Origin: Nesterenkonia sandarakina | Lineage (GTDB): Bacteria; Actinomycetota; Actinomycetes; Actinomycetales; Micrococcaceae | DNA length: 64,000 nucleotides | Direction of reading: 5' to 3' | Assembly: GCF_013410215.1 (NCBI RefSeq) | Contig: NZ_JACCFQ010000001.1 | Span: 1,860,001 to 1,924,000 of the forward strand | Part shown: in pieces, positions 1-64,000 of the stretch | How positions within the stretch are numbered: the first letter of the stretch is position 1 | Layout: every line of letters begins with the position of its first letter | The notes under the pieces: generated by a model | Database searches by the model: none | What the model was told of the DNA's origin: nothing | Seen by the model: only the letters and a program-made list of their open reading frames with translations | Translations under genes and position numbers: made by a program

Positions 1-709
1 AGGAGATGATGCGCACCTCCTCGGCCTCGGTGAGTGCCTTGCCCACGTCCCCGCCGCCGGGCAGCAGGTGCAGCACGCCGGCGGGGAGCCCGGCCTCCTC
101 GAAGATCCGGGTGATGGCCACGCCGCCGGAGACGGTGGTGCGCGGATCCGGCTTCAGCAGCACGGCATTGCCCAGAGCGAGAGCTGGGGCCACGGACCGG
201 ATGGAGAGGATCAGCGGGAAGTTGAACGGGGATATCACCGAGACGACGCCGGCCGGGCGGCGCCGGGCGAAGGACCAGCGCGGCTGTTCAGTGGCCAGCA
301 CCTCACCGGACGGCGCCGAGGGCAGTGCGGCGGCCTCGAAGCACTCGGCCGCTGCGACGTGGGTCTCCAAGGCGGCCTTGGTCGGCACGCCGCCGGTCTC
401 CCGCACGATCCAGGTCTCGATCTCCTTGGCGTGTTCTTCGAAGAGGATTCCGGCGCGGCGCAGCACTGCGGCACGCTCGGAGTGCTTCATCGCGGCCCAC
501 TGCTTCTGGGCGGCGGCAGCGGCGGTGGCGGAATGCTCGACGTCGGCCACGGAGGCGCCGCCGGCGGTGCCGAGGCTCTCGCCTGTGGCGGGCTCGGTGA
601 TCGGGATCAGCTCGCCGCCGCCGGTCTGCCACTGTCCGGTGAAGATGTTGCTCTCCCAGCGGGAGTCGTCGAGGAGGGTGGTGGTGTCAAGAGCGGAGAT
701 GGTGGACAT
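1..709 (-). CDS. Aldehyde dehydrogenase family protein (N-terminal 236 residues; gene continues beyond the window)
   Basis: The minus-strand frame beginning with ATG at 709 stays open to the window edge. It reads as the N-terminal half of an NAD(P)-dependent aldehyde dehydrogenase, which oxidises an aldehyde to a carboxylic acid in the cytoplasm. PFNFP is at residues 161-165 and LLKPD, carrying the cofactor-binding lysine, at 184-188; both are conserved in the nucleotide-binding domain. The catalytic cysteine and glutamate lie outside the window. The long N-terminal region and the PFNFPLILSIRSVAPAL stretch resemble benzaldehyde or vanillin dehydrogenases, but the substrate cannot be settled from half a protein. 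The truncation is only the window boundary, not a pseudogene. Confidence 0.9.
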   Translation of the reverse strand, partial: MSTISALDTTTLLDDSRWESNIFTGQWQTGGGELIPITEPATGESLGTAGGASVADVEHSATAAAAAQKQWAAMKHSERAAVLRRAGILFEEHAKEIETWIVRETGGVPTKAALETHVAAAECFEAAALPSAPSGEVLATEQPRWSFARRRPAGVVSVISPFNFPLILSIRSVAPALALGNAVLLKPDPRTTVSGGVAITRIFEEAGLPAGVLHLLPGGGDVGKALTEAEEVRIIS

Positions 710-757
710 GGGTGTGACCTCTCAGGATGGTGAAGGCTGCACGGCACAATTGCCTAT

Positions 758-1123
758 CTACATAGTGATCTGTGACACAGATTTACTCAAGTCTCGCGGA
801 CGAATATGTCGATGCGCGCGGTCGGGGCGGGCCCGAAGGATTCGGGTGGAGATGACGCAGATCAGGGCCGCCAAAACGAGCGCCACGAGACTGATGACCT
901 GCGCCACCGGCCCCTTGGGCCATGACCGGCCCGTAAGCAAAGTTCCGAGAGTCTGGGACAACAGGGACCATAGGAGCACGAAGCCAAGGGTGAGCCCGAT
1001 CGCTCGGGCCCACCGGCGGGAACCGCGATGGGTGGCTGCGCGCGTGGTCGAGGCAGCTGGAGTGGGAATGCGTGGCAACGGCCTGCCCTCCATCTGGCAC
1101 GGCAAGCACTTGACTGGCCGCAC
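758..1123 (-). CDS. Small two-helix membrane protein of unknown function
   Basis: A 121-residue frame on the minus strand. It starts with a CxxC-like pair (CLPC, residues 6-9), then a basic stretch and two clear hydrophobic segments (about residues 42-64 and 74-94) ending in a basic tail, as expected for a two-span inner-membrane protein with cytoplasmic ends. No catalytic motif was recognised. It lies upstream of the aldehyde dehydrogenase in the same orientation, 48 bp away. The competing plus-strand frame has no such organisation. The start is uncertain because no strong ribosome binding site is visible. Confidence 0.55.
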   Translation of the reverse strand: MRPVKCLPCQMEGRPLPRIPTPAASTTRAATHRGSRRWARAIGLTLGFVLLWSLLSQTLGTLLTGRSWPKGPVAQVISLVALVLAALICVISTRILRARPDRAHRHIRPRDLSKSVSQITM

Positions 1124-1292
1124 ATCGTAGTTAACTTGAGGCCCACCGAGACAGGTCTCTTAGGTGGAACGATAGCTCCTGGTCCCGATCTTTGGCTCTG
1201 GAGCCGACGTCGGCCGCTGGGTGGGCCCGAGCCCTGGTGCTCGACCGGGTGGATCCGGTTGCCCGGACCCCCCGGTGTTCTCGAGACTGGGC

Positions 1293-1940
1293 CTACTGAC
1301 GAACCCAGTCCCCGCAGCGGCTGGTCTCGAAGGCCATGTCCGTCGGGGCGATGGTGACGTACGCGGATCCGCTGACGTTGTCGTTGGCCAGGATGTCGCC
1401 CAATGTGCCCGAGAAACCGGAGAGCCGCGCCCAGTAGCATCTGTCTCCTTCTGATCTGTAGGTTCCAGGCTGGATGTCCTCACCGACCATGTACACGCCC
1501 GAGCCTGGAATGGTGTTCTCCTCGATCTCGGTCTCCGAGGTGCTGATGCTTTCCTCGCGCTGATCAAGTTCCTCCTCCCGGGTGTCGAGATCGGAGGTGC
1601 GCTGCGCGAGCTCTTCACCGAGCTCATCGTTCTCTTCCTCGGCTGCGGTGATGGCCTCGCGGCGCCCCTCGAGATCCGCCGGTTCGACTTCTACCTCCAC
1701 CTCGACTTCCTCCGTGATCGTCTCGGTGACGACCTCCGGTTCTTCCTCTCCGCTGCTGCCGATCCCAACCCCAGCGAGCAGCGCTACGATGATCCCAGCG
1801 ATCCAAGGCCAGCGCCGTCGCTTCTTGGCTGGTGCTTCCGCGCCAGCCGCGGCGGGCGGGTAAGGCTGATACTGATCGTGGGCATACTGCGTATTCGGAT
1901 ACTGGTCTGCGGGGTGCTGATCCTGGTGCGAGTGATTCAT
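1293..1940 (-). CDS. Membrane-anchored coiled-coil protein with a secreted C-terminal domain
   Basis: The 215-residue product has a hydrophilic N-terminus rich in His, Gln, Tyr and Pro (1-36), a basic stop-transfer stretch KKRRR, one transmembrane helix (about 45-62), an acidic Val/Glu repeat, a heptad-like coiled coil (about 90-140) and a compact C-terminal domain of about 70 residues. That last domain has two cysteines and reads GVYMVGEDIQPGTYRSEG at its start; similar domains occur at the C-terminus of many actinobacterial secreted proteins and some prophage proteins. The topology suggests an extracellular sensor or wall-associated stalk, but no biochemical role can be assigned. Confidence 0.75.
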   Translation of the reverse strand: MNHSHQDQHPADQYPNTQYAHDQYQPYPPAAAGAEAPAKKRRRWPWIAGIIVALLAGVGIGSSGEEEPEVVTETITEEVEVEVEVEPADLEGRREAITAAEEENDELGEELAQRTSDLDTREEELDQREESISTSETEIEENTIPGSGVYMVGEDIQPGTYRSEGDRCYWARLSGFSGTLGDILANDNVSGSAYVTIAPTDMAFETSRCGDWVRQ

Positions 1941-2069
1941 GGTGTCCCTCTATCTCGAGTGATTCCCTGGTCTATCCAGAATCTGACACGTCGAGAACGA
2001 ATCTTCGGTGTCAGTGGAAATCACCCTAGATGTGACCACGGACATGAATCTCGGTCACAAGGAAACCAG

Positions 2070-3131
2070 CTACCCCAGCTCATCCTCCGTATACCGCCGC
2101 TGGGACTCGCGCTGGCCATGGGTGATCCGGCGGATGTCCATGCTCGAATCGAAGGTGGAGCCCACGGCTCCGGCCACGACCCCCATCGCGGCGCTGAGCC
2201 AGGCGATGTCCAGGTAGTTGAAGAAGCTGATCTCGCTGCCGATGAGATCTGCCAGGAAGTCTGGATCAATGACCACGAGCGCGCCGATGAGAATGGTCAC
2301 TACCAACGCCACGTAGAGCATCGACACCGCGATCAGCAGAGTCAGCACGGTCGACCCGTTGTAGAGCCAGAAGACCCGTGCCAGATCCTTGTTCGTGGGT
2401 CTGTCCCAGAGTCGATTGGTGAAGATCAGCCAGGCCACCATGCTCAGAATCACCGCAGCCCCGATGGAGAGCAGACGCGCCGTGCTCAAGGCGTCCGCCA
2501 TCTCCCAGATCGAGTAGTAGAAGATGCCGAAAGCACCTACCGCGGCTGCGCCGGCGAGAGCACCGGAGAGCTTCGGGGCGGTCCGGAAGGGGTCGTTGGC
2601 GACGGTCATGCCCAAGAGCGTGCGCACTTCGCCGGTGCCAGGATGGGCGAACAGGCGGTGCCGTTCGCTGGGCTCGACCGGCTGCCAACGGGTCCATCGC
2701 TGTCGGTACTCCTTCTGCAGCGGCCCGTGGGAATCCGGCAGCAGCCGCAGGAGGCAGTCCATGAAGATCTCACGGATCCGTCGCTTGGTCGAGAGCACTC
2801 CCAGCGTCGGGTAGGAGACGACCGCGGTCCGACTCTTGGCGAGGATCTCCGCCACCAGGGGTCGTCCTTCGACGTGTCGGGGGACCTCGGTGAGCATCAG
2901 GACGGCGTCGGCATCGAGGTGATCTGCGTCGAGCTCTCTCAGAGCCTCGATGTCCAGGCTCCCCTCCGGGGTGATCCGCAGACTTCGGATCTCGATCTCC
3001 ACTGTGACCTCGTCGACGAAGATGTCGCGCGCCTCGGCCAGGAACGCCTCCTCGATCTTCTTGATACGACGCGCGGCCACGCCGGGATCCGCGGCCAGCA
3101 TCACTCGGATGGGGGTGTCGGAGGATGACAT
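2070..3131 (-). CDS. Membrane protein with N-terminal cytosolic domain, unknown function
   Basis: A 353-residue product. Residues 1-180 form a soluble alpha/beta region beginning IRVMLAADPGVAARR and containing no membrane helix. Residues about 190-320 hold four or five hydrophobic segments (for example those starting LSGALAGAAAVGAF, LLSIGAAVILSMVAW and VALVVTILIGALVVI). The C-terminus is short and charged. The start at 3131 is preceded by an AGGAG-like sequence on the minus strand. No family signature was recognised with confidence. The soluble-plus-membrane layout would suit a regulated membrane protein. Confidence 0.75.
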   Translation of the reverse strand: MSSSDTPIRVMLAADPGVAARRIKKIEEAFLAEARDIFVDEVTVEIEIRSLRITPEGSLDIEALRELDADHLDADAVLMLTEVPRHVEGRPLVAEILAKSRTAVVSYPTLGVLSTKRRIREIFMDCLLRLLPDSHGPLQKEYRQRWTRWQPVEPSERHRLFAHPGTGEVRTLLGMTVANDPFRTAPKLSGALAGAAAVGAFGIFYYSIWEMADALSTARLLSIGAAVILSMVAWLIFTNRLWDRPTNKDLARVFWLYNGSTVLTLLIAVSMLYVALVVTILIGALVVIDPDFLADLIGSEISFFNYLDIAWLSAAMGVVAGAVGSTFDSSMDIRRITHGQRESQRRYTEDELG

Positions 3132-3305
3132 GGCTGGTGCTCCTTCTCTATCCCGTGCAGACCCAGGCCCCTATCGAGCAGGGATCCATACGAGGCGTCG
3201 ATCCGAGAGTAACGCTCCCGATGCCCAGCAGAACGTCGTTGTCCTCAACGCTGGTCTGTGATGGACTCGGGGAAGACAGTTCCGACCAGCAGAATGGAGG
3301 CTGAC

Positions 3306-4328
3306 ATGACCCGAATCGTCGTGCTGGCCACCGGGGGAACCATCTCTTCCCGTCCGAGCTCCGAGGGCGGCTCCCGCGCCAAGGACAGCGCCGCCGACCT
3401 GATCAGAGGTCTGGAGCTCCATGGACTCGACGATTTTGGTGTCGATGCCGACGGAGCCGGCATCGAGCTGGAGTCCGAGGACATCGCCGTGCAGAACTCC
3501 TTCAACTTCAGCTTCGCCGACCTCTCCCGGATCGCCCATGCGGTCGCTCGGATCCTGCGCCGGGAAGACGTCGACGGCGTCGTCGTCACCCATGGCACCG
3601 ACACCATGGAGGAGACTCTCGCCCTGCTCGGGTTCACCCACGATGATCCTCGGCCGGTGGTGCTCACCGGAGCCCAGCGCAGCCCAGATCAATTCGACAG
3701 TGACGGTCCCCGCAATCTGCATGATGCCGTCAGCACCGCTGCCTCCCCGGCGTCAAGAGGTCAAGGCACGCTGCTGGTCTTCGGCGGCGAGATCCACAGC
3801 GCACTTGGACTGCGCAAGAACCACACAGTGGCCCCTCAGCCCTTCGGCCACCGCAGCACCGGCACACTGGGCGCCGTCCTCGAGTCTGGCCCCCGCTACT
3901 TCGCGCAGGCTCTGACCCCGGACCCGCTCCCGCTGCCCAGCGCCGAGTTCGAGGAGCAGCGCGTGGACATGGTGCTGGGCTACCCCGGGGCCGACGCCGC
4001 GTTGATGCACGCCGCACTGGAGACCGGTGCCAACGGCGTCATCCTCCTGGGGGCAGGGGCAGGAAACCCCGGTGTCCCGCTGACCGAGGCCATCGCGCAG
4101 GCCACCGCCCAGGGAGTTTTAGTGGGTCTGGGGACCCGCACCGGGGCGGGGCCGGTCGCGGTGATCTACGGCGGCGGGGGAGCGGTGGACGCGGTCGCCG
4201 CCGGAGCCGTGCCGCTGGAAGACCTGCCCGCCACCCAGGCCAGAATCTTGATGGCGCTGCTGCTGAGCACCCACTCCTACAGCCAGGCCAAACAGAAGCT
4301 GCAGGCTCGGCTGAACGCGCAGAACTAG
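3306..4328 (+). CDS. L-asparaginase (type I/II asparaginase fold)
   Basis: Hydrolyses L-asparagine, and possibly glutamine, to the acid and ammonia. Both signature motifs are present: GGTIS with nucleophilic Thr12, and HGTDTMEET at residues 96-104 with the second Thr-Asp pair. The length of 340 residues is usual for the family. The frame is open from 3258, but ATG 3306 is chosen because GGAGG lies just upstream (3296-3300) and the protein then begins [14 protein letters not shown], as in homologues. No signal peptide is visible, so it is likely cytoplasmic. A deacetylase-family gene follows after 43 bp and may be co-transcribed. Confidence 0.92.
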
Positions 4329-4371
4329 AACGCCAGACGCACCGCACAACACGAGAGAAGAGGTACCGAGC

Positions 4372-5262
4372 ATGGCCAAAGAGATCTACGTAGCACTGGG
4401 CATCGACGTCGACGCGGTCGGCGGCTGGCTCGGCTCCTACGGCGGCGAGGACTCCCCGGGCGACATCTCCCGCGGCATGTTCGCCGGTGAGGTCGGAGTT
4501 CCACGGCTGAACAAGCTGCTGGCCAAGTACGACCTGCCCTCGACCTGGTTCTGGCCCGGGCACTCCATCGAGACCTTCCCCGAGCAGTTCGACCAGGTCG
4601 TCTCCGCCGGACACGAGATCGGGGTCCACGGCTACAGCCACGAGAACCCGCTCGCGATGACCCGGGAGCAGGAGACCGAAATCCTGACTTACTGCATCGA
4701 CCTGATCGAGAAGCGGGCCGGCCGCCGTCCCACCGGCTACGTGGCCCCCTGGTGGGAGTTCTCCACCGTCACCAACGAGCTGCTGCTGGAACAGGGCATC
4801 AAGTATGACCACTCGCTGATGCACCGGGACTTCGAGCCCTACTACGTGCGGGTCGGGGACAAATGGGAGCAGTCGAAGATCGACTATGACCAGCCCGCCA
4901 GCTCCTGGATGAAGCCGCTGATCCGCGGCGAGGAGACCGACCTGGTGGAGATCCCGGCCTCCTGGTATCTCGATGACCTGCCCCCGATGATGTTCATCAA
5001 ATCCAGCCCCAACAGCCACGGGTTCGTGAACCCGCGCCAGCTCGAAGAGATCTGGCGGGACCAGTTCGACTGGGTCTACCGCGAGAACGACTACGCGGTC
5101 TTCACCATCACCATCCACCCCGACGTCTCCGGACGCCCTCAGGTGCTGTTGATGCTGGAGCGGCTGATCGAACACATCAACTCCCATGAGGGCGTGAAGT
5201 GGGCGCAGTTCAACGACATCGCCGATGACTTCCTCCGCCGCTCACCGCGCAAGGGCGCCTGA
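4372..5262 (+). CDS. Polysaccharide deacetylase (NodB/CE4) family protein
   Basis: A 296-residue NodB-fold hydrolase. The metal-binding set is visible as IDVDAV near the N-terminus (Asp12/Asp14) and HGYSH with His86 and His90. A later HPDVSGRP supplies the usual C-terminal histidine. The opening [12 protein letters not shown] and the lack of a signal peptide resemble the cytoplasmic HpPgdA/PuuE-like branch, whose members act on peptidoglycan or on cyclic amides such as allantoin and imides. Its position after an asparaginase makes a small-amide hydrolase plausible, but this is inference. It is followed by polyphosphate kinase 2 after 52 bp. Confidence 0.85.
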
Positions 5263-5314
5263 CATACTGGCCCTGCCACCCCTGCCCCGCCGCCATCTGC
5301 CATAAGGAGACACC

Positions 5315-6373
5315 GTGTCCAAGAATGAGAAGAACCCCCACCGGCTCGATGTCCCCCTGGACGGGGTCCGCGGACCCAAGGGCGCGAAGAAGACCCCCTT
5401 CGACGGAGACCCCCGGTCGCTGTGGCGGGTGAACCAGTACCCCTCCCCGTTCACCCTCGACGACGTTCCGACTCGGAAGAAGATCGGGTTCAAGGGCAAG
5501 AAGGACGACGGCGAAGACGCGCTCGCCGAACGCGGCGAGATGCTCGCGGACCTGCAGGAGCTGATGTGGGCTCACGTGGTCTCCGCCTCCGAGACCGATC
5601 AGCGCGAGGTGGCCAAGGCCATCGCCACCCGGGTTCCGCGCCGTACCCCGCAGGAGAAGGCCCGCCGCGAGGAGCTGTTCTCTCCGGCGGTGGAAGAAGC
5701 GCTGAGCAAGCTGGCCCGCGGACCCCGGGTGCTGCTGGTGCTCCAGGGCATGGACGCCGCCGGCAAGGGCGGAGTGGTCAAGCAGGTGGTCACCTCCATG
5801 GACCCGATGGGGGTTGAGGTGGCCGGATTCGGCAAACCCACCCCGGCGGAGCAGCGCGAGCACTACCTGGAGCGGGTCATCCGGCGCCTGCCGCGGCCAG
5901 GTCACGTGGGCGTCTTCGACCGCTCCCACTACGAGGACGTCCTGGTTCCCAGCATCACCGGCACTGAAAGCCCGGAGGAGGTCGATCGTCGCATCGAGGC
6001 GCTGATCCTCTTCGAACGCGAACTGGTCCGGCTGGGCTTCGTCATCATCAAGGTCAAGCTGCTGATCTCCCAGGAGGAACAGCTGGACCGGCTGGTCTCC
6101 CGGCTGGACCGGGAAGAGAAGCACTGGAAGTACGACCCCTCCGACGCCGACGCGCGGGCCGAGTTCGACACCTACCAGGAGCTCTACTCGCGGGTCATGG
6201 AAGCCACCGACGCCGACCACGCCCCCTGGCATGCGATCGGCGCAGACCGCAAGTGGTACTCCCGGCTCGCAGTCCAGGAGCTGCTCATCGCCGCGTTCTC
6301 GGACCTGAAGCTGCGCTGGCCCGCAGCGGATTATGACGTGGAGGCCGAGCGCGAGCGGCTGCTGAAGTCCTGA
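5315..6373 (+). CDS. ppk2: Polyphosphate kinase 2 family protein
   Basis: Transfers phosphate between polyphosphate and nucleotides (ADP/GDP or AMP). Walker A GMDAAGKGG is at residues 145-153 and the Walker B/lid region FDRSHYED at 201-208; both are diagnostic of PPK2. At 352 residues it carries about 100 residues of N-terminal extension before the catalytic core, as in many actinobacterial members. The start is GTG at 5315 with AAGGAG six bases upstream. Whether it favours NDP synthesis or NMP phosphorylation cannot be decided from sequence alone. Confidence 0.93.
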   Translation: MSKNEKNPHRLDVPLDGVRGPKGAKKTPFDGDPRSLWRVNQYPSPFTLDDVPTRKKIGFKGKKDDGEDALAERGEMLADLQELMWAHVVSASETDQREVAKAIATRVPRRTPQEKARREELFSPAVEEALSKLARGPRVLLVLQGMDAAGKGGVVKQVVTSMDPMGVEVAGFGKPTPAEQREHYLERVIRRLPRPGHVGVFDRSHYEDVLVPSITGTESPEEVDRRIEALILFERELVRLGFVIIKVKLLISQEEQLDRLVSRLDREEKHWKYDPSDADARAEFDTYQELYSRVMEATDADHAPWHAIGADRKWYSRLAVQELLIAAFSDLKLRWPAADYDVEAERERLLKS

Positions 6374-6384
6374 GGCCCCACTGA

Positions 6385-6415
6385 CCGGGCGGCACCTAGG
6401 GGAGGGGCCGCCCGG
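6385..6415. terminator. Candidate bidirectional terminator hairpin
   Basis: A perfect 9-bp inverted repeat, CCGGGCGGC (6385-6393) and GCCGCCCGG (6407-6415), lies between the convergent ppk2 and DUF805 genes. There is no T-tract, so it is a probable rather than proven terminator. The right arm overlaps the last codons of the DUF805 gene. Confidence 0.5.
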
Positions 6416-6875
6416 CGTCCGGGTTCTGGTGGTGGGCCTCGAGCGGGTACTCCCACTTGTGGCTTCGCCTGTCGAGGCGCGTGGGCAACAACATCAGGAT
6501 CAGAACGGTCAGGGGGCCGAACACGGGGACCAGGACCACGAAGTACAACGGTCCGGGGAATCCGGCATCGTGCAGTCTGCGCCAGCTCAGGGCGAGCATC
6601 GGGAGAAACGTGACGAGACCCCAGACGAAGGTCGCCAGCGAGCTGGCCAGGACCAGTCCCTCGACGTTCCCGGTGCCCTGAGTCAGGTCGAAGTATCCAA
6701 GAGCAGGGTCATAGGTACGCAGGTAGGGGATCGAGATCAGCCCGCCCACGACGGTCATGAAGAGCTGAACCCACCAGTATTCGCTGCGCGAGGCGTACCC
6801 CTTGAAATGGGCGTACTTCCCGAAAAAGCGCCGCACGGCTTGGCCCAGCGTGGCGCCGTAGAGCGGCTCATTCAA
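6396..6875 (-). CDS. DUF805 family inner-membrane protein
   Basis: A 159-residue protein with the DUF805 pattern: an N-terminal amphipathic region (FFGKYAHFKGYASRSEYWW), four hydrophobic helices and the LSWRRLHDAGFPG loop conserved in the family (E. coli YhaH/YhaI type). The molecular role of the family is unknown. Transcription converges with ppk2. Confidence 0.9.
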   Translation of the reverse strand: MNEPLYGATLGQAVRRFFGKYAHFKGYASRSEYWWVQLFMTVVGGLISIPYLRTYDPALGYFDLTQGTGNVEGLVLASSLATFVWGLVTFLPMLALSWRRLHDAGFPGPLYFVVLVPVFGPLTVLILMLLPTRLDRRSHKWEYPLEAHHQNPDAGRPLP

Positions 6876-6958
6876 CGAGGGACCCGGGGCTGCGGGGGCC
6901 TTGGAGGGGTTGTTGTCGTGGATGTTCAGCTCCGGTGTCGATAGTCGGATCGTACATG

Positions 6959-6975
6959 TTCGACCTTAGGTCGAA
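6959..6975. promoter_or_regulatory. 17-bp palindrome upstream of the MazG/helicase module (candidate operator)
   Basis: TTCGACCTTAGGTCGAA is a perfect 8-bp inverted repeat around one central base. It lies 67 bases before the MazG-like start and within the intergenic region facing DUF805. Its size and symmetry suit a dimeric repressor site. It does not match the actinobacterial LexA box spacing. Confidence 0.5.
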
Positions 6976-7041
6976 GAGTGGTGATATAGGAAGAGCCCGT
7001 CGGGCGCTAGCAGGATGCGAACGCCGAGGTAGCGTATATGT

Positions 7042-7362
7042 ATGTCGTCTCCAGAGACCAAAGCCGCAGTCAGGAATTTCGTTGCTGAGCGCGAATGGGG
7101 GCAGTTCCACAGCCCTGGAAACCTCATCAAAAGCATTGCCATAGAGTCCGGCGAACTTTTGGAGTGCATGCAGTGGAGTGAAGACATTGATCCAGCGCGC
7201 GTCCGTTCGGAGTTGGCTGACGTCCTGACCTACGCCTATCTCTTGGCCGATCGCATGGGCTGGGACCCTGACGAAGTCGTCCTAGCTAAGCTTCACGAGA
7301 CCAGCGCCAAGTACCCGGTAGAGAAGGCGAGGGGGAAGAGCACCAAGTATGACCAGCTTTGA
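7042..7362 (+). CDS. MazG-like nucleotide pyrophosphohydrolase
   Basis: A 106-residue all-alpha NTP pyrophosphohydrolase of the MazG/RS21-C6 (dCTPase) type, expected to cleave a nucleoside triphosphate to the monophosphate plus PPi. The metal-binding EXXE (Glu35, Glu38, with Glu41 close by) and EXXD (Glu57, Asp60) are intact, and the WGQFHSPGNL opening is typical of the subgroup. The last 14 bases overlap the next gene, which indicates translational coupling with the GIY-YIG/DUF2075 protein. Base composition is lower in GC than the flanking housekeeping genes, consistent with horizontal transfer. Only a weak ribosome binding site precedes ATG 7042. Confidence 0.88.
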   Translation: MSSPETKAAVRNFVAEREWGQFHSPGNLIKSIAIESGELLECMQWSEDIDPARVRSELADVLTYAYLLADRMGWDPDEVVLAKLHETSAKYPVEKARGKSTKYDQL

Positions 7363-9196
7363 GATCCGGTCCTACCCCTTCGTCAAGAATGCGGTCTCGA
7401 TTCTTTCTGACGGCGACGAGCGATACGGGAACTGGCCAGCTGTTTACACGCTACGCAACGACCGCTCGATCTATGTCGGTGAGTCACGGAACGTTGCCTC
7501 CAGGATTCACCAGCACCTCGCGTCGGGGACGAAAGACGCGATGCAACACGTTCAGATCATCCTGGATGACACTTTCAACAAGTCTGCTGCACTCGACCTC
7601 GAAGCTTTTCTCATCGAGTATCTGGGCGGTGACAACCGCTACGCGTTACTCAATCGGAACAAGGGCATAGTCGACGGGGACTACTTCGATCGGGCCAAAT
7701 ATCGAGAAACCTTCCGGGAGATCTTCGAGGATCTCCGAAGTAAAGGAATCTTCGAGCGATCCCTGCCAGAGATCCAGAACGACGACCTCTTCAAGCTATC
7801 CCCCTTCAAGGCGCTCACTCCGGAACAAGCTGTAGCTGTTGAGGACATTCTTCGAGATTTCTTTGGTCGGGATCCGGGCGAGGGCACGAATGTTCCCATC
7901 TTCGTGCAGGGAGATCCAGGTACTGGCAAGACCGTCGTTGCCATCTACCTGATGAAGCTGTTGGCCGATCTGGGAACTGCAGAAGACGCAGAGCTAGACA
8001 CGACCATTTACGATTCGGATTCACGATTCTCGGAGTTTTTCACAGCCGAGAATCGGGAACGCTTGAGTGCACTCTCGATCGGGTTCGTCGTTCCGCAACA
8101 GTCCCTGCGGGCCTCCGTCGCAGAGGTTTTCAAGCGCACCCCATACCTCGAGCGCTCCATGGTGCTCGATCCTTTCGCGGTAGGGGAGTCTGAAGAGCAC
8201 TTTGATGTTTTGGTCGTCGACGAAGCGCATCGGTTGAACCAGCGCGCCAACCAGCCTTCGGCAAACCAGAACTCGCGCTTCACCGAGATCAACCAGAGGT
8301 TATTCGGCAGCGACGAGAGCCACTACACGCAGTTGGACTGGATCAAGGAGAAGAGCGACCACCAGATCCTGTTTCTCGATCGCGCGCAAAGCGTGCGACC
8401 CGCTGATATCCCTCGCTCAACCTGGGAATCCCTGCTGAGCACTGCGAAGAAGGCGGACAGGCACCACGAGCTGCACTCACAGATGCGAGTCCAGGCTGGG
8501 CGGGGCTACATCGACTACGTCCGCGCCATACTGCGGTCTGAGGCTCCGGCTAGTCGCGCGTTCGCTGACTACGAGGTCGACATGTTCGAGGACTTCAAAT
8601 CGATGCACGATCGGGTTCTTGAGCGGGAAGCCGAACACGGACTTGCTCGGCTCGTCGCGGGCTATGCCTGGGAGTGGAGAAGCAAGAAGGACCGGAGCCT
8701 TCCCGACATCGTGCTCGATGGCCACGGACTTCAGTGGAATCGGACCACCAAGGACTGGATCAATTCAAGAACGTCGCTCGATGAAGTGGGGTCGATCCAC
8801 ACGGTTCAGGGATACGACCTGAACTATGCGGGAGTCATCATCGGCTCCGACCTGAGGTTCGATACCGAGCAACAACGGATCGTCTTCGATCGGTCCAACT
8901 ACTTCGACAAGAAGGGAAAAGAGAACAACCCCCGACTTGGCCTCGAGTTCAACGACGACGACTTGCTCGAGTACGTTATTAACATCTACGGGGTATTGCT
9001 CACCCGAGGAATCAAGGGAACGTACGTGTACGTCTGTGATCCTGACCTTCGTGAGTATCTCGCCCCCTACTTCACCCAAGTCAGGCGCAGGCACTCTAGG
9101 CCCGATCTTGGGAAAGCCCCTAGCAAGGCAATCGGTCCATCCGCGTCGGACGCCCCAGGCGTGGAGGCTCGGCAACGGCAAGAGGTTCGGGAATGA
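7349..9196 (+). CDS. GIY-YIG nuclease fused to a DUF2075 (SF1-like) helicase/ATPase
   Basis: A 615-residue two-domain protein. Residues about 25-105 are a GIY-YIG nuclease: VYTL (32-35), YVGES (42-46), an arginine at 52 and the catalytic glutamate in DLEAF (Glu85) are all present. Residues about 150-570 are a DUF2075 P-loop ATPase with Walker A GDPGTGKT (188-195), DEAHR Walker B (291-295), IHTVQGYDLNYAGV (483-496) and NIYGVLLTRG (545-554). The C-terminal 45 residues are basic and probably disordered. It starts inside the upstream MazG-like gene. Such fusions are known only as uncharacterised proteins, as far as I recall. A nucleic-acid-cleaving, ATP-driven role, probably anti-phage, is inference from architecture and context. 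Confidence 0.9.
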   Translation: MTSFEIRSYPFVKNAVSILSDGDERYGNWPAVYTLRNDRSIYVGESRNVASRIHQHLASGTKDAMQHVQIILDDTFNKSAALDLEAFLIEYLGGDNRYALLNRNKGIVDGDYFDRAKYRETFREIFEDLRSKGIFERSLPEIQNDDLFKLSPFKALTPEQAVAVEDILRDFFGRDPGEGTNVPIFVQGDPGTGKTVVAIYLMKLLADLGTAEDAELDTTIYDSDSRFSEFFTAENRERLSALSIGFVVPQQSLRASVAEVFKRTPYLERSMVLDPFAVGESEEHFDVLVVDEAHRLNQRANQPSANQNSRFTEINQRLFGSDESHYTQLDWIKEKSDHQILFLDRAQSVRPADIPRSTWESLLSTAKKADRHHELHSQMRVQAGRGYIDYVRAILRSEAPASRAFADYEVDMFEDFKSMHDRVLEREAEHGLARLVAGYAWEWRSKKDRSLPDIVLDGHGLQWNRTTKDWINSRTSLDEVGSIHTVQGYDLNYAGVIIGSDLRFDTEQQRIVFDRSNYFDKKGKENNPRLGLEFNDDDLLEYVINIYGVLLTRGIKGTYVYVCDPDLREYLAPYFTQVRRRHSRPDLGKAPSKAIGPSASDAPGVEARQRQEVRE

Positions 9197-9232
9197 GGAG
9201 GGGCGAGGAACCGAAGTTCCCCGCCCCTCCTC
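9195..9232. terminator. Long hairpin overlapping the helicase stop codon (bidirectional terminator candidate)
   Basis: Seventeen-base arms (9195-9211 and 9216-9232) pair with a single mismatch around a CGAA loop. The stem starts at the second base of the TGA stop of the GIY-YIG/DUF2075 gene and ends 13 bases before the convergent stress-protein stop. No T-run follows on the plus strand. Confidence 0.6.
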
Positions 9233-9245
9233 GCTCCGAGAATGA

Positions 9246-9722
9246 TTAGAGTTCCACGCGTCCCTGGTCACCCATGTTCGGGGTCTCTGAGGAGAGTGAG
9301 GCCTTCGCCATCTTCACGAGCGCGGCTGCCTTGCCCGGGCCCTCCCAGTACTGGGCGGTCTCCGGGGTCACCTCGATCAGCACGGCGTTGGGATCCTCGG
9401 GGCCGCCCTCGAAGTAAGCCTTCGGCCCCAGATCCCACAGCTCCTTCTTGCGCTTGAGATCATCAATCACCTGGGCGCTGCCGGCGATGGAGACCCAGGT
9501 GTGGGCATCTACGAAGCCGAGGTTGACCTCGCCCTCGCCGATGATGTCCTCGATCTTGTCCGAGTTCAGCGGGGTGAAGAACCAGAACTTGTGCTGGTCA
9601 TCGATCTCGGTGACGCCCATCGGGCGGGAGACGATCCGGTGGTTCTGGTCCACGGTGGTGAACATGCAGGTACCGATGCTGTTCAGCTTCTTGACGAGGT
9701 CGTTTGCAGTCATGTCAGTCAT
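9246..9722 (-). CDS. Pyridoxamine 5'-phosphate oxidase-fold general stress protein (FMN-binding split barrel)
   Basis: A 158-residue protein of the general stress protein 26 group. It shows the split-barrel pattern: TCMFTTVDQNHRIVSRPMG, then FWFFTPLNSDKIEDI and VNLGFVDAHTWVSIAGSA. Members bind FMN or FAD and are induced by stress; the substrate is usually unknown. AGGAG lies six bases upstream of ATG 9722, which supports this start over the internal Met4. It is convergent with the low-GC island and upstream of ligD in the same orientation. Confidence 0.88.
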   Translation of the reverse strand: MTDMTANDLVKKLNSIGTCMFTTVDQNHRIVSRPMGVTEIDDQHKFWFFTPLNSDKIEDIIGEGEVNLGFVDAHTWVSIAGSAQVIDDLKRKKELWDLGPKAYFEGGPEDPNAVLIEVTPETAQYWEGPGKAAALVKMAKASLSSETPNMGDQGRVEL

Positions 9723-9810
9723 ATCGATCTCCTGGGTTGGGTATGTGCGACTTCATTCGCAGTCTACGGATCAGAGGTCTCGAGTACAGCGCGTCCGCGC
9801 TGAGCAAAGT

Positions 9811-12273
9811 TCAGGGTCCGTTGCTAGTCCGGACTCCGCGCCAGGTCGGGTGCCGCAGACGGTTGTCCCTGGTCACCCCGGAATGCCGCACTTCGGCGGT
9901 CAGCTTCGGTGTCACCCAGGTGGCATCTGAGGAGTCCTCGGCCGGTACGTCATCCACCGGGGCGGTCTTGCGCACCAGCTTCTCCAGCTGCGCGCGGAGA
10001 TCAATGAGTTCCACGTCGCTGAAGCCGGTGCCGACCCGCCCGGCGTAGTGGAGGTCGCCGTCGTCGTCGGTCATGCCTAAGAGCAGGGAGCCGAAGGTCT
10101 TGGCTCGGCCACCCTTGCCCTGGCGCCAGCCGATGATCACCACCTCGGCGTGGCTCTCGTGCTTGAGCTTCACCCAATCCTCAGAGCGTCGCCCGGCGTG
10201 GTAAGGACTGTCGGCGCGCTTGGCCAAGACTCCCTCGATCTTGAGCTCCAGGCTGACCTCCATGGCCTTGTCCAAGGAATCGCCGAGGTTGCCCGGGACC
10301 TGCACATGCTTCCCGCTCTCAGCGAGCTGTTCAAGGATCTCCCGGCGGCGTACATAGGGCTCGCCCGTGAGGTCGCCGTGCTCGGCGGTGTGCAGCATGT
10401 CGAAGAGCATCAGGTGCACCGGGATCTTCTTCGCGGTCTCCTCGATCTCCTTGGCCTTGGTCAGCTTGCCGCGGCGCTGCAGGAGACCGAAGTCCGGGCG
10501 GCTGCCGGAGTTCAGGGCGACGATCTCACCGTCCACCACGGTGCCTGGCGGGACAAGGTCTGCGATCTCAGAAAGTTCGGGGAAGGTCTGGGTGAAGTCC
10601 TTGCCGTTGCGGCTGCGGATCTCCACCCGGCCATCGGGGTGCACCGCGGCGATGGTGCGGTAGCCGTCCCACTTGCCTTCCAGCACCCACCCCTTACCGC
10701 GGATATCGGTGGGCTTACCGGGGGAGGCGAGCATGGGGGAAGGCAGCGGCTCAGGGAACTCGGCGTCCTCGTCGGTCTCGCCGCGCTTGCCTGAGCGCTT
10801 CGTGGACTTCTTCGGCGTAGACGAGGTCCTCGATGTCTTCTCAGCCTTTGGCTGGTCCTTGGTCATCCGGATCAGCCAGTTCCTGCCGGCCTCATCGGTC
10901 TGCACCAGCGCGTAGCGGCGCGGCACCCCGCCCAGGCCGCCGTCGGGTGCCCCGTGCAGGACGAAGACCACCTTGCCGGAGCCCTCGGCCTGCTCCCACT
11001 TCTCGATCTCCACGGTGCCGGAGTCCCAGATGGTCACCTCGCCGCCGCCGTATTCGTTCTTGGGGATGGTGCCCTCGAACTCGGCGTACTCGATGGGGTG
11101 GTCCTCGGTCATCACCGCCAGTCGCTGCTGCCCGACCTCCAATGGAGGCCCCTTGGGCACCGCCCAGGAGACCAGCACCCCATTGCGCTCCAACCGGGTG
11201 TCATAGTGCAGCGCGGTGGCGTGGTGTTCCTGGACCACGAAGATCGGGTCTTCGCACCGGGAGGCAGGGGAGTCAGAGGGGACCGGCTCAGGGGTTTTCG
11301 CGGCGTCGCGCATCGACCGGTAGGTCGACAGCGCATCCTGCGTCTCCGGCAGGGCGTCCGCGGCGTCGTCGTCGGCGGTGAAGTCAGCCAACGGTTCCGG
11401 GCCCTCAGCGATGCGGTCCATGACCTGGTGCATGTCCAGCTGGGCGAGGTCCGGATCTTCAAGCTCCTCCCAGGTCCGCGGGGCGGCAGCATAGGGACCC
11501 TCAGCTGATCCGGGGCGGCCGCGCAGCGAGTAGGGGGCGATGGTGGTCTTGTTGCGGTTGTTCTGCGACCAGTCGATGAGCACCTTGCCCTGGCGCAGGG
11601 ACTTCTTCATATCGCTGACCACCGCCTCTGGGTGATCGGCCTCCAGCGCCTTGGCCAGCTCATGGGCCACCTGGGAGACCTGCTCCGAGGTGTAGCCGCC
11701 GTTGAGCGCGGCGTAGAGGTGGATGCCCTTGGACCCGGAGGTGACCGGGACCGAGGGCAGGTTCATCTCATCGAGGATCTCGCGGCACCAGCGGGCCACC
11801 TGCGCGCAGTCGGCGAGGTCCGCGCCGGGGCCAGGGTCCAGGTCAAGGACGAGCCGGTCCGGGTTCTGCGGCTCGCCCTTGGCGTTGAAGCGCCACTGCG
11901 GGACGTGAATCTCCAGGGCGCCGACCTGTCCGAACCAGGCCAGCACGGCGGGTTCGTTGGCCAGCGGGTAGGTGTTGCTGTGATCGGAGTGCTCCAGCTC
12001 CTGGCGCGGCACCCAGGCCGGTGCGGAGTCTTCGAGGTTCTTCCGGAAGAACGGCTCGTTGGGCTTCTCGGCACTGCCGACGCCGTCGGGCCAGCGTTTT
12101 CGGGTGGCGGGCCGATTCCTGACATGCGGGATCATCGCGTCGGCGACGGTCTGGAAGTAGTGGACGACCTCACCCTTGGTGGTCCCCGAGGCGGGGAAGA
12201 GGATCTTGTCGAGGTTGGAAAGCCGAAGCTTGTGACCGCCGACGGTGACGGTCTGCTGTCGGTTGCTTGCCAT
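9811..12273 (-). CDS. ligD: Multifunctional ATP-dependent DNA ligase LigD (polymerase-phosphoesterase-ligase)
   Basis: The central enzyme of bacterial non-homologous end joining. Domain order is polymerase (about 1-300; LDLDPG at 143-148, SGSKGIHLY at 179-187), 3'-phosphoesterase (about 340-470; HYDTR at 356-360) and ATP-dependent ligase (about 515-815; KWDGYR at 534-539 with the adenylated lysine). The Pol-PE-Lig order is the mycobacterial arrangement. A Ser/Lys/Thr-rich linker (480-500) joins the last two domains. At 820 residues it is complete. Its partner Ku is encoded on the opposite strand at 31.7 kb rather than next to it. Confidence 0.96.
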   Translation of the reverse strand: MASNRQQTVTVGGHKLRLSNLDKILFPASGTTKGEVVHYFQTVADAMIPHVRNRPATRKRWPDGVGSAEKPNEPFFRKNLEDSAPAWVPRQELEHSDHSNTYPLANEPAVLAWFGQVGALEIHVPQWRFNAKGEPQNPDRLVLDLDPGPGADLADCAQVARWCREILDEMNLPSVPVTSGSKGIHLYAALNGGYTSEQVSQVAHELAKALEADHPEAVVSDMKKSLRQGKVLIDWSQNNRNKTTIAPYSLRGRPGSAEGPYAAAPRTWEELEDPDLAQLDMHQVMDRIAEGPEPLADFTADDDAADALPETQDALSTYRSMRDAAKTPEPVPSDSPASRCEDPIFVVQEHHATALHYDTRLERNGVLVSWAVPKGPPLEVGQQRLAVMTEDHPIEYAEFEGTIPKNEYGGGEVTIWDSGTVEIEKWEQAEGSGKVVFVLHGAPDGGLGGVPRRYALVQTDEAGRNWLIRMTKDQPKAEKTSRTSSTPKKSTKRSGKRGETDEDAEFPEPLPSPMLASPGKPTDIRGKGWVLEGKWDGYRTIAAVHPDGRVEIRSRNGKDFTQTFPELSEIADLVPPGTVVDGEIVALNSGSRPDFGLLQRRGKLTKAKEIEETAKKIPVHLMLFDMLHTAEHGDLTGEPYVRRREILEQLAESGKHVQVPGNLGDSLDKAMEVSLELKIEGVLAKRADSPYHAGRRSEDWVKLKHESHAEVVIIGWRQGKGGRAKTFGSLLLGMTDDDGDLHYAGRVGTGFSDVELIDLRAQLEKLVRKTAPVDDVPAEDSSDATWVTPKLTAEVRHSGVTRDNRLRHPTWRGVRTSNGP

Positions 12274-12323
12274 GGGTCAACCCTGGTGGGGGAGGCTGGG
12301 CGTTGGCTGGGTGAGGGGTGAGG

Positions 12324-13442
12324 TTACAGCGGCACCACCCAGCCGACGACGCCGCCCAGGGCCACCCCCGCGGCATCTCCCGGGCGCAGCGCAGGGGTCC
12401 CGGTGACCTCGATCGCCACTGTGACCGGCGCTTCACCAGGGCCCGGCTCCAGCTCGACCCGGACCAGGCTGTGCGCCCCGGACGGCCGGACCTGGGTCAC
12501 GGTGCCGCGGGCACCGGGGTGAGCGTCGGCGTCGTTGGGGTCGTTCCAGGAAGCGGTGGCGCGGGTGCCGTGGGTCTCGTGCCTGGTGGCAGCGGCCTCG
12601 GTGGTGAGCTGGAGCGACTCCTGCCGCGGCATCAGCAGCCCCCGGCCTTCCGGGGTGTCCTGCGGAACCGGGATCCGGCCCAGGGGCGAATGGTGAGCTC
12701 CGGCGCGGACCACCCCGGGGACCTCGTTGAGTCCACCGAGGATCCGGTTCACCGCCGGCGAGGCCGGCTGGTGGTGGATCTGGGCCACCGGGGCGTGCTG
12801 CAGGATCCTCCCGTGGTCCAGGACCGCGATGGTGTCCGCCAGGACGGCGGCCTCACGCCGGTCGTGGGTGACCAACACGATGGTGGGGCGCAGCTGCTCC
12901 CGGATGGAGTCGATGAGGTCGTACATGTCCTCGCGCAGCCGCAGATCCAGCGAGCTGAAGGGTTCATCCAGCAGCAGGATCCTGGGCTGCCGGGCCAGCG
13001 CACGAGCCAGGGCGACCCGCTGCTCCTGCCCGCCGGAGAGTTCCCCAGGCATCCGCCGGGCGAACTCGCCCAGCTGCACCAGCTCCAGGTACTCCCGGGC
13101 CTGACGTCGCGCCTCGGCCTTGGGGCGTCCCGCCATCCGGGCGGCGAAGGCCACGTTGTCCACCACGCTCAGATGCGGGAACAGCAGCGGGCGCTGGAAC
13201 ATCAGCCCGGACTCGCGGTGCTCGGCGTCGAGGGCGGTGACGTCCTCACCGTCGATCAGCACCGTGCCCGCGGTGGGGTCCAGCAGGCCGGCCGCGATGC
13301 GCAGCAGCGTGGACTTCCCGCTCCCGGAGGCGCCCAGCAGCGCCACACAGCTGCTCTCCGGGACGGTCAGCGTGATGTCATCGAGCACCTGCTCGGTGCC
13401 GAAGCGTTGGGAGATGGACTCGAAGCTCAGGCTCGAACTCAT
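12324..13442 (-). CDS. ABC transporter ATPase, YnjD-like (PotA-type with TOBE domain)
   Basis: A 372-residue nucleotide-binding subunit: Walker A GASGSGKST (37-45), Q-loop Gln83, signature LSGGQ (135-139), Walker B ILLLDEP (155-161) and switch His193. A C-terminal TOBE-like beta domain occupies about 305-370. Its start overlaps the stop of the upstream permease by four bases (ATGA), so it closes a four-gene importer operon with the permeases and binding protein. It energises import of the ligand bound by the YnjB-like protein; the substrate is unknown. Confidence 0.92.
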   Translation of the reverse strand: MSSSLSFESISQRFGTEQVLDDITLTVPESSCVALLGASGSGKSTLLRIAAGLLDPTAGTVLIDGEDVTALDAEHRESGLMFQRPLLFPHLSVVDNVAFAARMAGRPKAEARRQAREYLELVQLGEFARRMPGELSGGQEQRVALARALARQPRILLLDEPFSSLDLRLREDMYDLIDSIREQLRPTIVLVTHDRREAAVLADTIAVLDHGRILQHAPVAQIHHQPASPAVNRILGGLNEVPGVVRAGAHHSPLGRIPVPQDTPEGRGLLMPRQESLQLTTEAAATRHETHGTRATASWNDPNDADAHPGARGTVTQVRPSGAHSLVRVELEPGPGEAPVTVAIEVTGTPALRPGDAAGVALGGVVGWVVPL

Positions 13443-14281
13443 TGCGGGCTCCTTCTATGCCGGCCCGAGCGGGCCAGGAGGATCAGCAGGATCACGGGCG
13501 GGGCGATCATCGCCAGGGACAGTGCGGCGGTGAGCTGCTCGCCCCCGGTGGTGGAGGCGGCCGAGCCCAGCAGCATCGGCAGCGTGCGCAGCTGACCACC
13601 CCCGATGAGCACCGTGGTGATGTAGTCGCTCCAGCCCACCAGGAAGGCGAGGAACCCGGCGCGGGCGATCGCCGGTGCCAGCAGCGCCATCCGCACGCTG
13701 AGCAGCACCCGGGTGGGGGAGGCGCCCAGGGTGCGGGCCACCTCCTCGAAGCGCCAGTCGTAGGAGGCCAGCGCGACGTGGAACATGTAAGTGGTGTACG
13801 GCAGCGCGGTGACCGTGAGCACGATCAGCACCGCGGCGAAGGTGGGCACCCGGGCGGTGAGCAGCAGCACGTTCGCGCCCATGACCAGGGCGAAGGGCGG
13901 GATCGCCAGCGGGGTCAGCAGGATGAATCCCAGGATCCGGGCCGGGGTGCGCGGAAGCTGGCGCAGCCCGAAGGCGGCCAGGGCGCCCAGCGCGGTGCCG
14001 GTGATCGCCACGCCCAGGCCCAGGGCCGCCGAGCGCAGTCCCGCCTGCAGGACCTCCGGGGTGGCCAGGCTGGTCAGCGCCTGGACGGACCAGGACTCTG
14101 GCAGCACCGCCGGTGCCCGCCATTCTCCGGCCACGGACCACAGCGCCACCGGGACCAGCGGCAGCAGCACCCAGATCAGCAGCGCCGCGCCCAGGACCAC
14201 GGGGATGACCCGCCGTGGGGATAGTGCGGCACGTGGTCGCCGGGAACCGGTGCGGGCGGGCGCACTGGCGAGCGCGTTCAT
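13439..14281 (-). CDS. ABC transporter permease, second subunit (YnjC-like C-terminal half)
   Basis: A 280-residue inner-membrane permease with about six helices and the cytoplasmic EAA loop (FEEVARTLGASPTRVLLSV), which docks the ATPase. E. coli YnjC is a single double-length permease; here the two halves are separate genes linked by an ATGA overlap. It belongs to the importer operon at 12.3-16.4 kb. Confidence 0.9.
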   Translation of the reverse strand: MNALASAPARTGSRRPRAALSPRRVIPVVLGAALLIWVLLPLVPVALWSVAGEWRAPAVLPESWSVQALTSLATPEVLQAGLRSAALGLGVAITGTALGALAAFGLRQLPRTPARILGFILLTPLAIPPFALVMGANVLLLTARVPTFAAVLIVLTVTALPYTTYMFHVALASYDWRFEEVARTLGASPTRVLLSVRMALLAPAIARAGFLAFLVGWSDYITTVLIGGGQLRTLPMLLGSAASTTGGEQLTAALSLAMIAPPVILLILLARSGRHRRSPQ

Positions 14282-15186
14282 GACCCGGCTCCTGACCGGC
14301 GGCTCGAGCGGAGCGGGGAGGGGTGTTGCGAGTGGCGTCCCGAGCGGCGGCGTGACCGGCGGCGCGAGCCGCGGGCAAGCAGGGCCAGACCCAGCACCGC
14401 CAGCCCGATCACGGCGACGGCGATCCCCACCGAGGTCAGGGCGGTGGCCATCGCCTCCGGGCGTGCGGCCAGGTCCACCGAGCCGAAGAGCCGCACGGCG
14501 CGCACCGAGAGCGGCTCCGGGGCCACCGGGCCCAGCAGCCAGGGCGCCTCATAGGAGCCGAAGGTGTAGACGAACACCACCAGCCCGGCCACGCTCAGCG
14601 GGAGTCGGGCCAGTGGGAGGATCACGTGGAGGATCCGCTGCCGGGCTGAGGCGCCCAGGGTCGCGGCGGTCTCGCTCAGCGCTGCCGCCGAGCGGGAGAT
14701 CCCGCCGAGCACCACCAGGGCGACGAAGGCGGACTCCTTCCACGCGAACTCCAGGATCGCCGCGGTCCACCAGTCGGTGCCCACCAGCTGCGGGAACCCC
14801 TCGGGCATGCCAAACAGCCGGGCCAGGAACCCGGCATCGGTGAGGAGCAGCCCGATGGCACCCGATGCCACCAGGTGCGGGATCGGGATGGTGGCCGCGC
14901 TCAGCGCCGCGACCAGCCGACCTCCGCGGCCCGCAGTGAGCGCATAGGCGGCGATCAGAAACCCGAGGACGACGGCGAGCAGGGTGGAGGTCGCCGCGAT
15001 GTAGAGGGAGACCCCTGCCGATTCGGCGAGGGCCCCGCCGTCGGTCCAGGCCGCGGTGCTGAACTCCGGGTCCCCGAAGAGCGGCAGGAGCCCCAGGCTC
15101 TGCAGCAGCGCCGTGAGCAGGGCGGCGCCGAGCACCAGGACCACCAGCAGCACCGCGGGTGCCGCGAGCAGCGCGGCCCGGCTCAA
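14278..15186 (-). CDS. ABC transporter permease, first subunit (YnjC-like N-terminal half)
   Basis: A 302-residue membrane protein with about six helices and an EAA-type loop (LSETAATLGASARQRILHV). It begins with TTG at 15186, overlapping the stop of the substrate-binding protein gene (TTGA), and ends by overlapping the next permease. The tight overlaps indicate strict co-translation of the importer subunits. The C-terminus is rich in Arg and Ser and probably cytoplasmic. Confidence 0.9.
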   Translation of the reverse strand: MSRAALLAAPAVLLVVLVLGAALLTALLQSLGLLPLFGDPEFSTAAWTDGGALAESAGVSLYIAATSTLLAVVLGFLIAAYALTAGRGGRLVAALSAATIPIPHLVASGAIGLLLTDAGFLARLFGMPEGFPQLVGTDWWTAAILEFAWKESAFVALVVLGGISRSAAALSETAATLGASARQRILHVILPLARLPLSVAGLVVFVYTFGSYEAPWLLGPVAPEPLSVRAVRLFGSVDLAARPEAMATALTSVGIAVAVIGLAVLGLALLARGSRRRSRRRSGRHSQHPSPLRSSRRSGAGS

Positions 15187-16436
15187 CGCCGTGCCACGGA
15201 TTCTCGCCAGGCCTCATCCAGGGCGGGGACCCAGTCGAAGTCCAGCTCCGGATGCGCATTGCCGGAGAGCTCCGCGTAGTCCGGCACCACCGGGGAGCTG
15301 GGCAGCTCCTCGAAACGGGTGCGGTCCTCGGGATCCAGTCGGTCGGCGTCGAGCACGGTGAACTGGCCCCAGACCTCCGGGTCCGCCTTGATCGCCTGCT
15401 GATCTGGGGACATGGCAAGGTTCGCCACCGCCATAGCCCCGGCGGCGTCCTGCGCGTTGGCCGGGATCGCCAGGAAGCTGGCGTTGCCCACTGTGCCCTC
15501 CTCCACCGGCATGATCCGGGTGGAGTCCGGCAGCGCACCGGAGTCCACGAGCTCGGTCAGCCGTGCCGGACCGTAGGTCATCCCGATGTCCACCTGGCCG
15601 TCGTTGAACAGCTGGTTCAGCGCCTGTTCATCCCGCGGGTAGGTGGCACCTTCGCGCCAGAGCGAGGGGGCAAGAGCCTCCAAGGTCTCGATTGCGGCGG
15701 GGGAGTACTCATCGAAGTTCTCCTCGCTGAACTCCAGCGGGATCTCCTCGGCGCCGCCGGCCTGGGAAATCATCACCTCGCGGAGGAAGACGCTGCCGGT
15801 AAAGTCCGGGGGAGCGGGGTAGCTGAACCGGCCGGGGTTCGCCTCGGCCCACTCGAGCAGCTCCGGCAGTGAGGACGGCGGCTCGGCCACGGTCTCCGAG
15901 TTGTAGAAATAGCTGAACTGGGCCTTGTGCCAGGGCGCCTCACAGCCCTCCACCGGGGTGCCGAAGTCGTCGGTCAGCAGCGGGTCCTCGGGGTCGGTGA
16001 ACTCCATATTGGGCAGCATCTCGGTCCAGCCGCAGCGCCACGCCTCGGCCTGGCGTCCGGTGCTGAAGGTGGGCCCGTTGACCCAGACCAGATCCACCGA
16101 GCCGTCCTGACGCCCGGCCTGCTGCTCATTGAGCACTCGGTTCAGCGCGTCGGCGGTGTCGGTCACCGGGACCCGGCGCAGCGTGACGCCAAGCTCCGCC
16201 GCCGCCGGTGCCAGCTCCTCATCCACATAGGCGTTGCCCTGCTCATCTCCGCCGTACATCCACAGGTCCACGGTCTGACCCTCAGCGGCCTCCAGCGCGG
16301 CGTCGAAGTCGGCGAACTCTGCGGTCTCGATGGCGGCCCCGCTGGCGCAGGCCGAGAGCAGCATCGCACCGGCTGCCACCGAGGCGAGCGTCACCCGGCG
16401 GCTCCGCCGGCGGGTCAGTGGTCTATGACGGGTCAT
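15183..16436 (-). CDS. ABC transporter substrate-binding lipoprotein, YnjB-like
   Basis: A 417-residue secreted binding protein with a Tat/Sec-like basic N-terminus (RHRPLTRRRSRR) and lipobox LLSAC, lipidated at Cys30. The body reads GQTVDLWMYGGDEQGNAY and VDLVWVNGPTF, which match the YnjB family (the GGSPEINAY and DLIWINGENF segments in E. coli) rather than generic iron or spermidine binders. The ligand of the YnjBCD importer is not established; thiamine-like and other ligands have been proposed. It is divergent from the TVP38 gene with only 44 bp between them, so the two transcription units probably share regulation. Confidence 0.9.
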   Translation of the reverse strand: MTRHRPLTRRRSRRVTLASVAAGAMLLSACASGAAIETAEFADFDAALEAAEGQTVDLWMYGGDEQGNAYVDEELAPAAAELGVTLRRVPVTDTADALNRVLNEQQAGRQDGSVDLVWVNGPTFSTGRQAEAWRCGWTEMLPNMEFTDPEDPLLTDDFGTPVEGCEAPWHKAQFSYFYNSETVAEPPSSLPELLEWAEANPGRFSYPAPPDFTGSVFLREVMISQAGGAEEIPLEFSEENFDEYSPAAIETLEALAPSLWREGATYPRDEQALNQLFNDGQVDIGMTYGPARLTELVDSGALPDSTRIMPVEEGTVGNASFLAIPANAQDAAGAMAVANLAMSPDQQAIKADPEVWGQFTVLDADRLDPEDRTRFEELPSSPVVPDYAELSGNAHPELDFDWVPALDEAWRESVARR

Positions 16437-16480
16437 CGGTTCCTTCTGAGCTGGGGTCGGCGCTGGCGTAGGGTCATGGG

Positions 16481-17242
16481 GTGAACGAGATCGAGCCTGA
16501 GAGCCAGCGCGTGCCGGCCGCGCGCGGCCAGGCCCCTGGTGCTGATGGCGAGGCTCCAGGGCCGGGTGGCGAGGCGCCCGTTGCGGGTAGCACGCACCGC
16601 CGGGCGGTGGCCAAGGCGGTGGTGCTGGGGATCGCGCTGGTCCTCTTCACCGTGGCCGCACTGGTGCTGCCGATCCCCAGCGTGGATCAGATGCGCAGCA
16701 CCGTGGCGGAGGCCGGCTGGTGGGGGCCCCTCGGGTTCGGAGCGGCCTACGCCGCGCTGACCCTGGCCCCGGTGCCCAAGAACGTGCTCTCCATCGCCGC
16801 CGGGGTGCTCTTCGGCTTCGGGCCCGGACTGCTGATCGTCTACACCGCCGCGATGGCTGGCGCCGCCGGGGCCTTCTGGCTCGGACGCGCCCTGGGCCGG
16901 GAGGCCGTGGAACGCTTCACCGGCACCCGGGTGGTCAAGGTCGAAGACGTCCTGCTGCGCCACGGCTTCCTCGCGGTGGTCGGGGTGCGGCTGGTGCCCG
17001 TGCTGCCGTTCACCGCGATCAACTACTCCGCCGGGCTGACGAATCTCGGCTGGTGGCCCTACTTCCTGGGCACGCTGATCGGCATCATCCCTGGCACCGC
17101 GAGCTACCTGGCCCTGGGCGCCTTTGGCTTCCAACCGGGTCTGCAGGCCGAGCTCGCGTTCGCGGTGCTGGTCCTGCTGACCCTGGCCGCGATCGCCTAC
17201 CTGCTCCGCGCTCGCAGGCGGCGAGGCGACGCAGATGTTTGA
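16481..17242 (+). CDS. TVP38/TMEM64 (DedA-like) membrane protein
   Basis: A 253-residue polytopic protein beginning with GTG. After a low-complexity N-terminal tail of about 40 residues rich in Ala, Gly, Pro and Glu, it shows the SNARE-associated/TVP38 pattern: GVLFGFGPGLLIVYT, then GRALGREAVERF and VRLVPVLPFTAINYSAG. The VTT-domain superfamily includes proteins linked to lipid scrambling and membrane homeostasis. It overlaps the next gene, a CDP-alcohol phosphatidyltransferase, by eight bases, which suggests a joint role at the membrane. Confidence 0.9.
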   Translation: MNEIEPESQRVPAARGQAPGADGEAPGPGGEAPVAGSTHRRAVAKAVVLGIALVLFTVAALVLPIPSVDQMRSTVAEAGWWGPLGFGAAYAALTLAPVPKNVLSIAAGVLFGFGPGLLIVYTAAMAGAAGAFWLGRALGREAVERFTGTRVVKVEDVLLRHGFLAVVGVRLVPVLPFTAINYSAGLTNLGWWPYFLGTLIGIIPGTASYLALGAFGFQPGLQAELAFAVLVLLTLAAIAYLLRARRRRGDADV

Positions 17243-17897
17243 CGCCCGGCTGCGCGCCCGACTGGCCCCCGCACTGGACACGACGGCGGGATGGCTGGAT
17301 GTGCCCTGGGTGACGCCGAACCGGCTCACCGGGCTGAACCTGATCGCGGGTCTGGCCAGCGCGGTGCTGGCCGCGACCCAGCTGTGGGTTCCGGCGCTGC
17401 TCATGTGGCTGCTCTGTCGCGTGGCCGACGGTCTGGACGGGCCGCTGGCGCGGCGTCGTCGTGCGCAGGGTTCTGCGCAGGGGTCAGCCCAGGATTCAGG
17501 CGCGGGCTCATCGGCGAGCTCCGGCCAGGGCGGGTTCTTCGACATCTGCGCGGACTTCATCGTCTACGGCGCCACCGTGATCGGCGTGGCGATCGGCACC
17601 ACCGCGGCCTTCGACGCCCCCTGGCTGCCGTTCCTGCTGGTGCTCTTCGCCTACTACATCAACGGCGGCGCGTTCCTGGCGTTCTCCTCCATTGCGGAGA
17701 AGGAAGGCAAGACGCTCGACGACGGACGCTCGCTCTCCTTCCTCGGCGGACTCGCCGAGGGCGGGGAGACGGTCCTGGTGCACAGCCTCTGGCTGATCTT
17801 CCCGGCCGCCGCGGTGTACATCGCGAGCGTCTGGGCGGTGCTGGTGTGCCTGAGCGCGGCTCAGCGCATCGTGGCGGGCTTTCACGCGCTGCGCTGA
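17235..17897 (+). CDS. CDP-alcohol phosphatidyltransferase (YnjF-like) with an expanded catalytic-motif loop
   Basis: A 220-residue membrane enzyme that would transfer a phosphatidyl group from a CDP-activated lipid to an alcohol. The signature residues Asp65, Asp68, Gly69, Ala72, Arg73 and then Gly99, Asp103, Asp107 are all present. However, 25 residues separate Arg73 from Gly99, whereas the family consensus has eight. The extra stretch is Gln/Gly/Ser/Ala-rich and encoded by short imperfect DNA repeats. The membrane helices that follow look normal. The 3' end overlaps the convergent flavoenzyme gene by 16 bases. The acceptor alcohol is unknown. Confidence 0.88.
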   Translation: MFDARLRARLAPALDTTAGWLDVPWVTPNRLTGLNLIAGLASAVLAATQLWVPALLMWLLCRVADGLDGPLARRRRAQGSAQGSAQDSGAGSSASSGQGGFFDICADFIVYGATVIGVAIGTTAAFDAPWLPFLLVLFAYYINGGAFLAFSSIAEKEGKTLDDGRSLSFLGGLAEGGETVLVHSLWLIFPAAAVYIASVWAVLVCLSAAQRIVAGFHALR

Positions 17898-19435
17898 GCC
17901 CGGTCACCCTGGGCTCGGTCTGGGGCGTCGCTCCGAGCTTGGTCCTCGGTTCGGGCCTCGGTTTGGTCCTCGCTTCCGGCGCGCTCCGGGGCTCGGGTCT
18001 GCTCTCGGGTTGCGTGGTTGTCCCGGTAGCGGGCCACGGCGGCCAGCCCCCGGGTGAGCGTCTTGACCACGGGGGAGCCCAGCGCCTGCCGGGCATGGAC
18101 GATGGCCGCGTTCCACAGCGCATCGTTATAGGTCGGGTAGGCGTGGGTGACACCGGCGAGCTGCCGGGTGGTCATCTTCTGCGCGACGGCGAGCGAGAGC
18201 TCACCCAGCGATTCCCCTGCCCGCGGGCCCACGATGGTGCCGCCGAGGATGCGTCCGCGCCGATCGATCACCAGCCGGACGAAGCCCTCGCGGGATTCCT
18301 CGGTCACGGCGCGGTCGGTGTCCTCCAGGGAGACCGTGGAGGTGGTCATCCCAGGCCCGGTAGCCTCGGTGAGCCCCACGGCGGCGACCTCCGGGGAGGT
18401 GTAGGTGATCCGCGGGACGGTCTGGCTGATGCTGCGGCGCAGACCCAGCACCGCGTTGGATGCCGCGGTGCTGGCGTGCACGCCGGCGAGGTGGGTGAAC
18501 TTCGGGTGCGTGGTGACGTCCCCCGCGGCCCAGACCGAGCGGTTGGAGGTGCGCATCGAGTCATCCACCAGCACCTGACCGCGCTCGTCGAGGTCCACCC
18601 CAAGGTGCTCCAGGCCCAGGGAGGCCGTGCGTGGGGTCCGGCCGGTGGCGATCAGGATGACCTCTGCCTTGAGCTCGCGTCCGGCGCTGGTGGTGATCAG
18701 GGAGACGGGTGGGTTCTGGCTGGCGTCACCCTGGCGGACCGGAGCCTGCCGGATGACGCTTGCCTCGTCCTCGTCGATGACCTGCACCCCGTCACGCTCC
18801 AGGCTGGCCTGCACCAGGGCGGCGGCGTCGCGGTCCTCCTTGGGCAGCAGCCCGGAACGCGCCAGGATCGTCACCTGAGAACCGAGCCGGGCGAAGGCCT
18901 GCCCCAGCTCACATGCGATGGGACCCCCGCCGAGCACCACCATTCGGGCAGGCAGCGAGGTCAGATCCCAGACGGTGTCCGAGGTGGCGGTCTGTGCCGC
19001 ATCCAGGCCCGGGATCGAGGGCACGGCAGGCGCGCTGCCGGTGGCGATGAGCGCCCTGCGGAACCGCACCGGGCGCCCGTCGATCTCCGCCTCACCGGGA
19101 CCGGTGAACCGGGCATGACCATGCAGCACGCTCACTCCGGCGCGCTCCAGCGCCTCCGGAGAGTCCTCAGGCTCGATCGTGGCGATGGTGTCGCTGACCC
19201 GCTGACGCACCTGCGCGAAGTCCGGTTCCGAACCGTCGGTCTCCCGGGCCTGGGCAGCACGCGCCGCGGCGGAGAGGATCGTCTTCGAGGGCACGCAGCC
19301 GGTCCATAGGCAGTCGCCTCCGGTGCGGTGGGCTTCGACGAGCACGGTCCGGGCGCCCAGCTGCGCGGCGGTCTTGGACCCCACGATCCCGGCAGTGCCG
19401 CCGCCGATGACCAGCAGGTCGATCGGGTGATCCAT
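17882..19435 (-). CDS. Mercuric-reductase-like FAD/NAD(P) disulfide oxidoreductase
   Basis: A 517-residue class I pyridine nucleotide-disulfide oxidoreductase: FAD motif GGGTAG (11-16), redox pair C42-LWTG-C47, NAD(P) motif VVLGGGPIACELG, and the C-terminal dimerisation domain with HAYPTYND. It lacks the MerA heavy-metal-binding N-domain and the C-terminal Cys pair, so mercury reduction is unlikely. Homologues of this type often sit beside or are fused to TVP38 proteins. The last 40 residues are a repetitive Gln/Arg/Ala/Glu/Asp tail. The start at 19435 (MDHPIDLLVIGGG) is preferred over the upstream Met at 19474. Confidence 0.88.
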   Translation of the reverse strand: MDHPIDLLVIGGGTAGIVGSKTAAQLGARTVLVEAHRTGGDCLWTGCVPSKTILSAAARAAQARETDGSEPDFAQVRQRVSDTIATIEPEDSPEALERAGVSVLHGHARFTGPGEAEIDGRPVRFRRALIATGSAPAVPSIPGLDAAQTATSDTVWDLTSLPARMVVLGGGPIACELGQAFARLGSQVTILARSGLLPKEDRDAAALVQASLERDGVQVIDEDEASVIRQAPVRQGDASQNPPVSLITTSAGRELKAEVILIATGRTPRTASLGLEHLGVDLDERGQVLVDDSMRTSNRSVWAAGDVTTHPKFTHLAGVHASTAASNAVLGLRRSISQTVPRITYTSPEVAAVGLTEATGPGMTTSTVSLEDTDRAVTEESREGFVRLVIDRRGRILGGTIVGPRAGESLGELSLAVAQKMTTRQLAGVTHAYPTYNDALWNAAIVHARQALGSPVVKTLTRGLAAVARYRDNHATREQTRAPERAGSEDQTEARTEDQARSDAPDRAQGDRAQRSA

Positions 19436-19620
19436 AAACGGGTCCTTTGCGCAGGTCAGGTGGGAATGAGGCAAGCTTAGGGGCGCTGATTCGAGCGGTC
19501 TGTAAACCAGGACACGTTCCTGTATGACCTGAATGAGTACAGTCAGAGGGACCGCCGAGACGCGGCTCAGATCAACAGTGGCATCTCAACAGTGCCATCG
19601 TACGGGGAAGGAGCAGGCCC

Positions 19621-20283
19621 ATCGAGAAGTACAGCGCCTTCGCGCCACTCTATGACCTGCTCTCCGCCGAGTACCCCGTCTACGGGGCGGGCCGGGCGCT
19701 CTTGATCGAGCTGCTGGAGCTGACCGCGGGGGAGCAGGTGCTGGATCTCGGATGTGGCACCGGAATGAACTTCCCGCTGCTGCAGGACCAGGTGGGTCCG
19801 AACGGGCGGATAGTCGGGATCGACCGCAGCGCCGACATGCTCGCGCAGGCCCGGAAGAAGGCCACACGCCAGGGCTGGGACAACGTGATCCTGATCCAGG
19901 CCGACGCCACCGCCCTGGATCCCGCGGAGATCTCCGCCCAGATCACGCGCGCCGGGGGACAGGCGCTCTCGGATGCGGCGCTGACCACCTACGCGCTCTC
20001 CCTGATGCAGCCCTGGCAGGACGCCTGGACGCATATGCGCATGCTCACCGCGGAGCAGGCCCGGCTGGGCGTGCTCGACATGCAGCGGCCCACCGGAGCA
20101 AGCTCAGTGCTGACACCCCTGGCGCGGATCGCGTGCTGGATGGGCGGGGCTGACATCGACGCCCACCCGTGGACAGCCCTGGAACGCGACTGCACCGACG
20201 TCCGTACCGCCTCCGCGCGCGGCGGACACCTGCAGGTCCGGGCTGGGGTGAAGCCGTCCGACGCCGCGACCTCCCACAACTGA
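19621..20283 (+). CDS. SAM-dependent methyltransferase, apparently starting at an ATC codon
   Basis: A class I methyltransferase of about 220 residues. The SAM-binding motif LDLGCGTG is at 41-48, followed by an acidic residue in VGIDRSADML and NVILIQADAT. The first ATG/GTG/TTG in frame is TTG 19702, which would remove the conserved YSAFAPLYDLLSA helix. By contrast AAGGAG at 19608-19613 sits seven bases before ATC 19621, exactly where a start is expected. Either ATC is a rare non-canonical start or ATG has mutated. The target of methylation is unknown; a quinone or small-molecule acceptor is possible. A flavodoxin-fold reductase follows after 50 bp. Confidence 0.8.
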   Translation: MEKYSAFAPLYDLLSAEYPVYGAGRALLIELLELTAGEQVLDLGCGTGMNFPLLQDQVGPNGRIVGIDRSADMLAQARKKATRQGWDNVILIQADATALDPAEISAQITRAGGQALSDAALTTYALSLMQPWQDAWTHMRMLTAEQARLGVLDMQRPTGASSVLTPLARIACWMGGADIDAHPWTALERDCTDVRTASARGGHLQVRAGVKPSDAATSHN

Positions 20284-20333
20284 GGCACGTCCTACTCAGG
20301 GACATCCCACCCGAGGAACCAGGAGCCGCCACC

Positions 20334-21071
20334 ATGACCGAGCACCGCGAGGCAGCACATGCCGATCAGGACTTCGCAGGGCTGAAGGCGGTGTTCTTCA
20401 ACTGCACGCTCAAACGCAGCCCCGAGCTGAGCCACACCTCAGGGCTGGTGGAGCTCAGCGCCGGACTGATGCGCGGGCAGGGGGTGGAGGTGGAGATCAT
20501 CCGGCCGATCGACCATCCGATCGCCACCGGGGTGTACCCGGACATGACCGAGCACGGATGGGAGCAGGACGCCTGGCCCGAGATCTTCGAGCGGGTGCAG
20601 GCGGCCGACATCCTCGTCATCGCCGGGCCGATCTGGCTCGGGGACAACAGCTCGGTCACCAAACAGGTGATCGAACGGCTCTACGCGATGTCCGGGATGA
20701 CCAACGACGCCGGCCAGTACATCTACTACGGCAAGGTCGGCGGGGCACTGGTGACCGGCAATGAGGACGGGGTCAAGCACTGCGCCATGAACATCCTCTA
20801 CAGCCTGCAGCACATCGGCGTGACCATCCCGCCGGCTGCCGATGCAGGATGGATCGGGCCGATCGGTCCGGGTCCGAGCTACTTGGACCCCGGCTCCGGG
20901 GGCCCGGAGAGCGACTTCACCAACCGCAACACCACGTTCATGGCATGGAACCTGATGCATATGGCGAAGCTGCTCCGCCAGGCGGGCGGGGTCCCGGCCT
21001 GGGGCAACGTCCCGGAGCAGTGGAACTCCGGGAAGGACCTCGGGCTGGACCCGAACCCGGAATACCGCTGA
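20334..21071 (+). CDS. Flavodoxin-fold NAD(P)H-dependent oxidoreductase
   Basis: A 245-residue flavodoxin/NADPH-dependent FMN reductase family protein. The FMN phosphate loop corresponds to FFNCTLKRSPELSHTS, and AGPIWLGDNSSVTKQVIERL is the conserved flavin-contact segment. The product would reduce flavin or a small electrophile in the cytoplasm. ATG 20334 has AGGAG nine bases upstream; the longer open frame is discarded. It probably shares a transcript with the methyltransferase just upstream. Confidence 0.88.
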   Translation: MTEHREAAHADQDFAGLKAVFFNCTLKRSPELSHTSGLVELSAGLMRGQGVEVEIIRPIDHPIATGVYPDMTEHGWEQDAWPEIFERVQAADILVIAGPIWLGDNSSVTKQVIERLYAMSGMTNDAGQYIYYGKVGGALVTGNEDGVKHCAMNILYSLQHIGVTIPPAADAGWIGPIGPGPSYLDPGSGGPESDFTNRNTTFMAWNLMHMAKLLRQAGGVPAWGNVPEQWNSGKDLGLDPNPEYR

Positions 21072-21096
21072 GATCCGGGCAGCGGGGGAGCCCCGG

Positions 21097-21135
21097 AGCT
21101 CAGGCCCCGAAGCTCAGGCCCCGAAGCTCAGGCCC
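21097..21135. repeat. 14-bp tandem repeat (2.8 copies)
   Basis: The unit AGCTCAGGCCCCGA is repeated from 21097, with a partial third copy that runs into the last codons of the convergent OGG-fold gene. It looks like replication slippage in an intergenic tail. Confidence 0.7.
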
Positions 21136-21826
21136 GGCGGGTCAGCGCCAGCTCGATCTCATCGGCGCGGACCGTGCGGTCCACCGAGGAGTCCTGCGAA
21201 GCTTCATCGGCCCAGTCGGTGAGCAGGGCGCAGTACTGGGCGTAGAGCTCGGGGACCCAGACGTCGGTGGTGGCGTCGGGCCAGGCGTCGCGGGCGAGGT
21301 TCGCGGCGACGTCGCGGTCCAGGCTGAGCAGCTTCGGCTCGGCGGCCGCACCCTGGGCGAAGTAGAGGAACTTCGTGGAGAAGGCCGGGCCGAACCAGGG
21401 GATCCGACCGGCGCCGTCGTCGCTGGTCAGGATGCTGAAGGCGGCCTTGGCGGAATCGCCGTCACGCACCGAGTTCCACGCGGTGACGAGCAGCTCGGAG
21501 GCCTCCTCGCGGTGCGAGGCGAAGTTGTCCAGCCGGTGGTGCAGCCGGGGAGCCTTGAGTCCCAGGCCCCAGGAGAGCGAGTAGTAGAAGAGTTGGAAGG
21601 CGTTCTCCGGGGTGCGCTCGCGGTCGCCGATCTCGAAGACGTCGCGGCGTGCTAGGGAGACCCGGTCCAGGCTGCCGAGCATCCCGGTCAGGGTGGGCAG
21701 GTCGCGCTTGGCAAGCTCCGCGCGCCAGCGGGCGGCGTCGACGTCGACGCCGTGCTTCATCACCGCATTCGGGCCGGGCAGGGCGTGCAGGATGTCCTGG
21801 GGAAGTCGTGCGTCTTCAATGATCAT
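21128..21826 (-). CDS. Putative OGG-fold (8-oxoguanine DNA glycosylase-like) protein
   Basis: A 232-residue protein whose centre, IPWFGPAFSTKFLYFA (142-157), resembles the helix-hairpin-helix and catalytic-lysine segment of OGG-type glycosylases. LSLDRDVAANL (168-178) resembles the following Asp-containing segment. These match the small OGG-fold family annotated in many actinobacteria. Base-excision repair of damaged DNA is therefore plausible, but overall similarity to bona fide glycosylases is low and the N-terminal 120 residues are unfamiliar. No neighbouring gene helps define the role. Confidence 0.6.
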   Translation of the reverse strand: MIIEDARLPQDILHALPGPNAVMKHGVDVDAARWRAELAKRDLPTLTGMLGSLDRVSLARRDVFEIGDRERTPENAFQLFYYSLSWGLGLKAPRLHHRLDNFASHREEASELLVTAWNSVRDGDSAKAAFSILTSDDGAGRIPWFGPAFSTKFLYFAQGAAAEPKLLSLDRDVAANLARDAWPDATTDVWVPELYAQYCALLTDWADEASQDSSVDRTVRADEIELALTRRA

Positions 21827-21873
21827 GGACCAACCCTAATGGGCCTAGCCGGGCGCCGCGCCCACCGGATGCC

Positions 21874-22647
21874 TCACGCCGCCTTCACATGTGCCCGCTG
21901 GGTGCTGGCCCGGCCCTGCCGCAGCACGAGCACCAGTCCGATGATTGCGACCACGATCACCGCGTATTGGAAGAGGGCCAAGACTGCGAAGGGCGTGGCC
22001 GCGCCGGTGGATGCCCCGGCGACGAAGGTTCCGAAGTCCCAGAAGGCGTGGATCAATATGCAGATCACCAGGGTTCCGGTGACTCGGCGCACCACGTAGA
22101 GCGCGGTGCCGATGGCGAAGGCGAAGACCATCTGTTGCAGTGTGGCGGCCGCCGACTGCCCGAAGAAGAGGTTGATTGCGTGCAGCAGGGCGAAGAGCAG
22201 CGAGCTGAAGAACCATACGCCCACCTCACCGAAGGAACCTCGCAGCCCCACCACGGCGACCCCGCGCAGGGTCAGCTCCTCCCCGAAGCCCACCAATAGG
22301 GTGCCCAGTGCGAGGGTGAGCACCAGTCGGGCCTCCACACCTTCGAAGCCGTGGCTGAGCAGATTTCCCAGCGCCGTGAGCACGATCAGGACCGGCAGCA
22401 CCAGCAGCCAGCGGGGCCCCGTGGGAGTATCGCGCAGCGCGGGCCCCCACCATCCCAGCCAGTAGGTGACTGCGGCGGTGAACAGTGAGGCCAGCGCGAC
22501 CGGTAGGACGATGCCTTGCATCGCACTGGCCGCAGTAGACCCGACTGTCTCATAGTCGGTGCCGGTGAAGAACCAGGTGGCCCCCATGATCGCGGCGTAA
22601 CCCACGACGACGGCGACCGCGATCCATGCCTGTGGTTGGACCCGCAT
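21874..22647 (-). CDS. CPBP family intramembrane glutamic protease (CAAX-like)
   Basis: A membrane protein of 257 residues with about seven helices. The three conserved motifs of the CPBP/Abi family are visible: GFGEELTLRG (EExxxR), ALLHAIN and LIHAFWDFG. Family members are glutamic intramembrane proteases; some mature peptides or give bacteriocin self-immunity. ATG 22647 is chosen because GGGAGG sits about six bases upstream; a longer frame begins at 22674. No peptide substrate gene was found nearby. Confidence 0.88.
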   Translation of the reverse strand: MRVQPQAWIAVAVVVGYAAIMGATWFFTGTDYETVGSTAASAMQGIVLPVALASLFTAAVTYWLGWWGPALRDTPTGPRWLLVLPVLIVLTALGNLLSHGFEGVEARLVLTLALGTLLVGFGEELTLRGVAVVGLRGSFGEVGVWFFSSLLFALLHAINLFFGQSAAATLQQMVFAFAIGTALYVVRRVTGTLVICILIHAFWDFGTFVAGASTGAATPFAVLALFQYAVIVVAIIGLVLVLRQGRASTQRAHVKAA

Positions 22648-22803
22648 GACTGCCTCCCCCTGAAGCTGAGCCAAGATGTACTGCGCCTGCTCAGAATGGT
22701 CCTACCGGGGACGGAGGCAGACAATCTCTGATGAGCTGTCTGTTTATTGAGGGCTGTGGCACCCAGTGTTCCCTTAGGCGGCCCGGCTTGCCACACTGAG
22801 CAG

Positions 22804-23121
22804 ATGAAGCGATATCTCGATCCGCTGACGCCGGATCTGGCGCGGGCGGCGCGTGCCCTGACCCAGGTCTCGGTCGAGGAGATCAGCGAGGCGGCCGGTC
22901 TAGAGGTCGCGCGGGTCCGGGACTTCGAGCATCGCGGGTTCGCGCTGGATCCCGGATCCAGCCGGAGGCTGCGCGTGGCGCTGGAGGCCTTCGGCGCCGT
23001 CTTCTTCGCCGAGGATGATCAGGGTGGCTATGGGGTGCGGCGCAAGCACAACGCCGACAGGACCCGCCAACTCACCCGGTGGGAGAGCGAAGGCGGTCCC
23101 GCCTACGAGGATGACATCTGA
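22804..23121 (+). CDS. Small helix-turn-helix (XRE-like) protein
   Basis: A 105-residue protein. Residues 10-65 read as an XRE/Cro-type HTH (ARALTQVSVEEISEAAGLEVARVRDFE). The short basic C-terminus ends in an acidic DDI. Similar single-domain proteins are common in actinobacteria and their targets are unknown. It is divergent from the CPBP protease gene and convergent with the MFS gene. Confidence 0.65.
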   Translation: MKRYLDPLTPDLARAARALTQVSVEEISEAAGLEVARVRDFEHRGFALDPGSSRRLRVALEAFGAVFFAEDDQGGYGVRRKHNADRTRQLTRWESEGGPAYEDDI

Positions 23122-23132
23122 GCGACCTTGGC

Positions 23133-24533
23133 TCAGCGATGTCGGGCCAGGAATACGAGGGCTGCTGGGATCGTGAGGCAGATGTAGAGGAACGCGCTCA
23201 GACCCAGTGCGGAGTCGATGCCTGACCCCGGACTAACCTCCTGGTCGGTGCTGAATTCCAGGGCAAGCACACCGAGAGTGGCGATTCCCATTCCAGCACC
23301 CAGGGCGAAGGCGCTCTCCTGGATGGCGCCTGCATCTGCGGTGCGTGTGGTGGGAGCGGAGCTCATCAGGGCGTTCGAGGCTATTGCCATCACCGCGCCG
23401 GCGCCGAGACCCAGCAACATCAAGCTCGCCGCTTGGGCGGTCTGGGGCAGCGAGATCAGCAGCAGCGGACCCAGCGTCGTACAGATGAACCCTGTGGTCA
23501 GCAGGTGCGGCTCGGAGATCCACCGCTTCAGGCATGGACTCAGCACTCCGCCGAGGACGCTGGCCGCCGCCAGGGGCAGCAACATCACGCCTGCCTCGAG
23601 GGCGGACCGCCCATCAACAAGCTGGAGCTGCTGGGTGAGCAGGTACAGGGTGCCATTGAAGAGTCCTGTGGTGGCCGCGATGCTCAGTGCTGCGACCGCG
23701 AGTACCGGGTTCTTGAACAGCGCCACGTCCAGATACGGGCGGTGCAGTCGAGCTTGACGGAGGCAGAAAGCAGCAACGGCGACGGCGCCTGCCACAAGGA
23801 GGGTCGGAGCGAACCAGGTGGAGTCGTCCCGGGGCAGTGACTTCAGTGCCAGAATCACCGCTGCTATCCCGATCGTCGAGGACCCGATGCTGAACGGATC
23901 CAGGCCTGGAGGACGAGGGTTCCTCGATTCAGGGAGCACCAAGACGGCTGCGATCAGGCACAGCCCGAGCACCGGTGCGTTGATCCAGAAGACCCAAGCC
24001 CAGGTCAGGCGGTCCACCAAAAGTCCGCCCAGCAGTGGTCCGAGACCGACTCCGGCACTGAAGCTGGAGACCCACAGGCCGTAGGCGAAGGCTCGCGACC
24101 TCACGGTGGGGAATGAGACGCGGATGATCGCCACCGTGGCCGCGATGAGCAGGGCGGATCCGACCCCTTGCCCGATGCGTCCGATGATTAGCGTCGCAGG
24201 GTCGGTGGCGATCCCCGCGACAAGGGCGCTCGCCACCGCCGCGGTGAGCCCGGCCAGGTAGATGCGCTTCCTCCCGTAACGGTCAGCCAGGACCGCACTA
24301 GGGATGACCGCGATACCTGTGGAGAGGGCGTAGGCGTCGGCAGTCCAGAGCGCTTGCACCGGATTCAGCTCCAACTGTGCGGTGAGTTCGGGCAGCGCGA
24401 CGGCGACCTTCGTCAGATCGGTCCCGCCGACGAGCAGCACCACAGTGAATGTGGCCAAGATTCCAGTCAGACGTGCCAGCGAGATCGGCGGTTCGTGCTG
24501 TCGGGGGCTGGGGGAGATCACGGTATGAGGCAT
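23133..24533 (-). CDS. MFS multidrug-type transporter (DHA2-like)
   Basis: A 466-residue polytopic permease with an N-terminal transport signature (WTADAYALSTGIAVIPSAVLADRYGRKRIYL, read in segments) and 13-14 predicted helices, as in the DHA2 drug:proton antiporters. ATG 24533 begins MPHTVISPSPRQ just before the first helix. The longer open frame to 24806 is antisense to the LysR gene and is rejected. The gene is divergent from a LysR regulator with a 72-bp gap, the classical layout for regulator-controlled efflux. Confidence 0.9.
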   Translation of the reverse strand: MPHTVISPSPRQHEPPISLARLTGILATFTVVLLVGGTDLTKVAVALPELTAQLELNPVQALWTADAYALSTGIAVIPSAVLADRYGRKRIYLAGLTAAVASALVAGIATDPATLIIGRIGQGVGSALLIAATVAIIRVSFPTVRSRAFAYGLWVSSFSAGVGLGPLLGGLLVDRLTWAWVFWINAPVLGLCLIAAVLVLPESRNPRPPGLDPFSIGSSTIGIAAVILALKSLPRDDSTWFAPTLLVAGAVAVAAFCLRQARLHRPYLDVALFKNPVLAVAALSIAATTGLFNGTLYLLTQQLQLVDGRSALEAGVMLLPLAAASVLGGVLSPCLKRWISEPHLLTTGFICTTLGPLLLISLPQTAQAASLMLLGLGAGAVMAIASNALMSSAPTTRTADAGAIQESAFALGAGMGIATLGVLALEFSTDQEVSPGSGIDSALGLSAFLYICLTIPAALVFLARHR

Positions 24534-24605
24534 GGACTCAGTGCATCGGACAGGGAATCCTGCGTCCAGGTTCATATAGTGACGATGATCGTGCAGTATG
24601 AGTGC

Positions 24606-25511
24606 ATGATCGATTCGCGTTTGCAGCTTCTGATCGCCGTGAGCGAGTACGGAACGGTGACGGCCGCGGCGGAGGTGTTGTTCCGCAGTCCCTCGGGGGT
24701 TTCGCGGCAGATCAAGCAGCTCGAGGCGGAGATCGACCTGGACCTCCTCGAGCACGAGGGGCGCCGGGTGAAGCTCACCCCGGCAGGTCAACGGTTGGTC
24801 GAGCACACCCGGGCCTTGAACGCTCAGTGGGAGTCAGCGCTCAGCGACACCGCTTCGGCTGCCACGCAACTATGCGGCCCCGTGTCCATCGGCGGTTTCG
24901 CCACCGTTCTGACCTCGATCGTGACCCCAGCCGTGGTGCGGCTGCGCAAGGATCACCAGATGCTGCGGCCCATGGCCAAGGAGATCTACTCACAGGAGAT
25001 CACCCGAGCACTCGAGACCGGTGCGATCGATGTGGGCCTCTTCGTCGCGGACGAATCCATGAGTCGCCTTCCTGCCTATATTGAAGTCGCCGGGTTCATG
25101 GACGATCCGATCGACCTCCTGGTGCACCAGTCTCACCCCTTCGCGGCGCGGGATGAGGTGCGGCTGGAGGAGGCGCGCGATGAGGAATGGGTCACCGGGC
25201 TGCCGCACCAGGACTCCTATAAGGAGCTCTACGCGGCGACGCGCTCAGCCGGATACGCTCCCCGCGCAAGCCATTACGCACAGGACCTCACCGCGACGGC
25301 TGCCCTTGTGGCCGCAGGACTGGGTATTGCGGCGGTCCCCCGACTCGCGCAGGAGATCTCTCATCCCCGGGTGCGTCGCATCCCGCTGGCGGGGGAGCAC
25401 CGTCCGCACCGCCGCATCATGCTCACGTTTCGGGCCGGCTCACGGGGCAATCCGCGGATCGATTCCGCGATCGCTGCCCTAGAGCACGCCCGCCCCAGTT
25501 ACCTGCGCTGA
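24606..25511 (+). CDS. LysR family transcriptional regulator
   Basis: A 301-residue regulator with an N-terminal winged HTH (residues 1-60, including TAAAEVLFRSPSGVSRQIKQLE) and a LysR substrate-binding domain. It is divergent from the MFS exporter and probably controls it and itself through the 72-bp shared region. The inducer is unknown. ATG 24606 gives the standard LysR N-terminus; an in-frame ATG at 24585 is an alternative. Confidence 0.93.
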   Translation: MIDSRLQLLIAVSEYGTVTAAAEVLFRSPSGVSRQIKQLEAEIDLDLLEHEGRRVKLTPAGQRLVEHTRALNAQWESALSDTASAATQLCGPVSIGGFATVLTSIVTPAVVRLRKDHQMLRPMAKEIYSQEITRALETGAIDVGLFVADESMSRLPAYIEVAGFMDDPIDLLVHQSHPFAARDEVRLEEARDEEWVTGLPHQDSYKELYAATRSAGYAPRASHYAQDLTATAALVAAGLGIAAVPRLAQEISHPRVRRIPLAGEHRPHRRIMLTFRAGSRGNPRIDSAIAALEHARPSYLR

Positions 25512-25586
25512 GGTCGGAGCGTGCGGACGGGTAGGCGGTGGCCATTAAGCTGAATCTGTCCGGCACACCTGATGGTGAGGAGTCCT

Positions 25587-26465
25587 GTGGAGGCGCAGCT
25601 GCAACAGCTTGAGACGGCGGTCACCCGCCTGGCTGCTGATCAGCCGTTCGTGCTCTCCTGGGAGATCCGCCCGATCGGCACCGGTGAGGTCATCGGCGGG
25701 GGCCCCACCCGCGCCGTCGCCTCCTTCAGCACCCGCAAGGTCAGCGTGCTGCTGGCCTGCCTGGCCCTGGTGCAGACCGGAGAGCTCAGCCTCGAAGGCC
25801 GCTGGGTGATCACCGAGGAGATGAAGGACGGCGTCCAGGCTGGCATCATGCGCAACCTCTCCGTCGGAATCTCCCTGAGCCTGCGCGACTGCCTGCTGCA
25901 GATGATGAGCACCTCGGACAACATCTGCACCCAGCTGGTCTTCCACGCGATCGGCTCCGTCCGCCCCGACTCGCTGCAATGGGTCAACGACTACTGCGCC
26001 TGGACGGGCCTGCACGCCACCGTGCACCGCGAGATCTTCCCCCGCACCGGCGACCTCACCTGGGGCCACTCCCTGGACACCCTCACCACGACGACGGCGC
26101 AGGATCAGTCCCGCTTGCTGGAGAAGCTCGGCCGGGGGTGCCAGGGTGACGCCGCCGCTGCGGAGCTGCTGCTTTCCCAAGAGCTCTGTGCGTTCGCCCG
26201 CGAGGCGATGCTGGGGATCTTCACCCCGGCGCTGGGTGTGGCCTGCACCGGTGTCCGGTTCGCGGAGAAGAACGGACGCGGACTGCGCAGCCTTTCCCAG
26301 GTGGGACTGGCACTCTCCGGAGACGGTGTTCCGCTCGCGGCGGTGGCGGCCTACGCCGAGAACATCCCGACTCAGCTGCCCTCCGGGGTCCCTGGGCGGG
26401 TGGCGGTCTTCGACCTGTTTGCTGCGCTGGGACTCGCGGTGGAGGAGTGGTCGCATGGTCGCTGA
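25587..26465 (+). CDS. Serine hydrolase of the beta-lactamase (class A-like) fold
   Basis: A 292-residue penicillin-binding/beta-lactamase superfamily protein with all three active-site motifs: STRK (SxxK, 48-51), SDN (110-112) and KNG (228-230, the KTG equivalent). There is no signal peptide, so it is probably cytoplasmic, which is unusual for a true beta-lactamase; an esterase or peptidase role is likelier. GTG 25587 is chosen because GAGGAG lies just upstream; the frame also has ATG 25572. The last 11 bases overlap the next gene, which encodes a diverged paralogue. Confidence 0.85.
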   Translation: MEAQLQQLETAVTRLAADQPFVLSWEIRPIGTGEVIGGGPTRAVASFSTRKVSVLLACLALVQTGELSLEGRWVITEEMKDGVQAGIMRNLSVGISLSLRDCLLQMMSTSDNICTQLVFHAIGSVRPDSLQWVNDYCAWTGLHATVHREIFPRTGDLTWGHSLDTLTTTTAQDQSRLLEKLGRGCQGDAAAAELLLSQELCAFAREAMLGIFTPALGVACTGVRFAEKNGRGLRSLSQVGLALSGDGVPLAAVAAYAENIPTQLPSGVPGRVAVFDLFAALGLAVEEWSHGR

Positions 26466-27345
26466 GGTGGAGAGGGTGACCCTCGACGAGTGCGCGGTGG
26501 CGTATCCGCACATGCGCTTCACCGTGGCTGCCGCCGGCTCGCCCGGGGTGGTCGCTGAGTCTCGAGCGGAGGAGCCGCATGATCTTGCAGGGATCGGCAA
26601 GCTTCTGTTCGGGCTCACCTTGGCCCAGCTCGGCGAGGCGGGAGCGGGCTTCTTCGAGCGGGCCATCACGGTGACCGCAGATCACCGCGCCGCCGCACGC
26701 ACCGGCACGCTGCGCCTGATGAGCGGGGATCTGGAGCTCAGCGTGGATGATGCGCTGAACCTGGTCTTCTCCACCGGCGACGGCGCCTGCGTGCTCGCGC
26801 TGCGGGACGTCGTTGATGCTGAGGGCGTGGACCTCTTCGCCCAGGCCTGTGAGGTCTCTGCGGTGCTGGGTCTCGACTCGGTGCGGCTCACCGGGATCGA
26901 AGCCGATGCCTCCTGGGGTGAGGGACTGCTGGGGCAGACCACGACGGCCGCCACGGTACAGCTGCTGCGCCTGCTCGGCACCCCTGGGGATCTCGCATCG
27001 GGTGCGGAGAGCGATTCATCACGGGCCTGGGGTGTCTCCTCCGCGATGCTGCGACGGGTCTCCGGTTGGATGGGCAAGGTCTTCGAGCCCGCCGGACTGG
27101 CCTCGGCACTGCCCGGGTATGGTCCGCGCCGAGTGCCGCACCAGACGCTGTCCGGCTGGGAGCTCACGGCTGCCGGCGCGGAGCGCGGATACAGCTCGGT
27201 CCTGTCTCTGCCCAACCAGGCTGGGGAGTGGGTGCACGTGGCGGCCCACCTGCCGCCGTCGTCGGCGGGTGTCGTCTCTCCGCGGGACGTCTCCGCCGTG
27301 CTCGGGACCCTGGGCCTCGCGGCCTACCACTCAGCAAGCCGCTGA
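26455..27345 (+). CDS. Catalytically degenerate paralogue of the upstream serine hydrolase
   Basis: A 296-residue product that aligns along its length with the upstream serine hydrolase but has lost its catalytic residues. Where the partner has STRK it has GIGK (46-49), where the partner has SDN it has GDG (108-110), and the KNG motif is replaced. It is still a full-length frame without stops and shares an 11-bp overlap with its partner, so it is probably expressed as a pseudo-enzyme, perhaps a regulatory or heterodimer subunit. An accidental pseudogene is less likely given the intact frame and coupling. Confidence 0.75.
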   Translation: MVAEVERVTLDECAVAYPHMRFTVAAAGSPGVVAESRAEEPHDLAGIGKLLFGLTLAQLGEAGAGFFERAITVTADHRAAARTGTLRLMSGDLELSVDDALNLVFSTGDGACVLALRDVVDAEGVDLFAQACEVSAVLGLDSVRLTGIEADASWGEGLLGQTTTAATVQLLRLLGTPGDLASGAESDSSRAWGVSSAMLRRVSGWMGKVFEPAGLASALPGYGPRRVPHQTLSGWELTAAGAERGYSSVLSLPNQAGEWVHVAAHLPPSSAGVVSPRDVSAVLGTLGLAAYHSASR

Positions 27346-27370
27346 GGGTGCGCCTCGGTAGACTCCATCC

Positions 27371-27583
27371 ATGCGCCGAGCCCTGAACCTGTGTGTCCTT
27401 GCCGCAAGTCTGGGGCTCATCATGCTGACCGGAATTCTTCTGGTCACCGGCACGTGGGGAATCGAGTTGGGGTGGGGGCCTGCTCTGGCGTTGCTGGGTC
27501 TTGCACTGTGTGCCGTATCCGCCCTGGTGGGGCTGCGGGGATCTAGCCGGCGCCTGGGTAATGCAGAGGAAATCACCAGGTGA
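27371..27583 (+). CDS. Small membrane protein, two helices
   Basis: A 70-residue frame with two hydrophobic segments (about 7-28 and 35-55) and a basic C-terminus (GSSRRLGNAEEITR). The amino-acid pattern fits a real membrane protein, but there is no clear ribosome binding site. Function unknown. Confidence 0.5.
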   Translation: MRRALNLCVLAASLGLIMLTGILLVTGTWGIELGWGPALALLGLALCAVSALVGLRGSSRRLGNAEEITR

Positions 27584-27651
27584 CACCCATACGTTGGAGT
27601 CAGGTGCCAAATTCATTCGGGTACTGACAACGATTCGATGTGAGGAGTCAC

Positions 27652-27879
27652 ATGCTGACCACACTGCACAATCTCGGTTTCCGTTCGGAGCACGCCTACA
27701 ACGCTGCGCTCGCCTCGGTTGCGCTGTCCTTCGGCAGCTGGACCGTCTCCCGCTTCAAGAAGGATGACTCCAAGCCGCAGGCTGATCGCTGGGGCATCTT
27801 CGTAGGCCACTGGGCCCCCACCTTCTTCGGTTTGGGTCTGGCGCTCTCGCAGTATGAGAACAAGGGCAAGAAGCGCTGA
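27652..27879 (+). CDS. Small conserved hypothetical protein
   Basis: A 75-residue protein. It begins MLTTLHNLGFRSEHAYN and contains two weakly hydrophobic stretches and a basic C-terminus (NKGKKR). GAGGAG lies four bases before ATG 27652, and a strong intrinsic terminator follows 18 bases after the stop, so it looks like a real, independently transcribed gene. Similar short proteins occur in Micrococcales, but no function is known to me. Confidence 0.65.
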   Translation: MLTTLHNLGFRSEHAYNAALASVALSFGSWTVSRFKKDDSKPQADRWGIFVGHWAPTFFGLGLALSQYENKGKKR

Positions 27880-27897
27880 TTCCAGCATTTCTCTCAA

Positions 27898-27930
27898 GGG
27901 GCACCGCCGATCATCGGCGGTGCCCCTTTT
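27898..27930 (+). terminator. Intrinsic terminator
   Basis: A perfect 13-bp stem (27898-27910 with 27914-27926) around a TCA loop is followed directly by TTTT. It ends the small hypothetical gene upstream. Confidence 0.92.
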
Positions 27931-28010
27931 GCATGCCTGACGAATTCTTCTTGGTATAGATATTTCCATTCGGGGGTTTCATTGAAATTCTCAATCCGTA
28001 GACTCGAGGG

Positions 28011-28316
28011 ATGCTGAAGAAAGCACAACGATTTCTTGCAGGCATCGCCGCCGCGCTGCTCATCGGGTGGTTCGTGCAGCTGTTCTTCGGCGGTGAATGG
28101 ATCGGCCAGCAGTGGCTCTCTAGCTCGGCCACGGTGACCACGGTCCTCGCGGGGCTGCTGCACATGCTCAAGCCCTCCACGGAGGGCGAGGATTCAGACG
28201 ACGAGTACCGGGACCCGGCGCGGGAGAGCGCATCCTCGGGTGCCATCGACCCCACGTCTCAGCCGGTCGGCTTTGGTGGGGATCCGCTCGGGCGCTGGTG
28301 GCGCCGGCAGACCTGA
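28011..28316 (+). CDS. Small membrane protein with acidic tail
   Basis: A 101-residue frame: a basic start (MLKKAQRF), one or two hydrophobic helices (about 9-30 and 38-54), then an acidic, flexible tail (STEGEDSDDEY) ending in WWRRQT. Function unknown. There is no convincing ribosome binding site, but the organisation is that of a genuine membrane protein. Confidence 0.55.
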   Translation: MLKKAQRFLAGIAAALLIGWFVQLFFGGEWIGQQWLSSSATVTTVLAGLLHMLKPSTEGEDSDDEYRDPARESASSGAIDPTSQPVGFGGDPLGRWWRRQT

Positions 28317-28420
28317 GGGCCTGAGGTGTCGTTGAGCCCGACCTGGCGCGCGAGTCCTGTTATGGAAGTGCGTACGAGTATCGTCTTTACGTAATAACGT
28401 GACTCGGCTAGCCTGAAGCC

Positions 28421-28945
28421 ATGGCCGAACATGACAGTTTCGAGGGGCTGGCCGAGCGTCTCACGCAGGTGGAGGAGCGGCTCGCCGCACTCGAATCCTC
28501 CGAATCGGCGGGATTGACGTCCTCATCCACGGATCACCACGAGGTCTTCTGGGCACTCGAGGGGCTCAAGCAGCGCGTCCAGGATGGCTCCGGCGCGGTG
28601 CTGATGACCGGCGCGGCCACGGTGCCCAAAGGTGAGCACGTGCAGTGGCAGATGCAGAGCTCGGTGCAGGAGATGTTCGAGACCGACTTCGGCTCCCGCG
28701 CGGAATCCCTCTCGGCGCTGGCGCACCCGGTGCGACTCCAACTGCTCCAGCGGCTGCTCACCGATGCCTCCTCCGTGGAGGAGATTCGCGAGGCCGGAGA
28801 TTTCGGCACCACTGGGCAGGTCTATCACCATCTGCGGCAACTGGTCGCCGCAGGCTGGGTGGCTTCGCGCGGCTCCGGCCGCTATGAGGTGCCACCGGCC
28901 CGGATCGTGCCGCTGCTGGTGATCCTGCTCGGAGTGGACCGCTGA
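28421..28945 (+). CDS. ArsR-like winged-helix regulator
   Basis: A 174-residue protein with an N-terminal coiled-coil-like region (VEERLAALESSE) and a winged helix (about 95-160: LSALAHPVRLQLLQRL, then GTTGQVYHHLRQLVAAGWV). It overlaps the following M23 peptidase gene by one base (TGATG), so the two are co-translated. It probably controls the peptidase operon. TTACGTAA at 28387-28394, just upstream of the start, is a candidate operator. Confidence 0.82.
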   Translation: MAEHDSFEGLAERLTQVEERLAALESSESAGLTSSSTDHHEVFWALEGLKQRVQDGSGAVLMTGAATVPKGEHVQWQMQSSVQEMFETDFGSRAESLSALAHPVRLQLLQRLLTDASSVEEIREAGDFGTTGQVYHHLRQLVAAGWVASRGSGRYEVPPARIVPLLVILLGVDR

Positions 28946-29814
28946 TGCGCCGTGCGATCTCCCGGTTGAAGCCGCTCTGGCTGGTTCCCATTCTGCTCGG
29001 AGCGCTGCTGGGAGTCCTCGGCGTCCTCGATGTGGTGCCAGACTTCGTCGCCGCCGTCCCGCCGCCCGTGATCGTCACCGCGATCGCCCTGGGTGTGGTG
29101 CTCTTCGCCGTCCACCCCAGAGCCGAGGCCCATCAGCCGCACCGGATGGCGGCGCCCGTCCGTGGTCGCTGGGCTGCGCTGAACACACCCGGTCAGCAGC
29201 TCCCAAGCCATGGCTCCAGGTTCCTGGGGCAGTACGCCGCCGTCGACATCTTGCGCCCGACCACCCCGGCGACCCCTGCCAAGCTTCGCAAGGCGTGGCG
29301 AAACTCCACGCCCCAGGAGTATCCGAGCTTCGGGGAGGCGGTGTATGCGATGGCGCCGGGTGTGGTCACGGCCACTTGGTCGCGGTCACGGGATCACCGG
29401 GCGCGAAACACCTGGCAGAGCCTGGTGTTCATGCTCGTCCTGGAGGGTTCACTGCGCTCGGTCGCCGGACGGGCGGCACTGCTGGGCAATCACGTGATCG
29501 TCCGACACGCCGATGGTACCGCCGCCGTCTACGCCCACCTTCGGAGGGGCGGCGTAGCGGTGCAGAAGGGGCAGCAGGTGGGAGTCGGGAATCAGCTTGG
29601 GGAGGTCGGCAACACCGGGAACTCCTCAGAGCCACACCTGCACGTGCACCTGATGGATCGTGCGAACCCCAATGCGGCCGCAGGTCTGAAGATGACCTGG
29701 ACGGACATCACCCGGTCCGAAGAGATCGAGCCGTCCCTGGCAGAGATCGCGAAGCAGCCCGAACCCAACGCCGTGCTGAGCATGCCGCGCAACGGGGAGA
29801 TCTTCGAGGCCTGA
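28945..29814 (+). CDS. M23 family metallopeptidase, membrane anchored
   Basis: A 289-residue protein: two N-terminal hydrophobic segments (about 10-30 and 41-56), then an extracytoplasmic LytM/M23 domain. SHGSRFLGQYAAVD provides the first zinc ligands, AVYAHLRRG the catalytic histidine region, and SEPHLHVHL the HxH zinc motif. It would cleave peptidoglycan peptide cross-links, or act as a divisome or wall regulator. It is coupled to the upstream winged-helix regulator. Confidence 0.87.
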   Translation: MRRAISRLKPLWLVPILLGALLGVLGVLDVVPDFVAAVPPPVIVTAIALGVVLFAVHPRAEAHQPHRMAAPVRGRWAALNTPGQQLPSHGSRFLGQYAAVDILRPTTPATPAKLRKAWRNSTPQEYPSFGEAVYAMAPGVVTATWSRSRDHRARNTWQSLVFMLVLEGSLRSVAGRAALLGNHVIVRHADGTAAVYAHLRRGGVAVQKGQQVGVGNQLGEVGNTGNSSEPHLHVHLMDRANPNAAAGLKMTWTDITRSEEIEPSLAEIAKQPEPNAVLSMPRNGEIFEA

Positions 29815-29975
29815 CCCGGGGAGCGGGGTTGAAGCCGGGGCCGACGTCGGCCTTGGGCGGAGATCCTCATCGCTGGGGCGCAAACGGTTGGAATCTCCCC
29901 GGCGACAGGCGTCAAAGCACCCGTTCTCGCCCCAGGAATGCGTGCCGCGCAGTTCACGTACCGGCGTCACGTGTC

Positions 29976-30752
29976 CTAGCCCGGTCTGATCGGTGGCGCG
30001 GTGTCACCGCCGGGCCCACCCGCACCGTGCACCGGTCGGGCGTTCGGCGGGGGTTCACCGACCTCGTCTACGGTGTGGCCGCTGCACGCGGTCTTGGTGA
30101 CACTGGCCCGCTGGATGCGCGAAATGGTGAACCATCGCATGGCATCACGCGACCGGCACCACCCCACGAGGTGCCACTGCCCGTTCGTGGAGGCGAAGAG
30201 CACCGGCTCGACGTCGCGAGTCGTCGTGGCACCCTCTCGCGAGGTGTAGCGGATTCTGACGACGCGCTGCTCGGACATCGCCTCCTCCAGGGCTGACCTG
30301 ATGGCGCGTGAGCTGAAGGGAGGCGTGTTGACCCAGACGCGACCCGCCAGCTCCTCGGCGCGCACCCGGGTCCTGGGATCGAGGACGTCGAGGATCTTCT
30401 GAACCCCGGCTCCCGCCAGATCGGAGTAGGGAGCTTCGGGTGCCGCGGACACGGCCGCCAGCAGGGCGACCGCCTGCGACGCGGACAGCGTGACAGGCGG
30501 CAGGGACGCGCCCACGGCCAATCCGTAGCCACCGCCCGGACCTGGACGCGACCAGACGGGTGCTCCGCTGCTCTCGAGCGCCGCGAGGTCCCGCTTCACT
30601 GTCCGCACGGAGACCCCGAACTCTCGCGACAGCCGCTCCGCGGAACACCCGCGAGTCCCGTGACGACGCAGCATCTCGGAGAGCGCATGCAGCCGCTCGG
30701 CTCGCTTCACCGGGTCGTCCAGATCAAATTCATGACATAGATAGTGACACAC
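29976..30752 (-). CDS. HTH-WYL domain transcriptional regulator (YafY family)
   Basis: A 258-residue protein with an N-terminal HTH_11 domain (about 15-75: ERLHALSEMLRRHG, then LSREFGVSVRTVKRDLAALE) and a WYL-type ligand-sensing domain (about 150-235: RVVRIRYTSREGATTTRDVEP and GQWHLVGWCRSRD). WYL proteins respond to small ligands or nucleic acid. It is divergent from an alpha/beta hydrolase with a 31-bp gap, so it very likely regulates that gene. GTG 30710 is an alternative start that begins directly at the HTH. Confidence 0.9.
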   Translation of the reverse strand: MCHYLCHEFDLDDPVKRAERLHALSEMLRRHGTRGCSAERLSREFGVSVRTVKRDLAALESSGAPVWSRPGPGGGYGLAVGASLPPVTLSASQAVALLAAVSAAPEAPYSDLAGAGVQKILDVLDPRTRVRAEELAGRVWVNTPPFSSRAIRSALEEAMSEQRVVRIRYTSREGATTTRDVEPVLFASTNGQWHLVGWCRSRDAMRWFTISRIQRASVTKTACSGHTVDEVGEPPPNARPVHGAGGPGGDTAPPIRPG

Positions 30753-30783
30753 CCCTGTCCATCTCGGCTATGAAACTGGTGGC

Positions 30784-31542
30784 ATGACACCGAATACAGA
30801 GAATCCGCCCATCATCCTCATCGCCGGTCACTGGCTGGGCGCCTGGGCCTGGGACGAGGTCCTTGAACACCTCAACACCAGCCAGCTCCACGCCCTCGCG
30901 ATCACATTGCCCGGTCTGGAGAGCGAGGATCCACAGCGCACCGCAGCGACCCTCGACGATCAGGCCGCCGCCATCCAGGACGTCATGACCCAGGCCGGAG
31001 CCTCCAGGGACAGGCCCGCAGTGATCGTGGCGCACAGCGGGGCCAACGCCCCCGTCAGCCTGGTCCTCGACCGTAATCCCGACCTCACCCAAAAAGTGGT
31101 GTGGGTCGACTCCGGGCCGGTGGCCCCCGGGAGCAGCTTCGCCCCAGACCTCCCCGAGTCCGTGACGGAGCTGCCGCTGCCGCCCTTCGATGCCCTCGCC
31201 GAGCAGGCCAGCCTGGAAGGCCTGAGCGCCGAGGTCCTTGAACGTTTCCGGGCCCGGGCTGTTCCTGAACCTGCTCCGGTGCTTCGGGAGTCGGTCGCGC
31301 TCAGCAACGAGGCCCGCGGAAGGATCCCCACCACGTTGGTGTGCTGCTCGCTCCCGGGGGCGCAGGTCCTGGAGCTGGCCCGCACCGGACACCCCATGTT
31401 CGCCGAGGTCACGACGCTCGAGGACCTCGACGTCGTCGATCTTCCGACGGGGCATTGGCCCATGTGGAGCCGTCCCCGAGATCTCGCCGAGGTCATCGCG
31501 AGGGCGGCTTCGCAGACCCGCGGCGCTGACCGCACGGCCTGA
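30784..31542 (+). CDS. Alpha/beta hydrolase
   Basis: A 252-residue soluble alpha/beta hydrolase. The oxyanion region is LIAGHWLGAWAWDEV, the nucleophile elbow is AHSGA (the first Gly of GxSxG replaced by Ala) and the catalytic His lies in LPTGHWPMW. The substrate is probably a small ester. Regulation by the divergent WYL regulator is likely. Confidence 0.87.
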   Translation: MTPNTENPPIILIAGHWLGAWAWDEVLEHLNTSQLHALAITLPGLESEDPQRTAATLDDQAAAIQDVMTQAGASRDRPAVIVAHSGANAPVSLVLDRNPDLTQKVVWVDSGPVAPGSSFAPDLPESVTELPLPPFDALAEQASLEGLSAEVLERFRARAVPEPAPVLRESVALSNEARGRIPTTLVCCSLPGAQVLELARTGHPMFAEVTTLEDLDVVDLPTGHWPMWSRPRDLAEVIARAASQTRGADRTA

Positions 31543-31554
31543 AACAGGTCAGCT

Positions 31555-31593
31555 GAGTCCGGCCGGCGAGTCCGGCCGGCGAGTCCGGCCGGC
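31555..31593. repeat. 13-bp tandem repeat (3 copies)
   Basis: GAGTCCGGCCGGC is repeated three times without change, in the intergenic region after the hydrolase stop. Each unit contains the palindrome CCGGCCGG. Confidence 0.85.
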
Positions 31594-31693
31594 CCGGCCC
31601 ACCGGAGCAGACCCGCGCCGTCGTCGTCGTTGATATCCGGCGCTCTGCCTGTGCTGACCCCGACGCGTGTGGTGTCATAGGCCCATAGGTGAT

Positions 31694-31740
31694 GACGAAC
31701 CACACGCAGCGACGAACCACAAGCAGCGACGAACAACAGG
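31694..31740. repeat. 17-bp direct repeats immediately upstream of ku
   Basis: GACGAACCACACGCAGC (31694-31710), a one-base variant (31711-31727) and a truncated third copy (31728-31740) end nine bases before the Ku start. The third copy runs into the AGGAG ribosome binding site, so the repeats form the 5' leader or promoter region of ku. Confidence 0.8.
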
Positions 31741-31748
31741 AGTGAACC

Positions 31749-32636
31749 ATGCGGGCAATCTGGTCTGGCGACGTGTCCTTCGGCCTGGTGACGGTGCCGA
31801 TCAAGCTGTATTCGGCCACCCGCAGCCATGATCTGTCCCTGCATCAGGTCCACGACGACGACGGCGGCCGGATCCGCTACGAGCGGCACTGCGAGGTCTG
31901 CGGCGAGAAGGTGGACTATAAGGACATCGACAAGGCCTATGACTCCGGGGAATCCACAGTGATCCTGACCAAGGAGGAGCTCGGGGAGCTGCCCGCGGAC
32001 GACTCCAAGGAGATCGCGGTGGAGCAGTTCGTGCCCGAGGACCAGATCGACTCCATGGAGCTGGACAAGTCCTACTACCTGGAGCCCTCGGGGAAGTCCG
32101 CGAAGGCCTATGTGCTGCTGCGCCGGACCCTGGAGGAGTCCTCCAGGGTGGCCATCGTGACGTTCACGCTGCGCTCGAAGACCCGGCTCGGGGTGCTGCG
32201 CGTGCGCGGGGATGTGATCGTGCTGCAGGGGCTGCGCTGGGCCGATGAGCTGCGGGACCCGGAGTTCGACGTCCCGAAGTCCCGGCTGACCAAGAAGGAA
32301 CAAGAGATGGCCAGCTCGCTGGTGGACTCCTACGCCGAGGACTTCGACCCGGAGCGGTTCAAGGACGAGTACCAGGATCAGCTGCACACCCTGGTGGAGG
32401 AGAAGCTCGCCCACGGCGAAGACATCGACACCGAGGCGACCTTCGGCGAGGTCGAGGATGACGAGGAGGGCGACGGCAACGTCATCGACCTGATGGAGGC
32501 GCTGAAGCAGTCCGTGGACTCCCGGCGGAAGAGCACGGGCAAGGGCTCCGGAGACTCCGGGCAGGAGAAGTCCGGCAGCAAGAAGACGCAAGCGGCTAAG
32601 AGCTCAGGCTCCAGCCAGAAGAAGAAGGCCAGCTGA
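31749..32636 (+). CDS. ku: Non-homologous end joining protein Ku
   Basis: Homodimeric ring protein that binds DNA ends and recruits LigD. The 295-residue product starts with MRAIWSGDVSFGLVTVPIKL, the conserved Ku N-terminus, contains CEVCGEKVDYKDIDK and ends in a Lys/Ser-rich disordered tail of about 45 residues that in actinobacterial Ku proteins tunes DNA binding. AGGAG precedes ATG 31749. ligD lies 19.5 kb away on the other strand. Direct repeats occupy the leader. Confidence 0.97.
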   Translation: MRAIWSGDVSFGLVTVPIKLYSATRSHDLSLHQVHDDDGGRIRYERHCEVCGEKVDYKDIDKAYDSGESTVILTKEELGELPADDSKEIAVEQFVPEDQIDSMELDKSYYLEPSGKSAKAYVLLRRTLEESSRVAIVTFTLRSKTRLGVLRVRGDVIVLQGLRWADELRDPEFDVPKSRLTKKEQEMASSLVDSYAEDFDPERFKDEYQDQLHTLVEEKLAHGEDIDTEATFGEVEDDEEGDGNVIDLMEALKQSVDSRRKSTGKGSGDSGQEKSGSKKTQAAKSSGSSQKKKAS

Positions 32637-32651
32637 GACGCAGGAGCCCGG

Positions 32652-33584
32652 TCAGCGCACCGGACGCGAGGGCGGCTGCTTCGTGGTGAAGGTGATCGTG
32701 ATCCAGCTGTGCGGATCATCGCCGTCCAACTGGGTCCGGGTCTCATCGCGCACCCGGTCCCAGTCCTCCAGGGACCGAAGCCCCTGATCCTCCGGGACAT
32801 AGAAGACGACGTCGACGGTGCGCGCTCGGCCCTGCTGGGAGGCATAGACCCGGTAGTCGGAGAATCCTTCAGCCTCGGCGACGTCCTGAGCGGCTGTCTC
32901 CGCGCGTGCCTTGAGCTCAGGCGGGGTGACCAGGGAGATCTCGGCCACGGCCTTGCGCAGGGTGGCGAAGGGCATCGGCAGCAGGATCAGGGCGACCACC
33001 GCCAACACCGCCGGGTCCACGTAGGGCATGGCCCACTCCGCCTCGGTCCCGTCGATGAGCATCCCGATCAGGAACGCCGCCAGCAGCGCCCCGGTGACGC
33101 CGCCGGCCATGATCCAGCCCTTGACGTCCATCGCGACCAGGGCGGAGTCGATCTTCTTATTGGCGCGGTGTTCGATGAGTGCGATGACCAGGCACAGCAC
33201 TGCCACGACGGCGGCGTAGAGGACCGCCGGGCCGAATTCGACCTCGCGGCCGCCGGAGGTCAGAGCGGCGATGGCCTGGAACAACGCGTAGGTGGCCACC
33301 GACATCATCAACAGAGCATTCACCGCCAAGAGCATCGGCTCGAAATGCCAGAACCCCATGGTGAACCGGTCCTGGGTGCGCCGGGAGAGCGCGTTGGACG
33401 CCGACTTCGCGATCAGCCCGGCCAGGGTGATGGACACCACGGACATCACCGCGTCGACCAGTGAGAAGACGCCGTCAAAGAGGATCGCGAAGGATCCCGA
33501 CACGAGACCGAACCCGATTCCGAGGGCTGAGACGATCAGGATTCCGATGAGGGAGACCTTCAGAGTCTGCTGTTCCGTGCGCAT
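32652..33584 (-). CDS. Cation diffusion facilitator family transporter
   Basis: A 310-residue CDF protein with about six helices. SFAILFDGVFSLVDAVMS holds the metal-site aspartates of helix 2, and the DSALVAMDVKGWIMAGG segment gives the helix 5 counterpart. A cytoplasmic C-terminal domain of about 90 residues follows. It would export divalent metal in exchange for protons. ATG 33584 (MRTEQQTLK) is preferred over the frame-opening Met at 33629. It converges with ku. Confidence 0.87.
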   Translation of the reverse strand: MRTEQQTLKVSLIGILIVSALGIGFGLVSGSFAILFDGVFSLVDAVMSVVSITLAGLIAKSASNALSRRTQDRFTMGFWHFEPMLLAVNALLMMSVATYALFQAIAALTSGGREVEFGPAVLYAAVVAVLCLVIALIEHRANKKIDSALVAMDVKGWIMAGGVTGALLAAFLIGMLIDGTEAEWAMPYVDPAVLAVVALILLPMPFATLRKAVAEISLVTPPELKARAETAAQDVAEAEGFSDYRVYASQQGRARTVDVVFYVPEDQGLRSLEDWDRVRDETRTQLDGDDPHSWITITFTTKQPPSRPVR

Positions 33585-33738
33585 GAAGAGTATGGGCCTT
33601 TCGAGGGGCGGGATGGTCGCGGGGTGCACCGCTACTCTATTGCGGCAGTCGGCCGTCAGGGGCCCGTTCGCCGCGCAATCCGAGCTCGCCGCCGCCTGAG
33701 GATCGGGGTCCCAGCAGCTCCGTCGCTAGGCTGGCCGC

Positions 33739-34719
33739 ATGTACACGTCTCAACCGCCTGATGAGACCGGCCTGCTGACCCTGAACGACGGGCAGTGCCT
33801 CTATTGGCAGGAATCGGGCTCCCGGACCGGGATCCCGCTGCTATACCTGCACGGCGGACCCGGCGCGGGCTTAGGCGGTCGTGGTTACGTGACCAAGGCG
33901 GATCCCCAGCGATTCCGGATCATCGGTCTCGATCAGCGTGGCTGCGGCAGGTCGGTGCCGCTCGCGCTCGATCCAGCGCATGACCTCGATGCCAACACCA
34001 CCCCTCGGCTGATCGCGGACCTCGAGCAGCTGCGCGAGCATCTGGGCATCGAGCGGTGGGTGATCAACGGCGTCTCCTGGGGTTCCACGCTGGCGATCGC
34101 CTACGCCCAGGAGCACCCGGATCGGGTCCACGGAGTGGTCGCGATGGCGGTCACCACCACCTCGCGGTGGGAGGTCGACTGGATCACCGAGACGGTCGGC
34201 GCGCTCTACCCCGAGGAGTGGGAGCGCTTCGCCCGGCACGCTGAGCAGGCGGGGACGGGGCATCGACGCGGTGTGGCCCGTCTGGTCGAGACCTACCGGC
34301 AGCTGATGCGTGACTGCGACGAGGAGGTGCGGGACGCAGCCTCGCAGGCCTGGGCGCGCTGGGAAGACGCCCACATCGGCCCTGGCGCCGGCGGATTCCA
34401 GCGAGACCCACGCTGGGCGGACCCTGAGTTCCGCCAGACCTTCGTCACCCTGGTCACGCATTACTGGTCCAACGACGGGTTCTGTGACCCGCCGCTGCTG
34501 GACCGCATGGAACGCCTCGCCGGGATCCCGGCAGTGCTCATCCACGGACGGCGCGACGTCAGCGGACCGTTGCGCACCGCCTGGGAGCTGCACCGATCGT
34601 GGCCGGGAAGCCGCCTGGTGATCGAGGAGGATGAAGGACACGGCGGTCCTGCCATGGTCGCCGCCTGGCGTGAAGCCAATGATGAGATGGCCGCACGCAT
34701 CGCCGGTGAACCGAGATGA
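33739..34719 (+). CDS. pip: Proline iminopeptidase (alpha/beta hydrolase, S33)
   Basis: Releases N-terminal proline from peptides. Family motifs are present: HGGPG at 38-42 (oxyanion hole), DQRGCGRS, the nucleophile elbow GVSWGS, the catalytic Asp in HGRRDVSGP and His in DEGHGG. The 326-residue length matches the cytosolic monomeric type. The start at 33739 lies a short distance after a TAGGCT-like -10 sequence, so the mRNA may be nearly leaderless. Confidence 0.93.
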   Translation: MYTSQPPDETGLLTLNDGQCLYWQESGSRTGIPLLYLHGGPGAGLGGRGYVTKADPQRFRIIGLDQRGCGRSVPLALDPAHDLDANTTPRLIADLEQLREHLGIERWVINGVSWGSTLAIAYAQEHPDRVHGVVAMAVTTTSRWEVDWITETVGALYPEEWERFARHAEQAGTGHRRGVARLVETYRQLMRDCDEEVRDAASQAWARWEDAHIGPGAGGFQRDPRWADPEFRQTFVTLVTHYWSNDGFCDPPLLDRMERLAGIPAVLIHGRRDVSGPLRTAWELHRSWPGSRLVIEEDEGHGGPAMVAAWREANDEMAARIAGEPR

Positions 34720-34741
34720 TCCAGCGGGTGACCACCGAGAC

Positions 34742-35191
34742 TCAGCTCGGGCGCAGGTGCCCTTCGAGCACATCCAGCGCGCTGTCCCAGCCGTCGTAGA
34801 TGCCGTCGTCCCCCTTCGCGCCCTGGGCTCCGCGCAGTTCCAGGGTCAGCTCTGTGCCGCCCTCGGTGGGGGTCAGAGTCACTGAGATCAGGGGAGATCC
34901 CTGGGGATCACTGCCCGGGTCGTCCCAGGTGAAGACCAGGCGCTCGAAGGGTGCGACCTCGCGATAGACGCCGCCGGTGACGTACTCGGCGCCATCCGCC
35001 TCATTGACCATCGTGTAGGTGTAGTGACCGCCCACGCGGACATCCATGGAGACCGAATCGCGCGGCGTGGAAAGTCCTTCGGGGTGGAACCACTGGGCGG
35101 CTTCATCGGGGTTCGTCCACGCGGACCAGATCTGCTCCGGGGTGGCCGGCAGCGTCCTGACCAGGGTGAATCCTGTGGTGGTGTCAGTCAT
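34742..35191 (-). CDS. SRPBCC/AHSA1 domain protein
   Basis: A 149-residue START-like domain protein (RTLPATPEQIWSAWTNPDEAAQWF, then VGGHYTYTMV and WDSALDVLEGHL). AHSA1 proteins of this kind are typically encoded next to an ArsR regulator, as here, and may bind hydrophobic ligands. It overlaps the ArsR gene by eight bases. ATG 35191 is the true start; the longer open frame is antisense noise. Confidence 0.9.
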   Translation of the reverse strand: MTDTTTGFTLVRTLPATPEQIWSAWTNPDEAAQWFHPEGLSTPRDSVSMDVRVGGHYTYTMVNEADGAEYVTGGVYREVAPFERLVFTWDDPGSDPQGSPLISVTLTPTEGGTELTLELRGAQGAKGDDGIYDGWDSALDVLEGHLRPS

Positions 35192-35609
35192 GGTTCTTTG
35201 CCTTCCTGTGAGAAGTCCTCCGGGGCGGGGGACCGGGTGGGGTGTCGGATCGGGTATTTGCTGCGGCGTTGAGTGCGGTCCCCGGTGGGTGTGCCGAGCC
35301 GAGGTGGTCCTCGAGTCGATCCAGCCGGTCGTTCCACTCCGCGCGCTGCTTCTCGATCCACCGGGCCGCCTCATCCAGTGATGCTGGGGTGACCGCACAG
35401 TCGATCCACTGTCCGCGGCGATTCCGGCGCACCAGCTCGGCCCGTTCCAGCACCGAGAGGTGCTGAGAGACGGCGGCGCGGCTCATCGGGTAGTGCTTCG
35501 CGAGATCACTCACGGTGAGCGGCCGGCGTCGCAGTCTGTTCAGGATGTCCCGGCGCGTGGGGTCGGCCAGAGCGCTGAAGGTGACGCTTAGTGGATCCTT
35601 GGGTGGCAA
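35184..35609 (-). CDS. ArsR family transcriptional regulator
   Basis: A winged-helix repressor of 141 residues (TFSALADPTRRDILNRL, then YPMSRAAVSQHLSVLERAELV). There is no ATG at the front. TTG 35609 is preferred over TTG 35621 because GGAGG lies five bases before it and the protein then begins at the conserved helix. The C-terminal 45 residues are a Pro/Arg-rich tail. It is co-translated with the AHSA1 gene, and a palindrome just upstream is the likely autoregulatory site. Confidence 0.88.
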   Translation of the reverse strand: MPPKDPLSVTFSALADPTRRDILNRLRRRPLTVSDLAKHYPMSRAAVSQHLSVLERAELVRRNRRGQWIDCAVTPASLDEAARWIEKQRAEWNDRLDRLEDHLGSAHPPGTALNAAANTRSDTPPGPPPRRTSHRKAKNHD

Positions 35610-35624
35610 GAGCACCTCCAATGC

Positions 35625-35640
35625 GTAAGTAGTTGCTTAC
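35625..35640. promoter_or_regulatory. Candidate ArsR operator
   Basis: GTAAGTAGTTGCTTAC has perfect 5-bp outer arms (GTAAG/CTTAC) and lies 15 bases upstream of the ArsR start, where binding would block transcription of the arsR-AHSA1 pair. Confidence 0.55.
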
Positions 35641-35766
35641 ACGTTAGGGTGCGGCATTCCTGCGGTCAATGGTTCGACGCCCGATCTCGGCGGTGACAGT
35701 GAGGCGCTCTCACCGGGTTCAGGGCCTGGATCTCACCGGGCCACCGGGCCCTGCACCCGTGGTGGT

Positions 35767-35943
35767 GTGACCGGGGCCGATCGGCCCGAGGTGATCGTGA
35801 TGTACCTGGCCACCAGCGGGTTCGCCTGGGAGCTGGAAGAAGGCGAGGAGGTGCGGGAGGCCCTGCGCCGTCTGGCCGAGCAGTTCTCAGCGGCGGCGGA
35901 AGGGGAGACCGCGGCAGGTGGGGGAGCTGTGGCAGACGGCTGA
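35767..35943 (+). CDS. Possible short ORF (58 residues) in a 380-bp intergenic region
   Basis: GTG at 35767 opens a frame reading VTGADRPEVIVMYLATSG, then an acidic helix (ELEEGEEVREALRRLAEQF) and a Gly/Ala tail before TGA at 35941. Codon composition looks coding-like, but there is no ribosome binding site and no recognisable family. The rest of the 35641-35993 interval shows no other feature. Treat as tentative. Confidence 0.25.
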   Translation: MTGADRPEVIVMYLATSGFAWELEEGEEVREALRRLAEQFSAAAEGETAAGGGAVADG

Positions 35944-35993
35944 GCTCCAGCAGATGGGTGAGCTCCGGCAGGCAGGCGAGCGGCGGCGTCGTC

Positions 35994-36626
35994 CTAGGGT
36001 GTGATGCCGCGCGGGTGATCCGCCCAGGGGGCCCGGGGCTCGCGGAGTTTTCCGGCGCCGGTGCGCACAGCGTGCAGGGCCAGAATCCCGGTCACCGCGC
36101 TGGGGTTGTGGATCTGCCCGGCGAGCACGGCCTGGACCGCCTCGGGGAGCGGGAGCCAGGTCTTCTCGATCTCAGCCTCCTCGCCTTCGCGTGCGTGTTG
36201 GTCGGCCTCAGGCGTCTCGGTGATCCCGGAGGCGAGGTAGATCCGGATGGCTTCATTCGAGGCGCCCGGGCTGGTGTGAAAATCCGCCAGCGTGTGCCAG
36301 GTGTCGGCGCTGATATCGGCCTCCTCGTGCAGCTCCCGCGCGGCGGCGTCGAGCATCGGCTCGCCCTCGGCGTCGAGCAGTCCGGCGGGGATCTCCCACA
36401 TGTTCTGTCGCAGCGGGTGCCGGTACTGCCGGATCAGCAGGACCCGGTCCTGCTCGTCCACCGCAAGAACGGCCACGGCGCTCAGGTGTTTGAGAAACGC
36501 CCGGGTCAGGGTCTCGCCGGCCGCACCGAAACGGAAGGTCTCCTGGACCAGTTCATAGATCGGCGTGGTCTGCAGCGTCTTGGCTTCGAGGAGGGGGTGC
36601 TCGGCGGGGGAGTCATGGACGGCCAT
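35994..36626 (-). CDS. Nudix hydrolase, ADP-ribose pyrophosphatase-like
   Basis: Hydrolyses a nucleoside diphosphate linked to another group, most likely ADP-ribose. The Nudix box is complete, running from GLLDAEGEP to RELHEEADI, with the preceding AVLAVDEQDRVLLIRQYRHP and IPAG typical of NudF-type ADP-ribose pyrophosphatases. 210 residues, standard length. It is divergent from the poxB-like gene. Confidence 0.92.
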   Translation of the reverse strand: MAVHDSPAEHPLLEAKTLQTTPIYELVQETFRFGAAGETLTRAFLKHLSAVAVLAVDEQDRVLLIRQYRHPLRQNMWEIPAGLLDAEGEPMLDAAARELHEEADISADTWHTLADFHTSPGASNEAIRIYLASGITETPEADQHAREGEEAEIEKTWLPLPEAVQAVLAGQIHNPSAVTGILALHAVRTGAGKLREPRAPWADHPRGITP

Positions 36627-36785
36627 GGGTTCAGCCTACGTGGGGTGCTTCGCGGCGGGCTGGAACCGGCGTCGTCGTCGACCGCGTGACCTGTCCCATA
36701 GGCGAAGCGGGCCTGGCGTCCTAGACTGCGGAGATACGCGCCGTGGCCTGCGAGCAGGTGGCGGTGACCCCTTCGGAAGGACGCC

Positions 36786-38501
36786 ATGCCGACAGTCGCA
36801 CGGAACATCGTTGACACCTTGCACGCCAGCGGAGTCGAGCGGATCTACGGGATCTCCGGAGATTCGCTCAACGGTCTCACCGATGCGCTGCGCGCGGCGG
36901 GGACCATCGAGTGGGTGCCGACCCGGCATGAAGAGGCCGCCGCCTTCGCCGCGAGTGCGGAGTCCCAGGTCACCGGGGAGCTCGCGGTCTGCGCCGGGAG
37001 CTGCGGTCCAGGGAATCTGCACCTGATCAACGGGCTCTTCGACGCCCAGCGCTCGCGCACTCCGGTGCTGGCGATCGCCGCGCACATCCCCAGCGAGGAG
37101 ATCGGGTCCACCTACTTCCAGGAGACCCATCCGCAGGAGCTGTTCCGGGAATGCAGCGTCTATGTGGAACACGTCGCCCACGCGGATCAGATGCCACGGC
37201 TGCTGCGCATCGCCATGCGCGAGGCCATCGAGAAGCGCGGCGTCGCGGTGCTGGTGGTCCCGGGGGATGTGGCGCTCGCCGACATCAGTGCCGAGGTCGA
37301 GACGATCAGCCCTATGCACTCGCGCGTGATTCCGTCCGAGTCGGACCTGGAGCGTGCCGCCGAGGCGCTGAACACCTGCGACCGGGTGACCATCCTCGCC
37401 GGTGCCGGCGTCGCCGGGGCGCACCCGGAGATGCTCGCGATCGCCGAACGGCTGCAGGCTCCGATCGTGCACGCGCTGCGCGGGAAGGAGCACGTGGAGT
37501 GGGAGAACCCCTACGACGTCGGGATGACCGGTCTGCTCGGCTTCTCCTCCGGGTACCGGGCGATGGCGACCTGCGAGACGCTGCTGGTGCTCGGCTCAGA
37601 CCTGCCCTACCAGCAGTTCTATCCGGAGGACGCGAAGGTGGTGCAGGTGGACATCCGCGGCTCGCAGATCGGTCGGCGCACCCCGGTCGACGTCGGACTG
37701 GTCGGTTCGGTGAAGGACACCGTGCAGGCGCTGCTGCCGATGCTCGATGCGCACACGGACTCCAGCCACCTTGAGGGGGCGACCAAGCACTACGCCAAGA
37801 CGCGCAAGGATCTCGACGCGCTGGCCACCCCGTCCAAGCGGACCATCCACCCGCAGTACCTGACCAAGCTGATCAATGACGCCGCCGACGACGACGCCAT
37901 CTTCCTGCCCGACGTCGGTTCACCCGTGGTCTGGGCCTGCCGCTATCTGACGATGAACGGCCGACGCCGGCTGCTCGGCTCCTTCAGCCACGGCTCCATG
38001 GCCAACGCGATCTCGCAGGGGATCGGTGCGCAGATGGCTGAGCCGGAGAAGCAGGTCATCGCGCTCGCCGGCGATGGCGGGCTGGCGATGCTGATGGGGG
38101 AGCTGCTGACGATCACGCAGAATGAGCTGCCGGTGAAGACCGTGGTCTATAACAACTCGTCGCTGAACTTCGTGGAGGTCGAGATGAAGGCTGCCGGCAT
38201 CGTCAACTACGGGACCGACCTGAAGAATCCCAACTTCGCGAAGGTGGCCGAGGCGATGGATATCAAGGGGATTCGGGTCGAAGAATCTGAAGATCTTCCT
38301 GCGGCGGTGGAAGAGTTCCTCGCGCACGATGGCCCCGCTCTTCTGGACGTGGTCACCGAGCGTCAAGAGCTCTCGATGCCGCCGAACATCACCGCTGAGC
38401 AGGCAAAAGGCTTCACCCTCTATGCGGTGCGCACTGTGCTCAGTGGGCGCGGCGACGAGCTGGTCGACCTGGCGAAGACGAATTTCCGCCAGCTCTTCTG
38501 A
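36786..38501 (+). CDS. poxB: Thiamine diphosphate-dependent pyruvate dehydrogenase (quinone)/pyruvate oxidase
   Basis: A 571-residue ThDP enzyme with three domains: PYR (IYGISGDSLNGL and the catalytic Glu in RHEEAAAFAA), a central FAD/ADP-binding domain (ILAGAGVAGAHPE) and a PP domain with the ThDP motif LAGDGGLAMLMGE followed by NN. The C-terminal segment carries the basic and amphipathic features of a peripheral membrane enzyme. It would decarboxylate pyruvate to acetate and CO2, passing electrons to quinone. AAGGAC precedes ATG 36786, and a strong terminator follows the stop. Confidence 0.9.
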   Translation: MPTVARNIVDTLHASGVERIYGISGDSLNGLTDALRAAGTIEWVPTRHEEAAAFAASAESQVTGELAVCAGSCGPGNLHLINGLFDAQRSRTPVLAIAAHIPSEEIGSTYFQETHPQELFRECSVYVEHVAHADQMPRLLRIAMREAIEKRGVAVLVVPGDVALADISAEVETISPMHSRVIPSESDLERAAEALNTCDRVTILAGAGVAGAHPEMLAIAERLQAPIVHALRGKEHVEWENPYDVGMTGLLGFSSGYRAMATCETLLVLGSDLPYQQFYPEDAKVVQVDIRGSQIGRRTPVDVGLVGSVKDTVQALLPMLDAHTDSSHLEGATKHYAKTRKDLDALATPSKRTIHPQYLTKLINDAADDDAIFLPDVGSPVVWACRYLTMNGRRRLLGSFSHGSMANAISQGIGAQMAEPEKQVIALAGDGGLAMLMGELLTITQNELPVKTVVYNNSSLNFVEVEMKAAGIVNYGTDLKNPNFAKVAEAMDIKGIRVEESEDLPAAVEEFLAHDGPALLDVVTERQELSMPPNITAEQAKGFTLYAVRTVLSGRGDELVDLAKTNFRQLF

Positions 38502-38514
38502 CCTGAGCTCCTCC

Positions 38515-38557
38515 ACAGAACTGCCCCGGCCCCTTTTGCGCCGGGGCAGTTCTGTTT
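38515..38557 (+). terminator. Intrinsic terminator after poxB
   Basis: Sixteen-base arms (38515-38530 and 38540-38555) pair perfectly around a nine-base loop, and the sequence ends in TTT. Confidence 0.9.
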
Positions 38558-38602
38558 AGTCTGTTGCACCAGAAGCAGTGACGGAGTGAACGGAACAGGT
38601 TC

Positions 38603-39304
38603 ATGAACACTTCAGCGGGTCGGGTCGGTGCGGTGGGTCTTGCGGTGATTCTCAGCTTTGCTCTGAGCTCCTGCGGGGGTGAGGATGCGGGGGATGAGCC
38701 GGACGGGGCGGCTGGTGAGCCGAGTCCTGCGGAGTCTTCTGCGGCGGCTGGCGCGTCGGAACCCTCAGAGTCAAGCGGAGATGACGGTGGTGATCCGAGT
38801 GCTGAATCCTCGCCGACGCCGGTCGCTGCATCCTCGGAGGGGCCAGCGCAGAACTGGCCCGAGCCTGAGGTTCCGGATGAGATCTATGAAGAGACTCAAG
38901 AGGGCGCGCTGGCTGCGCTGGAGTATTGGTTTGAGGCGGACTTGTACATGCAACTCACGGGAGATTCTGCTGCGTTCGAGAGCTCGTCAGACTCGGACTG
39001 TGAGATATGCGCTGCACGAATTGGGCAGTTTCAGCAACTCTACGACGTCGATGAAGGGTGGCATGTCACCGAGGGAGCGTCGATTGAAGACCCGGTAGCA
39101 AGCAGTGTGTCGCAAGAAAACGAAGTATCGATCATCTTCACGATTCGTGAGGGCGAACTGCTCGAGTTCGATGCCGATGGTGAGCTCAGAGTCGAGGGCG
39201 CGGAGGAGTCTTTGGCGGGCCTCGAGGCATTGCTGCAATTCCAGGCCGATCGCTGGCAAGTCCTTGAGTTGTACTTTCCGGACGAAGTCGGAGCAGAGAG
39301 CTAA
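38603..39304 (+). CDS. DUF6318-type secreted lipoprotein
   Basis: A 233-residue lipoprotein with lipobox ALSSC (Cys24), an Asp/Glu/Ser/Pro-rich flexible linker (25-85) and a C-terminal domain opening WPEPEVPDEIYEETQEG and containing YWFEADLYMQLTGD and DCEIC. This is the pattern of the DUF6318 family, found in multiple copies in Micrococcaceae. The fold resembles small extracellular scaffold domains; function unknown. It is linked to the next gene by a TAATG overlap. GC content is lower than in neighbouring housekeeping genes. Confidence 0.82.
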   Translation: MNTSAGRVGAVGLAVILSFALSSCGGEDAGDEPDGAAGEPSPAESSAAAGASEPSESSGDDGGDPSAESSPTPVAASSEGPAQNWPEPEVPDEIYEETQEGALAALEYWFEADLYMQLTGDSAAFESSSDSDCEICAARIGQFQQLYDVDEGWHVTEGASIEDPVASSVSQENEVSIIFTIREGELLEFDADGELRVEGAEESLAGLEALLQFQADRWQVLELYFPDEVGAES

Positions 39305-40392
39305 TGCGAATCCTTGGCCGGGCTGCGCGGAGCCTGGGACTCATGTTCGTGCTGTGTGCATACTCCCTGATCCTCCTCACTCCTGAACCGGGTCACGGTT
39401 CACCATCGAGCGGTCAGTTGTGCAATACCTCTGCTCGTTGGACTGCTCCGGGCGAGGCACGGGCGAACATAAGCACTTGTCCTGTCCGAGGTGCACCGGA
39501 GAGAGCGCAACGAACGGATCGAAATCAAACTCCGGAGCGCCGCTCAGACGCTGGAGAGGCAACGGAGCCCCGGACTCGATCACGCCCCCCGTTGCCACCT
39601 GTGTATTGCTCCGAAGAGCGAGCCGTCGGACGGGAAGACTGCCGTGAGGTCTTGCTCGAGCAGTGTGATTCCCGGGATATGGAAGTCGTAAGTCCCGTCG
39701 ATACAGGCGAATTCTCAGGGTTCATTTGTGCCCCAGCTGCTGAAGCGGTGGAAATTGAAGAAGTAGAGCAAGAAGAACAAGTGGACGTCATGGCCCTCCT
39801 TCCCGGTGCCGTGGAAGAAGCTTTCGCCACCCTCCCGATCGTCGGAGGATCCGTCGAGTTCGAACCCGACCTGCTCGGTTTCGGATATCGAGGCCGCCAT
39901 ACGCATATGTTTGCGGACGTCCAGACGCAGACCCTGAACGAGAACCTGCTCGGCATCCCCGTCGAGATCCGGGTCAATCCGCAGAGCTTCTTGTGGGACT
40001 ACGGTGACGGCGCCAGTCGGGTGACCTACGATCCAGGCGAACCGATGCCGGACAGCTGGCAGGGCGAAACCGTCGTCAAGACCGACCAAGAGACACCCAC
40101 CAGCCACGTCTACACCGAGACCGGGCGATTCCCGGTCAGTCTGGCCACCACGTTTGTGGGCGAATACCGGGTCGGCGGCGGTCCCTGGATCGTCATCCCC
40201 GGCTCCGTCGACGTTCAAGCCTCACCGGGTGAGGCGGATATCTGGCGCGTCGCCGCCCGCAACGTCTCCGGATCTTGCCGCGACACCGTCGACTGGGGCT
40301 GCAACGGACCGGTGACCCTCGAACCCGGAGATACCCCGCCCAAGATCTTCGCCGACCAGTACGACGCTGACGGCAACTGGCTGGGGAACTGA
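39304..40392 (+). CDS. Secreted PKD-domain protein
   Basis: A 362-residue protein with an N-terminal signal/hydrophobic segment (about 8-27), a Cys-containing low-complexity region and a C-terminal PKD-like Ig fold (FLWDYGDGASRV, then SHVYTETGRFPVSLATTF). It starts at the last base of the lipoprotein stop (TAATG), so the two are translated as a pair and are likely exported together. PKD domains mediate surface adhesion or protein contact; the partner is probably the lipoprotein. Function unknown. Confidence 0.82.
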   Translation: MRILGRAARSLGLMFVLCAYSLILLTPEPGHGSPSSGQLCNTSARWTAPGEARANISTCPVRGAPERAQRTDRNQTPERRSDAGEATEPRTRSRPPLPPVYCSEERAVGREDCREVLLEQCDSRDMEVVSPVDTGEFSGFICAPAAEAVEIEEVEQEEQVDVMALLPGAVEEAFATLPIVGGSVEFEPDLLGFGYRGRHTHMFADVQTQTLNENLLGIPVEIRVNPQSFLWDYGDGASRVTYDPGEPMPDSWQGETVVKTDQETPTSHVYTETGRFPVSLATTFVGEYRVGGGPWIVIPGSVDVQASPGEADIWRVAARNVSGSCRDTVDWGCNGPVTLEPGDTPPKIFADQYDADGNWLGN

Positions 40393-40431
40393 ACCCACGC
40401 ATCGCGCCGCACCACAGTATGAGGCGAGCGG

Positions 40432-40520
40432 GCGCCGTCGTCGTCCGTTCCCAGCCGCCCATCCCAGTCAGTTGAGTTCTCCGGCCCAAATGTCGGCACC
40501 GGAGAACTCAACTGCCCAGG
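40432..40520. repeat. Hairpin repeat, copy A (REP-like)
   Basis: A perfect 16-bp inverted repeat (40469-40484 and 40499-40514; arm CAGTTGAGTTCTCCGG) around a 14-base loop, preceded by GCGCCGTCGTCGT at 40432. A closely similar element is at 43265-43350. Copy A lies between the PKD-protein and ctlX stops and could also terminate both. No T-tract. Confidence 0.85.
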
Positions 40521-40526
40521 AAGGGG

Positions 40527-41567
40527 TTAGCGGCGGGGGAGGTGATTCCCGGCGATCATGCAGCGCACCGAGCCGCCGGCGGCCTCCAGCGTGGAGACAT
40601 CCACGGGCACCAGGGTGCAGTGCGCGGAGATGGCGTCGCGCTGGACATCGGTCAGGCTCGCTTCAGCCGTGGTGGAGAGCACCAGGCAGCGGCCTGAGCT
40701 CCCCGCCAGCTCCAGGCAGTTCCCGGCAAAGCGTCCCACCTGGGATTCGCTGAGCTCCACCACGGTTCTGCCCGATCCACGCAGCACGCCGAGCACGTGC
40801 TCGCGCTGGGAGCGGTCACGGATCATCTCGGAGCTGATCAGCGCGACGTCGGTGCCCACGGACATCATCACGTTGGTGTGATAGACCGGCACACCGTCGC
40901 CGTCGGTGGCGTCGAAGAGCACCGGGGTGTAGCCGAAGTCGGCGCAGAACTCCGTGAACAGCGCCGGAGAGAGACGACGCGAGCGGCAGGCATAGGCCAG
41001 CCGGGCGCGGTGGTCCAGGACCATCGACCCGGTCCCCTCCAGGTACTCCCCGAAACGCTCCGCGGAGGAGTAGTCCACCACGCGGCGGACCCGGCAGGTC
41101 TCCTGCAGGTGCGCCAGAATGTCCTCACGCCGCTCGGCACGGCGGTTCTTCGCATACATCGGGTACAGCGTGACCGTGCCGTCAGGGTGCGTGCTGAACC
41201 AGTTGTTCGGAAAGACGCTGTCGGGGGTCTCCGCGGAGGGATCATCGAAGATGTCGACTCCGATGCCCAGGCCCTCCAGGGTCCGTCCCAGCCTGGTGAC
41301 CTCGGCGTAGGCGGCCGCGGCGATCTGGCGGGCAGACTCGCGAGCCGCCGAAGGCAGGAGCACATCAAGGATCCGCTGCTGGAAGCTGTTGTCCGCCGCG
41401 GTCTCGGGGTTCGGGGTGAACTGGTGTGGTCGCACCAGCACCACCCGGGAGGGCGACTGCTCGGTCAGCTGATCCGGGGACACAAGATCCTCCGCAGCCG
41501 CGACCCTCGCCGCGCCGTCGTTGCCCAGCGAGAACCGCCTCGCAGGTGTCGTGAGCACCTCAGTCAT
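40527..41567 (-). CDS. ctlX: Citrulline hydrolase-like protein (CtlX, amidinotransferase fold)
   Basis: A 346-residue member of the guanidino-group-modifying superfamily related to arginine deiminase. It shows the CtlX pattern: VVLVRPHQFTPNPETAADN near the N-terminus, the FPNNWFSTH motif, an EGTGSMVLDH segment and a C-terminal active-site Cys in GGSVRCMIAGNHLP. CtlX hydrolyses citrulline to ornithine, CO2 and ammonia. The adjacent ornithine cyclodeaminase (6-bp gap, same strand) would then form proline, which supports the assignment. Confidence 0.85.
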   Translation of the reverse strand: MTEVLTTPARRFSLGNDGAARVAAAEDLVSPDQLTEQSPSRVVLVRPHQFTPNPETAADNSFQQRILDVLLPSAARESARQIAAAAYAEVTRLGRTLEGLGIGVDIFDDPSAETPDSVFPNNWFSTHPDGTVTLYPMYAKNRRAERREDILAHLQETCRVRRVVDYSSAERFGEYLEGTGSMVLDHRARLAYACRSRRLSPALFTEFCADFGYTPVLFDATDGDGVPVYHTNVMMSVGTDVALISSEMIRDRSQREHVLGVLRGSGRTVVELSESQVGRFAGNCLELAGSSGRCLVLSTTAEASLTDVQRDAISAHCTLVPVDVSTLEAAGGSVRCMIAGNHLPRR

Positions 41568-41573
41568 CGAGGA

Positions 41574-42602
41574 TCACCCCACCGGCTTCATCGAGCTGAC
41601 AAGGGAGAACAGATCCTTCGGGTCCTCGGGGTCGGCCACCAGGTCCAGCGAGGTCTGCAGGTCGGTGCCTGCAGTGGCGTCGCGGACGAAGCGCAGCGCG
41701 GAAAGATCAGCGATCGCGAAGCCCACCGAGTCGAAGATCGTGATCTCCTCGGCGGACCGCCGACCGGACTCTGCACCGGTGAGCACCTTCCAGAACTCGA
41801 CCACGGGGAAGTCGGGCTCCATCTGCTGGATCTCCCCCTCGATCCGGGTCTGCTCCGGGTACTCCACGAAGACCCGGCCGCGGCGCAGGATCTCAGCGTC
41901 GAGCTCGGTCTTGCCCGGGCAGTCCCCGCCCACGGCGTTGATGTGTACCCCGGGGGTGATCTGCGCGGAGCTCAGAATGGTGTTCTGCGCCTTGTCCGCA
42001 GTGCAGGTGGTGATGATGTCCGCCCCGGCCACTGCCTCATCGGTGGAGGAGGCCAGGGTGACCCGGAAGCCCAGCGGCTCCAGGTTCCGGCGCAGCTTCT
42101 CCAGCGCCGCCGGATCCACGTCGAAGACCTGCAGGTCCTCGATGCCCAGGGCGGAGCGGATCGCCAGCGCCTGGAACTCCGCCTGGGACCCCGCGCCGAT
42201 CAGCGCCATCCGCTGCGATTCCGGACGGGCGAGCGCCTTCGCGGTCATCGCCGAGGTCGCGGCGGTGCGCAGCGCGGTGAGCAGGGTCATCTCGGCCAGG
42301 AACGTCGGGTAGCCGTTGTCGACATCGGCGAGCATCCCGAAGGCGGTGACGGTCTGGAACCCCCGGGAGGGGTTCAGCGGGTGCCCGTTGACGTACTTGA
42401 ACGCGTAGGTCTCCAGATCGGAGGTCGGCATCAGCTCGATCACGCCGAAGGGCGTGTGGCTGGCGATGCGCGGGATCTTGTCGAAGCTCTCCCAGCGGCG
42501 GAAGTCATCCTCCAGGTAGGCGATCATCCCGGTCATCAGGGGCTCCACGCCCTCACGCTGGATCCAGCGGGCCATGTTGCCGACGTCGACGAACTGCGTC
42601 AT
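41574..42602 (-). CDS. ocd: Ornithine cyclodeaminase
   Basis: Converts L-ornithine to L-proline and ammonia with tightly bound NAD. The 342-residue protein shows the mu-crystallin/OCD fold: the Rossmann motif ALIGAGSQAEFQA, and GVHINAVGGDCPGKTELD with the conserved Asp. ATG 42602 (MTQFVDVG) is chosen because AAGGAG sits seven bases upstream; the frame also opens at 42617. With ctlX it forms a citrulline-to-proline route controlled by the divergent Lrp-type regulator. Confidence 0.93.
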   Translation of the reverse strand: MTQFVDVGNMARWIQREGVEPLMTGMIAYLEDDFRRWESFDKIPRIASHTPFGVIELMPTSDLETYAFKYVNGHPLNPSRGFQTVTAFGMLADVDNGYPTFLAEMTLLTALRTAATSAMTAKALARPESQRMALIGAGSQAEFQALAIRSALGIEDLQVFDVDPAALEKLRRNLEPLGFRVTLASSTDEAVAGADIITTCTADKAQNTILSSAQITPGVHINAVGGDCPGKTELDAEILRRGRVFVEYPEQTRIEGEIQQMEPDFPVVEFWKVLTGAESGRRSAEEITIFDSVGFAIADLSALRFVRDATAGTDLQTSLDLVADPEDPKDLFSLVSSMKPVG

Positions 42603-42740
42603 GAGGAACTCCTTCAAAGGTGGTGCGGGAAACGTGTCAGGTTGATGCCGCTCAGCCTAGAGATCTCGATGTGTACATGTAAGAGCCATTCTGCTGAATT
42701 TCGGGGCACTCAGGTGGCGGTCTGGCAAGGTGGAGTTAGC

Positions 42741-43181
42741 ATGATGCACATGCCTCGACTCACCGACCTCGACCGTCGCCTGATCTCTGCGCTGCGCAAG
42801 GACGGCCGCGCCCCGGTGGCAGCGCTCGCAGAACAGCTCGGGGTCGCCCGCGCCACGGTCACCAGCCGGATCGAGAAGCTCAAGGCCCAAGGGGTCATCG
42901 TGGGGTTCAGCGTGCGGGTCCACGACCACAACGAGACCGGGGAGGTCCGTGCCATCTCCTTCATCGAGGTCGTCGGGCGCACCACCGATCACGTGATCGC
43001 CGAGCTGCGCGGCTTCCCCGAGATCATGGCGCTGCACACCACCAACGGCGGATGGGACCTGGTCGCCGAGATCTCCTGCGAGAACCTGCGCGACTTCGAC
43101 GAGGTGCTGCGCCGGGTCCGGGGGATCAAAGGTGTGGTCAACAGCGAGACCAGCCTGCTGCTGAGCTCGGTGGTCCGCTGA
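42741..43181 (+). CDS. Lrp/AsnC family regulator
   Basis: A 146-residue regulator: N-terminal HTH (LTDLDRRLISALRKDGRAPV, then LGVARATVTSRIEKLKAQGVI) and a C-terminal RAM/AsnC ligand-binding domain. It is divergent from ocd-ctlX with a 138-bp shared intergenic region and probably senses an amino acid such as ornithine, citrulline or proline. AAGGTGGAG precedes ATG 42741; ATG 42744 and 42750 are alternatives. Confidence 0.93.
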   Translation: MMHMPRLTDLDRRLISALRKDGRAPVAALAEQLGVARATVTSRIEKLKAQGVIVGFSVRVHDHNETGEVRAISFIEVVGRTTDHVIAELRGFPEIMALHTTNGGWDLVAEISCENLRDFDEVLRRVRGIKGVVNSETSLLLSSVVR

Positions 43182-43264
43182 AGCCGAGCCGCGCCGCGCC
43201 GGGCCAGGCGTAGTCGGGCCGGTCCCTGAGACCGGACGGTGGCCGCGCGCTGGGAGCCGAGCCC

Positions 43265-43350
43265 GCGCCGTCGTCGTTCTCCCGCCATTCCTCCTGGGCA
43301 GTTGAGTTCTCCGGCGGATACGTAAGTGCCGGATTACTCAACTGCCCAGG
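43265..43350. repeat. Hairpin repeat, copy B (REP-like)
   Basis: Twenty-base arms (43295-43314 and 43329-43348), with two mismatches, around a 14-base loop; the first 16 bases of the central arm are identical to copy A. It lies 17 bases before the M16 peptidase start, so it would be in that gene's 5' leader. Confidence 0.85.
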
Positions 43351-43364
43351 TAGCCTGGGGGTCT

Positions 43365-44666
43365 ATGCGCGTCACCATTGATCCCCACACCGAAGGCGTC
43401 CTGAACAACGACGCCGGCTCCACCGTCCGCCGCTCCGTGCTGCCCGCCGGGGTGCGGGTGCTCACCGAGGAGATGCCGGGCCAGCGCTCGGTGACCCTGG
43501 GGTTCTGGATCGGGGTGGGTTCCCGCGATGAGGCGGCCCATCAGCACGGCTCCACGCACTTCCTGGAGCACCTGCTGTTCAAGGGCACCAAGACCCGGTC
43601 CGCGCTGGAGATCGCCTCCGCCTTCGACAGCGTCGGCGGTGAGTCCAACGCGCTGACCGGCAAGGAGCACACCTGCTATTACGCCCGGGTGCTCGACACC
43701 GACCTGCCCATGGCGGTGGAGGTGCTCACCGACATCGTCACCTCCGCGCTGCTGGACCCGGAAGAGATGGAGATCGAGCGCGGGGTGATCCTTGAAGAGC
43801 TCGCCATGGCCGAAGACGACCCCGAAGACGTGGTCCATGAACGCTTCGGCGCCCAGGTCCTCGACGGGCACCCGCTGGGCCGGCCCATCGGCGGCACCCC
43901 CGAGGAGATCAACGCCGCCAGTCGCGAGGACGTCTTCAACCACTACCAGCGCTGGTACCGGCCCGATGAGCTGGTCATCACCGCCGCCGGCGGCCTCGAC
44001 CACGACCACGTGGTCTCCCTGATCGCCGAGGCGCTTCAGAAGTCCTCCTGGGACATGACGGTGCCCGGTTCACCTGCGGAGCGACGGGTCGGTCAGGAGA
44101 CCGAGATCCCAGTCCGCGCCGGAACCGAGACCATCATCAAACCCGTGGAGCAGTCCCAGGTGATCCTGGGCGGCCGCGGCATGGCCGCCTCCGACGAGGA
44201 CCGCTTCGCGCTCTCGGTGATGCACGCGGTGCTCGGCGGGGGCATGTCCTCCCGGCTCTTCCAGGAGGTCCGCGAGCGCCGCGGCCTGGCGTACTCCACC
44301 TACTCCTTCTCCTCGGCGATGACCGACGCCGGCTACTTCGGCCTCTACGCCGGGTGCCTGCCGAACAAGGTCGAGAAGGTCATCGAGGTCATGGCCGCAG
44401 AGCTCGACCGCATCGCCACCGTCCATGTCAGCGCCGAAGAACTGACCCGCGCGAAGGGCCAGCTGCGCGGAGGCACCGTGCTGGGCATGGAGGAGACCTC
44501 CTCGCGGATGTCTCGGCTGGGGCGCGCGGAGCTGGTCCGCGGGGAGTTCGTGGACATCTCCGACACGCTGGAACAGATCGAGGCCATCACCGCCGAGGAT
44601 GTGCGCAAGGTCGCCGCCCGGCTGGCCAGCTCACCGCGAGCCGTCACCGTGGTCGGGCCCGCCTAG
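43365..44666 (+). CDS. M16 family zinc metallopeptidase (processing peptidase-like)
   Basis: A 433-residue peptidase with the inverted zinc motif HFLEH (65-69) and the downstream conserved Glu region. The C-terminal half has the second M16 domain (RRGLAYSTYSFSSAMTDAG). Actinobacterial homologues usually sit between polynucleotide phosphorylase and dapB; here dapB is 10 kb away. ATG 43365 is preferred over 43326 since the latter lies inside the hairpin repeat. A GGGGG ribosome binding site precedes it. Confidence 0.93.
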   Translation: MRVTIDPHTEGVLNNDAGSTVRRSVLPAGVRVLTEEMPGQRSVTLGFWIGVGSRDEAAHQHGSTHFLEHLLFKGTKTRSALEIASAFDSVGGESNALTGKEHTCYYARVLDTDLPMAVEVLTDIVTSALLDPEEMEIERGVILEELAMAEDDPEDVVHERFGAQVLDGHPLGRPIGGTPEEINAASREDVFNHYQRWYRPDELVITAAGGLDHDHVVSLIAEALQKSSWDMTVPGSPAERRVGQETEIPVRAGTETIIKPVEQSQVILGGRGMAASDEDRFALSVMHAVLGGGMSSRLFQEVRERRGLAYSTYSFSSAMTDAGYFGLYAGCLPNKVEKVIEVMAAELDRIATVHVSAEELTRAKGQLRGGTVLGMEETSSRMSRLGRAELVRGEFVDISDTLEQIEAITAEDVRKVAARLASSPRAVTVVGPA

Positions 44667-44704
44667 ACTGGGCCGTGACATCCACGGTGTGACAGGGGAG
44701 CCTC

Positions 44705-45265
44705 ATGAGTGGCAGCCAGGAACGCAGGCACCAGCTCAGTGGTTCGCGGCGTCGACGTAGGCTTCGCGCCGCGATGGTCCTGCTTGGTCTGGTCGTCCTG
44801 AGCTCCTGCGCTGGGGGACCCGACTCCCTCGGAGGCGGCAGCCCGGGGGATGAGCCCACCAGCGCTCCGGCGGCGACCACCCCAGGCCAGGCCGACGGTT
44901 GGGAGGATTGGTCCGACGGCGGAGGGAACGATGACCCCGACGGCGGGATGAACGCCGCTCTGGTGCAGCCCACCCGGAACCTGGTGTCCGAGCATCTCTC
45001 CAGCTGGGTGGACTACACCTCTCCCGCCCCGACCCAGCTGCAGGTGGCCTTCTACACCGGCAATCCCGCCTGCTACGGGGTGCGTGCCGTGGTGCAGGAG
45101 GATGTGATGGAGGTCCGCGTCGCCACGATCTCCGGCACGCGATCCGATGCGGTGAACTCCGCCTGCACCCAAGAGGCCCGCCTGGTGTCTCTGTTCCTGG
45201 AGTTGGAGGAGCCGCTGGGTGAACGTGAGGTCCAGCCGCTGACCGAGGTGGAGCTGCCTCCCTGA
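44705..45265 (+). CDS. Putative lipoprotein
   Basis: A 186-residue secreted protein with a very basic N-terminus (SRRRRRLRAA), a hydrophobic helix and lipobox VLSSC (Cys35). A Gly/Asp/Pro/Thr-rich linker leads to a C-terminal domain of about 100 residues with two cysteines (PACYGVRAVV and VNSACTQEARLV) that could form a disulfide. No family recognised. Confidence 0.75.
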   Translation: MSGSQERRHQLSGSRRRRRLRAAMVLLGLVVLSSCAGGPDSLGGGSPGDEPTSAPAATTPGQADGWEDWSDGGGNDDPDGGMNAALVQPTRNLVSEHLSSWVDYTSPAPTQLQVAFYTGNPACYGVRAVVQEDVMEVRVATISGTRSDAVNSACTQEARLVSLFLELEEPLGEREVQPLTEVELPP

Positions 45266-45306
45266 CCTCCACGCGATCCGCGGCAGCCGGCCCCCTCGGT
45301 GCGCTG

Positions 45307-45681
45307 CTAGATCTTCTGGGCGGGACGGTAGGCAGGTTCAGCCGCCTGCACCCCGCCGAAATACACCTCAATCTCGATGATCTCTCCGTTGCGGACCTTC
45401 ATGATCTCCACGTTGCTGAACGGCTTCTCGCCGCGCAGCTGTGCGGTGTAGCGCAACATGATGGTGCCGGGTTCGATCTCCACCGCGGTGGTGATCTCCT
45501 GGTTCAGGAAACGCTCAGCGGTCGGGAAACAAGTCTCCAAGAAGGTCGTCTTGTCGATGTGGTCATCCTGCGGCGAGGTGAACGTCATGTCATCGTGCAG
45601 CAGGATCCGCGCGGCTCGCCGGTCTCCGACGCGGTAGGCCGCGAACTGAGCCAGCACCGTCTCCATCGGCGTCCTGATCAT
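45307..45681 (-). CDS. NTF2-like/SnoaL-like domain protein
   Basis: A 124-residue protein with the cone-shaped NTF2 pattern: an N-terminal helix (VLAQFAAYRVGDRRAARILL), FTSPQDDHIDKTTFLETCFP, and final strands KPFSNVEIMKVRNGEIIEIEVYFG. These proteins are small hydrolases or isomerases, or ligand binders; the specific function is unknown. It lies between the lipoprotein and the molybdopterin genes. Confidence 0.82.
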   Translation of the reverse strand: MIRTPMETVLAQFAAYRVGDRRAARILLHDDMTFTSPQDDHIDKTTFLETCFPTAERFLNQEITTAVEIEPGTIMLRYTAQLRGEKPFSNVEIMKVRNGEIIEIEVYFGGVQAAEPAYRPAQKI

Positions 45682-45742
45682 GGGCTGAAATCTACAAGCC
45701 AGGCCGAGAACCTGTCAGCGCCTCGCGCCCGGGACCGGCTGC

Positions 45743-46135
45743 CTAGCCGCCGGCGAAGGGCGGAAGCACGTCCAGCTGATCCCCGGGATGCACCCGGGTG
45801 GTCTCGGGACGGGCGCGCACCCCGTTGACCAGGAACGAGCTGCGTGCACACACCCGCTCCAGGCTGGGCGAGGCCGCGTCGTCGTGCGCTGGGTGCTGGG
45901 GGAGCGGGCGCTGCTGCCGGACCAGCCGCGGCAGGTCAGCCAGCAGGTCGACGACGCCGACGCCTTGCGCGGGGACTTCAAGCTGGAGCTGCTCTGCCCC
46001 GGCGGCCTCGGCGGCGGCGGCGAAGAACCGCACGGAGATCGAGGTGGGGCTCGCCGCGGGACTGGTTGCCGGGCTCCCGGCGGGACTGTCTGCAGGGATC
46101 GGTGCGTGGCTCGGGGGCGGGGAGGTCTCGGTCAT
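45743..46135 (-). CDS. moaD: Molybdopterin synthase sulfur carrier subunit MoaD
   Basis: A 130-residue ubiquitin-like protein ending in PPFAGG; the terminal Gly-Gly is adenylated and converted to the thiocarboxylate that donates sulfur for molybdopterin. The core fold covers residues 32-130. The first 31 residues are a low-complexity Ser/Pro/Ala extension not found in usual MoaD proteins of about 80 residues. An in-frame ATG at 46135 immediately follows the moaA stop, so the two are coupled. Confidence 0.88.
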   Translation of the reverse strand: MTETSPPPSHAPIPADSPAGSPATSPAASPTSISVRFFAAAAEAAGAEQLQLEVPAQGVGVVDLLADLPRLVRQQRPLPQHPAHDDAASPSLERVCARSSFLVNGVRARPETTRVHPGDQLDVLPPFAGG

Positions 46136-46140
46136 CTGGG

Positions 46141-47397
46141 TCAGCCTCCGATGGCGGACATGGAGCGGTCTGGGCGGTGGAAGCTGGCCAGGTCGAATCC
46201 GGGCCGGTCGGTGCCGTGCGCGGCGGGCTTGAGCCACATCGCCTCTGCCCAGGCCTGAGCGATCTCGTCGTCGGTGGTGCCGGGGGCGCGCAGCAGGTGC
46301 ATCAGGTCGAACTCCTCGTTGGAGAACAGGCAGCTCATGACCCGGCCCTCTGCGGTGAGCCGGGTGCGTCGGCAGTCGGCGCAGAACGGCTCGGTCACCG
46401 AGGCGATCACCCCGACCCGGCCCAGCGGCGGGCCCTGCTCTCCAATCCGGATCGAGTCTGGGCTGGTGCCCAGCGGGTAGACGTCGAAGCGCTCCGCCGG
46501 GGCGCCATCGCGGTTCTCCTGGGTCGGGGAGAGCACGAAGCGTTCGGAGAGCAGCGCTCGGGTCTCGGCGGCGGAGACGGTGCCGGCGCTGTTCCACTGC
46601 TGATCCCCGTCCAGGGGCATCTGCTCGATGAAGCGCAGCTCGAAGCCGCGCTCGAGGGACCAGTCGAGAAGATCCGCGGCGTGGACGTCGTTGATCCCGC
46701 GCATCAGCACCGCGTTGATCTTCAGCGGCGTCAACCCTGCGGCGGCGGCAGCCTCCACCCCGATCAGCACCTTCTCCAGGGAGTCGCGGCGGGTCAACTG
46801 GGCGAAGGTCTCGCGGTGCACGGAGTCTAAGGAGATGTTCACCCGGGTCAGCCCGGCCTCGGCCAGGGCGGCGGCCTTGCGCTCGAGGCCGATGGCGTTG
46901 GTGGTCATCGCGATCGGCAGGTCCGGGTGGTCCGCGCGCAGGGCTGCGATGATCTCCACCAGATCTGCTCGCACCAGGGGCTCGCCGCCGGTCAGGCGCA
47001 GCTCGCGCACACCGAGGGTGTTGACTCCGATGTGCACCAGGCGGCGGATCTCCTCGGCCGAGAGCAGCTGGTCCTTGCTCAGCCAGGGCAGACCCTCGGC
47101 GGGCATGCAGTAGGTGCAGCGCAGATTGCACTTATCGATCAGGGAGATCCGCAGGTCGGTGGCTCGACGCCCGAAGGAGTCCATCAGCCCGCGGGCCGGA
47201 TCTGCACCATGGGTATCAGGCCCGCCGGGCACGCTGGACCGCGCGGCCGGCTGCGCTGAGGGCAGCGAGGGCATGCCCAGCTGGACCGGACGGGACGCGG
47301 CCGCGCTCGCGGCGCCCGGAGCCGGGGCGCCCGGGGTTGGGGCGCCCGGGGTTGCGGTGCCCGGAGCCGGGGCGTGGTCAGCTGGAAGCTGCTGCAT
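46141..47397 (-). CDS. moaA: GTP 3',8-cyclase MoaA
   Basis: Radical-SAM enzyme of the first step of molybdopterin synthesis, converting GTP to 3',8-cyclo-GTP. The N-terminal 4Fe-4S motif is C90-x3-C94-x2-C97 in CNLRCTYC, the C-terminal cluster ligands are in FCADCRRTRL and MSCLF, and the protein ends in the conserved Gly-Gly. ATG 47397 gives 418 residues with a Pro/Ala/Gly-rich N-terminal extension of about 70; an internal ATG at MDSFGRRATD would match the usual length, so the start is uncertain. Confidence 0.93.
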   Translation of the reverse strand: MQQLPADHAPAPGTATPGAPTPGAPAPGAASAAASRPVQLGMPSLPSAQPAARSSVPGGPDTHGADPARGLMDSFGRRATDLRISLIDKCNLRCTYCMPAEGLPWLSKDQLLSAEEIRRLVHIGVNTLGVRELRLTGGEPLVRADLVEIIAALRADHPDLPIAMTTNAIGLERKAAALAEAGLTRVNISLDSVHRETFAQLTRRDSLEKVLIGVEAAAAAGLTPLKINAVLMRGINDVHAADLLDWSLERGFELRFIEQMPLDGDQQWNSAGTVSAAETRALLSERFVLSPTQENRDGAPAERFDVYPLGTSPDSIRIGEQGPPLGRVGVIASVTEPFCADCRRTRLTAEGRVMSCLFSNEEFDLMHLLRAPGTTDDEIAQAWAEAMWLKPAAHGTDRPGFDLASFHRPDRSMSAIGG

Positions 47398-47461
47398 TCT
47401 GCCATCGTAGCCCCGCCTGCTGCGATCAGGAGATGTCAGTGCCTCTGCGTAGACTGGTCCC

Positions 47462-48805
47462 ATGTCAGAAAGCACTGTGCGGGTACCCGTGGAAGAGCAC
47501 ATCAGCCGATTGAAAGAGGTGCTCGGAGCCGCCCTGGGGGCGCGCGCAACGGAGACCCTGGAGATCTCCTCCGGTGGGGTCGCCGGGCGGATCGTCGCGG
47601 AACGGCTGGTCTCCGAGGTCCCCCTGCCAGGGTTCGACAACTCCCAGATGGACGGCTTCGCGCTGCGCGCCGCTGACCTTGCCGTGCATGAGGGCGAGGC
47701 CACCCTGCCGGTGGCCGGGACCACCGCGGCCGGCAACGAGCCCGCGCTGCTACCCCTGGGTGCCGCGTTCGAGGTGATGACCGGAGCCCCGATCCCCGCC
47801 GGTGCTGATCTGGTCATCCCGGTGGAGTTCACCGAGGGGTTCGGCGCCAAGGAGGTCCACTTCCGCGGGCTCGCCGCGGCCGACCTCACCCGTGGCCGCT
47901 ATATCCGGAAGGTCGGCTCCGACATCGACGCCGGGACGATCCTGGCCGAGCCCGGAGATGTGATCAGCCCCGCCCAGCTCGCCGTGCTGGCCGCCTGCGG
48001 CTATGCCGAGGTCAGCGTCCTGGAGCGGATCCGAGCCCTGGTGGTCTCCACCGGAGACGAGATCCGTCGACCGGGCTCCGAGCTGCGCCCGGGACAGCTC
48101 TACGACGCTGACACCCCGCTGCTCGGCGCGGTGCTGGAGACCTTCGGACACCAGGTCGAGACCTCCCGGATCGGCACCGATGATCCGGCCTGGTTCCTCG
48201 ATGCACTCGACGCGCTGGTCGCCGTGCACCACCCGCACCTGATCATCACCGCTGGTGGGATCAGCAAGGGCGCCTATGAGGTGGTCCGGCAGGGACTCGG
48301 TCGGCGCGGCATCTCCTTCGGCGCCGTCGCCCAGCAGCCCGGCGGACCGCAGGGCTGGGGCCTGCTGGAAGGTGACCTGGAGGGCCGCGGACTGCTGCAC
48401 TGGCGTTCCCAGCAGGAGGACCCGCGCGCGCCGATCGCCGTGATCTCGCTGCCCGGGAATCCGGTGTCCTCTGCGGTGAGCATGGAGACCCTGGTCCGGC
48501 CGGCACTGGCGGCCGTCGATCCCAACTGCGAGCCGCAGCGCCGGGTCACCGTGCGCACCGTCGAGGACATCAGCTCCCCGCAGGGCACCCGCCAGTTCCG
48601 TCGGGTGCGGATCCTCGATGACGCCACCGCAGAGGCTGGCGCGGTGCCCAGCGTGCAGCTCGAGGGCGGCCCCGGCTCCCACCTGCTGGGTCACCTGGCC
48701 CGAGCCGACGCGCTGCTGGAACTGAGCGAGGACGACGTCGAGGTGCCGGCCGGCTCCGAGCGCGAGGCCGTGCTGATCACCGGACGCGGGGTGGGCACCC
48801 GATGA
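47462..48805 (+). CDS. moeA: Molybdopterin molybdenumtransferase MoeA
   Basis: Inserts molybdate into adenylylated molybdopterin. The 447-residue protein shows the MoeA features: [33 protein letters not shown], the MoCF domain motif [14 protein letters not shown] and LPGNPVSS. It is divergent from moaA-moaD, and its 3' end overlaps moaC by four bases (ATGA). Confidence 0.94.
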
Positions 48806-49302
48806 GCGAACAGCGCCTGACCCATGTCCGCGGCGACGGCAGCGCACACATGGTCGACGTCTCCGGCAAGGAGGTCACCCAGCGGGTGGCCCGTGCTCAG
48901 GCGGTGGTCAAGACCACCCCCGAGGTCACCGCGCTGCTGGCCAGCGACGGACTGCCCAAGGGCGACGCCCTGGCCACGGCGCGGATCGCCGGGATCATGG
49001 CCGCCAAGAAGACCCCGGAGCTGATCCCGCTGTGCCACCCGCTGCCGGTCGCGAAGGTCACCGTGGACCTCGACGTCGACGCACCGGCCCCGGGATCGGT
49101 GCTGATCACCACCGAGGTGAAGACCACCTCGCGCACCGGCGTGGAGATCGAAGCATTGACGGCGGCCACCGTCGCGGCGTTGACTCTCTACGACATGATC
49201 AAAGCCGTGGACAAGGGCGCCGTGATCACCGACCAGATGGTCCTGTTCAAGACCGGTGGCGCCAGCGGAGAATGGGCCAGGACACAGACGGAGACTCGAT
49301 GA
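48802..49302 (+). CDS. moaC: Cyclic pyranopterin monophosphate synthase MoaC
   Basis: Converts 3',8-cyclo-GTP to cyclic pyranopterin monophosphate. The 166-residue protein has the family signature [13 protein letters not shown] and the [16 protein letters not shown] segment, followed by the active-site Lys in [10 protein letters not shown]. Overlaps of four bases at both ends place it in one translational unit with moeA and the mog-like gene. Confidence 0.95.
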
Positions 49303-49937
49303 CCGACACCCAGCACGCCGCACCCGATGAGAACACCCCGCCTCCCGGCGGCGAGCCCGAACCCGGCGAGGCCGCTGGTGCCGAGGCCGAGACGCCGGTG
49401 CCCGACCTCGGTGAGACCGACTACTCCGACGCCGAGACCGCGCGGATGATCGCCCCGGTGATCGTCTCGACCCGGGCTGCCACCGGGGTCACCGAAGACC
49501 GCTCAGCCCCGGTGATCGCAGAATTCGCGAAGCAGATCGGCTTCTTCGCCCGCCCCCCGGTGCTGATCCCCGACGGCGAAGGAGTCCTCGCCGCGCTCTC
49601 AGAGCTGCTGGTCCAGATCGAACCCGCAGTGATCATCACCTCGGGCGGCACCGGGCTCACCCCGGATGACATGACACCGGAGTTCACCAAGCCGATCCTG
49701 GACAAGGAGATCCCCGGGATCATGGAGGCGGTGCGCGCCCATGGGCGGACCAAGAACCCGCTGGCCTCGCTCAGCCGGGGAGTCGCTGGGGTCACGGGAA
49801 AGACCGTCATCGTGAACCTGCCGGGATCGCCGAAGGCGGTCCGAGAAGGCATGGAGGTGCTCATCGAGCTGCTGCCGCACCTGTGCGACCAGGTCGCGGA
49901 CATCCGCGACCATGAGGCCTGGGGCGGCGAGGAGTGA
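49299..49937 (+). CDS. MogA/MoaB-type molybdopterin adenylyltransferase
   Basis: A 212-residue protein containing the MoCF domain: [27 protein letters not shown] and [10 protein letters not shown]. It would adenylylate molybdopterin before MoeA. The N-terminal 48 residues are an acidic Pro/Glu-rich extension before the domain begins. ATG 49299 overlaps the moaC stop (ATGA); the longer open frame upstream is noise. Confidence 0.92.
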
Positions 49938-50422
49938 GCGCCGAGAACCCTCAGGAGCTCAATCAGGCAGGCTTCGCGGCCGAGGAGCCCTTCGAATTCC
50001 CTCAGGAGCGCGTGATCCTGGCTGAGCTCAGCGCGGAGCCGCTGACGCCAGCTCGTGCCGAGGCGGAGGTCTGGGCAGAACGGGCCGGCGCCGTCGTCGG
50101 CTTCTCCGGGATCGTGCGCAACCATGATCAGGGCCAATCCGTGCAGCGGCTGAGCTACACCGCACACCCCTCGGCCGCAGAGGCGATCGCGCAGGTGGCC
50201 GTCGACGTCGCCGCGCGGTTCCCCACCGTGCGGGTCTGGGTGGCGCACCGGGTCGGAGACCTGGCCATCGGGGACCACGCGCTGGTGGCCGCTGTGGCCT
50301 CGGCCCACCGCGCCGAGGCCTTCCAGGCCTGCGCCGAACTGGTGGAGCAGACCAAGGAGCAGGTGCCGATCTGGAAAGAACAGTTCTTCGCCGACGGCAG
50401 CAAGGAATGGGTCGGGCTCTAG
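49934..50422 (+). CDS. moaE: Molybdopterin synthase catalytic subunit MoaE
   Basis: Catalytic partner of MoaD in converting cPMP to molybdopterin. The 162-residue protein has GAVVGFSGIVRNHDQGQSV, the histidine-rich AHRVGDLAIGDHA and the conserved C-terminal lysines in KEQVPIWKEQFF. It starts at GTG 49934, overlapping the preceding stop (GTGA), and closes the plus-strand cofactor operon. Confidence 0.94.
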   Translation: MSAENPQELNQAGFAAEEPFEFPQERVILAELSAEPLTPARAEAEVWAERAGAVVGFSGIVRNHDQGQSVQRLSYTAHPSAAEAIAQVAVDVAARFPTVRVWVAHRVGDLAIGDHALVAAVASAHRAEAFQACAELVEQTKEQVPIWKEQFFADGSKEWVGL

Positions 50423-50519
50423 AGCTGTGCGGAGATGGTCATCTAAACGCCTCACCGCAGCAATCACCTGGTAACGCGGGGCAACCGGAGGGAAACATCG
50501 CCCTTCTAGCGTTGTCAGC

Positions 50520-51254
50520 ATGTATACAGATGCGTCGACAGCCCCGAATACGGAGGCCGCAGCGTTACCGGCCACCGACCGGGTCTACGCCGCGCTGCGC
50601 TCGGCGATCCGCGCAGGGCACGTCTCTCCATGGGACCGCCTGACCGAGAAGTCTGTGGCCTTGGAATTCTCCGTCTCCCGAACCCCGGTGCGTGAGAGCA
50701 TCGCCCGGCTGGTCGCGGAAGGACTGCTGGAGAAGCACACCGACGGCTTCGGACTCGTTCTCCCGTCCCCGGACGTCCTCGGAGGGCTCTACGAAGCCCG
50801 ACTGGCCCTGGAGCTGCAGGGGATCCGGCGGGTGGCTCACGGCCCGAGCGAGTACGACACCGCCATCCTCGACGCCCTCTGGTGGCAGTGGGAACAGCTG
50901 CGCGCCGAGCCGCCCGAGCCCGCGCCCCATATGGTCGCCCTCGACGAGGCGTTTCACTGCCGGGTGCTCGAAGCCGCCGGAGAACCCGCCCTGGTCTCGG
51001 TCCTGATCCACGTCAACGACCGCATCCGGGCTCTGCGCATGTACGGCTACATGACCTCGGACCGGCTGGCCCTCGCGGCTGACCAGCACCTCACTGTCCT
51101 GGGTCTGCTGGCCCAGCGCGACTACGCCGCCGCGGAGGCCGCCATGACCGAGCACATCACCAGTTCCCGTCACGCCGCACTGGCCCGCGCCCTGCACCGG
51201 AAGCCCGTCCATGGGTTCGCGGACACCGTCCCTGCTCCCATGTACACCCACTGA
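50520..51254 (+). CDS. GntR family regulator with FCD domain
   Basis: A 244-residue regulator: winged HTH (about 18-85: DRVYAALRSAIRAGH, then SVSRTPVRESIARLVAEGLL) and an all-helical FCD sensor domain, which usually binds small carboxylates with a metal. It directly precedes the tctCBA uptake genes and probably controls them. No Shine-Dalgarno is visible and a TAGCGT-like -10 lies close to ATG 50520, so the mRNA may be leaderless. Confidence 0.9.
   Translation: MYTDASTAPNTEAAALPATDRVYAALRSAIRAGHVSPWDRLTEKSVALEFSVSRTPVRESIARLVAEGLLEKHTDGFGLVLPSPDVLGGLYEARLALELQGIRRVAHGPSEYDTAILDALWWQWEQLRAEPPEPAPHMVALDEAFHCRVLEAAGEPALVSVLIHVNDRIRALRMYGYMTSDRLALAADQHLTVLGLLAQRDYAAAEAAMTEHITSSRHAALARALHRKPVHGFADTVPAPMYTH
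50521..50528. promoter_or_regulatory. TGTATACA palindrome overlapping the gntR start
   Basis: A perfect 8-bp palindrome beginning at the second base of the start codon. Sites with a GTATAC core are typical for FCD-type GntR regulators, so it could be an autoregulatory operator. The evidence is short and only suggestive. Confidence 0.3.
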
Positions 51255-51262
51255 CCGCTTCA

Positions 51263-51301
51263 GATCACACTGCCTGATCACACTGCCTGATCGCACCGCC
51301 T
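51263..51301. repeat. 13-bp tandem repeat in the tctC leader
   Basis: GATCACACTGCCT occurs twice exactly and a third time with two changes, in the 124-bp region between gntR and tctC. It could be regulatory or a slippage product. Confidence 0.75.
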
Positions 51302-51378
51302 GCCCACCAGCCCGATTCACCGCAAGACCCGCACACCCCAGCACACTCGCACCCCGCCACCCACCCGAGGAGAACACC

Positions 51379-52377
51379 GTGAAGAAGAACTCGCATCTGA
51401 TCATCGGAACCCTGGCCATCGGAGCCTTGGCATTGAGCTCCTGTGGAGACTCTGCGGAAGCAGGGGCCGCCGAGGAGGGATTCCCGACTGCCCCGGTGGA
51501 GATGGTGATTCCCTACCCGCCAGGTGGCGGTTCCGATGTGCTGTTCCGGCTCATGGCCGAATACGCTGAGGACCATCTCGGTCAGAACATCGTCCCGATC
51601 AACGTCGAAGGCGCATCGGCCACCGTGGGCTCACGCCAGGTCAAGGACTCCCAGGCTGATGGCTACACCATCCTGGGCACCCACCAGGTGACCGCTGCCG
51701 CGTTCCACACCAATATCGTCGACTACGGCTTCGACGCGTTCGCGCCCATCGCGCTGGGCACCGCGACCCCGCACCTGCCCTCGGTCAGCTCCGACTTCGC
51801 CGAGGAGCACGGCATCGAGGACCTCGAAGGGTTCCTTGATCATGTGGAAGCCAACCCTGGCGAAGTGACCTGGGCCTTCACCACCGGCTCGGAGGATCAC
51901 TACACGATCGCCGCGATCCTCGACGCCGCAGGGATCGATCCCACCTCGCTGAACTACGTGAACTACAACGGCACCGGCCCGCAGTACGCCGCGCTCATCT
52001 CGGGGGAGGTCGACGGCATGACCGGCGACTACGCCTCGGGCGAGGGCTACATCGAAGACGGCTCGATGCTCCCGCTGGGCGTGGTCAACGACGAGCGGGA
52101 CCCGCAGCTGCCGGATCTGCCCACCGTCTCGGAACAGGGCATCGACTTCACGCTCACCGTGGACCGCGGATTCCTCGCCCCCGAGGGGACCCCGGCGGAG
52201 CATATCGAGGTCCTGCAGGACGCCTTCGAAGCCGCCTTCGAGGACGAGGAGTTCCAGGATCGGGTCGAAGAGCTCGGGTCCTACCCGAACTTCATGAACT
52301 CCGAGGACTACCAGAGCCACATCGATGAGCTGGACTCCTCGATGGAGCAGCTGGCCGACCAGATGCAGGAATTCTGA
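51379..52377 (+). CDS. tctC: Tripartite tricarboxylate transporter substrate-binding lipoprotein (TctC/Bug family)
   Basis: A 332-residue extracytoplasmic binding protein with lipobox ALSSC (Cys22) and the Bug-family pattern: VEMVIPYPPGGGSDVLFRL at the N-terminal carboxylate loop and NYVNYNGTGPQYAALISGEVDG later on. It would capture a carboxylated ligand, such as citrate or another tri/dicarboxylate, for TctAB. The start is GTG 51379 with GAGGAG upstream; the frame opening at 51211 is not used. Confidence 0.93.
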   Translation: MKKNSHLIIGTLAIGALALSSCGDSAEAGAAEEGFPTAPVEMVIPYPPGGGSDVLFRLMAEYAEDHLGQNIVPINVEGASATVGSRQVKDSQADGYTILGTHQVTAAAFHTNIVDYGFDAFAPIALGTATPHLPSVSSDFAEEHGIEDLEGFLDHVEANPGEVTWAFTTGSEDHYTIAAILDAAGIDPTSLNYVNYNGTGPQYAALISGEVDGMTGDYASGEGYIEDGSMLPLGVVNDERDPQLPDLPTVSEQGIDFTLTVDRGFLAPEGTPAEHIEVLQDAFEAAFEDEEFQDRVEELGSYPNFMNSEDYQSHIDELDSSMEQLADQMQEF

Positions 52378-52410
52378 GCATGAGGACACGAGCTCTGCCG
52401 AGGTGTCCCC

Positions 52411-52863
52411 ATGGCTGACCGCCTCTTCTGCCTGGCCCTGGTGGTCCTCGCCGGTGCCTTCTGGTCACAGACAGCCGAGCTGCCCGGGCCCACCGGCGGG
52501 GCGGCGCTCGGCCCCGCCTTCTTCCCACGGGTGATCCTCAGCCTGATCTTCGGTCTCACCGCGATCCTGCTGGTGCGAAGCTTCGTCGCCGCAGAACAGG
52601 CGGTGAGCTTCCAGGGGCTGGGAACGTTCCTGAGAGTGCACTGGCGGGTTCCCGCGATGGTCGCGATGCTCTCCGCCTACGTCGCGCTCCTGGGACTGGC
52701 AGGCTTCGTGCTCAGCTCAGCGATCTTCCTGCTCGGCGGGTTCGCGCTGCTGATCAGGGAGTACTCCAAGCCGGTCCTCATCGCCAGTCTCGCGCTGGCC
52801 ATGCTGCTGCCCTTCACCCTCAATCGGGTGTTCGAGAACGTCCTGCGCATAGTGCTGCCGTAG
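52411..52863 (+). CDS. tctB: Tripartite tricarboxylate transporter small membrane subunit TctB
   Basis: A 150-residue membrane protein with four hydrophobic helices and the N-terminal pattern ELPGPTGGAALGPAFFPR typical of TctB. It lies 33 bp after tctC and 15 bp before tctA, completing the secondary, ion-driven uptake system. Confidence 0.93.
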   Translation: MADRLFCLALVVLAGAFWSQTAELPGPTGGAALGPAFFPRVILSLIFGLTAILLVRSFVAAEQAVSFQGLGTFLRVHWRVPAMVAMLSAYVALLGLAGFVLSSAIFLLGGFALLIREYSKPVLIASLALAMLLPFTLNRVFENVLRIVLP

Positions 52864-52878
52864 GGGAACAGGACTCAC

Positions 52879-54405
52879 ATGATGGAACTAGGTCTGGCAG
52901 CAGCCGCCGGTGAGGTCGCCGCGCCGCTGACTCTGCTGACGATTCTGGTCGGCGTCTTCGTCGGCATCATCGCCGGGGCCATCCCCGGGTTCACCTTCAC
53001 GATGGCGCTGGTGCTCGCGTTCCCGTTCACCTTCGCCATGGGCCCGGTTCAGGGTCTTGCGCTGATGATCGGGATCTACATCGGAGGTCTCTCCGGGGGC
53101 CTGATCGCTGGGATCCTGCTCGGCATCCCCGGCACCCCGTCCTCGGTGGTGACCATCTATGACGGATACCCCATGGCCAAGGCCGGAGAACCGGCACGGG
53201 CGCTGGGGATCGGCATCGCCTCCTCGGTGATCGGAACCCTGATCGGGGCCGCAGTGCTCTTCCTGGTGGGGCCGATCATCGGGCGGTTCACGCTGAACTT
53301 CGGGCCCTGGGAGATCTTCTCGCTCGTGCTGTTCGCGCTCACCTTAGTGGCCGGGCTCAGCGGAAAACACCTGGTCAAGGGGCTCATCGCCGCCTGCTTG
53401 GGACTCCTGATCAGCACCATCGGTGTCGCCCCGGCGGGTCAGATGCGGTTCAACTTCGACAACCCCCAGCTCTCCGGAGGACTCAGCGCCATCCCGGTGC
53501 TGATCGGCCTCTTCGCCGTGTCCCAGCTGCTGGTCAACGTCGAAGAGTCCCGGTTGGACGCCCGTCCCAGCTCGGGAGCCAGCGCCCCGAGGATCCGCGT
53601 CCCCTACGGTCAGGTGCTGCGCGATATGTGGCGGGAGAAGCGCAACGCGGTCCGCTCCTCGATGGTGGGCACGTTCATCGGCACCCTCCCGGCAGCCGGG
53701 GCGGAGTCGGCGAACTTCATCAGCTACGACCGGGCGAAGAAGGCCGAGAAGCGCGACCCCGAGAACTACGGCAAGGGCCATCCTGGAGGGATCGTGGCCT
53801 CTGAGACCTCGAACAACGCGGTCGCCGGCGGCGCGTTCATCCCCACGATCACCCTGGGCATCCCCGGGGATGTGGCGCAGGCGGTGATGATGGGGGCGCT
53901 GATCCTGCATGGGATCGCACCGGGTCCGGGCCTCTTCGAGCGGCAGCCGGTGCTGGTGAACTCGATCTACCTCTCGATCGTGGTCGCGGCGCTGTGTGTG
54001 CTGGTCGTCCAGACCCTGCTGCTGCCGTTCCTCGCCCGGGTCACCCTGGTGCCTAAGGCGATCCTGGTGCCCTGCATCCTGTTGCTCACCGCGGTGGGAT
54101 CCTTCGCGATGAACAACCGGATCTTCGACATCTGGGTCGTCGTCGTCTTCGGCATCATCGGGTACCTGCTGGTGAAGCTCAGTGTCCCGCTGGGCCCGAT
54201 GATCCTGGGGCTGATCCTGGGTGCGACCCTGGAAGAGGAGCTGCTGCGCGCGCTGCAGCTCAGCGACTCGCTGAGCACCTTCGTCACGCGGCCGATCTCG
54301 CTGACCTTCCTGGTCCTCGCCGTGGGTTCGATCGGGTTCAGTCTCTACAAGGTGAACCGGGCGCGGAAGGCACCCCGGGAGGCCAAGGCGTCGGTGACGG
54401 TGTAG
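52879..54405 (+). CDS. tctA: Tripartite tricarboxylate transporter large permease TctA
   Basis: A 508-residue permease with about 11 helices. The family motifs are clear: GIYIGGLSGGLIAGILLGIPGTPSS and the second, repeated GGAFIPTITLGIPGDVAQA. It forms the translocation channel for the ligand delivered by TctC. The stop is followed by a hairpin terminator. Confidence 0.94.
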   Translation: MMELGLAAAAGEVAAPLTLLTILVGVFVGIIAGAIPGFTFTMALVLAFPFTFAMGPVQGLALMIGIYIGGLSGGLIAGILLGIPGTPSSVVTIYDGYPMAKAGEPARALGIGIASSVIGTLIGAAVLFLVGPIIGRFTLNFGPWEIFSLVLFALTLVAGLSGKHLVKGLIAACLGLLISTIGVAPAGQMRFNFDNPQLSGGLSAIPVLIGLFAVSQLLVNVEESRLDARPSSGASAPRIRVPYGQVLRDMWREKRNAVRSSMVGTFIGTLPAAGAESANFISYDRAKKAEKRDPENYGKGHPGGIVASETSNNAVAGGAFIPTITLGIPGDVAQAVMMGALILHGIAPGPGLFERQPVLVNSIYLSIVVAALCVLVVQTLLLPFLARVTLVPKAILVPCILLLTAVGSFAMNNRIFDIWVVVVFGIIGYLLVKLSVPLGPMILGLILGATLEEELLRALQLSDSLSTFVTRPISLTFLVLAVGSIGFSLYKVNRARKAPREAKASVTV

Positions 54406-54421
54406 CTCGTCTCGGCACCAG

Positions 54422-54463
54422 ATCGACTGAGCCGGCTCCTCGAGAGGGGCCGGCTCAGTCGAT
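54422..54463. terminator. Bidirectional terminator candidate between tctA and the TPR-like gene
   Basis: Eighteen-base arms (54422-54439 and 54446-54463) pair with a single mismatch around a six-base loop, between two convergent genes. No T-tract. Confidence 0.7.
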
Positions 54464-54482
54464 TCGTCAGGTCGGGCTCGTC

Positions 54483-54935
54483 CTAGCCCTTGGTGCGGGA
54501 GGTCTTCTCCATGGCGATCGCCTTGCGCATGTTCTTCCGGGCACGCGTGCGGTCCCCGGCGATGTCGTAGGCGATGGAGAGCCGGAACCAGGAGCGCCAG
54601 TCCTCGGGGGCGGCCTCTGCCTCGGCGGCGTAGAGCTTGAACTGCTCGTCGGCCTGGGCGCGATTCGCCCGGCCACCGGCAGAGCGCTCCACGGTGTCCG
54701 CGGGCAGGCCGCCCTCGGCCTCCAGAGTCCGTCCCAGCCGTTCCACCCCGATGCCGAAGAACAGCTCGCGGCCCAGCACCCAGACTCCAAGGATGACCAG
54801 GAGCATCGCGCCGCCACCGATCAGCTGCGCGTAGAGGTCATCCACGCGCAGGAAGCGCCAGGCGGAGGCCCCGGCGCCGACTAACATGATGGCGAGCAGG
54901 ACGATGACCAGTCCGGTCCAGAATTTGGTCTTCAC
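54483..54935 (-). CDS. Membrane protein with TPR-like C-terminal region
   Basis: A 150-residue protein with two N-terminal helices (about 7-25 and 36-56) and a cytoplasmic tail whose segment EAAPEDWRSWFRLSIAYDIAGDRTRARKNMRKAI reads like one tetratricopeptide repeat. Homologues commonly follow dapB in Micrococcales, and here too it lies directly downstream of dapB in the same orientation. Function unknown. Confidence 0.78.
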   Translation of the reverse strand: MKTKFWTGLVIVLLAIMLVGAGASAWRFLRVDDLYAQLIGGGAMLLVILGVWVLGRELFFGIGVERLGRTLEAEGGLPADTVERSAGGRANRAQADEQFKLYAAEAEAAPEDWRSWFRLSIAYDIAGDRTRARKNMRKAIAMEKTSRTKG

Positions 54936-54940
54936 GCCGA

Positions 54941-55702
54941 CTACAGCCCCAGATCCAGGTAGCCGTCGAGTCCGTGGGTCAGGCCGGGGCGCGAGCCCAC
55001 TGTGCGCAGCCCCAGCAGCACACCGGGCATGAAGGAGACCCGGTCGAAGGAGTCGTGCCGGATGCTCAGCTGCTCACCGGTGGAGCCCAGCAGGACCTCC
55101 TGGTGCGCCACGAGCCCGCGCAGGCGCACCGAGTGCACATGGATCCCGGCGACCTCTGCGCCGCGGGCACCGTCCAGGGCCTTCTCGGTGGCATCGGGGG
55201 AGGGGCCGACGTCGGCGGCATCCCGGGCCTGTCCCATCAGCTCCGCGGTGCGCACCGCAGTGCCCGAGGGGGCGTCGACCTTCTTGGGGTGGTGCAGCTC
55301 GATGATCTCGGCAGAGTCGAAGTACTGTGCCGCCTTGGCGGCGAAGGCGGTGGCCAGCACCGAGCCCAGCGCGAAGTTCGGGGCGATCAGCACCCCTACG
55401 GAACCATGCTCGTTGAGCAGCTGCTCCAGCGCCTGCAGCCTCTCGGTGTCCCACCCCGTGGTGCCGACGACGGCGTGGAGCCCGTGCTCCACGGCGAAGC
55501 GCACATTCGCCTCGGTGGACTCCGGCACGGTCAGATCAACCACGTGGGTGGCGCCGGCGGAGAGGATCTCGCTGAGCTCGTTCCCGCGGCCCTGCGCCGC
55601 GACCAGCTCCATATCCGGGGCGTCCTGGATGGCCTTCACGGCCTCGCTGCCCATGCGGCCACTCGCACCGAGGACGGCGACTCGAATCTCTGCATTGCTC
55701 AT
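54941..55702 (-). CDS. dapB: 4-hydroxy-tetrahydrodipicolinate reductase DapB
   Basis: Lysine/diaminopimelate biosynthesis enzyme reducing 4-hydroxy-tetrahydrodipicolinate with NAD(P)H. The 253-residue protein has the dinucleotide motif VLGASGRMG near the N-terminus, the GTTGW segment and the catalytic signature ELHHPKKVDAPSGTA. It is divergent from the galactose regulator, with a 75-bp palindromic element in between. Confidence 0.95.
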   Translation of the reverse strand: MSNAEIRVAVLGASGRMGSEAVKAIQDAPDMELVAAQGRGNELSEILSAGATHVVDLTVPESTEANVRFAVEHGLHAVVGTTGWDTERLQALEQLLNEHGSVGVLIAPNFALGSVLATAFAAKAAQYFDSAEIIELHHPKKVDAPSGTAVRTAELMGQARDAADVGPSPDATEKALDGARGAEVAGIHVHSVRLRGLVAHQEVLLGSTGEQLSIRHDSFDRVSFMPGVLLGLRTVGSRPGLTHGLDGYLDLGL

Positions 55703-55735
55703 GGACCCAGCCTATCGCCCGCCCCAGCTCCTCCG

Positions 55736-55810
55736 GCGTTCTACCTGCGCGTGCGAGCGCTACCGGGGCTACGGTCAGCCCAGTAGCGCTAGGAAAGCCC
55801 GGTAAAACGC
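55736..55810. repeat. 75-bp palindromic element, copy 1
   Basis: It begins GCGTTCTACC and ends GGTAAAACGC (10-bp terminal inverted repeats with one mismatch). Nested inverted repeats AGCGCTAC/GTAGCGCT and GGGCT/AGCCC lie inside. A second 75-bp element with the same ends is at 60355-60429. Confidence 0.85.
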
Positions 55811-55820
55811 AAGGGAGGGG

Positions 55821-55860
55821 TGTTCGAAAGTGTTGATCCATGTTTGAATGTGATGAGTCG
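55821..55860 (+). promoter_or_regulatory. 10-bp-phased repeats upstream of deoR (candidate DeoR operator)
   Basis: Four consecutive 10-base blocks begin TGTT, TGTT, TGTT and TGAT; blocks 1 and 3 (TGTTCGAAAG and TGTTTGAATG) are nearly identical. Repeats in phase with the DNA helix, 24 bases before the regulator start, fit the direct-repeat operators known for DeoR-type sugar regulators. Confidence 0.5.
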
Positions 55861-55884
55861 GAGGTTTGAGCGAGGGGAGAGGTC

Positions 55885-56730
55885 ATGTTGGCAGCGCAAC
55901 GCCGCGCCGAGATCGTCACCCGGCTTGCCGCCGCCGGAGCCGTGAATGTGACCGAGTTGGCCGCACAGTTCGAGGTCTCGGACATGACCATCCGCCGGGA
56001 CCTGGATCACCTCGCCGCGCAGGGGCTCATCACCAAGGTCCACGGCGGGGCCGTGACATCAGCCGCCCCTGAGGCACCTGCGCAGCGCACCGAGGAGCCC
56101 GGATTCACCGCGAAGTCCGCACGGCAGCAGGCCGAGAAGCAGGCCATCGCCGCAGAGGCCGCGATGCTGGTGCAACCGGGGATGTCCGTGGGACTCTCCG
56201 CAGGCACCACCACCTGGGCCCTGGCGCATCAGCTGGTCCACGTCGCCGGGCTCACCGTGGTCACCAACTCCCCGCGGATCGCGGAGATCTTCCACCACGG
56301 CGCCGCAGCGACCCGGGATGCCGCCCCTGGAGACACCGCCGCTGCGGGACAGACGGTGATCCTCACCGGGGGAGTGCGCACCCCATCAGACGCGCTGGTC
56401 GGCCCGATCGCGAATCAGGCACTGCGCTCGCTGCACCTGGACCTGATCTTCCTCGGAGCCCACGGGTTCGCCCCGGACGCCGGGTTCACCACCCCGAACC
56501 TGGAGGAGGCCGAGACCAACCGCACCTGGCTGGGCACCGCGCCGCGCACCGTCGTGCTGGCCGACCACAGCAAATGGGACACCACCGCCCTGGGCAGCTT
56601 CGCCACGCTCGAGCAGGTCCAGCTGCTGATCACCGACACCGGGTTACCCGACACCGCCGCAGCAGCGCTGCGCGAGCGGCTCGACGCCCTCCTCCTCGCC
56701 GATCCCACTCAGACCAGGAGCCCCCGATGA
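55885..56730 (+). CDS. DeoR family transcriptional regulator of the galactose operon
   Basis: A 281-residue regulator: N-terminal DeoR HTH (AQRRAEIVTRLAAAGAV, then FEVSDMTIRRDLDHL) and a sugar-phosphate isomerase-like sensor domain (GLSAGTTTWALAHQL). It heads the galTEK operon, overlapping galT by four bases (ATGA), and probably responds to a galactose-derived phosphate. Phased repeats lie just upstream. Confidence 0.92.
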   Translation: MLAAQRRAEIVTRLAAAGAVNVTELAAQFEVSDMTIRRDLDHLAAQGLITKVHGGAVTSAAPEAPAQRTEEPGFTAKSARQQAEKQAIAAEAAMLVQPGMSVGLSAGTTTWALAHQLVHVAGLTVVTNSPRIAEIFHHGAAATRDAAPGDTAAAGQTVILTGGVRTPSDALVGPIANQALRSLHLDLIFLGAHGFAPDAGFTTPNLEEAETNRTWLGTAPRTVVLADHSKWDTTALGSFATLEQVQLLITDTGLPDTAAAALRERLDALLLADPTQTRSPR

Positions 56731-58097
56731 CCACCGCTTCCTCCGAGCCGGAGAGCCTCGCCGCAGACCCCAGTGCCGGGACTGCGTCTGGCGCCGAGCC
56801 TGCAACCGGCGCCCGGCCCGCGTCCGGCGCCCGGCCCGTGCCCCGGTCCACCACCGTCGCGGCCGCCCGGCCGGCGGCGCAGCGCACCCGCGCGCAGCTT
56901 GCCGACGGCCGCGAGATCATCTTCTTCGACGACGAGCCGCGCCGTCGCACCGTCCAGGACCGGCGTGAGATCTCCCGACCGGTGGGCGGCAACGAGATGC
57001 GCTATGACCCGCTGCTGCGCGAGTGGGTCGCCATCGCGGCCGCCCGGCAGCACCGCACCCACCTGCCCGCCACCGATCAGTGCCCGCTCTGCCCCTCCAC
57101 GCCGGAACGCGCCACCGAGGTCCCGCAAGCCCACTACGACGTGGTCGTCTTCGAGAACCGGTTCCCCTCCTTCCGCGGCGACACCCCGGTCCCGGAGGAC
57201 CTGCTGAGCACGACGACGGCGGCGCAGGAGTCTGCCGGACTGCGCCAGCCCGGATCCGGGCGCTGCGAGGTGGTGTGCTTCACCGATCAGCACACCTCCC
57301 AGCTCGGAGCGGTCAGCGTCCGGCGGATGCGCACCGTGGTCGATGCCTGGGCGGACCGCACCGCGGCGATGCTCGCCGAGCCCGGCGTCGAGCAGGTCTA
57401 CTGCTTCGAGAACCGGGGCGAGGAGATCGGGGTGACGCTGAACCACCCGCACGGGCAGATCTACGGCTACCCCTTCATCACCCCGCGCACCCGGACTCTG
57501 CTGGACTCCGCCGCGGACTACCACGCCCGCCGCGACGCAGACCTCTTCGCCGACATCCTGGCCAGCGAGGTCTCCGACGGGCGGCGGATCGTCGCGCGCA
57601 CCGAGCACTGGACCGCATTCATCCCCGCCTGGGCGCGCTGGCCGGTAGAGCTGCACATCTACCCGCACCGGGCTGTGGAGCGGCTGCCCGAGCTCACCGA
57701 CGCCGAACGCGACGACTTCGCAACGCTGTACCTGGACCTGCTGCGCCGCGGGGATAAGCTCTTCGACTCGCCGCTGCCCTATATTTCCGGCTGGCAGCAG
57801 GCTCCGGCCTCGGCGGAGCCAGGGCTGATGCGGCTGCACCTGCAGCTGTTCTCCATCCGCCGCGCGGAGAACAAGCTGAAGTACCTGGCCGGCTCGGAAT
57901 CCGGCATGGGCGTCTTCATCAATGACATCGCCCCGGAGGAGACGGCACGGCGACTGGTAGCGATCGGGCCGCAGACGGCAGAATCGGAGGCGGCACAATC
58001 CGGCACGGCAGACCCAGTGCCGACAGACTCAACGCCGACAGACTCAACGCCGGCGGACTCACCCACAGAACCTACCCACTCAGAGGAGACACCATGA
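56727..58097 (+). CDS. galT: Galactose-1-phosphate uridylyltransferase
   Basis: Leloir pathway enzyme exchanging UMP between UDP-glucose and galactose-1-phosphate. The 456-residue protein has the zinc pair CPLC and the active-site motif NHPHGQIYGY with the uridylylated His, plus ENRFPSF typical of GalT. About 75 residues of Ala/Arg/Pro-rich sequence precede the core, and a Thr/Pro/Ser/Asp repeat tail follows it. ATG 56727 overlaps the deoR stop; the upstream open frame is not used. Confidence 0.94.
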   Translation: MTTASSEPESLAADPSAGTASGAEPATGARPASGARPVPRSTTVAAARPAAQRTRAQLADGREIIFFDDEPRRRTVQDRREISRPVGGNEMRYDPLLREWVAIAAARQHRTHLPATDQCPLCPSTPERATEVPQAHYDVVVFENRFPSFRGDTPVPEDLLSTTTAAQESAGLRQPGSGRCEVVCFTDQHTSQLGAVSVRRMRTVVDAWADRTAAMLAEPGVEQVYCFENRGEEIGVTLNHPHGQIYGYPFITPRTRTLLDSAADYHARRDADLFADILASEVSDGRRIVARTEHWTAFIPAWARWPVELHIYPHRAVERLPELTDAERDDFATLYLDLLRRGDKLFDSPLPYISGWQQAPASAEPGLMRLHLQLFSIRRAENKLKYLAGSESGMGVFINDIAPEETARRLVAIGPQTAESEAAQSGTADPVPTDSTPTDSTPADSPTEPTHSEETP

Positions 58098-59161
58098 AGC
58101 TGCTGGTCACCGGCGGTGCCGGGTATATCGGATCGGTGGTGGTGCAGCAGCTGCTCGCCGAAGGTCACACCGTGGAGGTCCTGGACAACCTGAGCACCGG
58201 CCACGCGGACTCGGTGCTCCAGGGCGCTCTCTGGCATCAGACCGAGCTGCTGAAGGTCGGTGAGATCCTGGACTCCAGCTTCGACGCCGTGGTCCACCTC
58301 GCCGCCCGCTCACTGGTGGGGGAGTCGGTGAGCCACCCGGAGCGGTATTGGCACGGCAACATCGTCGCCACCCTCGCCCTGCTCGACGCGATGCGCGACG
58401 CCGGGGTGCGCCGGCTGGTGTTCTCCTCCACGGCCGCGGTCTACGGCGAGCCTGCCGGAGCCAGCATCGCCGAGACCGATCCGACCATGCCCACCAACCC
58501 CTATGGTGCCTCGAAGCTGGCCATCGACCATATGCTCACCGCCGAGGCCCAAGCCCACGGGCTGGCAGCGATCAGCCTGCGCTATTTCAACGTGGCCGGC
58601 GCCTCCGGGGAGCTGCGCGAACGCCACGACCCCGAGACCCACCTGATCCCGAACCTGCTCAAGGTCGCCGCGGGGGAGAAGGAGTCTGCCAGCATCTTCG
58701 GCACGGACTATCCCACCGCGGACGGCACCGCCGTGCGGGACTATATCCACGTGCTCGACCTGGCCGAGGCGCACCTGCGGGCGCTGCAGGCCGCCGAGCC
58801 TGCCAGCCACGAGATCTACAACCTCGGCACCGGCACCGGCACTTCGGTGCGACAGGTGATCGACGCGGTCCGTGAGGTCACCGGGGCGGAGGTCCCAGCC
58901 GTGGAGGAGCCGCGCCGCGCCGGGGACCCTGCGGTGCTGGTCGCCTCTGGCGCCCGCGCGCAGGAGCGACTGGGCTGGCGCCCCACCCGCGAGGTGCCCG
59001 AGATGGTCGCCGACGCCTGGGCGGCCCTGGGGCATGAGGTCAAGACCATGAGCCGTACCAGCCAGAGCCCTGCAGCCCCGTCGCCGGGGAATCGGGCCCC
59101 TGCTGCCCCGACACCAGCGGTCGAGTCACCCGCAGCCCCGACGCCGGGAGGCCGCGGGTGA
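58094..59161 (+). CDS. galE: UDP-glucose 4-epimerase
   Basis: A 355-residue short-chain dehydrogenase-type epimerase: NAD motif GGAGYIGS at the N-terminus, the catalytic Ser-Tyr-Lys triad (FSSTAAVYGEP and YGASK), and LRYFNVAGAS. It interconverts UDP-glucose and UDP-galactose. The last 35 residues are a Pro/Ala/Ser-rich tail beyond the usual C-terminus. It overlaps galT and galK by four bases. Confidence 0.95.
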   Translation: MKLLVTGGAGYIGSVVVQQLLAEGHTVEVLDNLSTGHADSVLQGALWHQTELLKVGEILDSSFDAVVHLAARSLVGESVSHPERYWHGNIVATLALLDAMRDAGVRRLVFSSTAAVYGEPAGASIAETDPTMPTNPYGASKLAIDHMLTAEAQAHGLAAISLRYFNVAGASGELRERHDPETHLIPNLLKVAAGEKESASIFGTDYPTADGTAVRDYIHVLDLAEAHLRALQAAEPASHEIYNLGTGTGTSVRQVIDAVREVTGAEVPAVEEPRRAGDPAVLVASGARAQERLGWRPTREVPEMVADAWAALGHEVKTMSRTSQSPAAPSPGNRAPAAPTPAVESPAAPTPGGRG

Positions 59162-60339
59162 GCGCCGCTCGGCCCGCGCTCGCCGAGAGCTTCCACAGCG
59201 CGTTCGGCCGTGAATGTGCCGGGATCTGGGCCGCCCCGGGCCGGGTCAACTTGATCGGCGAGCACACCGACTACAACGGCGGCTTCGTGCTGCCCTTCGC
59301 GCTGCCCCAGGTCAGCGAGGTGGCGGTCGCAGTTCGTGAGGACCGGATGGTCCAGGTGCGCTCGCTGCTCAACGGTGAGACCGCGCATTTCAGCCTGGAC
59401 GGGCTGGCCCCCGGCGTCGTCGAGGGCTGGGCCGCCTACCCCGCCGGGATGCTCTGGTCGCTGGAGCAGGCCGGGCACCGACTCCCGGGCCTGGACCTGC
59501 TCATCGACTCCTCGGTGCCCATCGGGGCCGGGCTCTCATCCTCTGCCGCCCTGGAGTGCTCGGTGGCCCTCGCCGCGACCGACCTGGCCGGCGTCGAGCT
59601 GCCCGTTGCGGAGCTGGCTCGGCTCGCGCAGCACGCGGAGAACGACTTCGTGGGCATGCCCTGCGGGATCATGGACCAGATGGCCTCGGTCGCCGCGCAG
59701 GCCGAGCACGCGCTGCTCCTGGACACCCGAAGCATGGGCACCGAACAGGTCCCCTTCACCCTCGCCCAGGACGACCTCGCGCTGCTGGTCCTGGATTCTC
59801 TCGCCGAGCACCGCCTGGTGGACGGGGAGTACGCCGCCCGCCGCGCCCAGTGTGAGTCCGGCGCCCGGCTGCTCGGGGTGCAGAGCCTGCGCGAACTCAA
59901 CGACGACGGCGTCGCCCCCGCGGATCTTCAAGCTCGGCTCTCCGATGAGGTGATCCTGCGGCGGGTCCGGCACGTGCTCACCGAGAACGCGCGGGTCCTC
60001 GCCGCCCGGGAGGCGCTGCGCACCGGGGCCTACGCCCAGCTCGGAGAGATCCTCACCGCCTCGCACCTCTCCCAGCGCGATGACTTCGAGATCACCGTGG
60101 CAGAGACCGACACCATGGTCGAAGCCCTGCTCGCCGCGCCGAGTTCCGAATCGGTGCAGCCGGCCCTGGGGGCCAGGCAGGTCGGCGGCGGATTCGGGGG
60201 CTGCGTGATTGCACTGATCCACGCGGACTCCTATGACGGGCTGCTCGCTGCGGTCCAGGAGAACGCCCGAGCGCGCGGCTTCACCGAGCCCACCGGCTTC
60301 CTGGCGCACCCCTCCGCGGGCGCCCGTCGCCTGGCCTGA
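59158..60339 (+). CDS. galK: Galactokinase
   Basis: A 393-residue GHMP kinase that phosphorylates galactose at C1. Motifs: GRVNLIGEHTDYN (galactokinase signature), PIGAGLSSSAALE (GHMP ATP loop), and VGGGFGGCVIAL near the C-terminus. It starts at GTG 59158, overlapping the galE stop. The 3' region beyond the stop holds a 75-bp element and a G-rich stretch. Confidence 0.95.
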   Translation: MSAARPALAESFHSAFGRECAGIWAAPGRVNLIGEHTDYNGGFVLPFALPQVSEVAVAVREDRMVQVRSLLNGETAHFSLDGLAPGVVEGWAAYPAGMLWSLEQAGHRLPGLDLLIDSSVPIGAGLSSSAALECSVALAATDLAGVELPVAELARLAQHAENDFVGMPCGIMDQMASVAAQAEHALLLDTRSMGTEQVPFTLAQDDLALLVLDSLAEHRLVDGEYAARRAQCESGARLLGVQSLRELNDDGVAPADLQARLSDEVILRRVRHVLTENARVLAAREALRTGAYAQLGEILTASHLSQRDDFEITVAETDTMVEALLAAPSSESVQPALGARQVGGGFGGCVIALIHADSYDGLLAAVQENARARGFTEPTGFLAHPSAGARRLA

Positions 60340-60354
60340 GCCGGCCCCACCCCC

Positions 60355-60429
60355 GCGTTTTACCGGGCCGTCCGTGAGCTACCGGCCCGCCCGTGGCGCC
60401 GGTCAAGCACGCAAGGCCAGGTAAAACGC
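60355..60429. repeat. 75-bp palindromic element, copy 2
   Basis: It begins GCGTTTTACC and ends GGTAAAACGC (perfect 10-bp terminal inverted repeats), with an inner ACCGGC/GCCGGT inverted repeat. The length is identical to copy 1 while the interior has diverged. Confidence 0.85.
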
Positions 60430-60432
60430 CCA

Positions 60433-60455
60433 GGGGGAGGGGGAGGGGGAGGGGG
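60433..60455 (+). other. Four G5 tracts (potential G-quadruplex)
   Basis: GGGGGA is repeated so that four G5 runs (60433-60437, 60439-60443, 60445-60449, 60451-60455) are separated by single A residues. It lies directly after the second 75-bp element, in the galK 3' region and upstream of the convergent membrane-protein stop. Confidence 0.8.
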
Positions 60456-60476
60456 AGGCGCGAGGTGGGTCGGGGT

Positions 60477-61691
60477 CTAGCGGCCGGCGGCGGCGTTGAC
60501 CGCGGCGTGCGTCAGCGCTTCCAGCGGGCCGCGGCGGCGCAGGATGAACCGCAGCAGCCCGGCACCGAGCGCGCCGATGATCATCAGCGTGAGCATCTGC
60601 ATCGGGGAGTACTCGGTGAGGAAGGTCAGGAAGTCCGGCACCGGGGCGCCGCGCCAGAAGTGGATCACCACCAGGTGCGCCACGTAGAGGGTCAGCGGCA
60701 TGGCCCCGGCCCCGATCAGCGGCGCCAGCAGCCAGCGCAGCCGCTCCGCGACCAGCAGACACAGCCCCAGCACCAGCATCGAGGTGCCGATGGTGTGAAT
60801 CAGGTCCATGGTGGAGCCCTGGTGCGGGGTGGCCAGCAGGAACCACAGGTCCTCGGTGACCAGCGGGATCTGGAAGGTCCCCACCATCAGCTCGGCGCGG
60901 ATCTCCGCGTTGGACCAGCCGTAGCGGGCAGCCAGCTCTGGGACCAGCGTGGACTGGAAGAGCATCCACAGGTGCACCGCATAGCTCGCCGCAGCCAGCC
61001 CAAGTCCCGTGCCGGCCAGTCGCAGCGCGGTGGAGGTGCGCTGCAGCTGCAGACGCCCGATGGCCATCCCGGTGAAGAGATAGGCCGGCCAGAGCAGCAG
61101 CGGGTAGTACCCGGTCAGCGCCAGGTCCATGCCCAGCAGGGCGGGGTTCGCAAGGTCAGCGACACCGGGGGAGTGCCACAGCCGCCACATGTCGGGGAAC
61201 CCCTCCCAGGAGCTGCGCAGATCATTGTGCAGCCACCAGTACGCCACCGGCGCCGCCGCCACCCAGGCTCCGGCCAGCGTGAACAGCGGCACCGCACCCA
61301 GCCGCAGGAACGGCAGCGCCAGCAGGAAGAGCAGACCGTAGTGCACCAGGATGATGGCCACCCCGGAGTTCAGCGCCGCCACCAGCAGTCCGATCACCAC
61401 CACCAGCAGGGCACGCACCGCGATGGCTTTGCGGTCACCGGCCAGCTGCGCCCCGGAGTGGCCCCGGCCGGCGCCGCCGGTGAGCAGCGCGAGGCCGACT
61501 CCGGCGAGCATCGCGAACAGCGCCGAGGGGCGCCCGGTGAACAGCAGGCCGGCCCAGCTGGCGTCCTGACCGGAGTCGGAGATGGTGGGCAGCACGTGGA
61601 CGGTCATCATGCCCAGAAGAGCGAGGCCACGGGCGGCGTCGACCCCGGAGATGCGTCGGGAATGTGCGGAGGTGGTGCCAGCTTTGATCAC
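60477..61691 (-). CDS. Polytopic membrane protein, DUF1624/DUF418-like acyltransferase family
   Basis: A 404-residue protein with 9-11 hydrophobic segments. The N-terminus RISGVDAARGLALLGMMTVH matches the heparan-alpha-glucosaminide N-acetyltransferase-like (DUF1624) family opening, and the C-terminal half carries a DUF418-like pattern (GAMPLTLYVAHLVVIHFW). It may transfer an acyl group to a surface glycan, but the substrate is unknown. No operon partner is nearby. Confidence 0.85.
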   Translation of the reverse strand: MIKAGTTSAHSRRISGVDAARGLALLGMMTVHVLPTISDSGQDASWAGLLFTGRPSALFAMLAGVGLALLTGGAGRGHSGAQLAGDRKAIAVRALLVVVIGLLVAALNSGVAIILVHYGLLFLLALPFLRLGAVPLFTLAGAWVAAAPVAYWWLHNDLRSSWEGFPDMWRLWHSPGVADLANPALLGMDLALTGYYPLLLWPAYLFTGMAIGRLQLQRTSTALRLAGTGLGLAAASYAVHLWMLFQSTLVPELAARYGWSNAEIRAELMVGTFQIPLVTEDLWFLLATPHQGSTMDLIHTIGTSMLVLGLCLLVAERLRWLLAPLIGAGAMPLTLYVAHLVVIHFWRGAPVPDFLTFLTEYSPMQMLTLMIIGALGAGLLRFILRRRGPLEALTHAAVNAAAGR

Positions 61692-61864
61692 AGCACGTAC
61701 GTTACTGGCTTCCCGAGCGAGGGACTCTCAGGACTCGACGCGGCCACCGCGGAGAAATACTTCACCACCAGGTGCAACCTTTCCACCCTCGGCGCGGTAG
61801 TCCTGGTGTGAGCACAAAAAGTGATCACCATCACTGCCGCCAGGCACCCTGAAAGGACATCGCC

Positions 61865-62689
61865 ATGCGTAAGTCTCTTCCACTCGCAACCACCGCTGTC
61901 GTAGGACTAGCCATCGCGGCCAGCGCAGCCCCTGCCTATGCCGCCGATGAGGCCGCAGGCTCCGCTCAGCTCTCCGTGCTGCATGCCGTGCCGGATCTTC
62001 CCGTGGACGTCTACGTCAACGGTGAGCTCACCCTGGATGACTTCAACCCCGGTGACCTCGCCGGCCCGCTGGAGCTGCCCGGCGGCGACTACGAGATCGC
62101 CATCACCGCAGCCGATGCCGCGGACGCCTCGGAACCGGTGCTCGGCCCGGTGGACGTGAGCCTGGAGGGTGGCGGGAACTACACTGCTGCCGCCCATCTG
62201 GATGCCGAGGGCAACCCGACGGTGACCGCCTTCGGCAATGACACCTCGGAGCTGGCAGCCGGAGAGGGCCGCCTGACGGTGCGCCACGTGGCAGCGGCTC
62301 CCGAGGTCGACATCTGGGCCAACGGCGAGGTCGCGGTCGAGGCCCTGGCCAACCCGGATGAGGCGTCGCTGGACCTGGCCGCCGGAACCCTGGAAGCCGC
62401 CGTGTCCCTGACCGGGGAGTCTGACCCGGTCATCGGTCCCGCCGACGTCGAGGTCACCGAGGGTGTCAACACGATCGTCTACGCCTGGGGCTCTGCGGAG
62501 GACGGAAACCTCGCACTGGCGACCCAGACCGTGGACGCCACACACTCGGCGCCGGACGGCGTGCCCACCGGCAACTTCGAGGTCGCTGCAGGCCAGTCCA
62601 CCGCAGGCTGGGTCGCCGGCATCGGTGTACTCGCCCTGATCGGCGTCGGCGCCGTGACCATGGGTGTGCGCGCGAAGAGTCGCGTCTGA
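61865..62689 (+). CDS. Secreted DUF4397-domain surface protein
   Basis: A 274-residue exported protein with a signal peptide cleaved near APAYA (about residue 27). Two DUF4397-like repeats follow (AQLSVLHAVPDLPVDVYVNG and GRLTVRHVAAAPEVDIWANG). It ends in a hydrophobic helix and a short basic tail (RAKSRV), the layout of a sortase-type sorting region, though no clear LPxTG is visible. Coupled with the sortase gene one base downstream, it is a probable sortase substrate or surface partner. Confidence 0.88.
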   Translation: MRKSLPLATTAVVGLAIAASAAPAYAADEAAGSAQLSVLHAVPDLPVDVYVNGELTLDDFNPGDLAGPLELPGGDYEIAITAADAADASEPVLGPVDVSLEGGGNYTAAAHLDAEGNPTVTAFGNDTSELAAGEGRLTVRHVAAAPEVDIWANGEVAVEALANPDEASLDLAAGTLEAAVSLTGESDPVIGPADVEVTEGVNTIVYAWGSAEDGNLALATQTVDATHSAPDGVPTGNFEVAAGQSTAGWVAGIGVLALIGVGAVTMGVRAKSRV

Positions 62690-62690
62690 G

Positions 62691-63410
62691 ATGAAGGACC
62701 ACCGTCGCCGCGCGCCTGCGGGCCACACCGCAGGCCTGGCCCTCGTGCTCGCTGTCTCCCTCGGTGCAGCAGGGTGCGCCGTGGGAGCCACGGAGGGCAC
62801 CCAGGACCAGTCGGCGACGGTCTCGGCCTCCGGAGAGCCTCAGGAGGCTCCGGCGTCTTCCCCTTCGCCGGAGGCCCCTGGATCTCCGGAGGCCGCTCCA
62901 CCCTCCTTCGACCCCGGGTCCGTCCCGGTGCAGCCTGCCGATCAGGGGCAACAGGAGCCCACCCCGGAACCGGTCCAGGTGCTCTACCCGGAGATCGACG
63001 CAGATCTTCCGGTCCAGCCTCGCGGCGTCGCCAGTGATGGTCAGATGGACATCCCCGACGACGCCGCGCAGGCTGCCTGGTACCAATACGGCAACGCACC
63101 GGCTGATGACGTCGGCACCACCGTCATCTCAGCGCACGCCGGTTCGGAGGAGACCCCGGTCGGTCCGCTCTATGCCCTGCAGGACGCGCAGGAGGGAGAG
63201 GAGATCACCGTCCTTGACGAAGCTGGGACGGCGCATCACTATGAAGTCACACAGGTGGAGCAGCTCGGCAAGGACGGTCTGGACTTCGCTCCGTACTTCG
63301 AGCGGACCGGCGAGCACCGACTGGTGCTGATCACCTGTGGGGGTCAGTGGATCGACGAGCGCGGCAGCTATGCGGACAACATCATCGTGGTCGCCGAACC
63401 TCTTGACTGA
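62691..63410 (+). CDS. Class F sortase
   Basis: A 239-residue transpeptidase with a lipobox-like N-terminus (AAGC, Cys29), a Pro/Glu/Ala-rich linker (35-95) and the sortase beta barrel. Catalytic His149 lies in ISAHAG, the nucleophile Cys216 in LITCGG and the conserved Arg at 224. The short catalytic domain and motifs match class F, common in actinobacteria. ATG 62691 follows the DUF4397 stop directly. An ECF sigma factor gene follows. Confidence 0.9.
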   Translation: MKDHRRRAPAGHTAGLALVLAVSLGAAGCAVGATEGTQDQSATVSASGEPQEAPASSPSPEAPGSPEAAPPSFDPGSVPVQPADQGQQEPTPEPVQVLYPEIDADLPVQPRGVASDGQMDIPDDAAQAAWYQYGNAPADDVGTTVISAHAGSEETPVGPLYALQDAQEGEEITVLDEAGTAHHYEVTQVEQLGKDGLDFAPYFERTGEHRLVLITCGGQWIDERGSYADNIIVVAEPLD

Positions 63411-64000
63411 GCAGGCGACGCCTCCTGCTGCGCCTGCCGTGCCCGTGCCCTGCGACCGAGGAGACGCTCTGGATCAGCAGCCTCTTGCGATGCGCTTCGC
63501 GGCCGGGGACCCTGCGGCGATGCAGGACCTCTATCACCAGCATGCGAGCTTCGTGTTCTCCCTGTGCATGGCCGCGCTGCGTCATCGGCAAGACGCTGAG
63601 GATGCCACCCAGCAGGTCTTCACCCGCGCCTGGCGCTCGCGGGACACCTATGACGTCTCCCAACCCACCGGAGCCTGGTTCACCGGGATCACCCGGCGGG
63701 TGATCGCCGACGTCTTCGCTAGTCGGGAGCGAGACCACCAGCTCGCAGAGGCCGGGGCCGAGGCACAGGCACGCAACGGATCCTCGCCGCCGGCGGACTC
63801 CGTGGTCGACCGGGTGGTGGTCCAGCAGAGCCTGGTGCAGCTGGGTCCGCCGCAGGATGAGATACTGCGCCTGGCCTATACGGAGGATCTTCCCCTGAAG
63901 ACCATCGCTGAACGCCTGGAGATGCCGCTGGGCACCGTGAAATCCCATGTCCACCGGGGCTTGGCCCGAATGAGAGAAAGTCTGGAGGTGCACCATGACT
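63403..64000 (+). CDS. ECF RNA polymerase sigma factor (partial, runs off the window)
   Basis: An open frame with sigma-70 region 2 (LYHQHASFVFSLCMAALRHR, then DAEDATQQVFTRAWR) and region 4 (EDLPLKTIAERLEMPLGTVKSHVHRGLARMRE). It likely starts at TTG 63403, overlapping the sortase stop by eight bases, which gives an N-terminus MTEQATPP; GTG 63439, an SD-linked CTG 63469 or ATG 63490 are alternatives. GGAGGTG before ATG 63995 suggests an anti-sigma gene starts at the window edge. It may control the surface module upstream. Confidence 0.88.
   Translation, partial: MTEQATPPAAPAVPVPCDRGDALDQQPLAMRFAAGDPAAMQDLYHQHASFVFSLCMAALRHRQDAEDATQQVFTRAWRSRDTYDVSQPTGAWFTGITRRVIADVFASRERDHQLAEAGAEAQARNGSSPPADSVVDRVVVQQSLVQLGPPQDEILRLAYTEDLPLKTIAERLEMPLGTVKSHVHRGLARMRESLEVHHD

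Follow-up and report, generated by a model that had tools for sequence, protein, structure and literature searches.

Gabija pairs an OLD nuclease, GajA, with a separate helicase, GajB. PDC-S14 and PDC-S41 are names that we take to denote single-gene phage-defence candidates. MazG NTP pyrophosphohydrolase is named by DefensePredictor among predicted, unvalidated defence domains (PMC13092281). The base pocket of the dCTP pyrophosphatase DCTPP1 is described as comprising His38, Trp47, Trp73, and Tyr102, of which His38 contacts the cytosine (PMC4491611). Here we compare with these a two-gene locus of Nesterenkonia sandarakina, in which a gene for a small MazG-like enzyme overlaps one for a nuclease-helicase. 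The locus lies in a window of 64,000 nucleotides, the whole stretch of DNA that was analysed, and its features are collected in Table 1. The names of the four bordering genes are tentative, suggested by their sequences rather than assigned by domain scan.

Table 1. Features of the gene pair and its surroundings in the window.
Feature	Coordinates	Strand	Details
PPK2-like gene	5315-6373		tentative name; with DUF805-like gene, left bound of variable site
DUF805-like gene	6396..6875	-	tentative name; left neighbour of pair
MazG-like / dCTP-pyrophosphatase-1-like all-alpha NTP pyrophosphohydrolase	7042..7362	+	106 aa
Overlap of MazG-like gene with helicase gene	7349..7362	+	14 bp
GIY-YIG nuclease fused to SLFN-g3 (DUF2075) SF1-type helicase	7349..9196	+	615 aa
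GIY-YIG domain, residues about 29-106	7433..7666	+	Y33, Y42-x-G44, R52, E85, N102
SLFN-g3 helicase domain, residues 184-564	7898..9040	+	Walker A G188-K194, Walker B D291-E292
Long hairpin between convergent helicase and PNPOx-like genes	9190..9237	.	from folding energy
PNPOx-like gene	9246..9722	-	tentative name; right bound of variable site
LigD-like gene	9811-12273		tentative name; after PNPOx-like gene

The two open reading frames, their coordinates, and their overlap were as given in the original prediction. An overlap of the same length recurs in 33 of the 66 pairs measured with an upstream MazG gene, start codons being chosen by rule. The low GC content that had been noted was also exact (27 G+C in the 60 bases from position 7981, or 0.45). 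The pair as a whole has a GC content of 56.75%, against a mean of 67.9% (s.d. 3.2%) for the script-called window genes of more than 150 amino acids, among which the helicase gene is the lowest. The long hairpin that had been ascribed to the pair is real, with a folding energy of -38.8 kcal/mol (z -7.6) that none of 200 shuffled sequences equalled. A scan for T-run terminators scored none there, so that it is not proven to terminate the pair; the genes on its two sides are convergent.

The small enzyme matched the Pfam MazG-like family PF12643 (7e-18, 65.1 bits, cut-off 27), and the residues of its EXXE...EXXD metal-binding motif (E35, E38, E57, and D60) are invariant in 42 aligned relatives. 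A profile search placed an archaeal pyrophosphatase (4qgp, 1.7e-30) first and RS21-C6/dCTPP1 next (8e-29). The best Foldseek match was mouse dCTPase (6sqw, 8.7e-6, 36% identity), with E. coli MazG ranking 24th (0.048). By profile and Foldseek comparison the protein is thus closest to dCTP pyrophosphatase 1 and not to MazG proper, which refines the earlier description as MazG-like. Trp47 of DCTPP1 corresponds to an invariant W19, and Trp73 and Tyr102 correspond to W45 and Y64, each kept in at least 90% of the aligned rows. His38, however, aligns with Val10, and a preference of the small enzyme for dCTP is therefore unsure.

The larger protein matched the Pfam family SLFN-g3_helicase (PF09848, which we take to be the former DUF2075) over profile positions 4-354 of 354 (2.5e-67, 228 bits). 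Its match to GIY-YIG (PF01541; 0.00018, 22.2 bits) falls slightly below the 22.6 cut-off. The hallmarks of GIY-YIG nucleases are two Tyr motifs and catalytic Arg, Glu, and Asn residues, and Y33, Y42, G44, R52, E85, and N102 are invariant in an alignment of 37 helicases, as are G188, G191-T-G-K194, and D291-E292 of the Walker A and B motifs. The claim that the catalytic residues are intact is borne out, and Glu38, Glu85, and Lys194 were rightly picked for mutation, because they are invariant in the 42-row MazG or 37-row helicase alignment. No N-terminal Schlafen core nuclease domain was matched in Pfam at E 0.01; the N terminus is the GIY-YIG part. In a second, separate helicase clade of 21 rows, GIY-YIG gives way to a PD-(D/E)XK-type motif, and MazG is still present in at least 14 of these rows. 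When 87 helicase rows were sorted by nuclease type, 9 were left as 'other', being truncated or having a variant motif. The nuclease domain of the helicase family is exchangeable between GIY-YIG and PD-(D/E)XK-like types.

Conserved adjacency of the two genes had been proposed as a check, and the pair was found side by side in Micrococcaceae, in Bacillota, and on at least one archaeal plasmid, a haloarchaeal one. Of 295 Micrococcaceae genomes, 45 encode the helicase and 45 a MazG of the pair's type; 42 have both, and in all 42 they are adjacent (counting the pair of G082, which is split by contig ends). The helicase family occurs in 73 of 392 Bacillota genomes. At 30 of the 77 matched Bacillota places the locus was read with flanks of about 1.5 kb, and MazG lay within the fetched flank at 19 (13 upstream, 6 downstream). 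The pair is thus a real unit, conserved across phyla beyond chance. Viral contigs contributed at least five distant helicase loci among the matches listed: MazG lies downstream on the same strand in L175, and the MazG match is on the opposite strand in L176 and, weakly, in L173. A DNA-level search of plasmids with the pair region gave no match. An apparent MazG-helicase fusion in L159 was rejected as an artefact of translation table 4, which reads TGA as Trp; table 11 gives two separate open reading frames.

The pair had been described as sitting between unrelated housekeeping genes. Its place is a variable site with defence or metabolic cargo in sister genomes rather than a simple gap: PglZ/PglX/BrxC (BREX), a type IIG enzyme, or type I restriction genes are found there, and ABC-transporter and luciferase-like genes in L002. 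The proposed enrichment next to defence genes is supported by these sister sites and by the neighbourhoods of other copies. With PADLOC models, 245 neighbours of 20 helicase loci gave matches to type IV restriction, DRT9, DpdE/DpdF, DrmD, AbiEii, and HEC-06, whereas the matches among 246 control proteins were mainly to kinase, ABC-transporter-like, and single scattered models (mad3, 5; kinase models, 3; MkoA, 2; RT_UG29, 1; and others). Of the 17 genomes seen with both the helicase and a type IV enzyme, 5 have the two no more than 10 kb apart; in 20-kb stretches the type IV enzyme was found near 4 of 40 helicase loci and 0 of 20 controls, a difference that alone is not significant. In several loci the nuclease-helicase gene lies beside one for a methyl-directed type IV restriction enzyme. 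Matches to mad3 were rejected as evidence of defence, since the mad3-scoring protein of L002 is an ABC transporter by Pfam and the five control matches compare with three plus two near helicase loci. The kinase-type models PD-T4-6, mad6, and C3a189 were also rejected, with three control proteins matched and one PD-T4-6 match near helicase loci.

Because the pair is conserved as a unit and often lies near virus-defence genes, it looks like an unnamed antivirus system, and a role in anti-phage defence is likely. As to how it works, we lean towards a mobile two-gene module in which the nuclease-helicase acts on the nucleic acid of the invader and the dCTPase-like enzyme on the nucleotide pool. 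The helicase protein would load on invader nucleic acid, most likely replicating phage DNA, its SLFN-g3 SF1 motor would drive translocation along it, and the N-terminal nuclease domain, GIY-YIG here and PD-(D/E)XK-like in other lineages, would cut. The co-translated small enzyme would split dNTPs, probably dCTP or its 5-substituted forms, into monophosphate and pyrophosphate, and the pool needed by the phage would be starved or sanitised. DNA as the target, the dCTP-type substrate, the joint action of the two activities, and the phage phenotype are what we infer, as is the 'depletion plus cleavage' of the original prediction.

In support of the pair as a unit, the distances among MazG proteins correlate with those among their helicases: across 73 pairs the Mantel r is 0.66, a value that none of 999 permutations reached and to which species relatedness contributes. 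The correlation is also seen in the PD-(D/E)XK subset (14 rows, r 0.58, 5 of 999 permutations as high) and in an incomplete GIY subset (23 rows, r 0.85, 0 of 999). Such correlated divergence of an adjacent pool enzyme and nuclease-helicase would also be expected of a nucleotide-gated nuclease. In this scheme the nuclease-helicase would be turned on or off by some (d)NTP or modified nucleotide, with MazG serving mainly as the switch that sets the level of this nucleotide, much as nucleotide levels control GajA of Gabija. That MazG accompanies both nuclease types and that the helicase can exist alone fit this alternative, but a Pfam scan revealed no candidate regulatory nucleotide-binding domain besides the ATPase, and we consider it unlikely.

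Helicases without a neighbouring MazG show that MazG is not obligatory for the helicase. No MazG was found alongside the helicases of G218, G630, and G657, whose frames are long and open, or within the flanks of about 1.5 kb at 11 of the 30 Bacillota loci read, of which 10 have a long open helicase frame and the eleventh, L160, a short one. These long, apparently solitary helicase frames argue against a toxin-antitoxin-like or house-cleaning arrangement, in which a harmful nuclease-helicase would have its damage limited, or the nucleotides it releases sanitised, by MazG. Small upstream genes with a short overlap are common in toxin-antitoxin operons and the pair has this layout, but gene order varies among the Bacillota loci, and we rate this explanation as very improbable.

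The distribution of the pair is patchy and horizontal: the Nesterenkonia copies fall in several places of the tree, and broken copies occur in the relatives G158, G199, and G215. These features, together with the presence of the pair in 42 of 295 family genomes, its low GC content, and its defence-gene neighbourhoods, speak against a host module for DNA repair or nucleotide sanitation with no defence role, built from a UvrC-like GIY-YIG nuclease, a helicase, and a dNTP pyrophosphatase. Housekeeping relatives of all three components exist, and this explanation seems to us just as improbable as the toxin-antitoxin-like one. Chance adjacency private to one genome is rejected because the pair is conserved in the family, in Bacillota, and on the archaeal plasmid.

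If the anti-phage module that we favour is real, it would be an unnamed defence system that spans two or more bacterial phyla and reaches a haloarchaeal plasmid, would join two known strategies, attack on the nucleotide pool and attack by a nuclease-helicase, in one operon, and would give an immune role to a bacterial relative of the well-studied human DCTPP1. The two unrelated nuclease types on one MazG-helicase core amount to a natural experiment. A two-level defence against modified-cytosine phages is a quite doubtful reading; in it, the DCTPP1-like partner would destroy 5-substituted dCTP (e.g. 5-hydroxymethyl-dCTP) before incorporation, and the nuclease-helicase would destroy DNA already carrying modified cytosine. 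A nucleotide-pool checkpoint would then be genetically coupled to modified-DNA restriction.

A literature search, in which subscription journals and preprints were thinly covered, found no description of the pair. In word searches, the main text of the DefensePredictor paper (PMC13092281) gave no DUF2075, GIY-YIG, Schlafen, or helicase, and its figure legends mention no partner of this kind. PADLOC 2023 contains weakly related single-gene candidates only, and at E 0.01 the MazG partner drew no match from the PADLOC 2.0.0 models. PDC-S14 and PDC-S41 are both listed as single genes; the match of PDC-S14 falls on the GIY-YIG portion of the window helicase, and PDC-S41 matches PD-(D/E)XK-type relatives (2.2e-19 in L053, 6.2e-19 in L055); neither gave a strong full-length match to the window protein, the PDC-S14 and PDC-S41 matches being partial at 1.4e-8 and 8.8e-8. 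The small enzyme shares with DCTPP1/RS21-C6 the fold, the EXXE...EXXD motif, and aromatic pocket residues. It differs in lacking His38, in being bacterial, in its linkage to a nuclease-helicase gene, and in that its activity is predicted. Gabija resembles the locus in its two-gene design, in the combination of a nuclease with an SF1 helicase, and in a possible link to the nucleotide pool, but no Gabija model was among the PADLOC matches of the pair at E 0.01. In the system described here, a single protein combines nuclease and helicase, its nuclease domain is of the GIY-YIG or a PD-(D/E)XK-like type and not OLD, and the second gene encodes a pyrophosphohydrolase. A further likeness is offered by a type IV pair of NUDIX and PLD/DUF3427 helicase genes that adjoins the MazG-helicase pair in L052 and L085, and whose large protein matches methyl-directed type IV enzymes in PADLOC (1.6e-262). 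In this pair NUDIX takes the place of MazG, and the helicase is another one that carries a PLD nuclease, but it too joins a gene of a nucleotide-hydrolase family to a nuclease-helicase, and in L052 its two genes also overlap by 14 bp.

The pair comprises a MazG-like gene and a gene for a GIY-YIG nuclease-helicase, whose coordinates agree with the 14-base overlap originally noted. The other features noted for the pair were largely borne out. Its G+C content is 56.75%, compared with 67.9% (standard deviation 3.2%) for script-called window genes of more than 150 amino acids, and the catalytic residues show no variation across aligned relatives of either protein. A strong hairpin is present downstream, as proposed, but no T run was scored there. 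Another low-GC stretch of the window lies at 39001-40000 (0.585 in one 1-kb bin), overlapping an interval, 38502 to 39714, in which the script called no genes. The source genome is 3.0 Mb in size, and the helicase of the nearest named relative found, Nesterenkonia aurantiaca DSM 27373, is 91% identical.

Genes of the pair in the window
Feature	Position	Strand	Length
MazG-like protein	7042-7362	+	106 aa
GIY-YIG domain and SLFN-g3 (DUF2075) helicase, one protein	7349-9196	+	615 aa

All 36 loci fetched first with the helicase as query contained a MazG match; these are 34 distinct loci, since loci L002/L008 share one contig and L003/L030 another. Among 295 Micrococcaceae genomes, the helicase is present in 45 (E 1e-10) and the MazG profile matches 45 (E 1e-15). 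The conserved adjacency that had been anticipated was found: 42 genomes have both genes, together in 42/42. Contig ends divide the pair of genome G082. In this sample the complete helicase of G218 is solitary, and G199 has, at the Nesterenkonia site discussed below (L112/L117), a C-terminal helicase remnant, with no MazG match in the genome. In G215 (L188) a C-terminal helicase remnant lies ∼0.8 kb from a C-terminal MazG remnant that is below detection at E 1e-15, so that G215 was counted as helicase-only. A complete MazG gene precedes a broken helicase in G158 (L185), and G038 and G268 gave weaker MazG matches with no helicase found within the 20 kb read.

In a phylum sample of 396 genomes the helicase occurs in 11, source genome included (E 1e-30), and adjoins MazG in 8 of these; no MazG was found in the stretches read around the helicases of G630, G657, and G423, the last a 296-residue fragment. 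In Bacillota, the phylum of an Erysipelotrichaceae locus (L006), the helicase family is present in 73 of 392 genomes (E 1e-40), and at the 30 loci read (of 77 matched places) MazG was in the ∼1.5-kb flank at 19, upstream at 13 and downstream at 6. Thirteen of 23 plasmid and phage matches were examined. The pair is borne by an archaeal Halalkalicoccus plasmid and a Lactiplantibacillus plasmid; on a Paenibacillus plasmid MazG is ∼10 kb from the helicase rather than adjacent, and on a short contig of a Bacteriovorax MAG it faces a partial helicase from the opposite strand. With start codons picked by rule, the 14-bp overlap was identical in 33 of 66 measured pairs with upstream MazG. MazG and helicase distances are correlated (Mantel r 0.66, 73 pairs, 0/999 permutations as high), partly because of species relatedness.

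The original assignment of the small enzyme as a MazG-like pyrophosphohydrolase holds at the level of family; its nearest matches are not to Escherichia coli MazG. A 42-row profile matched the archaeal pyrophosphatase 4qgp (1.7e-30) and dCTP pyrophosphatase 1 (DCTPP1, RS21-C6; 8e-29), and E. coli MazG was absent from its 16 matches at E 0.001. When an AlphaFold2 model (mean pLDDT 89.6) was compared with known structures, the best hit was mouse dCTPase (8.7e-6, 36% identity); E. coli MazG came 24th (0.048). A docking analysis of DCTPP1 (PMC4491611) gives roles to Trp47, Trp73, Tyr102, Glu63, Glu66, Glu95, and Asp98 and a cytosine contact to His38. In the profile alignment the first seven correspond to W19, W45, Y64, E35, E38, E57, and D60 of the window protein, whereas His38 is replaced by Val10. 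The enzyme is therefore likely to be of dCTP type, with a base preference that the alignment does not fix; we are fairly confident that it is a genuine (d)NTP pyrophosphohydrolase.

The helicase model (mean pLDDT 86.8) resembles Upf1, RecD, SLFN11, and Dna2 with TM-scores of only ∼0.3. Some relatives lack the GIY-YIG domain and have in its place a segment, presumably a PD-(D/E)XK nuclease, that carries the motif [RK][IV]D-F...(I/V)ELKQW and to which Pfam assigned no family. In a midpoint-rooted maximum-likelihood tree of 87 helicase cores, with long branches flagged by the program, these rows form a single well supported group (n = 21), separate from a GIY-YIG group (n = 64); two rows fall outside both, one of which (L052) is GIY-YIG by Pfam. 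MazG accompanies both nuclease types, which argues that the system needs cutting but not a particular cutting chemistry. A 22-kb record of Microcystis phage Mwe-JY31 (L055, 8949-11155) has MazG with a PD-(D/E)XK-type helicase adjoining genes for TPR and ParA-like proteins, and is either a phage-carried copy or a mislabelled plasmid.

Nesterenkonia copies are scattered over several places in the helicase tree; in G165 and G123, whose PNPOx homologues show 57 and 61% identity, the pair lies on a different contig from that homologue; and decayed copies exist (G158, G215, and G199). This pattern of gain and loss fits defence genes better than housekeeping genes. In L090 (8847-9099) a tRNA-Ala gene (8847-8920) ends ∼180 bp before the start of the MazG-less helicase of G218, hinting at integration beside the tRNA.

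The pair had been described as lying between unrelated housekeeping genes. The place, next to genes that look PNPOx-like and LigD-like, proved to be a variable site taking both defence and metabolic cargo. Among genomes without the pair, the site holds BREX genes (PglZ, PglX, and BrxC) in G089, a type IIG enzyme in G066, and type I methyltransferase and restriction genes in G253; the cargo of G276 is outside the scanned set, which consisted of selected proteins (4 in L002, 3 in L114, 1 in L115, and 2 in L116). The stretches read in G089 and G276 cover the PNPOx side only. In N. aurantiaca, ABC-transporter and luciferase-like genes adjoin the pair, and the site is thus not purely defensive.

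With PADLOC 2.0.0 at E 1e-20, we scanned 245 of 246 chosen neighbours of 20 helicase loci (18 with adjoining MazG; L090 and L099 without), the one dropped being the MazG itself, and 246/250 proteins from 20 control stretches in the same genomes. Matches do not equal system counts, as a protein may match several models and matches were not assigned to proteins. Among the matches listed near the loci (best 25 of 37 and of 116 families), two proteins match type IV enzymes, and there are models for DRT9, PsyrT, DpdF, DpdE, DrmD, AbiEii, HEC-06, SoFic, and methyltransferases, with mad3 (5) and PD-T4-6 kinase-type (1). Among those listed for controls (best 25 families per scan, of 6 and of 36) are mad3 (5), kinase-type models (3), MkoA (2), and one each of dGTPase, PDC-S37, RT_UG29, RTasDnaG-like, and Hhe.

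A type IV enzyme, which we take to be SauUSI-like, was near the helicase in 4/40 20-kb stretches (L081, L082, L085, and L111) versus 0/20 control stretches, and additionally in L052, L054, L144, and L146. It is present in 103 of 285 Micrococcaceae genomes (E 1e-40; a slightly smaller sample than the 295 above), among them 17 of the 42 pair genomes. The predicted enrichment beside known defence genes was observed: in 5 of these 17 (G008, G058, G116, G146, and G264) the enzyme is ≤10 kb from the pair (binomial p 6e-8, or 3e-6 with G058/G116 counted once, assuming random placement and a 22-kb target in 3.5 Mb). Given the clustering of defence genes, the result demonstrates association with islands rather than a dedicated partnership. 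A 10.6-kb faecal record labelled Bacteriophage sp. (L054, MT836409.1), with the pair and a type IV restriction-like gene, resembles a piece of a bacterial defence island more than it does a phage.

In four loci a distant DUF2075 relative has, as its near neighbours, type III-A CRISPR genes, a set of CBASS-like genes, restriction genes, or brxL, with no adjacent annotated MazG in any of the four. On a Limosilactobacillus fermentum plasmid (L179, 8343-11055) a DUF2075 gene is directly 5' of type III-A cas6 and cas10. On a Hymenobacter canadensis plasmid (L181, 7349-17924) two DUF2075 genes in tandem follow restriction-modification genes, and TPR and nucleotide pyrophosphohydrolase genes lie ∼6 kb beyond.

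We consider a defence role for the pair highly probable. On the simplest reading the nuclease-helicase would be the effector and the MazG-like protein its nucleotide-pool enzyme partner; the specific division of labour between pool action and cleavage has roughly an even chance of being correct. The survival of helicases without MazG argues that MazG enhances or gates the effector and is dispensable, and it weakens a toxin-antitoxin interpretation.

No description of the pair was found among the openly available papers searched. In DefensePredictor (PMC13092281) MazG is one of the defence domains listed without validation; no PADLOC 2.0.0 model matched the MazG partner, and the helicase gave weak single-gene candidates only. 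In L052 (6273-9570) and L085 (G008) a NUDIX gene is joined to a PLD/DUF3427 helicase, in L052 likewise with a 14-bp overlap. This helicase is a type IV methyl-directed enzyme by PADLOC, and with NUDIX it forms a parallel pair of nucleotide hydrolase and nuclease-helicase adjoining the MazG-helicase pair.
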